From Theocolax elegans (lineage: Eukaryota > Arthropoda > Insecta > Hymenoptera > Cerocephalidae), in contig CM047426.1 of assembly GCA_026168455.1 (NCBI GenBank), positions 41,992,307-42,056,306 on the forward strand: a stretch of DNA of 64,000 nucleotides, written 5' to 3'. The notes below the pieces were generated by a model. That model ran no database searches and was not told the DNA's origin. It saw nothing but the letters and a program-made list of their open reading frames with translations. Position 1 is the first letter of the stretch, and the number at the start of each line of letters is the position of its first letter. Positions 1-64,000 of the stretch are shown here, piece after piece. The position numbers and the translations under genes were made by a program.

Positions 1-427
1 AAAATTGAAGCCCAATTGGAGAAAATGAAAGCCATTTGTTCTATGCCACTTGGATCTGAATTAAAGGTGTCAGACATCCCAGTCAATTGCACTCAACTTC
101 CGAGAGATTTGTTTTAGCCAAATTGAATCGTCTAAAGCTTTCTTGTTTTGAGAATGACATAATTAAAGTTTGCAAATTTGAACTCAAGCGCCAGGTTTTA
201 AATAACTCTTCTACATCTCACCCTACTACACCAAGGTTCATGTCGTCTATATATCGTCTGTTTGTTCAAACCAAAAGTAGAGCTCGCGAATTAAATTATA
301 AAAATGTCTGGTCTAGAAATGTCAAATTTATGTTCGTTGCAATGGCCACACTGACACTATAACTATCTCTACCCAACTTAACCCGTTTCCGCCGAGAACG
401 CCACTCGCGGTACCCCAGTCTTTGAGA
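1..427 (+). pseudogene. LINE A, ORF1-side remnant (window edge)
   Basis: This stretch runs in from the left edge and holds an open frame at 87-362 of 91 codons, rich in Lys, Arg and Asn, with no domain I can name. It sits immediately upstream of an inserted inverted-repeat element (428-1394), after which the endonuclease part of a LINE ORF2 begins on the same strand. By position it is the end of ORF1 or the ORF1/ORF2 junction of that LINE. That assignment rests on context and not on a recognised motif. Confidence 0.4.
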
Positions 428-1394
428 GCTTGTAACTGATGTTAAAAACGTCAGAAAAAAAATAGAAGGTCATATTCTGAAAGTTGAAAGTCTGCTCTTT
501 CCGATGGTGCTTAGCAAAATTAAAAAAAAAAATTTTTACTATTGCAAAATTCAATTGAAAAAAAAACATGAATTTTTGACCCATTTTTTTTTTTTGAAAT
601 CGAGTTTGCAAAAGGTTTCCCGAGTGGGATCGACTTGGAACCTCATTAACTGGTGGAATAAATGTTTAAATAAGAGGATCTCATGGTTTCCGAATTGATT
701 TTTTACCTGGAGTTTTCAAAATGGCGCCTTGATTGCAAAATTTTTGTCAATATAAACGTAGTCACCATGCATGAATGTAGTTATTTCGAGAATCAGTTAA
801 GAAATTTTTATTCATAAAATATTACATTTCCAGAGAAATTGACAAGAATAAAATAATCTTAGAATTAATCGTAGAATAAATGGAAATTTTTTTGAATTTT
901 TTTGAGCAACTTATGAATTTTGCATTAATTTACCTTTTGCAAAAATACACAAATTTTCTTGAAAGGTTGTGAAAAAATTCAGGTGCTTTCTTTGAGTAAT
1001 TCTAAGAACTTTTTCTCTCTTGACAATTTTTCCAGAACCCCAAAGTTATCGAATAAAAAATTCACAAATATATTGACAAAATTTTGCAATCAAGGCGCCA
1101 TTTTGAAACTCCCAGGTAAAAAATCAATTCGGAAACCATGAGATCCTTTTATTTAAACATTTATTCCACCGGTTAATGAGGTTCCAAGTCGATCCCACTC
1201 GGGAAACCTTTTGAAAACTCGATTTCAAAAAAAATGGGTCATAAATTCATGTTTTTTTTTTCAATTGCATTTTGCAATAGTAAATTTTTTTTTTTTTAAT
1301 TTTGCTGGGCACCATCGCAAAGAGCAGACTTTAAACTTTCAGAATATGACCCTCTATTTTTTTTCTGACGTTTTTAAAGTCAGGATGTACAAGC
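428..1394. mobile_element. Long inverted-repeat (fold-back) element inserted in LINE A
   Basis: The arms 428-757 and 1066-1394 are reverse complements over about 330 bp with scattered mismatches; the outer ends read GCTTGTA and TACAAGC. The unpaired centre (758-1065) is AT-rich and has no coding frame of note. The element separates the ORF1 side of LINE A from its endonuclease, so it inserted later. There is no transposase. It is a non-autonomous DNA element of fold-back/MITE type; I could not identify the superfamily or a certain target duplication. Short frames inside the arms are chance. Confidence 0.7.
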
Positions 1395-2267
1395 AAATTG
1401 TCAACCAGGTCCATTAGCCGTTTTCTCATCTGATCCTTGCTTAAGAGTTGCTCAACTTAATGTTAATTCCTTGAAGGATCACTTCAACGATATTAAAGAT
1501 TTTATTTCTGATGGATCTATCGATGTTCTTTTATTATCCGAAACATGGCTTAAACCAAGATAGCCTACTCCTCTTTTTAATGTTCATAATTACGTGTGAA
1601 TTAGAAATGATAGAAATATTAAATCGCCAGGAGGTACGAGAGCTTTTGTGCAGGGAGGTGGAGTGGCTTACTATGTTCGTAATACCATTTCCTTTAAGAT
1701 TCTTTCCAAATCTGAGAACTTGTATATTAATTCAACTGAATATCTTTTTCTTGAGTTGGCCCCTTGTTCCAATCAAAAGATTCTTATGGCATCAGTTTAT
1801 CGTCGTCCTAAGGGCCATGTTTTGTCTGGAGTATTTCAAGTGCTTGGAGATTTAATTCATTTGTATTCCGATATTATTTTGGCAGGAGATCTTAACTCTG
1901 ATTTAATCAGTGATAATTATTATGCTTGTCACCTTAGAGGCTTGATTGGTGATCTAAACTTGTATTTGGCCCCTTACGGTCCTACGCATCACCGCGATTT
2001 GTCGAATACTTAGCTAGATGTAATCATCGTTGATTCTGCGGATAAAGTAATGGGATTTCGTAGGTCTTCAACACCGTTCATAAATTGTCATAATTATCTG
2101 ATCTTGGATTACCTATTAGAACAGCCTTTAAAGCCCTATTTTTCTTTGTCATTTCGTAAATTCACTGGCTTTAATCCTCATCTTTTTTCTATTCAGTTGC
2201 AATCTTATCTCGCTGATAATTCTCTTCAGGACATTGATGATTCTTCAGACATAAATTTAATACTAGA
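1395..2267 (+). pseudogene. LINE A ORF2, endonuclease (EEP) part
   Basis: This encodes the apurinic-like endonuclease domain of a non-LTR retrotransposon. Reading from about 1430 gives the amino-terminal block VAQLNVNSL and LLLSETWL (near 1451-1560). After a frame change at about 1560-1650 it continues with GGGVAYYVRN (from about 1654) and the catalytic block LAGDLNSDL (near 1880-1905). A further frame change precedes 2050-2270. The end fits directly onto 3652 once the Helitron is removed. The frame is broken at least three times, so it is not functional. The layout resembles CR1/Jockey-group LINEs. Confidence 0.75.
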
Positions 2268-3651
2268 CTAGCCAAATTGCTCGCTTCGCTCGCAGTTAAA
2301 TATTATTGTTAACATAATATTTCTTTACCATCAATTTACAATATAATGTAATATTCAAAAAATTATTTTTTAAAAACTATTTAGTAAAATAATTTACAGT
2401 ACTAGTAATTAAATAAATATTACAATTATATAATTTGTTGGGATAAATCCGTAATAATTAATAAAAGAATGATCATTTTTACTATTTATATCAATAGCAA
2501 TTTTTGTTATTCTCAATAATTAATTCTAATCTTATTATTTACATTAGAGGCAATTCATGTGAAATCAGCAGATGAAAATTTTAAAATTATTGATATTCTG
2601 CTAAACAAATCCTCTTTGAACCTAGAATATGCAAAAAAAATTTTAGATACTTTACTTAGATAGGAAAAAAGGATAGGAAAATTTCAATTATAACCATTAA
2701 TTGAATATTACTGCACTTTTATCGACCTTAAGTCACTAAAAAGTCATGTATATTGATTTTTGACATTGTTCGACACAATTGATAATACTGAAAAAAATCA
2801 CAAATACATCTAATTACATGTACTTTGTGTGTACCAAACCGCTTAGTGGCATAATTAATAGGATAAAAGATATACACTTTTTTCTGTAAAGCTAACTGCA
2901 AAAATAAAAAAGTTCAACATGAGTGTCAATTGCCGATGAACATGAACTGTTTTAATTGAAGATCATTAATAATTTTTAAAATATTGGTAGATTCTTCTTT
3001 TCATTTGCAACAAAAAATATCTCTATAAATTTTCGGGACCTCGCTCACACTCTCGCACTCTATCACTTACTCTCATTCTCTCTCTCATTCTCTCTCTCAT
3101 TCTCTCTCTCTCTCTCGTTCTCTCCCTCTAACTCTCATTCTCTCTATCTCTTAATCTCTCTGTCTCTCTATCTCTCATTCACTCTCTCTCTCTCTCTATC
3201 TCTCATTCTCTTTCTCTATCTCTCATTCTCTTTCTCTATCTCTCATTCTCTCTCTCTCTATCTCTCATTCTCTCTCTCTCTATCTCTCATTCTCTTTCTC
3301 TATCTCTCATTCTCTCTCTCTCTCTATCTCTCATTCTCTCTCTCATTCTCTCTCATTTTCACTATCTGCCTATCTGTCTTTCTATCTCTCCCTCTCACTG
3401 TCTCTTTCGCTCTTTTTCATTCACTCTCACGCCAAGATGATTTTTGTCGCACGGACGGACGGACATTATAATTTATCTTTTTTTTTTAATATAACTTAAT
3501 AATTATAATAATAATTTTTTTGTTAGTAATATGAAGCATTAGCTTCTGTAACACATATTTATCATAAGATATATATGTTTTAAGTATTTTTCGCAAGAAT
3601 TGGTGAGTTTTTACAAAATCGCTCAAAAAGATAACTTTAATATAATGTAGA
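2268..3651 (-). mobile_element. Non-autonomous Helitron inserted in LINE A
   Basis: On the minus strand this unit begins TCTACATTATATTA (at 3651) and ends CTAG (2271-2268). Those are the Helitron hallmarks of a 5' TC and a 3' CTRR. The flanking bases are A (2267) and T (3652). Removing the unit joins the LINE codons into one continuous reading (…LILD/AFRVG…), so the insertion is precisely between A and T with no target duplication, as rolling-circle elements do. A GC-rich block lies 7-22 bases inside the CTAG end but pairs only weakly. There is no Rep/helicase frame. It contains the pyrimidine microsatellite at 3042-3440. Confidence 0.72.
3042..3440. repeat. Pyrimidine (TC)n / (TCTCAT)n microsatellite
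   Basis: About 400 bases consist almost wholly of C and T on the plus strand, with recurrent TATCTCTCATTCTC units. It lies inside the Helitron at 2268-3651. Confidence 0.95.
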
Positions 3652-5530
3652 TGCCTTTAGAGTTGGAGCTATGAATTTGCTTGATATCCATGCACCTGTT
3701 CAAAATCGAACGTTAAAAAGAAGGTCTGCTCCGTGGTTTACTCATGATTTGAGGGAAAAATGTCGACTTCGTGATCGCCTATACAAGAGCTCTCGCAGGA
3801 AACGTAGCAACGCTTTACTTCTTCTATATAAAGTTCTGCGTAATCAACTAAAGTTGGAAATAAAAAACGCTCGTATCTCATACCTTGTCAATGCCCTGAG
3901 TGTCGCTACTGATTCTGCTAACCATTGGAAATTGTTACGAAATCATGGTTTGACTAAGCCAAAGCTTGAGTTCCCTTTTCATTATTTTAATGCTCATGAC
4001 CTTAATAAATACTATTCGATGATTGCTTCATGTCATCCATATTGCTCTTTAATCCGATTCGAAAAAATTATTGGCAGCCCATATAATGATAATGCAGTAT
4101 TATTTTTATTTCATCACGTCGATTTTGTAACTGTGCTTTCATCTATGAAAACCTGCTTGCTCAAATCCAAGAGTAGTAGTTGTGATGGTTTATCTCTCAC
4201 ATTCTTTGCTAATATATTCCATAGTATAGTACCATTTTTTATCAACCTATTTAATAAATCTATTGACTCTGGCGATTATCCTTCTCTCTGGAAGAAGTCA
4301 GTTGAGGTACCTTTGTCTAAGATAAGTACACCTGACTCTTTAGCCGACACTCGCCCTATCGTACAACTTCCTCATTTTGCCAACGTATTCGCCTCAATCA
4401 TTAGTAATCAGTTAGTGAACTATCTTGAATCCACATTTCTGCTCTCCCCTTATCAGTCTGGTTTTTGAAGTGGATATAGTACTCAGGCTGATTTATTGAA
4501 GACCACAGATGATATTTGCTTTGGATTTGAGCATGGTATGGTGACCTTTATGGTGCTCTTTGATATGATTGGGGTTTTGATACGTTGGATCACACATTAC
4601 TTCTATCTAGGCTGAAGAATTTAAATTTTTCTCCGTTGGCAATGAGATAGATTTATTCTTATTTAAATTTCATTCTCACAGTCCTTAAATATTTCAAATA
4701 TATCTTGTTTGCGGATGATTTGAATATTTACATCCAGTGTAGACTTCCTCGTATTAATGAAACAATTGTCGATTTAAATAATGATATTCAATCGATTGCA
4801 AATTAGGTAGCTGATAATGGTTTGAAATTAATGTTTTTGCCTCTGCTCAAATGTCTCTACGTTTAAGAGACTTCGATATCCCTCCAATTCTACTTCAGGG
4901 TACTCAAATTTCATTATCAGGTTCGGTTAAAAGTCTGGATGTTACTTTAACCAGTGCTCTTTCGTGGAATATGCATATAGTACACATATCTTCTAATGTG
5001 CATGATGTTTTATACCGACTACGCTATAGAGGTTATCGTCTACCTAAGAAGGCTCGTTTATTACTTGTGAAAGCGTTAGTTATACCGCATTATGCCTGCC
5101 TTGTATTTAACAATCTTCCATCGTATCATGACGTGAAGTTTCAAAGGCTATGTAACACTATTCTACGTTTTATTTATCATTTGAAACGAGATACCTCACT
5201 AAAACCCTATTATGATCGATTGGGCTGGTTCTCTCCAAAAATTCGTCACAAATACTTTCTTGCTCTCTTCATCTACAAGCTATTGTCATCGCAGAGATAT
5301 AGTTATTTACATAACAGATTAAGCTTTATTACTGATAATAATCGTAGATCACAACGTTTGGATGATATTTTTATTATATCAGCTGCATATAGAGACTCGT
5401 ATGTCGTCTTTCACGTTATCTGGCATGGAACTATGGAATGGATTACCGGAACGTATTAGGGACAGTCCTAGTATATCTAGTTTCAGATATAATTTGATAA
5501 ATTTCCTTCAGAGTGTTACTGACCCTAGCA
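3652..5530 (+). pseudogene. LINE A ORF2, linker, reverse transcriptase and C-terminal region
   Basis: This continues the ORF2 interrupted by the Helitron. The frame 3671-4468 covers the endonuclease-RT linker and the first RT motifs (SSSCDGLS near 4170, ending SPYQSGF at 4465). A stop at 4466-4468 follows. Broken frames then carry a degraded motif A (near 4555) and a recognisable catalytic box FADDLNIYIQC near 4704-4740. The thumb and C-terminal part is open again at 4851-5459. Between motif A and FADD the usual motif B region is largely missing, so the enzyme is dead. It is related to but clearly different from LINE B and LINE C. Confidence 0.8.
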
Positions 5531-5745
5531 CATGACTATTATCCTTCTATACAAGATATGTCAGCTTTTTATCATGTGATCAATTTATGTCAAATTTATA
5601 TAATTTTGATTTGGGAATTTGTTTGTACTTCTAGATTAGCGTCTTATTTCATATTGAAAATTTGATTTTATCACTTGGTATTTTTTAATATCAGTATGAT
5701 TAGAATTTATCGATCTTCCCAAGTCAGAGGTGAAGGTAAAGAAAG
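5460..5745 (+). other. LINE A 3' UTR, first part
   Basis: AT-rich sequence follows the last LINE A codons, with no coding frame. The 3' UTR appears to resume at about 7105-7300, ending with AATAAATA just before a CT tract, because a Penelope fragment split it. Confidence 0.5.
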
Positions 5746-7108
5746 AATTTTAACACATTTTTCTTTTTTTATGTAAAATTTATTACTTTTAATTAGTACA
5801 TCTCAGAATACAATGCAAATCGGGAACATAAATAAAAAAAATGTGAAAAATATATATCTTCTAATATCAATATCGTACAATGTTTACAATATTATTTCGC
5901 CGCAAGTCGATTTAAATTTTCGCTTCTTTTTCCTCATACTAAACACGAGGAAACGTCAAACAGATGTATACACGACGAAAATTTCTGATGTATATGAAAC
6001 AATACAAGACGTGCGCTTCCTTATATAGGGATAAGTAGCAAGCTTGTGTTTATATTTTTTCTATTGATGACGCATGATCAAGGTTTTGTACAGTACGTTT
6101 GGTTACAGATAAATTTAAAGGCTTTTCATTCTATATATAATTTGCGAATCCTGTTTATTTAGTTTAAATGAGTCTTCTTGTTTGTTTATTAAAAGTTTTT
6201 GTAAATTTATGTGTACCATTTCAGATGCAAATCTTTTTCCATAATTCGGTTCTTTATCTAAAATCTTAAAATTTTGCCAATCGTGTTGATTAATTTGTAC
6301 GTGTCGAAAGATCATAGAATTTTTGTTATATTTAAGTTCATTTATTCGGGTAATTATTTGTCTTCTTTTTGTTTGTCCTACATATGAAGCATCATAATTG
6401 TTGCAATTTAATTTATATACTACGTTATTTTGAGTTTTTCTATCAGTTTTATCTTTTCCTTTATTTATGATATTATTTAATTTGTTTTCAATAATTGCAA
6501 TTGTTTTTATTCCATGTTTTTTAAATTTAGATGATACTTTTTCATAATAACTATTTAAGTAAGATAGTGTTATTGTTGTTTTGTAGTTATTATTCTTATT
6601 TCTATAGTGGTTAGTTGTCTGTTGATTTAAGACTGCAAGTCGTTTTTTAACGCATCTATTTATAAATTTTTTCGGATAGCAATTTTTTTTAAATCCTCTT
6701 TTATTTTATTGATGTTTAGTTTGTGAAAATTTTTATCTGAAAGTTTAGTAGCTCTATCTACTAAGTTGAAACCTTCGCAATTTTTTGTGAAATTGGATGA
6801 GCTGAATCGAAATTTAAAAACCGTGCCGAGAAAGTGGGTTTTGTATACCAGTCTGTTATAATTTTATTATCGTTTTTTATTAGTAATGTATCTAAAAAGC
6901 TGATTTTATTGTTCTGTTCAATTACATAGGTAAATTCTAGTTTTAGGTCGTAGGAGTTGAAAATGTGTAACATTTCATTAATTTTATCTATAGGAATGCA
7001 AGTTATTATGTCATCTACATATCTATAATAAAAACCTTCACCTTCTTACCTTTTTTTTACCTTCACCTCTGATTTGGGAAAATCGATAAATTCTAATCAT
7101 ACTGATAT
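5688..7108. repeat. Inverted copies of LINE A tail flanking PLE A
   Basis: About 57 bases at 5688-5745 recur as the reverse complement at 7050-7108, one on each side of the Penelope fragment. The sequence after the second copy (ATTAGCGTCTTATT at 7108) repeats in direct orientation a stretch found at 5637. The target was therefore duplicated and partly inverted at insertion. Confidence 0.7.
5746..7052 (-). pseudogene. Penelope-like element fragment (PLE A)
   Basis: Minus-strand fragments match the Penelope copies at 25-29 kb. The RT box RYVDDII is at 7022-7005, followed by ITDWYTKPTF near 6860-6830 and HPISQKIA near 6800-6775. A GIY-YIG-type endonuclease start (VVYKLNCNN, ASYVGQTKR) lies at about 6425-6365. 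Penelope elements pair an RT with a GIY-YIG nuclease. Frames are interrupted several times and the 5' half of the RT is absent, so it is dead. It lies inside the LINE A 3' UTR. Confidence 0.8.
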
Positions 7109-7302
7109 TAGCGTCTTATTATTATATGATTCATGTGATATATGCTGTTTGCGATATCTTTTTGTTTTATTTTATATATTATTATGTATACTATTATGCA
7201 CATGTTGCTCTATATGTATTATTTATTATTATTAATATGTTAACTTTATGACATTCGTGTTAAACTAGATCTTGGGACAAATAAATACCGTTATCAAACA
7301 AT

Positions 7303-7416
7303 CTCTCTCTCTCAAACCTCAACCCGCTCACGAATTTCACCGCGACACCGCTCGCGCGCAAGAAGATGGCCGACAAACTATAATAATTTAAAATCCGTGA
7401 GGATGAAAACGTACGT
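7303..7416 (-). other. Gypsy-type leader fragment next to the minus-strand LTR
   Basis: Reading on the minus strand from the primer site, this stretch contains GTGAGCGGGTTGAG followed by a GA tract. The same order is seen just after the 5' LTR of the plus-strand element (46788-46848). The fragment stops at a CT/GA tract at about 7303, where the LINE A tail ends. Confidence 0.6.
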
Positions 7417-7432
7417 CCTGTCACGGTCGCCA
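7417..7432 (-). promoter_or_regulatory. Primer-binding site, tRNA-Arg type
   Basis: Two bases beyond the LTR end the minus strand reads TGGCGACCGTGACAGG. This fits complementarity to the 3' end of an insect arginine tRNA, the primer used by the mdg1/412 group of Ty3/gypsy elements. The tRNA match is from general knowledge and was not searched. Confidence 0.65.
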
Positions 7433-7434
7433 TT

Positions 7435-9921
7435 TGTGACGTAGTATTCGCGAACCCGGTAAAATTAATTACTTTTAATAATCAAAAATAACCGTTGGGC
7501 TGCGTTGCCCAATACCGCGTACACAATTTATTTTATTGTCGCAAAGATGATGGCTATCGCCAGGAACACGAGTTCGCTGGGACGCACGGTGTGGAAGATT
7601 CGGGCGATCCTCCTTGCCTCCACTCGATTAAATTAAATAGTGAACGTCGGCGGGAGCGGGGAGACACATTAAATAGACAGAAATTAAAATAAAATATAAA
7701 CGAAGCATTTATTTCGTATTAAATAACATAATGGCCATCCAGGCCGTGTGCCACGACAATTCAAAAAACTCGCATGCGGAAGTTCTGGGTAACCTGTCGG
7801 ATCGAGATTCTCGCCTGCGACAGATTTTAACTACCAGGACCCGTTGTTCGAGTACCGGCGTACCCGAACACACTCCCGAGGTCTCACACAACAATCATAC
7901 ACTCAGAAGGGGGGGGGGTTACGGTAGTAACAAAATAACTTACCGGTCGACGCCCCGTGGATGGCCCAGCCGATCCTGCGGTCCTCAACGACCTCCTGGG
8001 CAGCGGAGATCGGACGTCGGCTGTGGTGAAGGCGGCCCACTGGCGCGGCGAGCGCGTTCGCGAACCACGGCGGCCCTCGCGCACGACCCCGTCCTTATTC
8101 ACACTGACACTCATGCATACACAACGTACTGGTACCCGACCGGAGCCGCGTGCTCGACCCTGCTTCGGCGAAACCGTGCACAGGCTCTTGTCACTACCTG
8201 GCGCCGTAGGTACCCTCGACTCACCGAGCGGTACTTCCAGGTAAAAATATACTGATGTACACTAATTAGGCGATCGCCTAATTTTCCGAAAAAGGGATGA
8301 GAGTGGGGAACACACACACACTCTCTCGCGCTCTCATCTCTACGTAATGTCGCGCGCGTAATTGTACACTCTTAAATGAAACAAACAAGTGTCGTCCGTT
8401 GGCCTTGACATACGAAAGGCTCCGACTACTTACAATTGTGATGTAGCGAAATCACTGGGCGTCGCCTGGAGAGTCGTTGCTGGTGCGTGTACGTGCGCGC
8501 ACCACTCCGCGGTAGTACCCGAGTACTATTCCCGCCGGTGGGGATCGCGCACACCCGGGGAAACGGTCGCGAGGCACGTTGTTTACGTGCCGGCCCGCGC
8601 TCAGTTGTCGCCATCTTGAATCGATCTAGATTCAAGCGCGCGCACACTGAACACGCGGTCCGCGCTCGTATCGATACGGGGATCGCGCGCATATAGTATA
8701 GGGAATTTGGAACGCGGATAGTGGGGGAACATGTGTATAAGAGTACGGAGATAAATGTATATTTGAATTTAGCGCTATTAACTAGAGAATAATTTAGTGA
8801 TCTATTGAACCAATCAATAGATGACTTTATTAGAGAATAAGACTTCCGTATGGGTAAATATAACAGCATATTACGTTATATGACTGTAGTTACCTTAAAT
8901 ACGGAAAGTCGAAATACTAGTTGGGACAATGATAACTTATGCAAATTAGTTGTCATTTTTATTTATAGTGGGGTAAATACGGGTAGCTTTATTACACCTG
9001 TGACGGATACGGAAGGGTTGGAGAATTATAATATTGCCGTATCCCTCGCAGGTAACGAGAGAGAGAACATATAGGGATATTAGGAGATTGAGGGAGATGG
9101 AAAATCGGGGAAGAAGTTTGGCGTGACTCGGAAAAACGGATCATCGCCATTCTGATCCTACCGATCGTACAGTGTTGTATTCTGATTTTATCGATCTTAA
9201 ATCATAGTATTATTTTCGGCATTATACCAATCAGGAGATTTTTCAGGGTGATTTATCAGAAATATTAAGCAGGTTTTGAGGAGAATAATCATATATATAT
9301 ATATAAGGAGGAATTGAGGAAAATTATCTAATTTAAAATATAAATAAATCAGGAGGAAACAACGAACCACCGCACAAATCAGATAATTATATATATCTAT
9401 CCATAATATATTGGACTGAGTATTATTTTCTAATTAATTACGATATATATATATATTGGTGAGTTATTTTCATTATTAAAATAATAATTGATTTATTTAG
9501 TGGGGACAATAAGGATAAACTCAGTGCGCGTTTTTTCTTATTAAATTAAATTATTTATTTAATTAATTATAAAGTAACGTTCTCTCTCTCGTGGTTAGTG
9601 GTGCCACGGGATCTATTATTAGATCCCGTAATATAATTATTTATATCTAAATTCTGTTAAGGGTGTTAATATTCGTCACGCGGTTTAATAGTTATCCGGA
9701 ACTATTATTTTATTCAGCGGAACTTCCTCTGGGTGAGTCCACCGGGTAATCAGGACTAATAAACTAATAATTGTTTTTCTTTTCGATGATGTTGGGAATC
9801 CGGATATAATTTTATTTACAGAATATTTTTTTTGTTATTTACATTAATACCAGCATCACACAATTAGCAAATTTAAATATTCTATTCGTCGGGAATAGAT
9901 TGTGTGACGATTTCTGTCACA
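7435..9921 (-). mobile_element. Gypsy-type LTR, minus strand, split by a solo LTR
   Basis: On the minus strand it starts TGTGACAGAAATCGTCACAC (9921) and ends ACGTCACA (7435). It is collinear with the 5' LTR at 45798-46775: the same opening, the same block around CGGAGCCTTTCGTATGTCAAGG, and the same splice donor ACCGGTAAGT (about 7937). A second LTR (8437-9860) interrupts it, leaving roughly 1.06 kb of true LTR. The primer site and some leader follow, so this is a 5' LTR fragment and not a solo LTR. Short frames here are chance. Confidence 0.8.
8437..9860. mobile_element. Solo LTR of a second gypsy-type family
   Basis: The unit begins TGTGATG and ends CATCACA and is flanked on both sides by CAAT (8433-8436 and 9861-9864), a 4-bp target duplication. 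The host LTR is continuous when it is removed. It has no internal coding region, as expected of a solo LTR left by recombination. A partial relative lies at 41385-41735. An alternative reading is a 6-bp duplication ACAATT around GTGATG…CATCAC termini; the TG…CA form fits LTRs better. Confidence 0.7.
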
Positions 9922-10180
9922 AAATATATATATATGTATATATATATATATATGGAGTATTCCACGTCAAGTGGTCCGATCAAAATTTTAAAATACACCA
10001 AATTTTGGGTACACATTGCAAATATTTTTCAGAATACAAAAAAGATTTGTAGATACTGAAATCTATTTGCTCAAAAGTTATTCTAACTTCAAAAAGTGAA
10101 TTTTATCTAGTTTTTTCAATAGCAGCTGGGTTTACCGCTATTTAACTCAAAATCTATCAAAAAAAAACCGAGCTAGATCG
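9922..10180. repeat. AT microsatellite and MITE end
   Basis: An (AT)n tract is followed at about 9955 by CCACGTCAAGTGGTCCGATC and AT-rich sequence. The same opening begins the palindromic MITE at 58047, and a diverged copy lies at 31385. Only one end is present; the remainder is cut off before the R1-type LINE remnant. Confidence 0.6.
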
Positions 10181-10199
10181 AAGCCTAACGCATCGATCG

Positions 10200-12560
10200 T
10201 TGCCGCCGTATCTCGCCTCTGGCATACCGGCGGTCGTCCATGTCACGTCGTTTATTGCTTTCTTACTTCTGTTTCGTACCTTTGACTGTGACGGTTATTT
10301 CGACTACAGAACATTACAAGTTCGCTTTAGACTTTTCCTGCTCTTGCATTTATACATTACTCATTTGTTCTTATTTACTGCTTCGGTTTTATTTTTTATT
10401 TTTTGCTTTTGTTTCTTTATTTCTTTACTTTTTTTATAGGGGAGCAAGACCAACTGCCTTTGAGGCTTTTTCCTCTTCTTTTCCTTTCAATTTTTTCTTC
10501 TCTTCTCTCTTCTTTCTTCTCTCTTCCTTGTCTTTTATTTACCTACACTATCAGAAGGAGATCTTACCTACTCTCTCACTCACCTTACCTTTCATTCTGA
10601 GCTTTTTCATTCATTCTTTCTTTTCGCTCAAATTTCATTTCACAATAACCCTTGTTTTCCTATCCGGAATGTTAGTCATTGCTTTTGTTAGTAAAACGTC
10701 TCTAATCTATCTTGATTACCTCTGTTCTACTACCACTGTTATTTCGACATTTATTAGTACGACTTTCGATTTTGTCCTATCTACTATCTTCCGTCTTTCA
10801 CTCATTCAGTTTCTTCCTCTGCTCACTTATGCTTTTCTTTTCTCTCTACCCTATTTCTAGTTCTGGAAGATTAACTGAGTCTACATCTATCATTCATACT
10901 TCGTCTTCTTCTAGAGCTGCTAATGCTGCTATAGTGGCGTTTAAAGCCAAATCTTTTTCTAAATCTTCGGTAGCAATCTTTACAAGCATAATGTCTTTAA
11001 CCATCATGGTTAGTTTGTCTATTCCCTCTTTGGTCGTCATCATCCCTTTTGTGTTTCTATCTGCTTCTTCCATATCCTGTACATATTTGTGTCGTATTGT
11101 TTCGTACTTCACGCATGCCCATAGAGCATGTTCAGGGGTATCTACCTCTCCGCAGCTGCATAGGTCGGACTCGACGAAATTGAATCTTTTCCTAAAAGAT
11201 TGGAAATTTTCATGTTCACTGAGTATTTGGATTAGCCGTTTACTCGGTCTAAACCAAAACTTTGCTAGTCTTTCTCCTATGCTGGGCATAACCTCATATG
11301 TGCGTCTTCCTTTTATCGTATTGTCCCATCTCAGCTGCCATTCTTTCCTTATTTCCTGGTTTAGCTTTTCTATCGACAATTTTCTTTCTCTTCATAAGCC
11401 TCCTTCCGCTAGTCTTTCCTCCGATTGGACTGTGTACTTTTTATATCGGTACTCTTTTCGTTTCCTTATACAATATAATCCGATCTTTCTCTCACATTCC
11501 AAGTCAATCGGTAGGTGACCCGTAATTGTCGTAATGGATTCAGTCGAGATGGTTCTGTATACTCTTGTGGTTTTCATAAGGGCATATCTTTGCGAAATTA
11601 TGAGTTTCTTTTTCTGGACATTATTTGTGAGCCCGTACCAATCTGCTGCCGCGTCTGTAATTATGGGTATAAACACTCCCTTGTATATTATATCTAAATA
11701 TCGATAAACTAAACCCCATTCTTCTCTTGCTAGGAAGCTGTACGCTGAGGCCTTTGCCAAATGAAACACCCAATTATTTAAACGGTCCCTGCCTTTTGAT
11801 TTTTTGTCCGTTTATTCTGATTAGTGGGTAACATTTTTGATGGAATGTTCCCTTCGCTAGTAGCATAGGCTATCGTCTCGTGTCCTTCTCTGACCAACTT
11901 GTGAAGCACTTCATCAAGTACGACATTCCATAGTATTGGTCCTAGTAGAGATCCCTGCGTGCATCCCTTTGTCACATTTTTGCTTGCAAAATTGCTACCT
12001 TCGGTTATAATAACTTTCCTATTACAGAGGTAATCCCTAATGATATTGTACAATCTCCAGGGGCTGTTCATGTCTCTCAAATTCTTAAGTACTCCAGGCC
12101 ACCATACATTGCCAAATAATCCTTTAATGTCTAGAAACATCATGAGCACGTATCTATTGCTTGAGTTGTGTACTTTGGTCTTTAAATACACTATCGCGTC
12201 ATCTATTCAATCTAACTTTTTGATTATTAGACCTTACAGAATTTTTCCTAAAACTAGTAGCAGGCATATTGGTCTGTATCAACTAATTAGACCAGGATCT
12301 TTTTCTCTTCCCTTCTTGATTGTTATTACTTTGCCTGTTTTCCAAGTATTCGAAAATATACCGAGTTTTAGGCCATTATAGTATAGCCTTAACAGTTCTT
12401 CACCAATTACTGTAAGAGCAAATCTTACTATTTTTAGATCGAAACAGTCGATTCCTGGCGCTTTTCCTAGTTTCATTTTCCTTACTACTTGCACCATTTC
12501 CTGCCTTGTAAAACTTGCATTTTCGCTGTATTCGACTGTATAAATTTGGTTTTGATGCCT
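10200..12560 (-). pseudogene. R1-clade LINE ORF2 remnant
   Basis: Reading down the minus strand, 12497-12279 holds the early RT block KAPGIDCFDLKIVRFAL. The segment 12191-11778 holds motif A as LDIKGLFGNVWW (catalytic Asp lost), motif B KGCTQGSLLGP and a degraded motif C (AYATSEGN). The segment 11769-11392 holds the thumb region with ITGHLPIDL. The segment 11379-10894 holds the C-terminal zinc-binding block CSCGEVDTPEHALWAC, typical of R1/TRAS/SART elements. The rest to 10200 is purine-rich 3' sequence. Several frameshifts and two lost catalytic motifs make it inactive; the endonuclease part is missing. Confidence 0.8.
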
Positions 12561-12571
12561 TACTTCTCTCT

Positions 12572-13570
12572 AACAATAAGCCAAAGGATTAAAGAATGTA
12601 TCCCTGGATACACTATATAGATATCACATTTCTGGAAAGATGGAAGAAAAACTTTCAAGCCCAAAAAACACCCTTAAAATACGAGTTAGGCGAAATAGAC
12701 TAAAGCTGTAAAATTGTCGCCTCGGATTAAAACTTTCGAATGATTGGAATGGCGATGACAAATTAGTCAAATTCAGGATGATATCCTATGTCAAAATTTT
12801 TAGACTCCAAAAAGACACTTATATTCGAGTCTAACAATAAGTCATAGGATTAAAGAATGTAGCCCTGGAAACACTCTATAGATATCACACTTCCCTTATG
12901 CAAAACCATTAAAGAACAGATGTAAATTCTGGAAAGATGAAAGAAAAACTTTCAAGCCCGATAAAGACCCTTAAAGTACGAGTTACGCGAAATAGACTAA
13001 AGCTGCAAAATTGTCGTCTGGGATTAAACCTTACGAATGATTGGATGAGCAATGCCAACTTGGTTAAATTCAGGATGATATTCAATGTGAAAATTTTTAG
13101 ACTCCAAAAAGACACTTATATTCGAGTCGAACGATAAGCCAAAGGATTAAAGAATGTATCCCTGGATACACTTTATAGATATCACACTTCCCTTAAAAAA
13201 AATATTAAAGAATAGTTGTACATTCTGGAAAGATGGTAGAAAAACTTTTAAGCCCGAAAAAGACCATTAAAATACGAGTTAGGCGAAATAGACTAAAGCT
13301 GCAAAATTGTCGCCTGGTATTAAACTTATGGAAAGATATGGTTGGCAATGCCAACTTGATTCCATTCAGGATGATATCCTATGTCAAAATTTTTAGACTC
13401 CAAGAAGACCCATCAATTCAAGTCTCGCAATAAGCCAAAGGATTAAAGAATGTATCCCTGAATACACTCTATAGATATCACACTTCCCTTATGCAAAAAT
13501 ATTAAAGAATATATGTAAATTCTGGAAAGATGAAAGAAAAACTTTCAAGCCCGAAAAAGACCCAAAGTTT
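12572..13570. repeat. Tandem repeat, ~297-bp unit, about 3.5 copies
   Basis: The motif AGGATTAAAGAATGTA recurs at about 12585, 12846, 13143 and 13439. Units share blocks such as TTCTGGAAAGATG and CAAAATTTTTAGACTCCAA. The first unit is shorter by an internal deletion of about 36 bp. Short similar frames in each unit are by-products. It abuts the truncated R1-type LINE. Confidence 0.85.
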
Positions 13571-14878
13571 GGTGGATGTTTGGTACATATTGCTGTGCGT
13601 GTTCTTACCGCTAATAAGTCTTAGAAATACTGCTACGAAACTACTTTTGTATTTTGTGGGGTCTCAGTATTACATCTAATAAACATGAGCAGAAAAAATT
13701 TTATTTGATTCAGGGTATTTTATAATAGTATTTTCTAACTTTCTATCCGTATTTTGTATGAAACAATAAAAATATAAGTAGATAATTTCATACACAAAAG
13801 TTTGATTCTGTATTAAGTTAATAGCATAGTTAAAACATATGGGCTCCTAAAAAATATTCTTTAAAAAGTATCTCGCTCTAGAATGTATGTGAAAATTATT
13901 TAAAAATGATCATAAAGAATATAGTAAAATTAAAATTAAAACTATTTCAGCAGATATTTTAGAAGTCTCCCAAAGTTAAACAAGATAATAGTTTCTTAAA
14001 ATGTCATCCAATAAGTATGTTGGGAAGTCTTCATAGGTAATTAATTTACCACAGAAAAGTCTGGTGGAAGTCTTGCTAAAGTCTTGAAAAAGTATTGCGA
14101 AAGTTTGGCGAAAGTGTAGCAAAAGTCTAGTGAAACTCTTGCTAAGATCTGGGAAAACTATTACGAAATTCTAGTGGAAATCTGGCATAACTATTGTCTC
14201 TTCTTATCCAAATAAAAATTTTACACTGTATAAATTTTGTAAAACTTGTAACGGGGTACGGACATGTAACATGTAACAGTTTGGTTGCCGCACGGATGTT
14301 TATTTTAATATCGCGGCTGCTGAGCGGTACGGTTAAACTTACCGTATTTAAATAAACATATTTTTCCCGTGATGCGGCGGCGGTTACCTGTCCGCTCTAC
14401 CAAATCTGTGAAATGTTAGTCTGAAACCGAGTTACTGTTTCAGATAACAACCAGGTAAAAATCAAATCTGAAATTGACCACGAAACAGGGATATCGCGTT
14501 GAGCACTTGTCAACCAGAAATATACGAGCTCTTAGGATTACGGAAGGAATTGTACGAGGGTAAAAATTCAATTACTCGAATATCGAATTTTAATGTAACA
14601 ATAAATTGAATTTATTAAAATAAATATAAAAGATAAATAATAAACAAAATCTGATTGTCGCCGAGGTCTACGCTTTGAATTACAAGTCGGTAAACGTCCG
14701 ACTTGTAGATAGAGGGGGAAAAAATATTGCGAACTAAAATAATATGCCCAGTCAACGGGATTGGTATAACGCAATACGATTATTTATTAATTGCGAATAT
14801 AAAACACGATCGCGTGAAGCGGCACCACTTACTTTATATGCTGCTGTAGTCGTTGGTAAACAACGACCAGCCGATCGG

Positions 14879-14881
<3 letters not shown>
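13571..14881. other. Unassigned AT-rich spacer
   Basis: I see no gene here. A stretch at about 14055-14180 has a degenerate 15-16-bp repeat around AAAGTCTTGCGAAAG. From 14240 the DNA is GC-richer without recognisable features. Confidence 0.5.

Positions 14882-14923
<42 letters not shown>
14882..14923. repeat. (CT)n microsatellite at the 5' side of LINE B
   Basis: About 42 bases of uninterrupted CT lie directly before the presumed 5' end of LINE B. A second CT tract follows LINE B's tail at about 19950. Confidence 0.95.
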
Positions 14924-14926
<3 letters not shown>

Positions 14927-15093
14927 GAGTTTGGTGGACGCTCATAGCTTCGCGCTTCGAGTATAACGTAAATTTTCTTGCTCACGCTCTTTCTACGAGT
15001 TTCAGCCTAGAGGAAGGGATTCCCTGGAGTGGCGGCTGTTATCCAATTTAATAACAGGTACTTATCTCGCCCTGGAATCCTTTTAATTCCTCT

Positions 15094-16533
15094 ATGAAAA
15101 TTGGATTGCTGGAGAGGTTAGGTTGTCCACTGGCAAATTGGCGGCTCCTCGACGTTTTTGCACAGTTGAAGCAGCGCCTCTACTGGCTTTCACCGGTGTT
15201 AAGGGGTCAACCTCGTAGAGCACATCTCATCTTCCCCAGGATTCTTCATTTTAACACCGTGGAGAGATGCTGCCGGCTTCGCGCACCACCTGCTTTATAT
15301 GCAGCCGCAGAATTGTTAAAAAAGGACCTGGCAGAGGTATGCTCTCGTTGCGGCAATTTTATACACGCTAATTGTTTCGCGATCCTGCCGGACTCAAACG
15401 AGCCGCGCTGCTGCCGACTGGCAAAGACCGCTGCCTTACCCGCGACTTCTGAGAGGGCAGCACCTTCCGGGACAACGCTTTCCCTAAACGTGCTCGAGTC
15501 AACCGCCGGTCTGCCTGCTACGACCCCCACCACTGGGACGGCCAAGCGCGTCGCCTCGCCCACTTCGCCGCCATGTGCGCAGGTTGCTAAGCAACCTCGC
15601 GGCGCCGCGCCCACCGAGAGTTGCTCCGGCCTACCCGCGCAACAGGCTAATGTCGTCGATATGTCCGCTCTCCTATCCGAATTCGCGAGCCGATTAGAGG
15701 CAAATTTCGAGCGCACAGTCTCGCGCATCGAATCCTCGGTGCAGGGGCTAGCCAGCGAGATTCGCGATCTTAACGCCCGGGTTGCGCAGATGGAAGTGAC
15801 GACCGAAACACGATTTTCCGGTGTCTCGAGCCGCCTGGGAGCGCTTAAAGCAGCAAACGAGGAGATACGTGGCAGATTGAATAATGCACAGACTGTTCGG
15901 TCTTCGTCAGCGGGGTCGTCCTTGACTGCCTCTTCGGATACTTGCGAATTGTTAATTTTAGGCGTTCCTACAAATCTTGCGTTATCTGAGGAGGAAGTCG
16001 TAAGTAAAATTCTCTCAGCCATTGATCTCCCACGTGCCAGCGCGCACGTCATTAGTACGCGCCCTTGGCTTGCTTCGAACAAGTCGGGAGCTAAAAAATC
16101 GGGTCAGGCGAATTCGTCCTCAACTGCAAGCGGCTTTATTAATAATAATTCTAGTTTTAGTCTAATTGATAGTGCTAGTAGTAATAGTAGAGACATTGTA
16201 AGCGTAAGCAAAGGCCTTGTTTTTCGGGTTTCTTCCCCATCAATTAGAGATATTATTTTGGAAAAGGCTCGCCTTTTAAAGGGATTATCTGCAGACTCTC
16301 TCTTTGGTGCGGGAGGAGGCTCATCAATTTTTTTGCGTGCACTCTGGCCCAGGGAGTTGCATGTCTTACTTAGTAAGACATTGCGACGTTCCTTGGACTT
16401 GGGTTTTGCTAGGCCTTTGATAAAGAATTACACGGAATTTTTGAGGAAAACGAAGAAAGGGCAGTTTTTCCCCATTTACTCAGAATCCGATTTGGAAAAA
16501 TTTTCACACATTAATCCATCTCCTCCTCAATGA
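15094..16533 (+). CDS. LINE B ORF1 protein (RNA-binding, PHD-like finger, coiled coil)
   Basis: The 479-residue frame is intact. Residues about 80-107 hold a Cys/His finger (VCSRCGNFIHANC) resembling the PHD-type finger of CR1-like ORF1 proteins. A Ser/Thr/Pro/Ala-rich stretch follows. Residues about 195-270 are a predicted coiled coil with heptads (FASRLEANFERTVSRIE). Residues about 285-450 fit an RRM-like and C-terminal nucleic-acid-binding region (LLILGVPTNLALSEEEVV, ending FFPIYSESDLEKF). Such proteins coat the LINE RNA. The first 60 residues look unlike protein, so the true start may be a later Met. The stop is TGA and ORF2 continues in the same frame. Confidence 0.75.
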   Translation: MKIGLLERLGCPLANWRLLDVFAQLKQRLYWLSPVLRGQPRRAHLIFPRILHFNTVERCCRLRAPPALYAAAELLKKDLAEVCSRCGNFIHANCFAILPDSNEPRCCRLAKTAALPATSERAAPSGTTLSLNVLESTAGLPATTPTTGTAKRVASPTSPPCAQVAKQPRGAAPTESCSGLPAQQANVVDMSALLSEFASRLEANFERTVSRIESSVQGLASEIRDLNARVAQMEVTTETRFSGVSSRLGALKAANEEIRGRLNNAQTVRSSSAGSSLTASSDTCELLILGVPTNLALSEEEVVSKILSAIDLPRASAHVISTRPWLASNKSGAKKSGQANSSSTASGFINNNSSFSLIDSASSNSRDIVSVSKGLVFRVSSPSIRDIILEKARLLKGLSADSLFGAGGGSSIFLRALWPRELHVLLSKTLRRSLDLGFARPLIKNYTEFLRKTKKGQFFPIYSESDLEKFSHINPSPPQ

Positions 16534-17650
16534 AGGTCAACTGGTCAGACGTCATCACCTACTAATAATTCATTCTCCATTTTTCATGTAAATATTAACC
16601 GCCTAAAAACACACTTTTCATCTATTGAATCACTAGTCCTTCCATTGAATCACGATATCATTAGCTTCTCAGAAACTTTTCTCACAGATCATGACTCCTC
16701 CAGCATGCTAGACCTCCCTGGCTACACATTGCACAGATTGGACCGGGTAGGTAAGGAGGGGGGGGGGTGTAGCTGCCTATTTCAGGAGTAATCTTGCTAT
16801 TAGGCTCGTGGCTCACTCTGACCCTGTCTTTTCGAACACCCCGGAATTTTTGATTTTTCAAGTTAATAACAAGGTTAGTTCGCTGCTATTTAGTGTCGTC
16901 TACAGGAGGCCCACAGCGGCCTACCCATCACAATTTTTTGATACGTTAAATAATTTTTTACATACTTGTGACCAAGTAGTCATCACAGGCGACTTTAATA
17001 TTAATATGTGTGGTGGGGACGGGGCGTCCGCCATGCTGGAATCATACATAGCTTCACTTAACCTCTTCCTTATCAAATCGGAACCTACTCATCATGCGCA
17101 TTTCACCAACCATTCATCTCATACCTGGCTGGATTTATTTATAACGCGTAATCCTCCGCCAGATTATTCTTATTTTAAGTCTTCAGTTCCTTTTGCAGCA
17201 GGACATGATTTTATTGTATTGACTTTTGACTTTACGAAACCGTTGTTGGCGGTAAAGAAAATCTGGTCACGGAACCTCGCTGCAATTGATCCGCCAGAGG
17301 CAGCTGCTCTTTTCTCCGTTACTCTAGATCACTTTTTGGCTCATTCTAGCACTGCTACCGAGTCATCATCACCTTCAATTTCACACCCATCAACCTCGTC
17401 GTCTGGCCGTTCACCTTCTTCCTCTCAACTCACGTCAATACCTTGTTCTTCAACCGCCGCTAATATCAACATCCTGATCTCAAGCTTGGTTTCAGCTACC
17501 CTACATACTTTTGACTCCCTCGCTCCCGCCAAACTCACCACCATCAAAAATATCAACAAATCATGGATCACACCTCATATTAAGCGTAACATTAAATCTC
17601 GTAACATGGCATATAAAAGATACTTGGCCACGGGCCTGAGCTCAGACTAA
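16534..17650 (+). pseudogene. LINE B ORF2, endonuclease and linker (one frameshift)
   Basis: ORF2 begins straight after the ORF1 TGA in the same frame, with no Met before the endonuclease block FHVNINRLKTHF (about 16580). ISFSETF, VVYRRPTAAYPS, ITGDFNINM and HTWLDLFIT are the expected EEP landmarks. A run of 10 G at 16758-16767, where 9 would keep the frame, causes one frameshift at the glycine-rich loop; the frame resumes and is open at 16808-17650. It ends at TAA (17648-17650), where LINE C has a Tyr codon. These two changes are the only inactivating lesions I find in ORF2. Confidence 0.8.
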
Positions 17651-19579
17651 CAGAAGTACAGAGATTTGCTGAGTCTGGTTAGAAACGACATAGATTCTAA
17701 TAAATTCTCGTACTATAACAATAGGATCAATTCAGCCTCTAACGCGGCTAATATGTGGAAGGAGCTCAGGACCATGGGCCTCGTATCTAAAACGTTTAAA
17801 TCACCTCTAAGTATTTTTTCACCCGATCAGCTCAATATCCACTATGCTTCCATTTCATCTTCACCCATTCCTTTCACTCATACTCAATTTCAATCTCTCA
17901 TTTCATCAGTCATTTCGCCCTCATCCTACCCATTAATTTCCTTTCACTTTACCCCTACCACATCGCATAAAGTCCTCACTACTATTTCAAAGGCCACCTC
18001 CAAGGCTACGGGGTATGATGGAATCTCTATTCCAATGTTGAAATTATTATCTATTCAATTAGCTCCGCATCTTACAGATCTGTTCAACTTATCTCTCTCA
18101 ACGGGAGTTTTTCCGAAGCCTTGGACTAGGTCTCTCCTTTTTCCTCTAGCAAAGTCGAATAGAGTGGTATCGCCGTCGGATACTAGGCCTATTGCAAAGC
18201 TCTGCGAAGTCTCCAAGATCTTAGAAAAATTAGTTCACGAACAACTTACAGATTATCTTAATGGTAATAATCTAATTATAAAGAGACAGGCAGGCATCCG
18301 CCGGGGGCATAGTACCCAGACGGCGTTGATCGGTGTATTGGACGATGTTAGGAGAGCTATAGACAAGCGAATGATCACCATCTTAATTTTATTCGATTTC
18401 TCGAAAGCGTTCGACTCAGTGCCACATGACCTGATGCTTTGTAAATTACGCACTTTGGGTTGCTCGGACACGGTTCTTTCGTGGTTCTACTACTATCTGG
18501 TTGGACGTTCCCAATCAGTTGTGGATGAGCTGGGGGAGGGTTCGGCCTGGCTTGACACGTCTAGGGGGGTGCCGCAGGGCAGTGTCCTTGGCCCACTCTT
18601 ATTTTCTATTTTTATTAATGACCTCCCGCGGGTGTTAAAACATTCCAATCATATGATTTTCGCGGATGACACCCAAATCTATCACTCGTTCTACCCAACT
18701 GATTTTGCTCAGGGTGTACAAAAGATTTCGGAAGACGCTAATGCGATAAACAACTGGGCGAGATCAAATGGTCTAAATTTAAATGTTAAGAAGACGAAAG
18801 TGATGATTTTGGGAAGTCAGGCTTTCATCTCGCGCATTGACTTTGATTCTGCCCCGAAGGTTTCAATAGAGAATGAATTACTTAACTACGAATCTGAGGT
18901 CAAATCTTTGGGCATATGGATTACACCCACACTGGACTGGTCTCATCAGGTCGCATCTGTGTCACAGCGAGTTCACGGAGTTCTTCACTCCCTAAGATTT
19001 TTTAAAAGAGCGCTTTCACGTCCAAACAGAAAGAGACTCGTCGAAGCTCTAATATTCCCGCATTTCGACTACGCCTGCGCTGTGTACCACGATCTGGATG
19101 CTACCAGAAATTTGAAACTAAAGCGTCTACTAAATGCGTGCGTTCGTTTTGTATGGGGTATTATTCCATGGCGGGAACATGTGACACCGTACCGGCTTAA
19201 GTTAGGTTGGCTGTCGGTCGAGCTTAGAAGATCCCTTTTTATTGCTTCATGTGCATACAATATCATCTCCCATAATTCCCCTTCCTATATATCTAGTCAT
19301 TTCATTATTCGTGACGCTTCATTTCCTGCCCGTTCTTCCTCACGTCTCCCTCCTTCATCCCTTTTTTATCTTCCTCCTCGGACTGAGGCTCTTAACAACT
19401 CCTTCGTTATCACTGCTTCTCGCCTCATCAACCATCTTCCTTTCACAAACTTTGATCCTCTCCTCTTTAATTCTTTCAAAGCCTCACTCCTATCGTATCT
19501 TACTGAGCTCGATCGTCAGACTTGGGAAGCGAGAGTGGTAAATGAGGGAATCGTCTGCCCTTCCCTGCCGGATCTTTGA
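17651..19579 (+). CDS. LINE B ORF2, reverse transcriptase and C-terminal domain
   Basis: The frame is open for over 630 codons and continues that of the endonuclease part. RT motifs in order: ATGYDGISI (about 18010), SDTRPIAKL, RQAGIRRGHSTQTAL, motif A FDFSKAFDSVPHD (about 18391), motif B GVPQGSVLGPLLF (about 18568), and motif C FADDTQIYHS with the catalytic Asp pair at 18665-18670. A thumb and C-terminal region follows to the stop at 19577-19579. All catalytic residues are present. In cells this reverse-transcribes the LINE RNA at a nicked target. The upstream frameshift and stop mean this copy cannot make the full ORF2 without recoding. Confidence 0.85.
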   Translation, partial: QKYRDLLSLVRNDIDSNKFSYYNNRINSASNAANMWKELRTMGLVSKTFKSPLSIFSPDQLNIHYASISSSPIPFTHTQFQSLISSVISPSSYPLISFHFTPTTSHKVLTTISKATSKATGYDGISIPMLKLLSIQLAPHLTDLFNLSLSTGVFPKPWTRSLLFPLAKSNRVVSPSDTRPIAKLCEVSKILEKLVHEQLTDYLNGNNLIIKRQAGIRRGHSTQTALIGVLDDVRRAIDKRMITILILFDFSKAFDSVPHDLMLCKLRTLGCSDTVLSWFYYYLVGRSQSVVDELGEGSAWLDTSRGVPQGSVLGPLLFSIFINDLPRVLKHSNHMIFADDTQIYHSFYPTDFAQGVQKISEDANAINNWARSNGLNLNVKKTKVMILGSQAFISRIDFDSAPKVSIENELLNYESEVKSLGIWITPTLDWSHQVASVSQRVHGVLHSLRFFKRALSRPNRKRLVEALIFPHFDYACAVYHDLDATRNLKLKRLLNACVRFVWGIIPWREHVTPYRLKLGWLSVELRRSLFIASCAYNIISHNSPSYISSHFIIRDASFPARSSSRLPPSSLFYLPPRTEALNNSFVITASRLINHLPFTNFDPLLFNSFKASLLSYLTELDRQTWEARVVNEGIVCPSLPDL

Positions 19580-19949
19580 TCTTTGATTTTTGATTGACTG
19601 TGCGATTTAAGTTCTAGTTAGTTAAGTTTAATTTTATTGTATTTCAATTTATTATTTTCATATTAGACTACTGGACTTGAGTCAATGCGTTTACTTTTTC
19701 TTTGTTCAATGCGATTTCTATTTTTATTTATGTATTTATTACGTTTGTTATTACTTGCGAATATTTTTATTTTTTTTGTTATTGTTATTATTTGTATAGA
19801 AATTTTAATATTGTTATTGTTACTTGTTATTTTGATTATATTATATACTTATTGCGGATCAGCATATTGCTAGAACTCACTAAAGAGTTCATGTGTGTAT
19901 ACGGGGTTTCACCCCAATTTACCCAAAAATAAATAAATCAAATCAAATC
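19580..19949 (+). other. LINE B 3' UTR and repeat tail
   Basis: T-rich sequence with no gene ends in CACCCCAATTTACCC followed by AATAAATAAATCAAATC-type short repeats. LINE C has the corresponding tail with TAATC repeats at 24500-24530. Confidence 0.7.
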
Positions 19950-19975
19950 TCTCTCTCTCTCTCTCTCTATCTCTC
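19950..19975. repeat. (CT)n microsatellite between LINE B and LINE C
   Basis: A CT tract joins the tail of LINE B directly to a 5'-truncated LINE C. Confidence 0.9.
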
Positions 19976-19982
19976 GGTTCAC

Positions 19983-21037
19983 CAGCAGCACTTCCCGGGA
20001 CGGCACTTTCGGATGGTGAGCTCGCGTCGAGTGGCAAACAATCTATTGGGACCCCCACCACTGGGACGGCCAAACGCGTTGCCTCGCCCACTTTGCCGCC
20101 ATGTGCGCAGGTTGTTAAGCAACCTCGCAGCGCCGCGCCCACTGAGAGATGCTCCGCCCTACCCGCGCAACAGTCTAGTACCGTTGACATGTCCACTCTC
20201 TTTTCCGAATTCGCGAGCCGGTTAGAGGCCAACTTCGAGCGCACGGTCTCGCGTATCGAAACATCGGTGCAGGGGCTGGCCAGCGAGATCCGGGATCTGA
20301 GCGCCCGGGTTCTACAAATTGAAGCGGCGACGGATGAAAGATTTTTCGGCGTTCCGGACCGGCTAGGAGCGCTGGAGGCAGCGAACGAAGAAATCCGTGG
20401 CATGATTGGTGACGCAAATAACAGCCGGTCATCATCGGCAGTGTTGACGATAGTAGCCTCTTCGGATACCTGTGAAAGATTATTGTTGGGCATCTCTGCA
20501 GATCTAGCCTTGTCAGAAGAGGAGGCCGTCGAAAAGGTTTTATCAGCCATCAATCTCCCACGTGTCTGCTCACAAGTGGTTGGTATTCGTCCATGACTCG
20601 TTCGGAACAAGCCGGGAATTCAAAAGTCTGGACCGGCGAATTCGTCTTCGACTGCTAGCGGTACTAATATTAATTTTAATCTTAATAATAATAATGATGG
20701 CGATAATATCAACAAGGGAATTGTTTTCCGGGTTTCCTCCCCATCAATTAGGGATCTTGTTCTAGAGAAGGCTCGCCTTCTCAAGGGTTTATCAGCGGAT
20801 TCCCTCTTTGGTGCGGGTGGAGGCTCGTCGATCTTTTTACGTGCGTTCTGGCCCAAGGAGTTACACGTCCTATTAAGTAAAGCGCTGTGTCGTTCCGTAG
20901 ACTTGGGTTTCGCTAGGCCTTTTATTAAAAATTACACGGTGTTTATGCGGAAAACGAAGGGAGGACAGCTCTTTCCGATTCACTCTGAATCTGACTTAAT
21001 TAATTTTTCAAACCTTAATTCGTCTCCTTCTCAATGA
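19983..21037 (+). pseudogene. LINE C ORF1 (5'-truncated, one nonsense codon)
   Basis: This is homologous to LINE B ORF1 from its Ser/Pro-rich part onward, with the coiled coil (SEFASRLEANFERTVSRIE) at about 20203-20400 and the RRM-like block near 20480. TGG in LINE B is TGA here (20594-20596), a single nonsense change; the same frame then runs on to the shared final TGA (21035-21037). Ends with FPIHSESDL…SPSQ. Confidence 0.8.
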
Positions 21038-23971
21038 AGGTTGTCTGGTCAGACGTCATCATCTACTAACAATTCATTCTCCATTTTTCATGTAAATATT
21101 AACCGCCTAAAAACACACTTTTCATCTATTGAATCACTAGTCCTTCCATTGAATCACGATATCATTAGCTTCTCAGAAACTTTTCTCACAGATCATGACT
21201 CCTCCAAATGCTGGGCCTTCCTGGCTACATCTTACACAGATTGGACCGGGTGGGTAAGGAGGGGGGGGGGTGTAGCCGCCTATTTCAGGAATAATCTTGA
21301 TGTTAGGCTAGTGGCTCACTCCGATCCTGTCTTTACCAACACCCCGGAATTTTTAATATTTCAAGTTCATAATAAAATCAGTACGCTGCTATTTAGTGTT
21401 GTCTACAGGAGGTCCACAGTGGCCTACCCATCACAATTTTCTGATACGTTGAATAATTACTTACATACATGTGACCAGGTCATCACCGGCGATTTTAATA
21501 TTAATATGTGCAATAAAGATGGGGCGTCCGCCATGATGGATTCATATTTAGATTCATTAAACCTTTTCCTCATCAAATCTGACCCTACACATAATACGCA
21601 TTCAACCACCCATTCATCTCATACCTGGCTTGATTTATTTATAACACGTAATCCTCCGCCAGTCTATACTTATTTTAAGTCATCATTTCCCTTTGCCGCT
21701 GGACACGGCTATATTGTACTACCTTTTGATTTTATTAAACCATTGCCGGCTGTAAAGAAGATTTGGTCACGGAACCTTGCTATAATTGATCCGTCGGAGA
21801 CAGCTGCTCTTTTTTCCGATACTTTTAATCATCTTTCAGCTCACTCATACACTACCACTGTGTCGTCTTCGCCATCAATGTCTCACCCTGCAACCATGTC
21901 GTCTGGTCGTTCACCTTCCTCCTCACAACGTATGCTGATGCCTTGTTCTTCATCCCCCACTACCATCAACATTTTACTCTCAAACCTGGTTTCAGCTATC
22001 CTGCATACTTTTGACTCACTCGCTCCCGCCAAACTCATCACCATCAAAAATATCAACAAATCGTGGATTACACCTCACACTAAACAAAGTATTAAAGCTC
22101 GTAACATGGCGTATAGAAGATACTTGGCCACTGGCCTGAGCTCGGATTATCAGAAGTACGAAGATCTACGTAATCTTGTTAGAAATGGCATAGACTCCAA
22201 TAAATTTTTATACTATAATAACAAAATCAAATCGGCCTCTAACTCGTCTAGTTTGTGGAAAGAGCTCAGGAACATGGGTCTCGCGTCTAAAACATCTCAA
22301 TCACCTCTCAATTTTTTTTCACCTGATCAGCTCAACACCCACTACGCTTCTATTTCATATTCACCCTGTCCTTTCACTTTTACCCAACTTCAGTCTCTCA
22401 TTTCATCAACAGACATTTTATCCTCATCTTATCCATTAACTTCCTTTCACTTTGCCCCTATCACCTCGCATAAAGTCCTGTCTACTATTTCAAGGGCCAC
22501 CTCCAAGGCTACTGGTTATGATGGAATTTCTATTCCAATGTTGAAACTGTTGGCTGCTCAATTAGCACCCCATCTTACTGAATTATTTAACTTATCTCTC
22601 TCAACGGGAGTTTTTCCGAAGCCTTGGACTAGGTATCTCCTTTTTCCTTTGGCTAAGTCGAACAGAGTGATATCGCCGTCTGATACTAGGCCCATAGCAA
22701 AGTTCTGTGAAGTCTCCAAAATCTTAGAAACATTAGTTCATGTACAACTCACAGAATATCTTAACAGTAATAATTTAATTATTGAGAGACAAGCGGGCTT
22801 CCGCCGGGGGCATAGTACCCAGACGGCTCTGATAGGTGTCTTAGATGACATTAGGAGAGCCATAGACAAGCACATGATCACCATTCTCATTTTCTTTGAT
22901 TTTTCAAAAGCGTTTGATTCGATGCCACATGACTTGATGCTTAGTAAATTACGCTCTATTGGTTGTTCGGATACGGTTGTCTCTTGGTTCTACCATTATC
23001 TGGTTGGCCGTACTTAATCAGTGGTGGATGATCTGGGGATGGGCTCGGCCTGGCTCGACACGTCTAGGGGTGTGCCATAGGGCAGTGTCCTCGGCCCATT
23101 TTTACTTTCTATTTTTATTAATGACCTCTCGCGAATTTTAAAACATTCTGACTATCACTCGTTTTATCCAACCGATCTTGCTCAGGGTGTACAAAGAATT
23201 TCGGAAGACGCTAATGCAATAGACAACTGGACGAGATCGAATGGTCTGAATCTGAATGTGAAAAAGACGAAGGTGATGATCTTAGGCAGTCAGGCTTTTA
23301 TTTCACGCATTGACTTAGATACTGCCCCGAAGGTTTCAATAGGGAATGATATCCTTAACTAAGAATCTGAAGTTAAATCTTTGGGCATATGGATTTCACC
23401 CACCCTGGACTAATCTCGTCAGGTCGCATCTGTGTCGCAGTGAGTTCATGGAGTTCTTCACTCCTTAAGATTTTTTAAAAGAGCGCTTTCGCGTCAGAAC
23501 AGAAAGAGCCTTATCGAAGCTATAATTTTATCGCATTTCGACTACGCCTGCGCTGTTTTTTACGACCTGGATGCTACCAGGAATTTAAAACTACAGCGTC
23601 TATTAAATGCTTGCGTTCGTTATGTGTGGGGAAATATTCCGTGGCGCGAACATGTGACACCATACCGTTTTAAGCTGGGTTGGCATAAATCACCTTCCTA
23701 CATTGCCCGCCACTTCATTCTCCGCGATGCTTTATTTCCATCGCGTTCTTCCTTACCTCTCCCATCCGCATCCCTTTTCTATCTTCCTCCCAGGACAGAG
23801 GCCCTTAATAACTCCTTCATTATCACTGCCTCTCGCCTTATTAATTACCTTCCTTTCACTAATTTTGACCCTCTCCTCTTTAGTTCATTCAAATCATCAC
23901 TCTCATCGTATCTATCTGAGCTCGATCGTCAGACTTGGGACGTGCGAATGAGAAATGAGAGAATTGCCTGA
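21038..23971 (+). pseudogene. LINE C ORF2 (endonuclease + RT, catalytic box deleted)
   Basis: The frame is open from directly after the ORF1 TGA to 23017 (about 658 codons) with the endonuclease landmarks (FHVNINRLKTHF, ITGDFNINM, HTWLDLFIT) and RT motif A (FDFSKAFDSMPHD). Relative to LINE B, CAA became TAA (23015-23017) and CAG became TAG in motif B (about 23080). About 30 bp around 23150 are missing in frame, removing the FADD residues. More stops follow at about 23361, 23410 and 23440, and about 66 bp are lost near 23683. In the endonuclease, a one-base loss is compensated by one extra G in the run at 21250. The protein is certainly inactive. Confidence 0.85.
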
Positions 23972-24530
23972 TCTTCCTTGCCTGATTTCTAAGCGTACGA
24001 TCTTCTATTGCGTTTTATTTTTCAATTATTTGCGTTTTAATTTCGCTCTTTTTATTGTTACTTATCTTGTTAAATTATTTTTTTGTTATTAATTTTATTT
24101 GTTATTCTGTTATGTTATTTTTGTTATTATTTTATTGTTATACGATTTTAGTATTTTTATTTTTATCTTTTATTTTTGTAAATAACTTGTTATAGAATTA
24201 TTATTGTTTTTATTTTATAATTAAATTAATTAATATTTTTATCGGTCTTACATTATTAATAATTTGTTTTTATTTTCAGTTAGTGTTTTTATTTTTTATT
24301 TTTTATTTTTATTATTTTTATAGATTCTTCGGGGGTGATTATATATAATTGACTGTAAGACCGATAAAAATATTAATTAATTTAGTTATACTACAGTCGA
24401 CATAAGTAATATTTTATTAATTTATTTTATAATGTCTATCAACAACGTTTTTTATATTTGTATTTCATATGTGTATACGGAGTCTCACCCCAAAATATCC
24501 AATAAATAATCTAATCTAATCTAATCTAAT
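23972..24530 (+). other. LINE C 3' UTR and TAATC tail
   Basis: T-rich non-coding sequence ends with GTCTCACCCCAAAATATCC and then AATAAATAATCTAATC repeats. The tail type matches LINE B. Confidence 0.7.
24221..24383. mobile_element. Small palindromic MITE in LINE C 3' UTR
   Basis: About 29 bases at 24221-24250 (core ATATTTTTATCGGTCTTAC) recur inverted at 24353-24383 around a T-rich centre. No LINE B counterpart exists, so it is an insertion. Confidence 0.6.
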
Positions 24531-24964
24531 CTTGCTGCGGTGTAGGACGGGTTGTCCGTTCACCCGTACACCGAGGTTTTGTGGCTGCAGGTCGGTTCAC
24601 GGTGTTGCACCACTCACTGCAAATGCAGGATCGGCCTGCAGTCAAAACGCACACATGTAACGCACGGAAAAACACAGCACGGCGAAGCTGAACACGAGAC
24701 GTGGGGGGATCACACCTGTCGCGTAACAAGGCGGCTATATCTCTTCTGCAGCGCGCGCGAATCTCCCCCTCACGTATCTAATAAGGTGCGTGCGCGTATC
24801 TTTCGCGCGCAAAGTCGATCTCGCTCGCGTAGCCACGACGAACCGAGCCGAGCCGAATCTCGCCGGCCCAAACCGATACGAGCATTACGATACTGTTCGC
24901 TCGTGTTGCTCGAATTCGTCAAACGGTAAGGTAAACAATACCTTACCGTTACAAACTATACTAG
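24530..24964 (+). mobile_element. Short non-autonomous Helitron candidate
   Basis: The 3' end is diagnostic. A perfect 11-bp hairpin (ACGGTAAGGTA, loop of 5, TACCTTACCGT; 24923-24949) is followed after 11 bases by CTAG (24961-24964) and then T. The 5' end is taken as TC directly after an A at the end of the LINE C tail. The 435-bp interior is GC-rich and non-coding. The 5' boundary is less certain than the 3' one. Confidence 0.6.
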
Positions 24965-25094
24965 TACATTAATAAAAACGGGCTATAAGAATAAAAACGA
25001 TGGTTTGGGTTAACTATAAGGAATGACGAATTAGCATGAATTGATGCGAAAATTACTGTGCTTTTAAAATATCAATTAAAAGCCTTATTTAAAA

Positions 25095-25107
25095 AAAATT
25101 CGGATTG
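25095..25107. repeat. Target-site duplication, left copy
   Basis: AAAATTCGGATTG here equals 29112-29124 on the other side of the Penelope inverted dimer. Confidence 0.8.
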
Positions 25108-25159
25108 TTTTTTGGTAGAATTAACGATTGCTTTAACGAGTCAATTTGATTGTCTAATT

Positions 25160-25201
25160 GCACAACGTTTCGGAGACATATTTGTCTCCATCTTCAGGTG
25201 C
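25160..25201 (-). ncRNA. Hammerhead-like ribozyme motif, PLE B outer end
   Basis: On the minus strand the order is GCAC, CTGAAGA, T, GGAGAC, a 6-base loop, GTCTCC, GAA, ACGT, T, GTGC. This gives stem I (GCAC/GTGC), the CUGANGA core, stem II (6 bp), the GAAA core and a minimal stem III made from the self-complementary ACGT. One extra T before stem II departs from the strict consensus. Penelope elements are known to carry small type I hammerheads that may act as dimers. Activity is unproven. Confidence 0.6.
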
Positions 25202-25824
25202 TAAACTTTATTAATAATAATTACTAATATTGAATACATAATGGTCAACAACAAAAAGATTTTTACCTTAACATTACACAATGCGTTTATCAACTTGTCA
25301 TTAATTCAGCCTGTCATTTTGTATCTATGAATAATTACAATAAATTATTAATTATTTATTATAGCAACAAGAATGAATAATTAATTAACTAAACACTCAC
25401 AGAAGTTGGAAAGCAATAAGAGTCACATTTTTTCTTCCTTTTCATTTTAATTACAATTAATACTCAATTAAAACTCGAAAATTAAATAAATTAAGTAAAA
25501 TTAAATAATTTAAATAAATTAAACTAGTAAACAAACAATTCCAAATATCACAACAGAAAACAATATAAATTATACACGGAACGAAACATTCACTGTGAAA
25601 GCTGTATACGACTGAAAACAATTTAAATTCAAACATAAATATGACTAGAAAAATGATCGATAATATAGAAACCTATATAGTTAACTAAGTAAATGGAAAT
25701 CGGTAATCCAGAAAATTATAAAACGCGCAATATTTGAAACCAATTAAAATTATTTATGTCAGAAGAAAAATTTTATATAAAGTAAATATGAGTTAAAAAT
25801 GTGACTCCATCAACCCATCGTATT
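25202..25824 (-). other. PLE B 3' non-coding region
   Basis: AT-rich sequence without coding capacity lies between the stop of the PLE B protein and the hammerhead-like end. It is mirrored at 28369-28991 in PLE C. Confidence 0.6.
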
Positions 25825-27006
25825 TTATTTCTTATTTTTAAACTTATGTATAAGAGTTGTATATGTTGCCTGTAGTTTACTGACATCTTCTTTTTTATTA
25901 ATAGGCTCTTTTTGTAAATTAATATGTAGGGTTTCTGAAACCATTCTTTTTCTCCAATTAATCTCCCTATCAAGAATACTAACATTATCAAAATCAAATT
26001 TGTGCCCTAAATCATTAATGCGATCATTAATCACACATTGTTTATCCTGTTTCAAACTATTATTGTAGTGTTCATTTATTCTTGTTATTAATTTTCTCTT
26101 AGTTTCTCCAACATAGGAGGCCTCGCAGTTATTACAATTGATCTTATAAACTACACCAGACTGCTCAGTTTTTTTAGTTCTGTCTTTTCCTCTCCTTATA
26201 ATTTTACCAAATGAGTTAACAATTCTCGGAATTGTGGTAATATTAAATTTTTTAACTTTCTTCGAAACATCCTCAAACAACTTTGGTATGTAAGGTAAAG
26301 ATAAAGATACTCCTCTCTTTTTGTTTGTATTATTAACATTCTGAATGTTTGTACAATTTTTATTTATATTATGTTTAATTTGAATTCGTTTGTGTATATT
26401 ATTGTTTATAAATTTGGGAGGATAATTATTTGCGAGTAATATAGTTTTCACCATTTCTAGGTTTTTTTTATGAAATTTTTTATCAGAGAGAAGAATAACT
26501 TTATCAACCAATGAATAAACCATAGCTTTTTTCTGCGAAATTGGATGTTTAGATAAATAATTCAACACTCTACCAGAGAAGGTTGGTTTATGGTACCAAT
26601 CTATTACAATATTATTTTTCTCTTTAATTATTTTAATTTCAAGAAAATTAATTGAATTATTTTTTTCTCTTTCACATGTAAATTGTAGCTTCTTATGGTA
26701 TGAGTTAAAAACATGTATCATCTCATCCAACTTATTTTTAGGAACTATTGTTAAAATGTCATCTACATATCTATAGTATATTAATGGTTCAAAACTCAAT
26801 TTTTTAATACATTCTTCTTCCAAATCTTCCATCACCATGTCAGAAAAAATGGGAGAGCAAGGACTACCCATCGGTGTACCATGCACCTGTTGGAAATATT
26901 TATTATTAAATTGAAAAAAAGTATTATTTATCAAAAAATCAGTAGCATCTAAAAGATCATGTAGCGGAATATTGAATTTATTAAAAACTAAGTAAGAGAA
27001 TAACAA
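25825..27006 (-). CDS. PLE B: 5'-truncated Penelope RT plus GIY-YIG endonuclease
   Basis: The 393-residue minus-strand frame is intact. It has motif B VHGTPMGSPCSP (residues about 41-52), motif C YYRYVDDIL with the catalytic YVDD at 26769-26758, and the Penelope block VIDWYHKPTFSGRVLNY. A basic linker and a GIY-YIG nuclease follow (GVVYKINCNN, ASYVGETKRKLITRINEH, residues about 287-320). Motif A, which holds the first catalytic Asp, lies upstream of the truncation and is absent, so the RT is incomplete. The displayed first Met is at the truncation junction and is not a natural start. Confidence 0.85.
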   Translation of the reverse strand: MLFSYLVFNKFNIPLHDLLDATDFLINNTFFQFNNKYFQQVHGTPMGSPCSPIFSDMVMEDLEEECIKKLSFEPLIYYRYVDDILTIVPKNKLDEMIHVFNSYHKKLQFTCEREKNNSINFLEIKIIKEKNNIVIDWYHKPTFSGRVLNYLSKHPISQKKAMVYSLVDKVILLSDKKFHKKNLEMVKTILLANNYPPKFINNNIHKRIQIKHNINKNCTNIQNVNNTNKKRGVSLSLPYIPKLFEDVSKKVKKFNITTIPRIVNSFGKIIRRGKDRTKKTEQSGVVYKINCNNCEASYVGETKRKLITRINEHYNNSLKQDKQCVINDRINDLGHKFDFDNVSILDREINWRKRMVSETLHINLQKEPINKKEDVSKLQATYTTLIHKFKNKK

Positions 27007-27007
27007 A

Positions 27008-28368
27008 GAGAATTAATTTTGTATTAAAAAACAGCTTAAAAACACCTAAATCTCATATTTTAAATAGTATTGAGTTGTCGAAAAAGATAAGAAATTTAGT
27101 TATACCGAATGACCATATAATGATTAGTTTAGATGTAGTGTCTTTGTTTACGAACACCTCGTATGAATTAATAAAAAATAGTATTGAAAAGAGACATAGC
27201 TTAGTTTTTAATAAATTCAATATTCCGCTACATGATCTTTTAGATGCTACTGATTTTTTGATAAATAATACTTTTTTTCAATTTAATAATAAATATTTCC
27301 AACAGGTGCATGGTACATCGATGGGTAGTCCTTGCTCTCCCATTTTTTCTGACATGGTGATGGAAGATCTGGAAGAAGAATGTATTAAAAAATTGAGTTT
27401 TGAACCATTAATATACTATAGATATGTAGATGACATTTTAACAATAGTTCCTAAAAATAAGTTGGATGAGATGATACATGTTTTTAACTCTTACCATAAG
27501 AAGCTACAATTTACATGTGAAAGAGAAAAAAATAATTCAATTAATTTTCTTGAAATTAAAATAATTAAAGAGAAAAATAATATTGTAATAGATTGGTACC
27601 ATAAACCAACCTTCTCTGGTAGAGTGTTGAATTATTTATCTAAACATCCAATTTCGCAGAAAAAAGCTATGGTTTATTCATTGGTTGATAAAGTTATTCT
27701 TCTCCCTGATAAAAAATTTCATAAAAAAAACCTAGAAATGGTGAAAACTATATTACTCACAAATAATTATCCTCCCAAATTTATAAACAATAATATACAC
27801 AAACGAATTCAAATTAAACATAATATAAATAAAAATTGTACAAACATTCAGAATGTTAATAATACAAACAAAAAGAGAGGAGTATCTTTATCTTTACCTT
27901 ACATACCAAAGTTGTTTGAGGATGTTTCGAAGAAAGTTAAAAAATTTAATATTACCACAATTCCGAGAATTGTTAACTCATTTGGTAAAATTATAAGGAG
28001 AGGAAAAGACAGAACCAAAAAAAACTGAGCAGTCTGGTGCAGTTTATAAGATCAATTGTAATAACTGCGAGGCCTCCTATGTTGGAGAAACTAAGAGAAA
28101 ATTAATAACAAGAATAAATGAACACTACAATAATAACTTGAAACAGGATAAACAATGTGTGATTAATGATCACATTAATGATTTAGGGCACAAATTTGAT
28201 TTTGATAATGTTAGTATTCTTGATAGGGAGATTAATTGGAGAAAAAGAATGGTTTCAGAAACCCTACATATTAATTTACAAAAAGAGCCTATTAATAAAA
28301 AAGAAGATGTTAGTAAACTACAGGCAGCATATACAACTCTTATACATAAGTTTAAAAATAAGAAATAA
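27008..28368 (+). pseudogene. PLE C: Penelope RT plus GIY-YIG, one frameshift
   Basis: This copy extends further 5' than PLE B: open reading from about 27008 includes motif A, MISLDVVSLFTNTSYE (about 27120-27165). Motif B reads VHGTSMGSPCSP (Pro to Ser relative to PLE B) and motif C YRYVDDIL is intact. An extra A in the run at about 28017-28024 shifts the frame, ending the long frame at 28028; the other frame then carries the GIY-YIG nuclease (AVYKINCNN, ASYVGETKRK) to 28368. The element is 5'-truncated, and no start codon can be assigned. Confidence 0.85.
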
Positions 28369-28991
28369 AATACGATGGGTTGATGGAGTCACATTTTTAA
28401 CTCATATTTACTTTATATAAAATTTTTCTTCTGACATAAATAGTTTTAATTGGTTTCAAATATTGCGCGTTTTATAATTTTCTGGATTACCGATTTCCAT
28501 TTACTTAGTTAACTATATAGGTTTCTATATTATCGATCATTTTTCTAGTCATATTTATGTTTGAATTTAAATTGTTTTCAGTCGTATACAGCTTTCACAG
28601 TGAATGTTTCGTTCCGTGTATAATTTATATTGTTTTCTGTTGTGATATTTGGAATTGTTTGTTTACTAGTTTAATTTATTTAAATTATTTAATTTTTCTT
28701 AATTTATTTAATTTTCGAGTTTTAATTGAGTATTAATTGTAATTAAAATGAAAAGGAAGAAAAAATGTGACTCTTATTGCTTTCCAACTTCTGTGAGTGT
28801 TTAGTTAATTAATTATTCATTCTTGTCGCTATAATAAATAATTAATAATTTATTGTAATTAATCATAGATACAAAATGACAGGGTGAATTAATGACAAGT
28901 TGATAAACGCATTGTGTAATGTTAAGGTAAAAATCTTTTTGTTGTTGACCTTTATGTATTCAATATTACTAATTATTATTAATAAAGTTTA
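28369..28991 (+). other. PLE C 3' non-coding region
   Basis: AT-rich mirror image of 25202-25824, with a few substitutions and no coding frame. Confidence 0.6.
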
Positions 28992-29033
28992 GCACTTGAA
29001 GATGGAGACAAATATGTCTCCGAAACGTTGTGC
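28992..29033 (+). ncRNA. Hammerhead-like motif, PLE C outer end (core C3 lost)
   Basis: The layout is the same as at the PLE B end (GCAC … GGAGAC/GTCTCC … GAA ACGT T GTGC), but the core reads TTGAAGA instead of CTGAAGA. The C3 residue, which pairs with G8 in the active site, has changed to T. Catalysis should be strongly reduced or absent in this copy. Confidence 0.55.
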
Positions 29034-29111
29034 AATTAGACAATCAAATTGACTCGTTAAAGCAATCGTTAATTCTACCAAAAAATACAACTCACGAGTG
29101 TGAAATACAAT

Positions 29112-29124
29112 AAAATTCGGATTG
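29112..29124. repeat. Target-site duplication, right copy
   Basis: This is identical to 25095-25107 and marks the right boundary of the Penelope dimer. Confidence 0.8.
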
Positions 29125-29732
29125 GTTAAATTTATTGAATTTTTCTTATAAATTTAGTGTTTATTAAGCCATTCTATTGGCAAAAACGTTGTACAACTAA
29201 AAATGTACAAATTTTAATCTGTAAAATTATCTTTTTAAGTAGATTCCCTGCTACTAAATAAAAAATTGAAGATATATATATAGGTATATGAAATTTAGTA
29301 TTATGTTTAGTTGTAATTTATATTCCATATTATTCAATTCGCATTATTCGCCGTTCATAACATTCACGAAATTGTCAATATTACTAACGAAACGATGATT
29401 GTTTATAACCTCGGGTCGATGGTAACATGAATCATCTTGTTTACTCGATTATCTAGATAAATATTTCAATGCGCGTGAGAAATTTACGTTTTCTCATTAT
29501 TTAAAATCGTTAATTACTTAATTGTTAATTATTAAATCTATACGGTAGTGGTCCAGATAAACTTAGTTTGATCTACTAAATGATAAGATACCAAATATTT
29601 TGCAAAAAAGATATTTTCTCAAAAAATTATTTTTTTATATTTTTAAATATTGCATGTATCAAAATTCTGACATCACTAGTCGATTTTTATTCATTCAATT
29701 AGTCTGAAACCAAAGAGTTTGTTTTTTTTTTA
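29125..29732. other. AT-rich spacer with dispersed repeat
   Basis: No gene is visible. About 29345-29480 is a diverged relative of 32510-32680 (shared AAATTGTCAATA and CGATGAT blocks). Confidence 0.4.
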
Positions 29733-30037
29733 TTCGAACAAAACTTATCTAATACATAATCCAAACGTTAAATATCGAAAAACACCTTCTGCGAAGGTGT
29801 AAACAATAAAATTTTAAAATCAACAGATACTTGTCGACTCTATTTTGATTTCAGTACTTACTATTGTGAAAATTTTGTAGGAATCGAAAAAGTTAAAATG
29901 TTATTGTTTTAAGCATTTAATATCAATTGCCAATGTGTGATAGAAATTAAACCATACTTGCGAATGTTTACACTTTCGCAGAAGGTGTTTTTCGATATTT
30001 AGCGTTTGGATTATGTATTAGATAAGTTTTGTTCGAA
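29733..30037. mobile_element. MITE with ~75-bp terminal inverted repeats
   Basis: The left arm starts TTCGAACAAAACTTATCTA (29733) and the right arm ends with its reverse complement (30037). The arms also share ACACCTTCTGCGAAGGTGT-type sequence inside. There is no coding capacity and the superfamily is unknown. Confidence 0.75.
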
Positions 30038-30810
30038 AAAAGAACAAATATAGTAAGCCAAATAATTACAGGACATATACTTTTCTGAAATAAATGTGTT
30101 ATTTTTCTACAGAAATACTTGTCGATTCCATTTTGATATTATATACTTACTAAAGAATCGAACTCATATATATTGGCTTTATAGTAAAAAATAGGTTTAG
30201 CAGCTATAATAAGAATGGAAAACGATACAGATCCACTTAAATATAACATTGTGTTTTATTTTAAATTATTTTGAACATAGTGACTATCAAATATTTATCT
30301 TACTCAGCGTTGAAATAAAAATACTTCTGTACATATCAAATTTACAAAATTTCTAAATAACCTATACTTTTGCCAAAGAACTGACACATTGGTTTTATTG
30401 AAAAGTTAAAGGAGGTATTCAATAAGTATAAGTATAGAGAACATTAACTTACCAACATAATAAACATGGTTTTTATAAATTATGATAGTAAATGTATAAA
30501 TATAAAACATTCATTTCACCTAACCTTGAAATAAAAAAATCCTATACCCATTACAGTTCATATAATTATTAAATATTATACAGTTGTCAAAGAATCAAAG
30601 ACATATATTGCCTTTATAGAAAATAAATATGGTTATTTAGTAACTTTAATACAGATGGAGAATTATAAAGTTACCAATATAAAAGTTGCAAAAGTTACAA
30701 AATTACTAACTGATTTTCCCACTTGCCAATGAATCAAACACATATGTTGGGTTTATATAGAAAATAATAAAAAATTGCTTTAAAGTAGCTAGAATCATTA
30801 TATCATACGC
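30038..30810. other. AT-rich non-coding spacer
   Basis: I see no gene or clear repeat; the sequence is AT-rich throughout. Confidence 0.4.
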
Positions 30811-31277
30811 TGAATTTATCTATATATTTTTTTTTTATTCTTGATTTTGTGCCCTCTTTTTTCCTGGCACTTCCTACCGTTTATCCCCTGGGGGACTTTA
30901 ACGGTGTCCACCTACCACCTATGTGTGGGTACTTTATCCCTCCCTTAAAAACCCCACCATCTCGCATTCGCCCGGGGTTATGCCCGTGGATGAGGGAAAC
31001 CTGTGAAGCAGGGAAAACCTCACCCGAGATGGCCGGTGTATTCGAAACATTCTTTTTGGGTGTCAAAGTCACATTGCGTAGGCCTTGACACCGAAACCGA
31101 ATCTTTCACACCTCCCGCTCACGTTGTGGAATGTGAAAAACACCTAACCGATCACGAAAGCCGCACGAGAATGGTCTCCCATCCAAGTACTAACCGCGCT
31201 CAGCGCTGCTTAACTTTCGCGATCGGCCGAGGTGCGCTTCCACCACTCCGCCACCGCGTCGGTTGAATTTATCTATA
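30811..31277 (-). mobile_element. 5S-rRNA-type SINE with target duplications
   Basis: The SINE body is 30825-31263 on the minus strand. The direct repeat TGAATTTATCTATA flanks it (30811-30824 and 31264-31277), with an A-rich tail (plus-strand T run at 30825-30838). The head contains AAGTTAAGCAG and GGTTAGTACTTGGATGGGAG with GACC, matching the internal promoter boxes of 5S rRNA genes. Upstream of these lies TGGCGGAGTGG, which resembles a tRNA A box. SINEs with 5S heads (SINE3 type) are known; the tRNA-like addition is an inference. It needs a partner LINE for movement. Plus-strand frames here are chance. Confidence 0.75.
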
Positions 31278-31379
31278 AAATATGGTAGATTTTGTTAATT
31301 AAATGTAATATAAACAACCTATTTTGCAGTGGTCGGTAACAGTCGAGTAGATTAGTAGGAAGCAGTATATAATACGCTA

Positions 31380-31581
31380 TATCAAGTCAAATGGTCGGAT
31401 CAAAATTTAGGTACTGATATAACAATTTGTTCAAAAGTTATTTTAACCTCAAAAAGTGAATTTTTTCAAATAGAATTTACTATGAAAATTTTTTTTGAGA
31501 TGCTATAAGGATAGAGTCAGGTCAAAAAAATATATTTTGTTTTTCATTTTTATGGTGTAAAACTTTTCTGGAACATTAGTA
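31380..31581. repeat. Diverged MITE fragment of the 9955/58047 family
   Basis: ATCAAGTCAAATGGTCGGATCAAAATTT at about 31381 and TTATTTTAACCTCAAAAAGTGAATTTT match the order at 9955-10110. No inverted partner is visible. Confidence 0.5.
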
Positions 31582-31665
31582 TTAACCTTCAGAGGACGGG
31601 AATTTTCGGGTTCAAAAAAGCTTCTTTTTTCAATAAAATTAATGTCTAAAAACATCGGATCACTT
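31582..31665. repeat. Single end of a TTAA-type MITE
   Basis: TTAACCTTCAGAGGACGGG is a diverged copy of the terminal repeat of the adjacent MITE at 31666-31822. Confidence 0.5.
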
Positions 31666-31822
31666 TTAACCTTTAGAGGACGGGGATTTGTATTTACTAT
31701 TTTCTCTCATTTTTCTATAGAAATCGAGTTTTTGTGATGTCTTACATCTCAAAACTAACACATGTGAAGGGTCGATCATGGGCATGGTCCGTATAGAGGC
31801 CATCCCGTCCTCTAAAGGTTAA
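31666..31822. mobile_element. piggyBac-like MITE with TTAA ends
   Basis: TTAACCTTTAGAGGACGGG at the left and its exact reverse complement at the right give 19-bp terminal repeats including TTAA. The 157-bp length and the TTAA sites fit a non-autonomous piggyBac-type element. No transposase is present. Confidence 0.65.
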
Positions 31823-31828
31823 ATAGTA

Positions 31829-32275
31829 TATTTATGACCCTGTTGTGGGAGATGGTTTTCTACCTCCCTCGAGGTTGTTTGCACGAGCGAAGCGAGTGAA
31901 AACATTGAGAAAGATAAAAAAAACATCTTCCACAGTAGTTTCATACGATATTTTATAACATTAGAACCTCAAAATCTGAAATGAAAGTGGGATTTTGAGG
32001 TTAAAATGTTATAAAATATAAACTATTTTGGAAAATTTAAACAAGACACAATCATTCCTATGAAATTAAATGTTTGCGAGTCGGAGCATGACGCATATGT
32101 ACGTCATGATGGTATTCTAAGAGTTAATTTTATTTTCAAATTGTTACAGGTGCAGGTTCACTATATTACCTTCAATTTGGTATTAACACAAATATTGTAG
32201 TATATTATGACACTGTTGTGGGAGATGGTTATCTACCTTTCTCGAGGTTGTTCGCACGAGTCAAGCGATTTTTCA
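31829..32275. repeat. Pair of ~70-bp direct repeats around a hairpin
   Basis: TGTTGTGGGAGATGGTT with CTCGAGGTTGTT-type sequence occurs at about 31842 and again at about 32213. Between them, 31949-32024 forms an inverted repeat (ATATTTTATAACATT … AATGTTATAAAATAT). Confidence 0.6.
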
Positions 32276-33084
32276 CCATACTGGGCGTAAATTGCGTTTA
32301 ATCACCGTTGACTAAAACTAAAGCAAGAATCACTAGATAAGCAAGAAGACTAAAGAGAATAGAAATCTCAGTTAACCAAATTGGGTGAGTGATGCCACAG
32401 GCAGAGCAGCCATCTGGGTACATGGAGACCTCCAGAACAGTTAAGAATAATTATTAATCGCAACTTGTGTGTTATAATGTTCAATTTACATAATAAGTTT
32501 CGTGTCTTCCATAACTTCGTAACATTTACCAAATTGTCAATACTACCGACGAATCGATGATCTTTTATTACCTCAAGTGGATGAAAACGCGAATGAACGT
32601 CTTTCTTTGGTCATCCGAATAATTATTAAGATGCATGACATAAATCCACGATTTCTCATAATACCGATTTTTAGTAAAGATATGACCCAATTAATTTTAA
32701 TCATATCGCTTTGTTCAGCAAAAACTAATATATTATAAAAAATCAGTTTAAAAATATTTAGTAAACGTAAACACATTATAGATATACTATAGCTAGATGA
32801 TTCCCAGACTATTATAAAACTTCATCGAGGGTTCAGTTAGATTTTATTTTACACAGACTCGGAATTAACTTACTAGCAATATATATTACGTATATATTGC
32901 GAATTTATGGTAATTATTCATTGGCATTTTGTACATTGAACACTCGAATCAATTCAACAGCCAGACTATGGCAATTATTATCTTAAACATTTGGAATGAG
33001 TTTTCCAAAATATTTATTAAGTCTTAAACTTGATGAATTGTAATTTTAACAAAAAAATTATTTTCGAGCACGTTTGCTCTTGCA
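32276..33084. other. AT-rich spacer
   Basis: No gene is visible. Positions 32510-32680 are related to 29345-29480. Confidence 0.4.
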
Positions 33085-33225
33085 GTGCGGACGTCGGAGA
33101 GCGTCCGCGGCGGGCTTACTCCGCGAGTACAAAATTTGATAAGCGCGAACGTCGGAGAGCGCCCGCGGCGGGCTTACTCCGCGAATACAAAATTTGATAA
33201 GCGCGAACATCGGAGAGCGCTCTCG
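33085..33225. repeat. 58-bp tandem repeat, about 2.5 copies
   Basis: GTCGGAGAGCG-type motifs recur at about 33093, 33151 and 33209, followed by GGCGGGCTTACTCCGCGA and ACAAAATTTGATAAGCGCGA. The frame across it is a by-product. Confidence 0.85.
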
Positions 33226-33859
33226 GTGGCATTATGTTTTTTAAGCGGAGAATTGAGGCTTGAGCTAAATTTAATTTTACACGGACTAGGAATTATTTCA
33301 CTAGCAATATTATTGACAACATACATATGGTAAACGTATTTATTGGCTATATTGAACCCAAAACTTAATTCAATTCAAAATTTTATTGTCTTAAAATTCG
33401 TCATAAAGGTTTCAATAAATTAATGTAAATACGATGAGATTAAAAACTGTAATAATCTCATATTTATAACGCACGCATATCATAGATTTAGTAAATAAAT
33501 TAATAATAGTATACTATAGTAATTAATTTATTAGTCTGCGGTCTAATTCAAACTTAAATAAAAATCATTTCCTTGATTGTACATTTTATTCATACAATCA
33601 ATCACGTAAAATATATTTTGCGATTCATTCGCTTTCACGATCTTCGCTTCTGCTATACGCATTGGCCATGTTCAGGTGCCTCGGTCGCTTCGCTCGTTCA
33701 CCTGTTGCATTAGTCTCGCACAACTGTCACAATATCGTACAACTTTCTTCTCTAATCCGACCTCTGATTGGCCCATTAAAAAAATTAATTAAGCCTCACC
33801 TAATTAATATTTTATAAAAATTCCGACTAGGTTATACTCGAATTAATTTACTGAACCGG
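33226..33859. other. Spacer with small hairpins
   Basis: No gene is visible. A CAGGTG/CACCTG stem encloses a GCTTCGCTCG block at about 33675-33706. Confidence 0.4.
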
Positions 33860-33868
33860 TATATATAT

Positions 33869-33908
<40 letters not shown>
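33860..33908. repeat. (AT)n microsatellite
   Basis: About 45 bases of TA repeats. Confidence 0.95.
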
Positions 33909-33909
<1 letters not shown>

Positions 33910-33959
33910 TGTTACCTATGTTTCTGGATCACGCTGTATATATAACGATGTATTGTTGA

Positions 33960-34220
33960 ATTTTCGAAAAATTGGGGTGATTCGGAGAGGCATATCCGTC
34001 CCTGGGGGGTGAATTTTCAAAAACCTCAAAAAGAAATTTTGACCTCAGATTTGTGATCAGCGACCTCGCAAACCCCCTGCATCAAGTTTTGCTAAATTTC
34101 GATGTATTTTTGAGTTTCAAAAAAATTGGGGTGATGGGAGGGGTCATATCCGACCCTGGGGAGTGAATTTTCAATATCTGACCTCAGATTCGTGAACAGC
34201 GATATCAAAAACCCCTAGAA
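33960..34220. repeat. Two direct ~160-bp repeat units
   Basis: AAAATTGGGGTGAT, then CATATCCG and CCCTGGGG with GTGAATTTTCAA, then GACCTCAGATT, occur in the same order at about 33967 and 34124. No coding is visible. Confidence 0.7.
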
Positions 34221-34269
34221 TAGTGTTTTCATCGATTTTGTTATTGCTCAAAACTTATATTGATACAAA

Positions 34270-35740
34270 AATTACGCGCCTTATGACGTAATTCCGGCAG
34301 TCTAGAGGTTAATATACATATAGAAGAACGGGGAAGGGTAGTAGCCCATGGAAAAAGTGAGCTGTCAAGATTCGAAGTACAAAACGCTATTTGCCGACTT
34401 TTCGCTCTGAAAATTCCCTCATAGGAGTCACCATCAGAAAGTTCAACCAACAGAGCGGAGACACCTTTCGGACCATCTCCGATTTGACCACGCGAAAGTG
34501 CACGAGTAGATACAATATTTTCAAGTTATATAGAGGGTACGAGCGTGCCAAGAACAGCATTTACAAAATGCTCAGAAGTAATTGAGGGAGGAACCCCTCC
34601 AGTACGATAAGAAATTACTAACTTCTGCGCAGTACGCAGTTCTTCACATGGTTTAGCATATTGTATATTAGATTGGGCATGTTTCTGTGTTTGTGTTTCA
34701 AGTAAAGTGAGATCGGAGACAGTATTCGCCACCGTAGCAACACCGGAGTTTAATGTTTCAATATTATTATTAATTACTTCAAGATCATTATCCAACCTAT
34801 TAAAAAGAATTCAACATTTACCACTAATTTCAGTCAGAATATCGTCTTGAAGTATCCTTTGAGAATCTAATAATTGCTTTTGAAATTAAGTAAAAGATAG
34901 CTTAATTTGTCGGTTTTCGGATAGTAAACGCAGAACGATATTCAGCCAGCAGCAAATCCTGACTATGCATTTTATCTACAACATCACCCAAAATATTTGA
35001 TTTAAAGATTCCATAATTGAATCAAATTCGGATGAATGAATCAGTAGTCGCCTGTGTTGCGAGGGTAGCGCCACGTTTATTCGTTGAATAGTCACCTACA
35101 GGTTCGTCGAGATTTAAAACTAAATCTTTCATATTCTCTGTCGCAATCGATGTACTGGGAGCCTGCGATGCTGCAACCTTTACATGGAGGGAGTCCCCCG
35201 CCTGTAGATCCGCAAACGGTAATGCCCTTTCTACTTTACTTGATTTATTACCCGGTATTGAGGAAAGCAGCGACGAGGGGAGGGCGGAGATCTTACAAGC
35301 GAAGATGTGTCCCGTTTATTTTTATCTCTGCAACTATGACAGATTTGTGAATTTTTTAAATTTGAATTTTTATTTTTGTTTCTATTTTCTAAATTATTAT
35401 TTTTCCCGTTTATATTTAAATTAGGTTTATGTTTTGTTTCATTATTTGATATTTTTTGTCACAAATGATATGAAAAAGTCGGTTGTAGTCTGCGCAAGAA
35501 AGCAGCCCCGTCCTAGTGCGCGAGGCTTCCTTACAAATAAAACAAATTTGTTGATTACTTGCATTTAAATTTCAATTTGAATTTAAATTTGCCGCTAATA
35601 AATCTGCGCTTTGATTTGAGGCAGCTTTAGGTGCCATCTGGTGGTCTGCTGCGAAAATTTCTGCATCGACACGATTTTGCACGGTGTGTTCATCGGCAGG
35701 GAATAGAGAAAGATAGTAAATGGCGAGACTAACCTCAAAT
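34270..35740 (-). pseudogene. LINE ORF1 remnant (PHD-like finger, coiled coil)
   Basis: The minus strand from about 35740 reads a degraded ORF1 of the same general kind as LINE B: a Cys/His finger (CFICKEAS … GLLSC … HIICDK) near 35530-35450 and a long low-complexity Asn/Lys-rich part. An open segment at 34795-34526 has coiled-coil character (NDLEVINNNIETLNSGVATV) followed by GGVPPSITSEHFVNAVLG, like the RRM-region start of CR1-type ORF1. Many stops and frame changes make it inactive. ORF2 is not seen next to it. Confidence 0.55.
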
Positions 35741-37900
35741 TTTCCCAGCACTGCAGAAAATCAGTTGATATTTATCACGAGCATCATGAAAAGCAATGAA
35801 TTTCTGCCTAGTGCGAAGCTTATATAAAGGCGCATGGAAGGATCTATAACAAAAACGCCCGAAGGTAGGAGGCGGCAGTATGAAGCATATAAAAGCAGAG
35901 CCTAAAAATAACGGGGCTAGCACTACTTACTGCGCAGAGAGAGAGTACAATTTAATTAAGGCATATGTATACTAAATATACGTGTAACTTACGTCGAGGA
36001 GGTGCTAATAAGGTGTATTTTAAAGAGTCATATTTTTTCAAAGAACATTTGATTCTTTAGTGTGGTAATTAAATGTAGCAGCCAGGTTGTTGAATTTAAT
36101 TTAATTTCATTTTGTTTCTAAAAGGTTAATCTTAATTTTTTACAGATATCTGATTTAAATTTTATTAAATTTTATTTTATTTAATAGAAAATAATAATGA
36201 AAAAAACTTACTTTAAATTTATAAATAAAAATTTTATCACGGGCTTATCAAACCATTTAAAAAAAATTAGGCATTTTTCTCTCCTCGTCCACTATGGTTG
36301 ATGGAATTTCCCAGAAAGCAGCCTTTCGAAAAATTAAAAATTGAACATTGAAAATTTTAAAAAATTAGGCGTTTCTACCACAGTTCTCTTTTTACACACT
36401 TCTTCTCACAGTTATTTTTGATTTTGATTTTGATTTTGATAATAATATTTGCTGGAAAACATTATTATTATTAATATTGTTTTCTCGGTATAGTTATTTG
36501 TTACTTACTTCTTCTCTTTCTTGTGCTTTTGTAAAGTCTTTACTATTTATTTTATGTTTTATTTTTCATACAATTCATTATTTTGGTTTTTCATATAAGC
36601 TATTCTTTTCCGCAACGCTTTTTTCCATTTCATGATTTAATTCATTTTCATTCATATTTTATTTTTTGTTTGTTTAATCTTTGTTCTCTTTTCTTTATCT
36701 TTTTATTCTTTGTCATCAATTTCCTTACTTTTTTGTTTATATAAACTTCTTTTCTGCATGGCGTTAATTTTTGTACTTCTATTTCTAATTCATCGTATTC
36801 ATTATTATTATTTCTTCTACTTTTGGTTCATTATTGTTCTCTAACGTCAATTAATTTTTTTGACCCTTTCCTCTACTCTACTTTCTTCAGTTAATGTAAT
36901 TTTTTGATCTATTTTTTTAGTAAAAGTGTTTGGTGTATACATTGTGTCATTTTTATCCCTTATGTTCTCATAAAGATATGTGATGTCATTATCTACTTCA
37001 TAGTACTGTCATAATTACATAAGTAATTCCTTTTTTATATTTTTTTCTAAAATAGATTCATACTTAATTTTAAAATATTAAAATTAAATCTGTGGTATAG
37101 AATTTTTTCGTGGACCTATTACAGAAAAATTAACATCTGTTCTTTTACGAGAATTGATAAGAAAAATAAGAAACATACTAATTCTATTAGTTTCATAAAT
37201 TTGCATAAAAATGCTATTGCAAAAACACCACAATCGGATGGTATTTAATATTCAAACTAGCATAAATATGTATAATATTATTTGTGTAATACATGCTAAA
37301 TAGAGATACCATCTCCCATCACAACCAACAATTTGATATTCATACAAAAAAATTAATGGAAATGGCTAAAATTATCGATATACCGCATTAAACTAATCAT
37401 AAAAAATTTTTCAAGAATAAGTTCATGATTTTTTTCACGAATTAGTTCAAGAGAATCAATGTGGGCTAATAGAATTAGTTTTTAAAATATTTACTATTTT
37501 TATTACCCACTGAAGTCATCGTTATTTGATATTCATACAAAAAAAGTTTAATAGAAATTGCTAAATCCATCAATTTACTTCATTATAAACTAATCATACA
37601 AAAATTTTCAAGGAAAAGGGTCAAGTTGATAACTAAGTTGATAAACTGCTAATAAATTCCATGAAGCGTGATTATTTAGGAGAACAATTTTTTAAATGTA
37701 TTGAATTATGATAAATGAAAATTTCAAATTTTAATAATTGTATAATCTACGTTTATATATTTTATAGAAACATATTTCATGCAGTCACATTTAAAATACT
37801 ACTGAGCAAGCGTTAGCAAGCGATGTTTCCGTCACTAGTTTATAATTGAGGGGAAGAAATTTTATTATATAGTAACCTGTGCCATCTAACCCTGGAGAGG
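35741..37900. other. Long AT-rich spacer
   Basis: I find no gene. The stretch 35741-35940 may be 5' sequence of the LINE fragment just described. Positions 36400-36900 are pyrimidine-rich on the plus strand, with a short (TGATTT)n run at 36419-36441. Confidence 0.4.
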
Positions 37901-37907
37901 AGTTTTT

Positions 37908-38390
37908 TTATGCGACAGCAGCGTTAAATTCATTAAATTGAAAGGGGACACTTAAAAATTTATTTTTTTGGCAGTTTGGGAATAAATCAGAGTTAGAGGA
38001 GACCCACATGGGTGCTGTTGTGTTTATAGCTATATTCAGGTACTTTGTCAGGTCAGTAAATTTGTTTATAGTGAGATATGTCCACCTATTTTTTAGCACT
38101 CCTATTGTATTTCAAACGTAAGAATTATATGTAGAAAAATTGATTAAGCTCGCAAAGTTTTTAAAGCTATCTCTCTTTCTTTTCTTAAGAATTTTTTTGT
38201 AATTGCTACTTGTTTTTTAAGGGCAATGTAATCTTCGAATTTTTTTGGAGAATGCCCATTTTTTAAAACAAGCTTTGCGTAATCGTATTTCTCATTCGCA
38301 GTCTGCGTCCCACCATATAATAGGGTTGTTGTGTTTATGTTGCTTTCCTTTCTTTTTTGTTGTAGGTCTACTTAAGGGGGTGCCATAGCG
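37908..38390 (-). pseudogene. LINE ORF2 fragment between endonuclease and RT
   Basis: Minus-strand frames read NPIIWWDADCE (about 38325-38293), a Lys-rich helix, LKNRWTYLTINKFTDL (about 38095) and PFQFNEFNAAVA (about 37945-37910). This is the linker typical of Jockey/I-group ORF2 proteins just before the RT. Frame changes at about 38290 and 38100 break it. The endonuclease and RT themselves are not recognisable on either side. Confidence 0.5.
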
Positions 38391-38414
38391 AAAAACTATC
38401 GACAAAGCGTAGTA

Positions 38415-38505
38415 AGCTGTAATGTACTAGCAGCGCCATCATCCGTTGTAACATTATATTACGATATAATCTTACAGTATATGGCGCTAATCGTACATTC
38501 CAGCT
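38415..38505. repeat. Imperfect 25-bp inverted repeat (hairpin)
   Basis: AGCTGTAATGTAC…GCGCCAT (38415-38439) pairs with ATGGCGC…GTACATTCCAGCT (38481-38505) across a loop of about 41 bases. It may be a small MITE. Confidence 0.6.
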
Positions 38506-39099
38506 ACCATATTCATTTACCAATAACTTTTTGTGCATTGCATTATTTTACAAAAACCATCGTTGCATCCTCAACAATTATCAATAATGGTATCGGTAAT
38601 ATAATATAACCTCAAAATAGATGATAATACTAGTATATTTTATTTATTTGACGGGATATCAGACCCAAATTATAAGAATCTCCATTTTTCAAAATAAAAA
38701 TGATATTTATAATAATAAATTAAATATCTGAAAAATTTAAAGCGGATTGCTTAAAACACTAGAAATATCTTAACTTTTCGATTTTTCGATTTTTTTAATA
38801 ATTGATGAAACAATTTGTAGTCGGTAGGTATTAGTCCAAAAAGGCATACATTTTCAACCCAAACGAAAACGAAAAAAATAAAAAGTGACCCTTTTCTGAG
38901 TACGACGTTTCCTTTTCGCGAACGTCTGCTTTTCGCGCAGCAGATTGCGTCACATTTAAAATATTACTTTTGTATTATGCAATGTAGTGATTTGTACCGT
39001 TTACTATACTTATTTACTACACTGCAGTGAATAATACTGTAAGTACACTTATTTCTGCATTTCTCTATGCAGCGGATTATACCATCTAAAACGCAACTA
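38506..39099. other. AT-rich spacer
   Basis: No gene or repeat recognised. Confidence 0.4.
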
Positions 39100-39475
39100 G
39101 AGCCTTTTACCTTTACTGAATACATCTCTTACATTTCGCTATGTAAGTACTCGTCGTATTCATTTTGCTTCAAACTTTTTTACCTTTACTGAATACATTC
39201 CTTGCATTTCGCTATGCAAGTACTCGTCGTATTCGTTTTGTTTCAACCTCTTACCTTTACTGAATACATTCCTTGCATTTCGCTATGTAAGTACTCGCCG
39301 TATTCATTTTGCTTCAACCTTTTTTACCTTTACTGAATACATTCCTTGCATTTCGTTATGCAAGTACTCATCGTATTCGTTTTGCTTCAACCTTTTACCT
39401 TTACTGAATACATTCCTTGCATTTCGCTATGCAAGAACTCGTCGTATTCGTTTTGCTTCAACCTTTGAACATGTG
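39100..39475. repeat. 71-73-bp minisatellite, five copies
   Basis: ACCTTTACTGAATACAT recurs at 39109, 39182, 39253, 39326 and 39397, each followed by GCATTTCGCTATG and CTCGTCGTATTC-type sequence. Confidence 0.9.
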
Positions 39476-39653
39476 TAGTGAATAGTATTAATCTCTTAAT
39501 TTTTGTGTTAGATCATCTGGAAACCGATATTTCTGAATTTTTCTATTTAATATATAGATCCAATTAAGTCCATAAGTATATAAACAAGAAAAATAAATAT
39601 AGGACAACAGTATTTCAAAATCTAGCATAAATCATACTTTCAACTTTACTGAC

Positions 39654-39905
39654 CTGGTGTGTATATATCTGAATCGCGGAAACGCTTGCAGATACGTAAG
39701 GTGTTAACATAGATGGATCATCAAGCAGTAGATGAAATAAATAATTTTCAAGAGTGCCTAGACAGGTTGTACGTTCCAACCTTGAAGTAAGTCCATATGC
39801 GTATAATATGTGGTAGGTTCTCTTGAGATTAATATTGAAATTGTGGAAAATATCTTTGGTTAAACACAGATATACGTCTACGCTGATCTCTTGAAACATA
39901 AGTAT
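39654..39905 (-). CDS. Candidate host exon (84 codons)
   Basis: On the minus strand an acceptor-like TTCTGTTTTAAAG precedes 39905 and a donor-like CAG/GTCAGT follows 39654. The 252-base interval is exactly 84 codons and open in one frame (start LMFQEISVDVYLC, end AIQIYTHQ). It looks unlike the surrounding mobile elements. Two weaker upstream candidates lie at 40149-40086 and about 39990-39966, each after a TTTCAG. I do not recognise the protein. It could be a chance open block; transcript data would decide. Confidence 0.35.
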
Positions 39906-40149
39906 CTTTAAAACAGAAAATATAAATATATGACAAGCGAATTTAAAATCTAGATTTAATCACACTTTCATCTGTGATGTAGTCACATCACTAGGCGATA
40001 CCTGAAAATAAAAAATATATATATTACTCAATAAGTATTCAATACTAAGAGGTAACATCATGTAAATATACTTATCTGTATTTACAAGGTGATGACGTGA
40101 ACGTCCAGAACGGGTTTATCGTTGTTAGCTACTCCTTGGCACGCTGCAT

Positions 40150-41384
40150 CTGAAATAAGAAATATGTTAATATTGCATAATAGAAATTATTTATTGGTTG
40201 GTAGGAACATATATGTAATAGGTAGGAAGTAAATAGAATATATAATATAGAATATAAAAGGAAAATAATGTACAAGTGAACAGACGTTTTGGAAGAAGTA
40301 ATCGAAGAGTGGATATTCAATCTATGAAATTCAAACGGGAGTTATCAACGGAATGAAATACAGCTGCCAATTAATTGACATGTAACTTCCTCAAATTAAA
40401 ATGTCGATCGTATATGTAATACATTACTCAAATATAGTATTATTTAATTATATAAAAAAAATGTTATAATATTATAATATCTAAAAATATTTCCTTTTCT
40501 TATAAATAAATAATATTTTACGATATATCTAAAATTATTTATATTTGTTTAAAAAGTATATTAAAAAGGTTAAACGAATTCTTCTGTATTAGCCAGTTTT
40601 TTTTAAAAACATTACATTTTTTCACAAACATAAAGAATATTCCTATAATTTTGTTCAATATTCAAATATGATTTACATAAAAACAAATTATTCATATTTG
40701 CATATGTATAAGTTATTGACTAAATAGAGACTGACATAGAACGCTTTAGATGGATCAATTAAAAATATAAAAAATAATCTTTATTTGCATTTCTTTCGAT
40801 TTTCTATAAATATTTTCTTCCAAAAATATGGTTAGTTCCAGATTAAACTACTTTAAAAGTAAACATATTTTAATATAAATTACATTTTAGATTATAATGT
40901 TTTCTGAAAAACTAATCCATGAAAGATTTTGTAATGTTTACAGCATAATGCTATTAATATTTACTATTTTCACGAAAACGTTCGACATAAAAACCCAAAT
41001 TTTCACATTTTAATTTTTCAAATCAAAACTAATGGATATAATTACTTGAAATTTTTATATTTTATGACTTTTATAAGGTTCGTTCATCATAAATATTGTT
41101 AGCTCATTTAACTAATTAATTTCCAAAAAACTAAATAATTAAAAAAAATCTTTTTTTTTCTAAATAACAAAAACACTAATAAATATAAATAGTCAACCCA
41201 TAAATTAATTATACAAAAACGAAAATTGTCTTTAAAAAAAACTATTTGGGGGATAAATATTTAAAAAAAAATAAATAATAATATTTATAACATGTTTTCA
41301 GCGAGTCGCAAAATTAAAGTATACTTACAAGTGCACTAAGATAGTGCATACTTTATAAATGATAAACATTTAAAATTTCACCGG
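40150..41384. other. AT-rich spacer
   Basis: No gene recognised; strongly AT-rich from 40400 to 41300. Confidence 0.4.
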
Positions 41385-41735
41385 GATCGGCTGCGTTGTT
41401 GACCGCGTCGAAGTCCTTTGAACGTAGTGGACTGCGTCACCTGGGGGGCCGTCTACTTGCGTATGCGAATACATTCGCGCACCACTCCACGTCAGTGCCC
41501 GGCCAATGTCCCAGACGGTAAGAATCCCGAGCACATGGTGAAACTTACTGAAAGTACATTGTTTACGTGCTGACCCGCGCTCAGCTGCCACCATCTTAAA
41601 TCTAACTAGATACAAGCGCGCGCACACTGAATACACGCAATCCGCGCTCGTATCGGCACGAAGATTGCGCATATCGAGTAAAGGGAATTCGGACCGCGAG
41701 TAGTGGGGGAACACGTGAGTATTGTAATATAATAT
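41385..41735. mobile_element. Fragment of the solo-LTR family (8437-9860)
   Basis: CGCGCACCACTCC, GTTTACGTGC, CGCGCTCAG, AAGCGCGCGCACACTGAA and TCCGCGCTCGTATCG occur in the same order and spacing as at 8490-8680. Both ends of the LTR are missing. Frames in it are not genes. Confidence 0.75.
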
Positions 41736-41799
41736 ACGCGTTATTGTATATAGGGAGTTTAATTCATATTCGAATTTTCTATGATATAAAAGAAATACA

Positions 41800-43020
41800 T
41801 ATTAAAAAAAAGGGCAAATAAACATATGTGTACGATGCCACTACTCAAATGTTACTTCGAAAAACGAGAATTTTAATCGTTTATAATTCCAATACAGCAG
41901 AAAACAGCAAACAAAATACTACAAGGCACGCTCCCACGTTTGCTTATTCGCGGGAGCGTGCCGCGCGGTGTCGAATATATTTTCTGCGGTAAAATTAAAA
42001 TGCATTTAGTGTATAAAATGGGCAAATAAACATAAGTATATGATGGCATTAGTCACATGATACATCCAAGCCAAGAAATAATTTTTTAATATTTTATAAT
42101 TCCGATTAAGGTGAAATCGACGCTCAGAACACTACGAGGCACGCTCCCACGTTGCTTATTCGCGGAAGCGTGCCGCGCGGTGTCGAATATATTTTCTACG
42201 GGAAAATTAAAATACATCAAGTATATAAAATGGGCAAATAAACATACATATATGATGGCATTAGTCACATGTTACATCCAAGCCAAGAAATAATTTTTTA
42301 ATATTTTATAATTTCGATTCAGGTGAAATCGACGCTCAAAACACTACGAGGCACGCTCCCACGTTTGCTTATTCGCGGAAGCGTGCCGCGCGGTGTCGAT
42401 TATATTTTCTACGGTAAAAAATAAATTTTTTGAGTCACTAAAATGGGCGAGAGGAGATATATTCTTGTCTTAACTATTCAAGTTTTACTTCCTAGCAGTT
42501 TAAACAATTTTTAACCGTTTGCAATTGCCGATTCAGTCGAAATTCCCAACCAGAACATTACGAGGCACGCGCCCGCGTTTGCTCATTCGCGGGAGCGTGC
42601 CGCGCGGTGTCGATTATATTTTCTACTGTAAAAAATAAATATTTTGAGCCACTAAAATGAGCGAGAGGACATATATTCCTGTCTTAACTATTCAAAATTT
42701 ACTTTCTAGCATTTTTAACAATTTTTAGACCGTTTGCAATTGCTGATTTAATCGAAATTCCCAACCAGAACACTAGGAGGCACGCTCCCGCGTGTGCTCA
42801 TTCGCGGGAGCGTGCTGCGCGGTATCGATTATATTTTCTACAGTAAAAAATAAATATTTTAAGCCACTAAAATGAGCGAGAGGAGATATATTCTTGTCTT
42901 AGCTATTCAAAATTTACTTTCTAGCATTGTTAACAATTTTTAGACCGTTTGCAATTGCCAATTTAGTCGAAATTCCCAACCAGAACACTACGAGGCACGC
43001 TCCCGCGTTCGCTCATTCGA
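41800..43020. repeat. ~213-bp satellite, six units, each with a strong hairpin
   Basis: The block GGCACGC starts at 41925, 42138, 42350, 42564, 42779 and 42994, giving periods of 212-215. Each complete unit forms a stem of up to 14 bp (GGCACGCTCCCGCG … CGCGGGAGCGTGCC) with a loop of about 9-10 bases, followed by GCGCGGTGTCGA. The sixth unit is cut in its hairpin at 43019, where the ribozyme-bearing unit begins. The spacers are AT-rich and diverge into two subtypes (units 1-3 and 4-6). Confidence 0.9.
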
Positions 43021-43024
43021 CATA

Positions 43025-43603
43025 TTGGCTTGTAAAGATCAATAAATTCAGTTATCATATAACTTATAGTGTAAGAAAGCAATAAATTCACGAATTTTTC
43101 TAATAGTTGGAAAATTCAAACTTTAAAATTATATGGCATTGGATCACGAATATGCCTTATGTAACAATATTCTGACGATTAAGACATTAGTTCTATGTAA
43201 GTGCGTTAGGGGGCTACCTGTTAATATGTGGCACTTATTAAATTTTGCTATCGGTAGGGCATATATACCCCATGTTTTCCTCGTCAGAATACAGCTGGTT
43301 TTCAAACATTTTTATATCTGTCATTTGTATCTAGAGACGAGACGCCTGGACTCTACTGATGAGCCCACCAGGCATACTCAGGGCGAAATACAATTTTTTT
43401 TCCGTCTTATTAAGTTTTTATTAATTTTATACTACAATCAATTAAATTTTATATATTTGTTGACCTAGCTTGGCTTAGTCTTTTTTCAAACACTCATCCT
43501 GTGAGGTTTTTAAAGTGGCTGGTATTAATACAGTCCGCCTTACTTGAGTTGTGAGGAATGTTTCTTTGGCTTGTAAAGATCAATAAATTCAGTTATCATA
43601 TAA
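43025..43603 (+). mobile_element. Unit bounded by 38-bp direct repeats and carrying a ribozyme
   Basis: TTGGCTTGTAAAGATCAATA and the following 18 bases occur identically at 43025-43062 and 43566-43603, 541 bp apart, each containing an AATAAA signal. A consensus type III hammerhead lies between them at 43325-43393. No protein is encoded. The arrangement recalls retrozymes or Penelope-derived terminal repeats, but identity with either is an inference. Confidence 0.5.
43325..43393 (+). ncRNA. Type III hammerhead ribozyme
   Basis: Parts in order: stem III 5' strand TTGTAT (43325-43330); cleavage-site C17 (43331); stem I TAGAG (43332-43336) with a 14-base loop and CTCTA (43351-43355). Next come core CTGATGA (43356-43362), stem II GCCC (43363-43366) with a 14-base loop and GGGC (43381-43384), core GAA (43385-43387), and stem III 3' strand ATACAA (43388-43393). 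Every conserved core residue is present and A15.1 pairs with U16.1. Loop 1 GCCTGG (43344-43349) is exactly complementary to loop 2 CCAGGC (43368-43373), giving the stabilising loop-loop contact. Predicted to self-cleave after 43331. Confidence 0.85.
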
Positions 43604-43674
43604 TATGGTTTGGAGTTGAAAAATTAATATTATAGTGTGAGTTTATGCTACTATCGATGGCATTTAAAAATCTT

Positions 43675-43863
43675 TCACCGTGGGTGTCTCAGTGTTGCAG
43701 TTCCATGTGGGTGGTGGGCATTGAAGTTTCCCATGACGATGGTGTGGTTGTTTGAATCAATGACTATGTCGATTGCAGTTAAAAGTTTGGTAAGTTCTTC
43801 TTTTCGTTGGTTTAGATTTCGGGCGTTCCAAAAGAGTATTTTGAGTTCAATTGAATCCATTAT
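43675..43863 (-). pseudogene. Jockey-like LINE endonuclease remnant, internally deleted
   Basis: The minus strand reads MDSIELKILFWNARNLNQRK, the opening of a Jockey-type EEP endonuclease. It passes after about 33 residues straight to IVMGNFNAHHPHG, a block normally well over 60 residues further on. The middle of the domain has been lost in frame. Confidence 0.65.
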
Positions 43864-45430
43864 TTTGTAACGTTTTCTTTTATTTTAAATATATATGCTT
43901 TTTCGATGACTTTAAACTTGTTGACAATCCGATTCATAATCGGTTTGCGTTTGTTATAATTCGATAGAAGATTCTGAGGTTTCTTGAGTATTATTTAAAA
44001 TTTCTTTGATTTTTTTTATTTAGGTGAATTTGGTTCTAATTTTTTTGTCCGTAATGTGAGAGTACAATATATCCAGCGTGTTTATTATGCTTGATTTCTC
44101 GTTTGGATCGATCATTGTATTTTTAAAGAAATCTTGATTGGTTAGGCTATTTGATATAAATTCAAAAAACTTGAGAGACTAGTGGAATAGAGGTACTGTG
44201 ATCTTAAAAAATTGTGTCAGCAGATTTTTTATTTTTCTAACGATCAATTATTTGGCGTCATTTTGCTTGTATTCAACTTTTATGCACTTTGGCATTTTTT
44301 TGTTTTTTTTCGAAAGTTTAATTTACAATAGTTTCAGAATCTTCAGAACTTGTGGCAATTAAGGGAAAATCATTTAGATTTATATTCCCAGGCAGAAATT
44401 AAACCAATTAGAAGAAAATAATAAAAATTAATAACTGTTTAAAAAAATTAAAAAAAATTAAAAAAAATTATTAATGTCTAGATTTGAGACAAGTAAAAAT
44501 AGTTATTCATTTTTATCAATTTTCATAAAAATTGTTGTTAATAGTTAATAATTTTTTATAATTTAAAACAGCATTGTAAACAAATGTATGAGTGTATGTG
44601 ACCAATTAAACCAATTAGAAGAAAATAATAAAAATTAATAACTGTTTAAAAAAATTAAAAAAAATTAATAAAAATTATTAATGTCTAGATTTGAGACAAG
44701 TAAAAATAGTTATTCATTTTTATCAATTTTCATAAAAATTGTTGTTAATAGTTAATAATTTTTTATAATTTAAAACAGCATTGTAAACAAATGTATGAGT
44801 GTATGTGTGTAAAAGTAAATTAAATTAATAGTAAATTATTATAAATTAGGGTAAAAAGTGACGATTTCACAAAAAGGATAAAAGTAAGAAAAAATTATAA
44901 AGAAAAATAAAATCTTCAATTTATTATAAAACTACAATAATGAACCGAAAAAATTAATAATAGTTATTAATTAATTAAATTTTGTTGTCAGACTGATATA
45001 CTCATGATTCAAGAAAAAAGTACTAAAAATTAATAAAAAGTAATAAAAATTAATAAGAGTTTCTAAATGTTATCAATTGTCTCAAATCTAGACATTATAT
45101 ATTATTATTAAAAGTTAATAATTTTTTATATTTTTTCTTATTTCCGCCTGGGTTTTGATTTTGATTTTCGAGAGACGAGGTGTTTACCGTACTTGGCATG
45201 TGAATCGTATTTGAGAATCCGCTGTTCGAGGAGAAGATATGACTTTTAATTCCAGTTTTTCTATCGTTGAGAGAGGTTTCGTGGTTAAGGTCAATATGAG
45301 ACTTTGTTTGAGCGATATTTGGAAAATTATCTTGGCTCTTGAGATTAGAATTTTCATAGTTATCGTTGGTAATTATGTTTACGTTTGGGCATAATTTCTA
45401 GAAGTGACCGGCTTATTTACGTAGAAAGCA
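43864..45430 (-). pseudogene. Jockey-like LINE ORF1 remnant, split by an inserted element
   Basis: Upstream of the endonuclease on the minus strand, 45430-45153 reads a zinc-knuckle vestige (CFLRK, AGHF, KLCP) followed by an Asn/Ser-rich tail. After the inserted element (44387-45152), 44386-43864 reads a Ser/Asp-rich acidic start (SSEDSE) and Lys-rich sequence with many stops. Order and strand fit the ORF1 of the same Jockey-like element. Heavily decayed. Confidence 0.5.
44387..45152. mobile_element. AT-rich terminal-inverted-repeat element with internal duplication
   Basis: The ends read CCCAGGCAGAAAT and ATTTCCGCCTGGG, and related sequence extends inward over about 100 bp (both arms include ATGTCTAGATTTGAGACAA). 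Inside, about 207 bp are duplicated in tandem (44401 onward and 44608 onward) with almost no differences, so the duplication is recent. No transposase. The target duplication is unclear. Confidence 0.7.
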
Positions 45431-45797
45431 AGTAACCGAATCCGCAGTTAGGTATGTCCAATATGTAATATTTAGGTGAATTATCGGTAATGATTCTGAA
45501 AGATTTTATTCATAGTTCTCCTTTATTTAAAATTGTCTTTTAAATAACATTATATGCGTTTTACTAGAGCTTGCACGTATTGAAGAAATTTAGGAGTTTA
45601 CATAGATGCTTTTAATTTTTTATGCTTCGAATATTGTTGGGAATGCACGGGTGTAAATTAGAGATTACGATTCTTAAGTTACTACTAATAAGAGGTCAAA
45701 TAGGTAAAGCAAGGTCTTTGAATAACTTTATTTTTGAGTGTTTCAGCTATAGATGAGGAATTTAGATATATATATATTGTGACTACCTAATATATAT
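45431..45797. other. AT-rich spacer before the gypsy element
   Basis: No gene recognised. It ends in TATATAT directly before the LTR. Confidence 0.4.
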
Positions 45798-46775
45798 TGT
45801 GACGGAAATCGTCACACAATCTATTCACGACGAATAGAGTACTTAAATTCGCGAATTGTAAGTCGTCGGAGCCTTTCGTATGTCAAGGCCAACCGACGAC
45901 ACTTGTTTACTTTCCTACGAGTGTACAATTACGCGCGCGACTATACGTAGGGATGGGAGCGCGAAAGTGTGTGCGAGTTTCCCCACTCCCATCCCTTTTT
46001 CGAGAAATTAGGCGTTCGCCTAATCAGTGTGTAATGATCCGTCGATCGGGACGGATTATTATCTAGTCTATACGTTCTGTACTGCTCGTGAATTGCCGAG
46101 AGTACATACCACCCATCTCTGTAATAAGTTCCGTGAACGGTTGTTCCGGAGCAGAGCTAAGTGCGGAGACCCGGGTGGATACACGCGTGTCCGTATAGTT
46201 TTGTGTGTGCTTGTGTGTGTGTGTGTATCAAGGACGGGGTCGTGCGCGGGTGATACTGCGGATCGCGACTCACTCGCCGCGGAAAGGGCCGCCTTCACCA
46301 CCTCAACCACCGGTCGTCCCCTTGTCAAGGAGGTCGACCAGTCGCCGAGGATCGGCTGGGCCATCCCCGAGGAGCGTCACCGGTAAGTGAAAATTTGCTA
46401 TCGTGACCTTCCCCCTCCCTTGTGTGTGTGTGTGTACCTCGGGAGTGTGTTCGAGCACACGGCCTGAGTGGCCATTTTGTTAATTATTTTAATTAAATAA
46501 ATATTTCTTTTATTTTTTTATTCTAATCATTGTGTGTTTATTTCGTTCTCTCCGCTCCCGCCGACATCCTTTAATTTTTTATAAATCGTGTCGAGGCAAG
46601 GAGGATTGCCCAAATTCTCCACACCGATCGTCTCAGCGAACTCGCGTTCCTGGCGTCAGCCGCAGTTCGGATAAATAAATTAATTGTGTACGCGGTATTG
46701 GGCAATGCGGCCCAACGGTTAATTTAATTATTAAAAAATAATTAATCAGTCCGGGTACGTGAATACCACGTCACA
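45798..46775 (+). repeat. 5' LTR
   Basis: The LTR starts TGTGACGGAAATCGTCACAC and ends CACGTCACA, with inverted termini TGTGACG/CGTCACA. It is 978 bp and collinear with the minus-strand LTR at 7435-9921. Its first 170 bp are nearly identical to 57573-57742. AATAAA-type signals lie at about 46494 and 46672. Frames of about 100 codons here are chance. Confidence 0.85.
46378..46390 (+). promoter_or_regulatory. Splice donor inside the LTR
   Basis: CACCGGTAAGTGA contains a near-perfect donor (G/GTAAGT, GT at 46383). The minus-strand LTR keeps it as GACCGGTAAGTTA (about 7937). It may feed the acceptor in front of the third ORF. Confidence 0.5.
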
Positions 46776-46806
46776 AATTACACGAAACGTGAGCGGGTTG
46801 AGATGT

Positions 46807-46847
<41 letters not shown>

Positions 46848-49235
46848 GGCGTGTGAGACGCGTCTGTATACCGGAGTATTCCCCCACTTGCTCGGGTATC
46901 CGAGGAGAGGTATACACCGGTATATCGGGAGAGAGTTCGCGCGCGACCGTGTTCAGCCGGAAGCGCCCGATCTCACCGAGATCGGTCTCTCCCGATCGTA
47001 AGCTCGACGGGAGATCTTTGCTAGTTTGTATAGGAGCAGCAAAGTAGGGAGAGAGTAGCTTGCGCCGCGAATCGCGGGCAGCGAGAATTCCCCCCGAATA
47101 GCGCAAAGGAAAGACTTCGCGAGAGCCGATCATCATCGGCTCTCTCCGATTGCGCCCGCGAGTGGGAGTGAAAGAGAATCCCTAGTCGCGGGGAATCGGA
47201 GTTAGGTGCTAGGCGGGCTATAGGTGTGCGAGTGAGAGAGATAGCGCGATCGCCTAGCCCCTTTGCGTGTATAAAGTCTTCGCAGCTGGTTTCGCCGAGA
47301 GAAACCACTGCGGTGAATTATTTTATTCAATTATAGTAAAATAAATTCGTTCCCGCGCGGGATCTATTTTATATTCGGTGTGAGAGTGTTTAAATTAGAT
47401 TCTATCGGGAGAGGTAGCTGCCCCACCTGTTTTTTTTTGAGTTCGAGAGAGAAATTTCTTTGCTTTCTCCCCTCCCTGATCCACGCATATATTATAATAT
47501 AGTAATTTAATTTAATATTTGTATACTATTTATTACTATTTATTTATATTATATATGTATAATTTTATTTGTGTGTTAAAATATATTTTGCAACTGTTGT
47601 TAATTATTTAGACTGTTTGCAAGTTAAATAATTAACATTAAGTAACTTTGTGTGAATCAGCCGCAAAGTTACAATGGTTGTAATATTAATTATTTAAACT
47701 CGTGTGTGAGTACAATAATTAAAATTATTTTTATTGCAATTATCTGAGAGTAATTACTTAATTTAATATTTTGTATTTATTGAGTATTACTGTTCACGAT
47801 ACTTGTAATATATTTTTGTAAATTTTTGAGTGTGAGAAAATTTTTTTTTTGTCACTCGTGTTAATTGTTTAGACTTTTTGCAAGTTAAACAATTAATGTT
47901 AAGTATCTTTGTGTGATTGTTCCGCAAAGATACGAGAGTTATAATATATAATTATTTAGACTCGAGAGTGAGTTAAATAATTGAATTTTTTTTTTGCATG
48001 TATTTTAATGATCGGCATCTAACCTAATATTTTGTATTCGTTATTTGCTGTGAAATTTTAATATATGTAAAAACTTTCTTTTTTTTTGTGTGTTTAAATT
48101 ATATCTCCACACATTTTTACCAATTATTTGGACTTGTTTGTTAGTTAAATAATTGGTTATAATTTTTTTGTGTGTTTGAGTAAAATAATTCGGTGTATAA
48201 ATTTAATTGTTTAGACTTGTTAGCAAGTTAAATAATTAAATTATCATTACCTTTTCGTTCAATTTATTTAAAAAACGAAATATAAATTATTTCAACTTGG
48301 TAGCAACATAAATTATTTATTTAGTCCTTTTTAGGATAAAATAAATATATTTCGCTGAAAAATTGTCGTTTGGGACGACAATTAGTGAAATAATTATTTT
48401 TTTTGTTGCAAACCATACGGGATTTACAACATTTTGTAAATACCCCTACTGTTGAAGTAATTTAATTAAATTTGTGTTTGTGCTGTAGTGTAAATTATAA
48501 AGGAAATTTTTTTTTGTTGTGGGCTTGGAAAAGCAAAAATAATAAATGGTGTCTTGGTGTGTGTGAATCACAAGACATTGTATTATTTTTATACTTATTT
48601 TAAAATTAATTATTTAGGCTCGTTAGCGAGATAAATAATTTAATTTTTTCTTTTCTTTTCTTCCTTTATAATTTGCTGTTCTGTATTTATTAATAGATTG
48701 AAACTTTAATTATTTCAATTTCCATAACAAAATAAATTCTTTTCGCCAGTGAGGAATCTTTTGGATTATAACTGGCGAGAGAGATTTTGGGAAATCGTCA
48801 AATTTACCATTACTTGTAAATTACCGACGATATTGAAATGATTTAAAGATTTTTTTTTTGTTAATAATTATTTTTGCTTGCAGAAACAATTGTATAAGAA
48901 ACTATTACAAACGTTAATTATTTAGACTTGTGAGCAAGTTAAATAATTAATTTTAATTTGGTGCAAGTGTTAAGTGTGTGATTTTCAACAACTTTAACCA
49001 ACAAAATTTAATTATTTTGTCCTTCTAAGGACGAAATAAATATTCGTTTATGGAAAATCTTTTGGATTTTGATTAAGTGAATTAATTTTGTTGGTACACT
49101 AGTCGGTGCATTTTTACAATTTATTGTAATTAAGCCGACACCGAAATTTTTTTACTCGTTGGGAGTAATAATTATTTTATTGTGGTGAGTCCAATAAAAT
49201 AATTTCCAAATTAAAATTGGATACTTCCGAAGTAT
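46776..49235 (+). other. Long structured leader of the gypsy element
   Basis: About 2.4 kb lie between the LTR and gag without coding. No primer-binding site follows the LTR end: compared with the minus-strand copy, about 100 bp including the site are missing. A (GA)n tract lies at 46811-46848. The part to 47460 is GC-richer; from 47580 it is AT-rich and full of hairpins (see 47600-49203). Confidence 0.7.
47600..49203 (+). repeat. Array of about a dozen hairpins in the leader
   Basis: Repeated stems of the form AATTATTTAGACTTG … CAAGTTAAATAATT occur at about 47600-47635, 47690-47725, 47861-47896, 47953-47985, 48121-48155, 48206-48240, 48608-48645 and 48915-48950. A second form around GTCCTT…AAGGAC lies at 48317-48347 and 49012-49040, and another at 49171-49203. 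Further stems are GTAACTTTG/CAAAGTTAC (47642-47672) and GTATCTTTG/CAAAGATAC (47903-47933). Duplicated units differ by paired, compensating changes, so pairing seems to be maintained. Confidence 0.75.
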
Positions 49236-51978
49236 TTGAATATATCATCTGAAATCCCGGTTGAGAGTACTTCTCCCGAAGTAACACGTCGGCTGCTGCT
49301 GGTCAAAAAAATAATGGCCAGCAGCTATGAAGCCCGAATGGCCCAGCTTATGCGTGAATCACGCATAGCTAGGGATATTCGTCGGGAAACGAAGAAGCTT
49401 CCGATTGAGGCAGTGTATACCCAATCGGAGCATCTAAGTTTAAACGCAAATAGCGAAGTGCCGCGAACGCCTTTTGCGTCACCGGATAAGATGTGTAGAC
49501 ATTAATCTGGAAATACCATGGTTCCCTGAATACGATGAGAATGTAAGGGCAGAGCCTGCACATAAACCTCTAGTATGTCAGAAACTATGGGAAATTAGGA
49601 AACCTCGTTCCAGGAAAGGAAGTGTGGTCCCATCAGGAACGGAAATTTCCTGCGAGTCCGAAATATCGGATCGCGAAAGGGATGCTAGTGACAGAGCACC
49701 CATTCTTGAAGAAGATGGAGCTCTGTCATCAAGTGGTCAGTCTAGAAACTCGCCAATGAGTACTGCACAAAGCCCGAAGTTGGCATCAACAGGTGCTATA
49801 CCTAAACGGTTTGGTGAGGTACTGGGAGCAAACATGACCACGACTGCAATCCCCTATGTTCCTGTTTCGGTGGCTGCAAGCTTGTGCACAACCACTACGT
49901 CGACGGTTACGACGTAGTGGTACTCGTAGGAGATCCGATTCTCGTAGGTCGGCTGAAGGCCGACAAGAGAATAGGAATCCTTCTACCAGTAGGCGTAGGA
50001 GTTCCCGGACGGATAATAGAGATGACCGTCGGGAAAGAGAGTCCTACGAGGCCAGGCCCAGGTATCGTGAAGACGATAACCGAACGCACGATCGGACAGG
50101 GTGCGCACGAGAGCTGCGTATCTGGAACATGTCCTTTGATGGTGAGACCAAAAAGGACGCGGAAGAGTTTCTGAACCGTTTGCACGACTTCAGAAGTGAC
50201 AACGAGTTCTCAGATCGCAGGATGTTCAGTGCCCTGCCCAATGTGTTCTCAAAATCAGCACTGTTCTGGTATAGAACAGTTCAGCCATCTCTTCGAGATT
50301 GGCGTGATTTTGAGATCGAGTTTCTAAATAAGTATGGCCGTATAATAAATGACGAAGATTTACTCATGGAACTTCGATCAAGAACACAAAATGAGGGAGA
50401 AAAGGCTACGACGTTCTTGAATTGTTTCAGAGCGATCGTAAATAAGTTTAAATGCCCTCCCTCATTAGAACAACAAGTAAAGATGGCCTACTCGCAGATG
50501 AGGCCAGATTACCGTAGGTACATACCAGTACGACAAATCAGGAATTTATCTGATTTGACAAGCTACGGTAAAGAGTACGAGCAGCATTTAACATGGGACA
50601 CGAAATTCTCCAGTTCCAACGTTAAGCGCGAGAAGCTCGTACCAGAAGCTTTTCCGAAACAGAGTGGTGGAGCACGAGTTTCGGGTAAAGTGACGACTGT
50701 TACCGAAAAGAGTAAGGATGAGTCTTCTCATTCGGATAAACAGTCGTCGAAAAAAACTATTAAGAAGAAGAGCAAGAAAAGTGCGAAAAACTCGCCAAAC
50801 TCTTCCTCGAGCGAATACGAAGCAGCCGCTGTGTACGGTACTTCCAACGTCGCTAATAGTTTTCAGAAACGATACGGCAAGTCGAATAATGGATTGAGTG
50901 CCCCCAATTCGAAATCCGTATCGTACGTGCCTGTTTCTCAACAGTCACCTGGGTAACAAAAACAGAGCTCGGGCAAAAGAGAAAGACGTGCTTCGACGAA
51001 TTCTCAACTGCCCCAGCAAAATGTTTTTGTCCCACAAATGGCACAAAACTTGGTGAGGTATGTGCAACCACAGGCGACGGCAGTAACCCAACGAACCTGA
51101 GCACCAACTTTGTCGGCGTGTGTTTCACATGTCAAAAAGTCGGTCATAGGTCGTCGGAGTGCCCGAGCCGAACATGCTACCAATGCGGAAACATTGGGCA
51201 CTCCGCTGAGCAGTGCTCTACCGAATTGGTAGCAAAGGAGTGCCAGCTGTGTGAAACTAGTGGCGTTACACTCCAGACATGTCCTAACTGCGTCAGATTC
51301 TTCCAAAACGTGAGAAACCTGAACGCAGGGCACCCGAGCTGCCCCGGGCGCCCTGCACTGCAGTAAGTAAACCGCATGGTTTACAAGGGCAAGAGTTTAA
51401 GGTTGGAGAACCCTCTTAACTCTTTAAGAAGTCTAGCAAATCATTTGCTGACTTCTCTAAAGTCCTTAGCGGAGATCAAATTCCCTCTCAGACCGAAGTT
51501 GGTGTTGAAAGTAAGTCTGAGTGTAAGGATCCTAAACGTTCTGGGGATTCGACAGATGGAAAAGTTCTTAGAACACAACCTGTCAATCCCACCCGAGCTT
51601 TGCAAGGTAAAACAGAACAAGGAACCTTATTAAACCAACAAAATCGTGAGGCTAATAATTGGTCAAAGGAACTCTAAAGGCAAACATACTCTGGTAGCAG
51701 AGATATAATTGGTGAAGAAGGCGTAAAGAGATGGTTATCTCAGCCGCTTAGCACCATTGGAGTGAACGACCTTGGTTGTCGCTCATCGTCACCCCGTTGT
51801 GACACACCTAGTAAAGAGGACAAGAAGCCCTTGGTGGAGAAGGAAATTGTCCTCAACAACGAGCCCTTGGTGGAGAAGGTAGTTGTCGATGGTGTGCATA
51901 ACATGAACCGTACAAACTCGTTGCCGAGAAGTACAGTTCAGGGGGGGGGGGGCAGATGCCGTACCAAGTACGTCTAAA
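49236..51978 (+). pseudogene. gag, broken in several frames
   Basis: Gag packages the element's RNA. The 5' part is open at 49236-49505, shifts at about 49480 to 49474-49917, then to 49856-50956. The last holds an Arg/Ser-rich stretch and a capsid-like domain (FDGETKKDAEEFLNRL … FWYRTVQPSLRDW … EGEKATTFLNCFRAIV). After a stop at 50954-50956 and another shift, two CCHC zinc knuckles follow (CFTCQKVGHRSSEC at 51121-51162 and CYQCGNIGHSAEQC at 51175-51216), then a third lacking its His (CQLCETSGVTLQTC). A run of 12 G lies at about 51942. The region 51376-51978 reads only in fragments. Confidence 0.8.
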
Positions 51979-52450
51979 ATGATGCACACGGCATCGACTC
52001 CTAACGACGATAGTCAAACCGATCAGATAATTGCTGGAATCCAATCGGATAACCGGCTATTCTTTTTGGTACGACTCGGTGGAAAGGACTTTAAAGCACT
52101 TTTCGATCCTGGCGCCATAGTCTCTCTTCTACGATCAGATGTTGTCGAACAGTACAAGTTTAAATGGAGACCTGTCAAGGTTATCGTGAAATGTGTGGCT
52201 GGACCAGCACTTAAAGTCCATGGCTTTCGACATTCTATTCTGTGTAGAAGGCCTTGATGGCAATATTTATCTGAGAATTGTAGAGAATATTGAGCATTCC
52301 ATCATTCTCGGTATGGATTTTCTACAACATTGGAATATGGAAGTCATATTTGGCGAAGCTATCTGGCGTATTGGCGAGAGTGATTGGAGACACTTCGTCA
52401 GAGATACAGTTCACGACATCGATTCGAGGATTTCCGCTGAATGTGCTGGT
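51979..52450 (+). pseudogene. pol: aspartic protease (altered active site)
   Basis: The frame 51979-52257 has the protease core FKALFDPGAIVSLL (about 52090-52130), where the family has D-T/S-G-A; the T/S position is Pro here. After a frame change the C-terminal protease landmark IILGMDFLQHW is at about 52300-52332. The protease normally matures Gag and Pol. Inactive as read. Confidence 0.75.
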
Positions 52451-54000
52451 ATAATTGAGATACAGGACGACCAGCGGAAACAAGTCAAAGAGTTTGTTGA
52501 AAACCTACTCTTGCCCTCGGGAGACGTCCACGGCTTTACGACGTTAACGGAGCACCACATAGAGGTTGAGCCTGGTGCAAGACCGGTTCGTCATAAGCCA
52601 AGACGTATGTCTCCCAAGGTCCTCGAATTTGCCCAGGGTGAGGTCAAAAAGATGTTTGACAAGGGCATTATTGAACCGCGTGCGAGTGATTGGTCAGCTG
52701 CTCCGGTCATCGTCCGCAAGGGCGAAGGAAGTTATCGCTTCTGTATCGATTTTCGAGACCTTAATGCAGTCACAAAACGTGATTCTTCTCCAATTCCTAA
52801 TATGGATACCATATTGGATAAGCTGCATAATGCAAGGTACATATCAAAAATCGATCTTAAGAAAGCGTACTTATAAATATAATGGCCGAGGCGAGCCGGC
52901 ATTAACTGCATTTGCTGTACCAGGGTCGGGCTGTGGCAGTTCAACGAGAATGCTTTTGGCCTCATGAATTGCTCCTATGACCTTTGCACGGCTTATAGAT
53001 TGCATTTTCGGGCCTAAGGTGGAACCTATGTGTTTTGGTTATCTAGACGACTTGATCGTCATTACCGAAAACTTTTGAGGACCATCTAAACGTTGAATGA
53101 CGCTGGACTCGAGGTGAATCGAGATAAGTGTGAGTGTGTCAGCCAGCACCACATAGAGGTTGAGCCTGGTGCAAGACCGGTTCGTCATAAGCCAAGACGT
53201 CATGTCTCCCAAGGTCCTCGGAATTTGCCCAGGGTGAGGTCAAAAGATGTTTTGACAAGGGCATTATTGAACCGCGTGCGAGTGATTGGTCAGCTGCTCC
53301 GGTCATCGTCCGCAAGGGCGAAGGAAGTTATCGCTTCTGTATCGATTTTTCCGAGACCTTAATGCAGTCACAAAACGTGATTCTTCTCCAATTCCTAATA
53401 TGGATACCATATTGGATAAGCTGCATAATGCAAGGTACATATCAAAAATCGATCTTAAGAAAGCGTACTTATAAATATTAATGGCCGAGGCGAGCCGGCA
53501 TTATACTGCATTTGCTGTACCAGGGTCGGGGCTGTGGCAGTTCACGAGAATGTCTTTTGGCCTCATGAATGCTCCTATGACCTTTGCACGGCTTATAGAT
53601 GCAATTTTCGGGCCTAAGGTGGAACCTCATGTGTTTGGTTATCTAGACGACTTGATCGTCATTACCGAAACTTTTGAGGACCATCTAAACGTTGAATGAC
53701 GCTGGACTCGAGGTGAATCGAGATAAGTGTGAGTTTTGTTGTTCCAGCGTAACGTTCCTTGGGTACAAATTGGACGCGGACGGCTTGAGGCCTGACGAGG
53801 AACGAGTCGCTCCAGTCCTTAATTACCCTACTCCTCGTAATGTCAAACAGCTGAGATCCTTTCTCGGGATGGTAGGCTGGTACTCTCTATTCATTAATCG
53901 AGAAGCTGACATTAAAGCTCCCCTTACCAAGTTGCTGCGTAAAGACCAGGCTTGGGATTGGGGCGAGGAGCAGGAGGAGGCGTTCTGTCAGCTTAGAGTT
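52451..54000 (+). pseudogene. pol: reverse transcriptase, with a 594-bp tandem duplication
   Basis: RT landmarks are HHIEVEPGARPV, FDKGIIEPRASDWSAAPVIV, YRFCIDFRDLN, SKIDLKKAYL and, in the second duplicate, FARLIDAIFG with the catalytic GYLDDLIVIT at about 53637-53666. A TAA follows KKAYL in both duplicates. The RT connection part (FLGYKLDADGLRPDEERV, FLGMVGWYSLFI) follows at 53754-53900. The duplicated block makes the order RT-RT, which cannot be translated usefully. Confidence 0.85.
52551..53734 (+). repeat. 594-bp tandem duplication inside the RT
   Basis: 52551-53144 is repeated at 53145-53734, from AGCACCACATAGAGG to AGATAAGTGTGAGT. The two copies differ almost only by single-base insertions and deletions, many in homopolymers, and very few substitutions. 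Confidence 0.85.
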
Positions 54001-54440
54001 GCGTTAGCTGAAGCGCCTGTACTAGCCCGTCCAGACTTTTCTAAGCCATTTACCGTCCAAAGTCACTTAGCAATAGGTGCGATGTTGACGTAACTGGACG
54101 ACGAGGGTTTCGAGCATCCGATTGTCTACGTCAGCTGATTATAGAATCGCGCTGAACAAAATTACATGATAACGGAAAAAGAATGCTTGGCTCTCATATG
54201 GGCTATTAAGAGATTGAGATGATACATTGAGGCCTATCGATTCACGGCTGTGACCGACCATAGTGCTCTCAAATGGCTCAAAAATCTCAGAGAGCCGTCG
54301 GGTAGGTTGGCACGATGGATACTTGAAATGCAGCAATGGGACTTTGAAATAGTGCATAAGAAAGGAGCCTTGCACTATGTCCCGGACGCGCTTTCTCGTG
54401 CCGTCAACCTAGACCCCGACGAAGAAGAGATTGCCTCGTT
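54001..54440 (+). pseudogene. pol: RNase H domain
   Basis: The landmarks PVLARPDFSKPFTVQ, IGAMLT, EKECLALIWAIKRL, TAVTDHSALKWL and HYVPDALSR are in the right order. A short loss next to IGAML removes the usual TDAS block with the first catalytic Asp. Stops at about 54091, 54136 and 54220 add to the damage. Confidence 0.8.
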
Positions 54441-55653
54441 CGAAGTAATTACAGACCCATGGTATATTGCTAGATTAAACGATGTACGCTCATGCCCTCA
54501 GAAATTTCCGGAGTGGAAAATTGAGGATGATATGCTATATCGTTTTACAAGTGATAAACTCTTGGACTCTGTAACAGAACGAGAAGAAGGCTGGCGCCTT
54601 GTTCTACCCTTAGAGCAGAGGAACCGAGTCTTAGTAGCTTCCCATTTCCACCGTGTTGCAAGAGATTATTATTGGCCAGGTATCTACCACGATACCCGCC
54701 AATTTATTTTACAGTGTCTGATCTGTCAGAGCTATAAGACGTCTCAAGCAGGTCCTCAAGGCTTGATGGGTAAACGTAACATTGAGAGACCCTGGGCTGT
54801 TGTGGCAGCAGACGTAATGGAGCTTCCACGTAGTAAAAGTCAATACAAATAAATCATAGTATTTCAAGACTTGTTTACAAGGTGGATAGAACTCAAACCA
54901 TTACGTACGGCGACCGGTAAGTCGGTGTCGAAAGTATTCGAGGAACTCGTAGTCTTCCGTTGGTAAAAGCCAGATTTCCTAATAACGGATAATGGAACTG
55001 AGTTCGTCAACGGCATCATGTCGCGAATGCTGGAGGAGTATGGTATAAAACATGTCAGAACCTCTCCTTACCGACCACAAGCCAACCCGGTGGAGAGAAC
55101 AAATAGAACGTTAAAAACGATGAGTGCGACGTTTGTGGATTCGGATCATCGTGGGTGGGACACACACTTGCACGAATTTCGCCATGCAATAAACACGGCA
55201 ATGCAGTCTAGTACAAAAGTCTCACCCGCGTTCTTAAACTTCGGGCGTCATCCACAACCTGTGAAGAGTCTCCGCAGGGAAGTGGAAAAACAGGAACTTA
55301 AGATCCTAGACAATCCCAAAGTATGGCTAGATGGTCTTAAAAGACTTGATGCTCTACGCGACTTGGTCAAGAAATACATTGACGAGGAGCAAAGACGTCA
55401 AGAAAAGACCTACAACAGAAACAGACGTATTGCCTCATTTCAGGTAGGAGATCTAGTCATGAGGAAGTGCCGAACGCTTTCCCAAGGTGCGAAGGGCATA
55501 TCTGCTAAACTGGCACCAAAGTATGACGGACCCTTCGAAGTTAAAGAAGTACTATTTCCAGTAATTCTGAGACTAGAAGAGTCTGGTCGGAAATGGACCG
55601 AGGTACATATATCTGATGTAAAAAGATATGTACCACCTCGGGTTGTCAAGTAA
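54441..55653 (+). pseudogene. pol: integrase
   Basis: The Zn-binding region is partly preserved (HFHRVARDYYWPGIYHDT … CLICQSYK, about 54640-54735). The catalytic triad is visible as AADVMELP (about 54808), ITDNGTEFV (about 54985) and NPVERTNRTLK (about 55085). The C-terminal part ends with KYDGPFEVKEV and WTEVHISDVKRYVPPR and a stop at 55651-55653. TAA at 54850-54852 and TAA at about 54964 interrupt the frame. Family length and order are otherwise normal. Confidence 0.85.
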
Positions 55654-55818
55654 AGTAGTAAAGGTTGCGTATCGGTTCGCATGAGAACAGTTATCGAAGG
55701 TTGGGCCTGGTAACTGTATGCCATGCATTGAGAGTGTTGTGGTTGAGAATACTTGTGTGTGAGTGAATGGGCAATCCTCCCTTATTCGTAATTTACCTTT
55801 AATAATGACTAATTAACC

Positions 55819-55834
55819 TTTTGTTTTCTTTCAG
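55819..55834 (+). promoter_or_regulatory. Splice acceptor in front of the third ORF
   Basis: TTTTGTTTTCTTTCAG is a strong polypyrimidine tract plus AG, eight bases before an ATG at 55842. It suggests that the third ORF is expressed from a spliced RNA. Confidence 0.6.
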
Positions 55835-55841
55835 CTCCCCG

Positions 55842-57476
55842 ATGGACCAGAACAGAGACCTGGAGGCAGGAGACGGTGTTGATCCATCGTCGCCTCCGAT
55901 CATTCTGCTGGGGGAAGACACTCCGACGTCGGGTGTTGCCGAAGAGGTCGCCGGAGTGGCCTCCGACTGTCTCGAGGTGCCGGTTGATGACCCACTCGCT
56001 GGATGTGACCAGTCCGTGCGGGAAATCGACGAAGTACTCATCGAGATGGAAGGAACATTCCGAACCTCTACGATTGATATCCCGTCATCGGGTGATACGA
56101 CCCAGGTGGAGCAGATGGAGGTGGACGTACCTGCGGTGTTAGCACTGGGATCGTCCACCAATATCTACCCCGCCGACTACGTAGAAGATCTACGCGAGGC
56201 AGAACGGGAGCGGCAAAAAGCCGCCGCCGATAATCGCCCACGCCGCAAGAAGAAGAAGAGCAGCGGCAGACGGCAGTTGACGATGGATGACTATGAGTCA
56301 GGAGTCCCAGTGACGGAGAGCCCGTGCTTGAGGGCGGAAGCTGTGTCCGTTATAGTCCCATCAACCGCAGGGAAACTCGATGTTGGGGTCGAGACCCTGA
56401 CGGAACAAGCCAAGGCTGGGCCACCGTCATCCGGCCCAGTCATTACTAGGGGGATCGTCCTCCGTCGATTGGTTCCTCTACCTTTCGATCGGTCGGTAGA
56501 TCCGCCTAAAATGGCTTGTTTTAACTGCTGGGCGATGGACCACAGCCATCGGGAGTGCGCGGCACCGCAATCGATATACTGTTTCAATTGCGGCCGCCGA
56601 GGGGTGGCAGTGAGTGAGTGTCCAAGATGATTTCGATCCTATGCCATCTGGATCCAAGAGCGGGGATACTCGCCGTTCTCGACGGTTGCTTCCCAGATTT
56701 TGGTTGCCAAGGTCCCTGCACCTCAGCAGAGACCGAAGCGGTCGAAGCAACGGGATAGTCAGAACGAGTCCTAAAAGCGGCGGATGGAGACGCCCACCCG
56801 CAGGGAGGGACCCAAGAAGGGCTCGTTTGTGAAGCTTTCTGGGCCCAAACCCACCTATGCGGAAGTGGTGGTGGGTAACAGAGTAGAAGAGGCGACTCGC
56901 CGCCAGGCTGCTGCCTTCGGCTTAGACAGCACGGGGCCCTTCGAACAGGTGGAGGTTGCCCTCAGTGCTGTCGTCCAAGCTAAGGCAGACCAGAAGTTGA
57001 GGGAGTACCAAGAGAATCAAACTACTCCCTCAGCCAACCAGTCAACAGCCGAATCATCACGGCAGGGACGAGAAGATAGCGGTGCTCAGCCAGTCCCTGC
57101 CCAACCACCAGTCGGGAAGGAAGGTATGGACATCCCGTCCCCAAAACCTCGTAAGAAGCAGTCGCCGAAGGCTGGGCCTAGTGGCTTGCGACGACCCAAC
57201 CCGATGGACGTTGACGCCTCTACGAGCGTGGTTAAACCACCTCGCAAGCCGACACAGAAACGGGGGGTTGGGTTTGAACACCGTACTGTCCCAGAAGTAC
57301 GGGCTTCATCGGCTGGGTCACCGGCGACGGCTGACCAATCCAGAAACGAGACGAACATTCTCAGGGAATGTCGTCTGTTGCTGGAGACCGCCGCCAACCT
57401 CCCTTCCGACATTGCACGAGAGATAGGGCAGGAGGTGGTCCGGATCCTTAGGGATCGTATTCCTTCCCGACCTTAA
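55842..57476 (+). pseudogene. Third ORF: zinc-knuckle protein of unknown role
   Basis: A single frame of about 545 codons runs from ATG 55842 to TAA 57474-57476 with two in-frame stops (TGA 56628-56630, TAA 56772-56774). The N-terminal third is acidic and Pro/Ser-rich. RPRRKKKKSSGRRQ (about residues 133-146) is a basic, possibly nuclear-localising stretch. CFNCWAMDHSHREC (56517-56558) is a CCHC knuckle; the next, CFNCGRRGVAVSEC, lacks the His. The C-terminal half has PKPTYAEVVVGNR and a terminal helix (IAREIGQEVVRILRDR). There is no signal peptide or membrane segment, so it is not an envelope protein. It occupies the place of env behind a splice acceptor and looks like a second nucleic-acid-binding protein. 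Confidence 0.65.
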
Positions 57477-57555
57477 GAAGAGAAGCGTACAGCGCGCAGT
57501 CGTGGATAGGTTGTGCCTTTCTTTCGACTCGGCCTTCCCGAGGGAAGTGGAGTCT

Positions 57556-57569
57556 AGGGGGGGGGGGGG
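57556..57569 (+). promoter_or_regulatory. Polypurine tract
   Basis: A followed by 13 G lies 3 bases before the 3' LTR, the place of the plus-strand primer in reverse transcription. Confidence 0.75.
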
Positions 57570-57572
57570 CTT

Positions 57573-58032
57573 TGTGACGGAAATCGTCACACAATCTATT
57601 CACGACGAATAGAGTACTTAAATTCGCGAATCGTAAGTCGTCGGAGCCTTTCGTATGTCAAGGCCAACCGACGACACTTGTTTACTTTCCTACGAGTGTA
57701 CAATTACGCGCGCGACTATACGTAGGGATGGGAGCGCGAAAGAAAGTACATTAGAATAAATTCTATCTTCTAAAACTTTATTTCTTTTCTTTCTTTGTTA
57801 GGATAAGAGTCGAAACCCTACACTTACCTACACACAAATATATTACGAACTGCTACTAAGATGGCAAGGCGCGCATCTTAGTATTTTGTTTCGTATCACA
57901 CATAACACAACCAATATTAATAATAAGAAAACTGACATATTAAGGTGCCCTAAAGAGAGCAAGGTTCGTCTCTTTAGGTTCTCCAACACTTCTAAAGTTC
58001 AGGTCCGTGATGTAAGAAATGTGTACGTCACA
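57573..58032 (+). repeat. 3' LTR, shortened or hybrid
   Basis: 57573-57742 matches the first 170 bp of the 5' LTR almost exactly. From 57743 the sequence is different until an end GTACGTCACA (58032) that again looks like an LTR terminus and is followed by ATAT. At 460 bp it is half the length of the 5' LTR. It may be a hybrid of two LTR variants or a deletion filled with other DNA. Confidence 0.6.
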
Positions 58033-59022
58033 ATATATATATATATATGGGCTATTTCACGTCAAGTGGTACGATGAAAATTTTAAATCGCTCCAAAATT
58101 TGAGAACAGGCTGGAAATTTCTTCAAGAAGATAGAAAAAAAATTTTAGGTGTTAAAAATAATTTGCCTAAGAGTTATTCCACCATGAAAAATGGAAATTT
58201 TTCAATTTTTTAGAAAATTTTCTATTTTCAAAGCCATTTATCTCAAAATCTATTAATTTTTTTGAAAAAACATTACAAACAACTTTTGTTCAAAATAATC
58301 TTTAGAACTTATCTACCTGGGTTACAATTCTTAATTTTAAAATCTCGAAGAGATAGGGCACTTGGAAATATTGAGTATCAAAAAAAGGCGACCACGCCAC
58401 AATCGATTTTGATCTAACACTGCTCAAAAGATCACATTTTTCGAGAGCTTTCGAATGGCGGCGGTTAGATTATTGGCCAAGACCGCTGGTGTAAGTTATG
58501 CCTCATAAACCTCATAAAATCACTAATTTTCATGTATTTTAGGGCATAACCTACAACAGCGGTCTTGGCCAATAATCTAACCACCGCCATTCGAAAGCTC
58601 TCAAAAAATGTGATCTTTTGAGCGGTGTTAGATCAAAATCGATTGTGGCGTGGTCGCCTTTTTTTGATATTCAATATTTCCGGGCGTTCTATCTCTTCGA
58701 GATTTTAAAATTAAGAATTGTAGCTAAGGTAGATAAGTTCTAAAGATTATTTTGAACAAAAGTTGTTTGTAATGTTTTTTCAAAAAAATTAATAGATTTT
58801 GAGATAAATGGCTTTGAAAATAGAAAATTTTCTAAAAAATTGAAAAATTTCCATTTTTCATGGTGGAATAACTCTTAGGCAAATTATTTTTAACACCTAA
58901 AATTTTTTTTCTATCTTCTTGAAGAAATTTCCAGCCTGTTCTCAAATTTTGGAGCGATTTAAAATTTTCATCGTACCACTTGACGTGAAATAGCCCATAT
59001 ATATATATATATATATATATAT
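58033..59022. mobile_element. Near-perfect ~950-bp palindrome (MITE)
   Basis: From GGGCTATTTCACGTCAAGTG (58047) the sequence mirrors itself around about 58525, ending with the reverse complement at about 58996, with (TA)n on both outer sides. The arms are about 455 bp, separated by about 40 bp. It lacks coding and belongs to the family seen in part at 9955 and 31381. TA flanks fit a Tc1/mariner-like MITE, but the site lies in TA repeats. Confidence 0.85.
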
Positions 59023-59139
59023 TTATTTATTTATTTAAAAATTTTTGGGCAAATTAATGAGTTACATAACTATTTTAATTAAATATGAGTGATCCGTACT
59101 CTGATTTTTTCGATAATAGACTTACCGCAGGATATCTCA

Positions 59140-59405
59140 GGAACTACTTCATCGAATAGGCTGAAATTATAACAGAAACATTTAAATATGATTTTAATTC
59201 GCTTAAGTGGAACAGACTGTTAGCATCGTAATTAAAAATTTATTCCTATCAAATTATTTTAAAAACTTGAAAAATTGTGTAAAAACAGTTAAATAATTTT
59301 TGTGAATAAATATTTAGACTTTTATTGAAATTCAGTTCCACTTAAGTGGATTAAAATCATATTTAAAAGTTATTGTTAAAATTTCAGCCTATTTGATAAA
59401 GTGGC
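59140..59405. mobile_element. Small palindromic MITE
   Basis: The arms 59140-59215 and 59332-59405 are inverted copies sharing ATAGGCTGAAATT, ATATGATTTTAAT and CTTAAGTGGAAC. Confidence 0.7.
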
Positions 59406-59674
59406 CTATTAGGGAATTGAATTGTACATAGTAATGTTAACAAAATGTGGCAACTTTACTAAAAATTCTAACGATTTTAAAGTTTACTAGCATTCTGTAC
59501 ACGAACATTATAAACGGAACTATTATAAAAAACAGAAACAGAAATATTATAAAAAAATATAACAATGTTGAATTATAATAATGATGTTTAGTAGACATTT
59601 AAAGAGATATTTTAAATAATAATATCCAATTAAAAATTGATAATGCTTGTAGTTAAAGTTTTTAACTGATATAC

Positions 59675-59873
59675 CTGTCATGTAAAACATTGTCAGCAAG
59701 TTTCATGTTCGAAATAGCATCTTTACAGCTTCCTTGACTTTCATGTCTGAAATAAATCTGCTCGTAGGCATGTTCGCTACTGTTATCTTTGACTACCTCA
59801 GACCTTAGTGAAGTCTCGCCACTTCCACTGTTCAGCGGAATGCTATCGTTATTAAAGTGAACATCCACTTTTA
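59675..59873 (-). CDS. Candidate host exon (about 66 codons)
   Basis: On the minus strand an acceptor AATGTGATTTTCAG precedes 59873 and a donor-like ACAG/GTATAT follows 59675. The frame between is open and Ser/Asn/Glu-rich (VDVHFNNDSIPLNSGSGE … ISNMKLADNVLHD). It does not resemble any mobile-element protein in the window. The function is unknown. It could belong to the same gene as 39654-39905, which would place the gypsy element in an intron; the phases do not join directly, so other exons would be needed. Confidence 0.35.
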
Positions 59874-60940
59874 CTGAAAATCACATTAATAAAGTTATTT
59901 ACATCTGGTAAATCATTTAAGTATTAGATGGATTAGAGGTTGTAAGTGTGTTATTCAATTATATAAATGAATTAAAATTGTATTTTGTATATTGAAAATT
60001 ATAAATGTGTAATAGTCGTTTCTGTTCCAAGATCATAAAATGTGTTTGTGTGGACCGAGTCGTGATAGCCTAATACGAGAACCAACAAAGCTGCATTAGA
60101 GCGATCGCACGAGGCCAAAATCGTGCGGCTGAGTGACAAACGTTATTTTTTGGAACATTAGTTGCAAAATTTGCTTATGCAGCCTTCATATAGGAACGAA
60201 AAATGCGTTTATGCGGCTATGATACCAAAAAATAAATTGCATATTACTGACAAGTACTTATGAACATAAGAAAGTGATTAGATAGCATATAGTTTTTGAC
60301 TACTCGAAAGATTCCTACGCAGTTCAACACAGTCTTGCAATGCTGAAAAATTATATGTTTTGAAAAATTAACAATAACAACAAGCATATTTAAATAAGAA
60401 AACTTTCTTTTAATTATTGATAAATCAAGCTTAACAATATTAAAATTGATCTTATTATGAATGAGGTAGCAGGTCACATTTAGAAATTTATTTCGAGAGT
60501 ACTGTACTTAATTATGATAATAATAAAAAAAAACAGATTGGCTTTCGTTCAAATCCCTGAAATATTTTGATATATTATGATATATATTTTTATAAAAATT
60601 CTAATAAATTTATTACGTGAGTCCAAATACTTTGAAAAAGGTTTAAGTTGATACTAATGCTAAATAAATTCAAATTGTTCCCTAACTTTGGAAATAATGA
60701 AATGAAGTTTAAAAGAAATAGTTACTGTAATTTGAGATGGTAGGAGAGATTATCGTTCGTCCAGAAAAATTTGTTAAATACATGTAAATAATATAATAAT
60801 ATATACGTGTACAGCGACACATTAAACTGTATCGAAGATATAAATTAATTTTGAGTAGGTAGATGGACCATTGCATTGATACCCGAGGCAAATCTTGTAC
60901 TCGGTCGTTTGCTTGATGTAATCGGTCTCTCGGTACAGCG
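59874..60940. other. AT-rich spacer
   Basis: No gene recognised apart from possible intronic context. Confidence 0.4.
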
Positions 60941-60942
60941 TG

Positions 60943-61030
60943 ACCAGATGGCGATTTTTTTTCCTTTTCTCTCTTACGTATATTGATGTTTATTAAGCAA
61001 CAGCAACAAAGAGAAAAAATCGCCATCTGG
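60943..61030. repeat. Inverted repeat (hairpin)
   Basis: CCAGATGGCGATTTTTTT (from 60943) pairs with AAAAAATCGCCATCTGG (ending 61030) across a loop of about 40 bases. Confidence 0.7.
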
Positions 61031-61322
61031 CAATTCTGTCTCGGTATCGGGGGACTATGTGGTGCGCGGAGGTTGTGCGCTTCGATCTGGTTGCTTCCAA
61101 GCTGCCGGCGAATTCTATCAGGTCTTGGCATAGCGGGTAGGGTTTGCCGCCTCTTCACGGCGCAGGGTTTCCTGATACACGGGAGAAGTTTCGACTCGTT
61201 TCGTCTCGTAATATTATCGCTTTCTCGATTTCTATATTGTTTGTGCTTTATATATGTATACACATACATGTATTATATATATGTATTGTTAGTGTCGGGA
61301 CAATTACTTTAATTGTTGTAGA

Positions 61323-61342
61323 GGACTCCCTTCGGGGAGGTC
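61323..61342. other. UUCG-capped hairpin
   Basis: GGACTCCCTTCGGGGAGGTCC-type sequence forms a short stem closed by C(TTCG)G, the very stable tetraloop. No role is evident. Confidence 0.5.
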
Positions 61343-61678
61343 CTTCAAGATATGTTGCGTGAAGGTTTTTCAACTGCGCGTAGGGTGTGTGTTTCCTTAT
61401 GCTGGTGTTTTATTTTTATAATTTGTTTATATTAAATGATTTTTAGTTATAAAGAACATGATTTATAGTAATTGATTTTCTTAATTTTAAAGAAAATGGT
61501 TTTTTCTACAGTGTTTCTGCGTTTGGATGTAGCATTGCGATTGCAACGTTAAGATGAAATAGTTATCTCTACGTTGTTTTGTTGGTATGATTGTGTGCGT
61601 GCCGTAGATTTTAATTTGGCTTTAAATGTATATTTTTTAGTGTTAAGGAGTTTTCTTTTTCGATATGATTTGTTTTTA

Positions 61679-61720
61679 GCCTTGAAAAGGGACGGCATAA
61701 AAAACGTCCGATACGTCGGC
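61679..61720 (+). ncRNA. Degraded hammerhead-like motif
   Basis: GCC, a core vestige, GGGACG … CGTCC, GAT, ACGT, C, GGC has the same order as the Penelope end motifs (stem I GCC/GGC, stem II, ACGT, stem I). CTTGAAA replaces CTGANGA and GAT replaces GAA, so it should be inactive. About 30 bases further is GTAGAGATCAATAAA, similar to the direct repeats at 43 kb. Confidence 0.4.
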
Positions 61721-61749
61721 AAAATAAAAAATTGTGTTCGTAGAGATCA

Positions 61750-63640
61750 ATAAAGTCTTCATTTATTTGTAACGTGGTCCTCACTTACGCGGTCCGCATA
61801 CCACGCTACTCGACTCCTCTTTAATTAATTTTATCAATAATATATAACCAATCCAATTCGGTAAGAACCGTATTTATAATTTCCTGGGCGCCAGGTCTTA
61901 CCTAATAACAAATATATTTCCCGGTCCGATTTCCAGGACGTGGCTCCAACGCCAATACGGAGGTGGCGAGACCAACGGCGAAATCTGTTTCCCTCAGATA
62001 AACGTAACAAGAAATTCTAAGGAGATTCGAGGTTTATTAATAAATCACTCGACAATTTGGTTAGATTAAGTGAAAGATGAAATGTATATCCTCAACGATA
62101 TTTAAATTTCCAATTTTTGGTCACTACGGGTGATCACCGTTGCAAATTCAATGAAACGAGATCCCTCTTCTTTCCCTGATTATTTTTACAATTAAAAGAT
62201 TTAGCGGAGCTGACCCGATCTTCCGGTTACCGATAATATCGTATTATTACTTAACCCGATTTCGCGACTTTGAAGATTAACACTGCAGATCAATAAATAA
62301 ACCCCACTAATTAAGACGAATACTTAATTCCATACATAATTCGCGGCACGGGTTAAAATGACGACACGGACTCGCAGGAGGTCTTTACGCGGTGCGCAAG
62401 AAATCCCCGGCTTTCCACACGTTTCTACTAAATTAGCCCCTTACCGCAATGTACAATATTCTCCTTGAAATAAACGGCTTGACTACTATATACGAATGAC
62501 GATCGGGACTCGTAGCATCTCGCTCGTCTTCGTAGTTCGTCGTAGCGCGGCGCTAATTGTCGTCTTCTTCCTTATTTCTTCCACAAATAACATCCTTTGG
62601 ATTAATGAGGTAGATAAATATTACCGCTGTCCGCGCCATCTATTCCCATACAATTCTCCATTTATTCAGTGACGGGATAGCGAAAAAACCCGTATTCCGC
62701 TGAGGAACCGACTTGCGCCTCCACCAATGCAACAGATGAGTCTTCCTTCTCTCTCACACACACACGTTGTGTGCGGCCATTTCCCGCTTATTCCACTGTT
62801 CCCCTCCTTGGTCCGCCATCATGCGCCGCGGCGTGCATACGCGAGAGCAGCGAGCGCCGCCCCCTCCCCTCACTCTGCCGCGCAGACTCTAGTAAACAAG
62901 CAGACGGCCGAGTATATTGCACGCGAGTCGGGCGACGTTTATTTACATGGTCGCGAACGGGTTTTCCTTTTGTGTGTGGTGAATGCATCGGTTCCGGAGT
63001 CATCGTCGTCGTTGCTGCCTTCGTCCCTCATCACCAGGTCGTCGGGAGATGGTGTAGGATCCACGTGGGAAATATGGTTGGGTAACGGTAGCGGTATGGT
63101 GGTATCGTTCTTCTTCCGTTTATTTACTTCTTCCATACACCAATTCTCCAATTCCCTCAACAAATCATTAAAATCCCAATTAATTCTCTTCCTTCTTACT
63201 TACTTAAATATCGGTGACGAGAATGGCTCGGGCAAGGATTCGTAGCCGGTATTTACCCTTTTCCTAACCTCTACTCCCTCATCCTATACATAACTAATCT
63301 ACTACTACAATATCTTATCCCTTTACTAACATTCTATCCTATCCTTAAATACTTTGAATATACTTATTACTATCTTTTCAGGTACTCAATACTACCAAGA
63401 AGCGGACCTAGGACCAACGAGGATCACCCAGGACTCATCGTTTCAAGGGGATGGGACTTCATGGACAACACCCGAGGACCGTCCAGGACTTATCGCCTCC
63501 AAGGATAGGACTCGTAGGGACAGCATCATGGGATAACCCAGGACTTATCACCTAGAAGTTAGACTAAGGTACGGTATTCTTTTACTAGTATTATCTTACA
63601 TATATATTTTTTGGCTCTCTGATCTCTAAAGTATACAGCT
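61750..63640. other. Unassigned, GC-richer region
   Basis: I see no convincing gene. The base composition and the mixture of C-rich and AT-rich patches resemble LTR/leader DNA, but I found no LTR ends. 63380-63545 has loosely repeated CCAGGACTTATCGCC and GGACTC units. Frames of 100-170 codons at 62727-63245 are in low-complexity DNA and have no recognisable domain. Confidence 0.4.
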
Positions 63641-63659
63641 GAAACTATTTTCAGAACGA

Positions 63660-64000
63660 GGTATTCAAACAACCCGTAGCGTGGGGGTGAAATATTTAAA
63701 AACTCGTTATTGAACTTGTCATCGTTATTGAACTTTTTACTGAAATTTTGTTAGTAAGTAACCTGTAAAATTTGTGAAATATGTCCTAAATTTTTCCGGG
63801 ATCAATTGAGATGCCAAAACTACCCCTAGCATGGGATAGAAATTTACAATATTTCGTTATTATTTGGGTATTCACTTTTTACACGGTTTCTCCGTAAACA
63901 CGCTGAAAAATGCGTAAAATATGCCCTAAATTTTTCGCATTTGATTGAAATGCCGAAACTACCACTCTACTACTAGCAAGGGGGTGAAATTTTCAAAAAT
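63660..64000. repeat. Direct repeats running off the right edge
   Basis: Units with GGGGGTGAAAT, TATGTCCTAAATTTTT or TATGCCCTAAATTTTT and AAATGCC or GATGCCAAAACTACC recur at about 63685, 63778, 63830, 63918 and 63980. Probably part of a DNA-transposon-derived repeat. Confidence 0.55.

Follow-up and report, generated by a model that had tools for sequence, protein, structure and literature searches.

A complete type III hammerhead motif, predicted to cut itself and likely pseudoknotted, in a small candidate insertion of the Theocolax elegans genome

Does the hymenopteran Theocolax elegans carry a type III hammerhead ribozyme, and in what kind of sequence would it lie? The question is raised by 69 bases on the + strand (43325-43393) of a 64,000-nucleotide stretch of this genome, which we analysed as a whole and call the window. 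An earlier note on this DNA had described these bases as a consensus type III hammerhead whose two loops could pair. We are fairly confident that they represent a complete type III hammerhead, predicted to cut itself and likely pseudoknotted, within a small non-autonomous insertion.

The anatomy of the motif can be read directly from the bases. Stem III consists of six perfect pairs between TTGTAT (43325-43330) and ATACAA (43388-43393) and stops there, as the neighbouring bases 43324 and 43394 are T and T. C17 follows at 43331, and, judged by its place in the motif, a + strand transcript would cut itself between 43331 and 43332. The five pairs of stem I, all Watson-Crick, join TAGAG (43332-43336) to CTCTA (43351-43355) around loop I, which has 14 bases (ACGAGACGCCTGGA, 43337-43350) and includes GCCTGG at 43344-43349. 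The catalytic core CTGATGA (43356-43362) leads into stem II, in which GCCC (43363-43366) forms four Watson-Crick pairs with GGGC (43381-43384), closing a second 14-base loop (ACCAGGCATACTCA, 43367-43380) with CCAGGC at 43368-43373; the core resumes with GAA (43385-43387), followed by A15.1 at 43388. The motif thus contains the core CUGAUGA...GAA, the A15.1-U16.1 pair, an H17 and three helices, and its topology is that of type III, with helix III open and helices I and II closed by loops. Its cleavage triplet ATC (AUC) and its box GAAAT (GAAAU) match the RUH triplet and GAAAY box given as the hammerhead consensus in the text of PMC7936874. The earlier note proved right base for base, both in the core residues and their coordinates and in stems III, I and II of 6, 5 and 4 pairs without mismatch; the complementary hexamers it had placed in the 14-base loops are there as one exact pair. 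No second hammerhead was detected in the 64-kb window by regular expression or by Rfam search to E 1, methods that minimal variants may escape.

As a check, the earlier note had proposed an Rfam hammerhead III search of the window. RF00008 (Hammerhead_3) aligned to 43324-43394 over its full length, model positions 1-54 of 54, but the score of 34.5 bits lies under the curated gathering score of 48.5 bits, which nothing in the scan reached. The match has an E-value of 0.0012 in the 64-kb window and 5.4e-6 in 276 bases, each against 4227 families. To calibrate the score, we took eight viral-contig loci, picked by length from 24 type III hammerheads found by descriptor. RF00008 matched five of the eight, with best scores of 49.2, 47.5, 41.6, 38.4 and 30.4 bits, and gave no match in the other three. 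Only one calibration locus reached the cut-off, and four of the five matched ones missed it. Since these loci span a similar range, the 34.5 bits of the window motif are unremarkable. The bases at 43325-43393 are likely a member of the hammerhead family by these sequence measures, the cut-off being a curation threshold.

The hexamers that could join the loops sit close to the stems: a single base separates GCCTGG from the 3' side of stem I, and likewise CCAGGC from the 5' side of stem II. Together they offer six Watson-Crick pairs by which loop I could reach the bases that follow the 5' strand of stem II. A 6-bp loop-loop pseudoknot of this kind would likely keep helices I and II side by side. 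In the text of PMC3088659, natural hammerhead pseudoknots are described as joining loop I to bases immediately downstream of stem II. The predicted pairing, from the 3' part of loop I to bases just 3' of the stem II 5' strand, follows the same strand path, which counts in favour of the pseudoknot. In a type II hammerhead of that study, cleavage became about 20 times slower when six such pairs were reduced to four, and recovered with a compensatory change (PMC3088659). Any hexamer match between two 14-base loops has a chance of 0.03, and one within one base of both stems a chance of 0.0015; by itself, the loop contact is only moderately unlikely by chance and adds a modest factor.

We also compared loop pairing with that of other hammerheads. 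A broad hammerhead pattern returned at least 120 stretches in viral contigs, and a strict descriptor applied to the loci among the matches listed yielded 24 distinct type III hammerheads. Pairing of at least 4 bases between loops occurred in three of the 24 (shuffled mean 1.3, maximum 5), and none reached 5. This control does not support the loop contact, and it is a poor match for the window motif, its loops being mostly shorter.

Predicted folding presents a competitor. The pseudoknot-free minimum free energy (MFE) structure of the 69 bases is a different fold of -16.9 kcal/mol, whereas the nested hammerhead comes to -9.0 kcal/mol, and it pairs GCCTGG...CCAGGC, the very hexamers of the pseudoknot, as a plain hairpin. 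The stability of this MFE fold is nothing unusual (z -1.54), with 17 of 200 shuffles folding equally well. Adding the hexamer helix (-10.1 kcal/mol) to the nested hammerhead gives about -19 before any kissing penalty, which brings the two forms near parity. The predicted pseudoknot-free folds of three longer stretches contain the GCCTGG...CCAGGC hairpin and lack the hammerhead. Upstream of the ribozyme motif lies a perfect 11-bp inverted repeat (TATTCTGACGA/TCGTCAGAATA, 43168-43178 and 43281-43291); one of the predicted folds pairs bases from its right arm with GACGAG (43336-43341) and may thus represent a competitor.

How does the motif compare with published type III hammerheads? According to the text of de la Pena et al. 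2021 (PMC7936874), pseudoknotted type III hammerheads occur in toad and termite delta-like RNAs, and the antigenomic ones were shown to cleave, with kobs of 0.05 and 0.96 per min for toad and termite, respectively. Similar hammerheads are reported there from the genomes of the termites Coptotermes formosanus and Cryptotermes secundus, as isolated motifs with no recognisable ORFs nearby. Type III hammerheads with stable pseudoknots are described from Drosophila pseudoobscura, an example the paper attributes to Perreault et al. 2011, and structurally similar ones from Rhagoletis, Musca and Hermetia (PMC7936874). The window motif resembles this insect and delta-like subgroup in its type III topology, the 5-bp first stem of helix I and a Watson-Crick contact between the loops of helices I and II, and it resembles the termite motifs in being isolated, without a recognised ORF nearby. 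It differs in other respects: as described in the text of PMC7936874, helix I of the subgroup is longer, with an internal loop and an apical hairpin, stem II has 6 bp, and the helix I loop makes a GCCR/YGGC contact from its 5' side, whereas in the window motif the 14-base loop is plain, stem II has 4 bp and the contact, of 6 bp, is on the 3' side. Compared with that text, the apical hairpin, the 6-bp stem II and the GCCR/YGGC contact are all absent from the window motif. Because it lacks this defining architecture, the motif falls outside the subgroup, though it would work alike. It also resembles the pseudoknotted hammerheads, of types I to III, of Perreault et al. 2011 (PMC3088659), in which loop I contacts bases just downstream of stem II, through six pairs in the tested case; that case is a type II metagenomic ribozyme, whereas ours is type III and lies in an insect genome.

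The earlier note had considered a type III hammerhead notable in an arthropod. That holds in part: termite and dipteran examples are already published (PMC7936874), but the host order is likely new, as are the compact loops. Within the text of a mainly open literature (including PMC7936874, PMC7229834, PMC7761336, PMC10886601, PMC4918200 and PMC8256844), we found no report of a hymenopteran type III hammerhead. A structure search for the longer architecture yielded none in hymenopterans, hemipterans or a cockroach, according to the text of PMC7936874. By its sequence, the window motif would be a pseudoknotted type III hammerhead in a likely new insect order, and not a new class.

The surroundings of the motif suggest what may carry it. 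An exact 38-base direct repeat, a candidate target-site duplication or terminal redundancy, is found at 43025-43062 and again, identically, at 43566-43603, the two copies spaced by 541 bases. Between them lies a candidate insertion of 503 bases and 34% GC (43063-43565, + strand) that includes the ribozyme motif. We found no longer repeat beyond the 38 bases: the downstream flanks score 19, a value reached by 27 of 300 shuffles, and the upstream flanks 12. Nor did we find further copies within the 64-kb window, where the matches to 43000-43700 are the segment itself, the 38-mer and chance stretches that are short or AT-rich. The motif probably sits in a small mobile insertion, a reading that builds on this one repeat pair, and we infer that the insertion is non-autonomous. 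Cleavage would then define an RNA end of its transcript, the role that hammerheads have in retrozymes and delta-like RNAs. An array of 212/215-bp units, satellite-like and containing inverted motifs rich in GC (GCACGCTCCCGCG...CGCGGGAGCGTGC), occupies 41807-43019 and ends just before the left repeat.

The repeats fit either a target-site duplication or a circle of 541 nt with terminal redundancy. The former fits because animal retrozyme duplications exceed 4 bp (PMC7229834) and one in Nematostella measures 15 bp (PMC4918200), as far as the text of these papers goes. The latter, a retrozyme-like circle, is weakened because the 541-nt unit is 59% paired and not unusually self-paired (z -0.8; 20 of 100 shuffles as stable), whereas published retrozyme RNAs are predicted to be more than 70% paired in the text of PMC4918200. 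Viroid-like self-pairing of the unit was sought and not found. For comparison, eight stretches were sampled at regular intervals between 38001 and 47291; four of these had z below -3, and one of the eight overlaps the unit.

Known retrozymes match the locus in some features only. With plant LTR retrozyme and viroid hammerheads it shares type III topology and a 4-bp stem II, but the plant ones have a 6-bp stem I, a 6-8 nt loop, a 4 nt loop II and non-Watson-Crick contacts, unlike the window motif (text of PMC7936874). In plant retrozymes, two hammerheads lie within LTRs of 300-400 bp and target duplications measure 4 bp, as described in PMC4918200; here we find one hammerhead and only a 38-base repeat. 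With animal non-LTR retrozymes the locus shares a non-coding, GC-poor unit some hundreds of bases long and duplications above 4 bp, while their hammerheads are type I and mostly tandem, and ours is type III and single (PMC7229834 and PMC4918200, in the text of both). The type I tandem of those elements is absent here, and pairing stands at 59%, not above 70%.

Penelope-like elements were considered as hosts and rejected: 43000-43700 resembles the Penelope-like copies of the window by short chance matches only, and neither the regular expression nor Rfam to E 1 reveals a second ribozyme, although a minimal variant may escape both. Hammerheads of such elements are minimal type I motifs in terminal repeats, and the window motif is not of this form. 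The Penelope-like copies themselves (25108-29085) are two, inverted head to head, and share 98.9% identity across 1886 bases; both strands carry reverse transcriptase frames. Elsewhere in the window, tandem LINE-type elements at 15522-19211 and 20050-23684 are 82% identical over 3694 aligned bases, the first with a reverse transcriptase frame of 642 aa. Within a gypsy-like pol region, about 590 bases are directly duplicated at 97% identity (52551-53135 and 53145-53734). The window also holds a large palindrome of about 980 bases, 95% identical to its own reverse complement (58033-59012), and a dispersed 171-base repeat, 99.4% identical, with copies about 12 kb apart at 45797-45967 and 57572-57742. 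Downstream of the right 38-base repeat, on the - strand, a frame remnant at 43620-43870 resembles the N-terminus of a LINE-type endonuclease; it has an apparent internal deletion and does not extend over the ribozyme motif.

Organism names among the matches listed for these elements number 29 for the Penelope-like reverse transcriptase (120 of 416 matches listed), 24 for the LINE-type reverse transcriptase (120 of 7775) and 18 for the gypsy-type integrase (120 of 154). By a count by eye, all 71 named matches among those listed belong to genera that we take to be hymenopteran, including Temnothorax, Solenopsis, Neodiprion, Trichogramma, Leptopilina, Phymastichus, Microctonus and Osmia, among others; the remaining ones, including the best-scoring, are unnamed. 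These matches point to a hymenopteran host as likely, with the reservation that transposons may pass between species, and so narrow the arthropod-type genome that the earlier note had inferred.

Searches for relatives of the ribozyme covered viral contigs and bacterial and archaeal genomes. A pattern of the core plus stem II matched 10 stretches in viral contigs, which by eye were unrelated outside the pattern. The only match to a pattern reaching into loop II, the viral locus L011, was without GGGCGAAA in the following bases shown and was set aside as a chance match. Twenty-seven bases of the 38-mer had no match in viral contigs, nor did one exact pattern in bacterial and archaeal genomes. 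Covariation is absent because the motif is single copy and no homologue was found in these collections.

Could the motif be an accident of random sequence? The sub-threshold Rfam score and the failure to find a conserved homologue among viral contigs and bacterial and archaeal genomes would be compatible with this, but the expected numbers make it extremely unlikely. A descriptor with at least 4 pairs in stem I, 4 in stem II, 5 in stem III and loops up to 30 had no match in 144 Mb of sequence simulated with the dinucleotide frequencies of the window. An independence estimate gives 3.8e-8 motifs expected in the window on both strands without counting the loop contact, and about 2e-5 per Gb with it. 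We therefore reject a chance origin on the simulation and this estimate, in agreement with the earlier note, which had called the chance co-occurrence of these features very unlikely. Its identification of a type III hammerhead whose loops could form a pseudoknot is likewise backed by the anatomy, Rfam and the chance estimates.

A rather unlikely alternative is that a once-active hammerhead persists in an old insertion, now mainly as the GCCTGG...CCAGGC hairpin and hardly cleaving in the cell. The predicted folds do contain the hairpin, whether the 69 bases or the three longer stretches are folded, and the window holds one copy of the motif; an old relic would not, however, favour the retention of every core residue and stem pair, or 38-base repeats that are still identical. 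The motif could also be an endogenous piece of an integrated delta-like circular RNA that kept its ribozyme, given that delta-like RNAs of termites and toads have pseudoknotted hammerheads of type III and that similar ones are isolated in termite genomes (PMC7936874, text). This we regard as very improbable: a look through the ORFs of the window by eye turned up no delta-antigen-like frame, and the unit, at 541 nt, has a third of the length given for delta-like RNAs in that text (1,500-1,700 nt) and is not strongly self-paired. Our preferred reading, a predicted self-cutting and likely pseudoknotted type III hammerhead in a small insertion, is supported by the exact anatomy, the full-length RF00008 match with its calibration-range score, the low chance expectation, the flanking 38-base repeats and published insect relatives with a similar overall form, of which two delta-like examples were shown to cleave. 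It is weakened by the sub-cut-off Rfam score, the different MFE fold and the control without enrichment of loop pairing. Overall, the motif is probably an active ribozyme by sequence criteria.

Going further, a hymenopteran lineage of type III hammerheads with compact kissing loops might drive a mobile unit, processed to a 541-nt circle and reverse-copied at just over unit length, which would leave the 38-base redundancy. We consider this distinctly unlikely; if true, the 541-nt circle unit would be an animal counterpart of the plant type III retrozymes. A well-formed copy in a hymenopteran genome would extend the known insect range of type III hammerheads, and its compact 6-bp contact would offer a clean case for how loop pairing activates the core. 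Type III is the form of viroids, plant retrozymes and some delta-like RNAs, and this locus provides a defined place for asking whether insect type III hammerheads travel on mobile elements or on circular RNAs.
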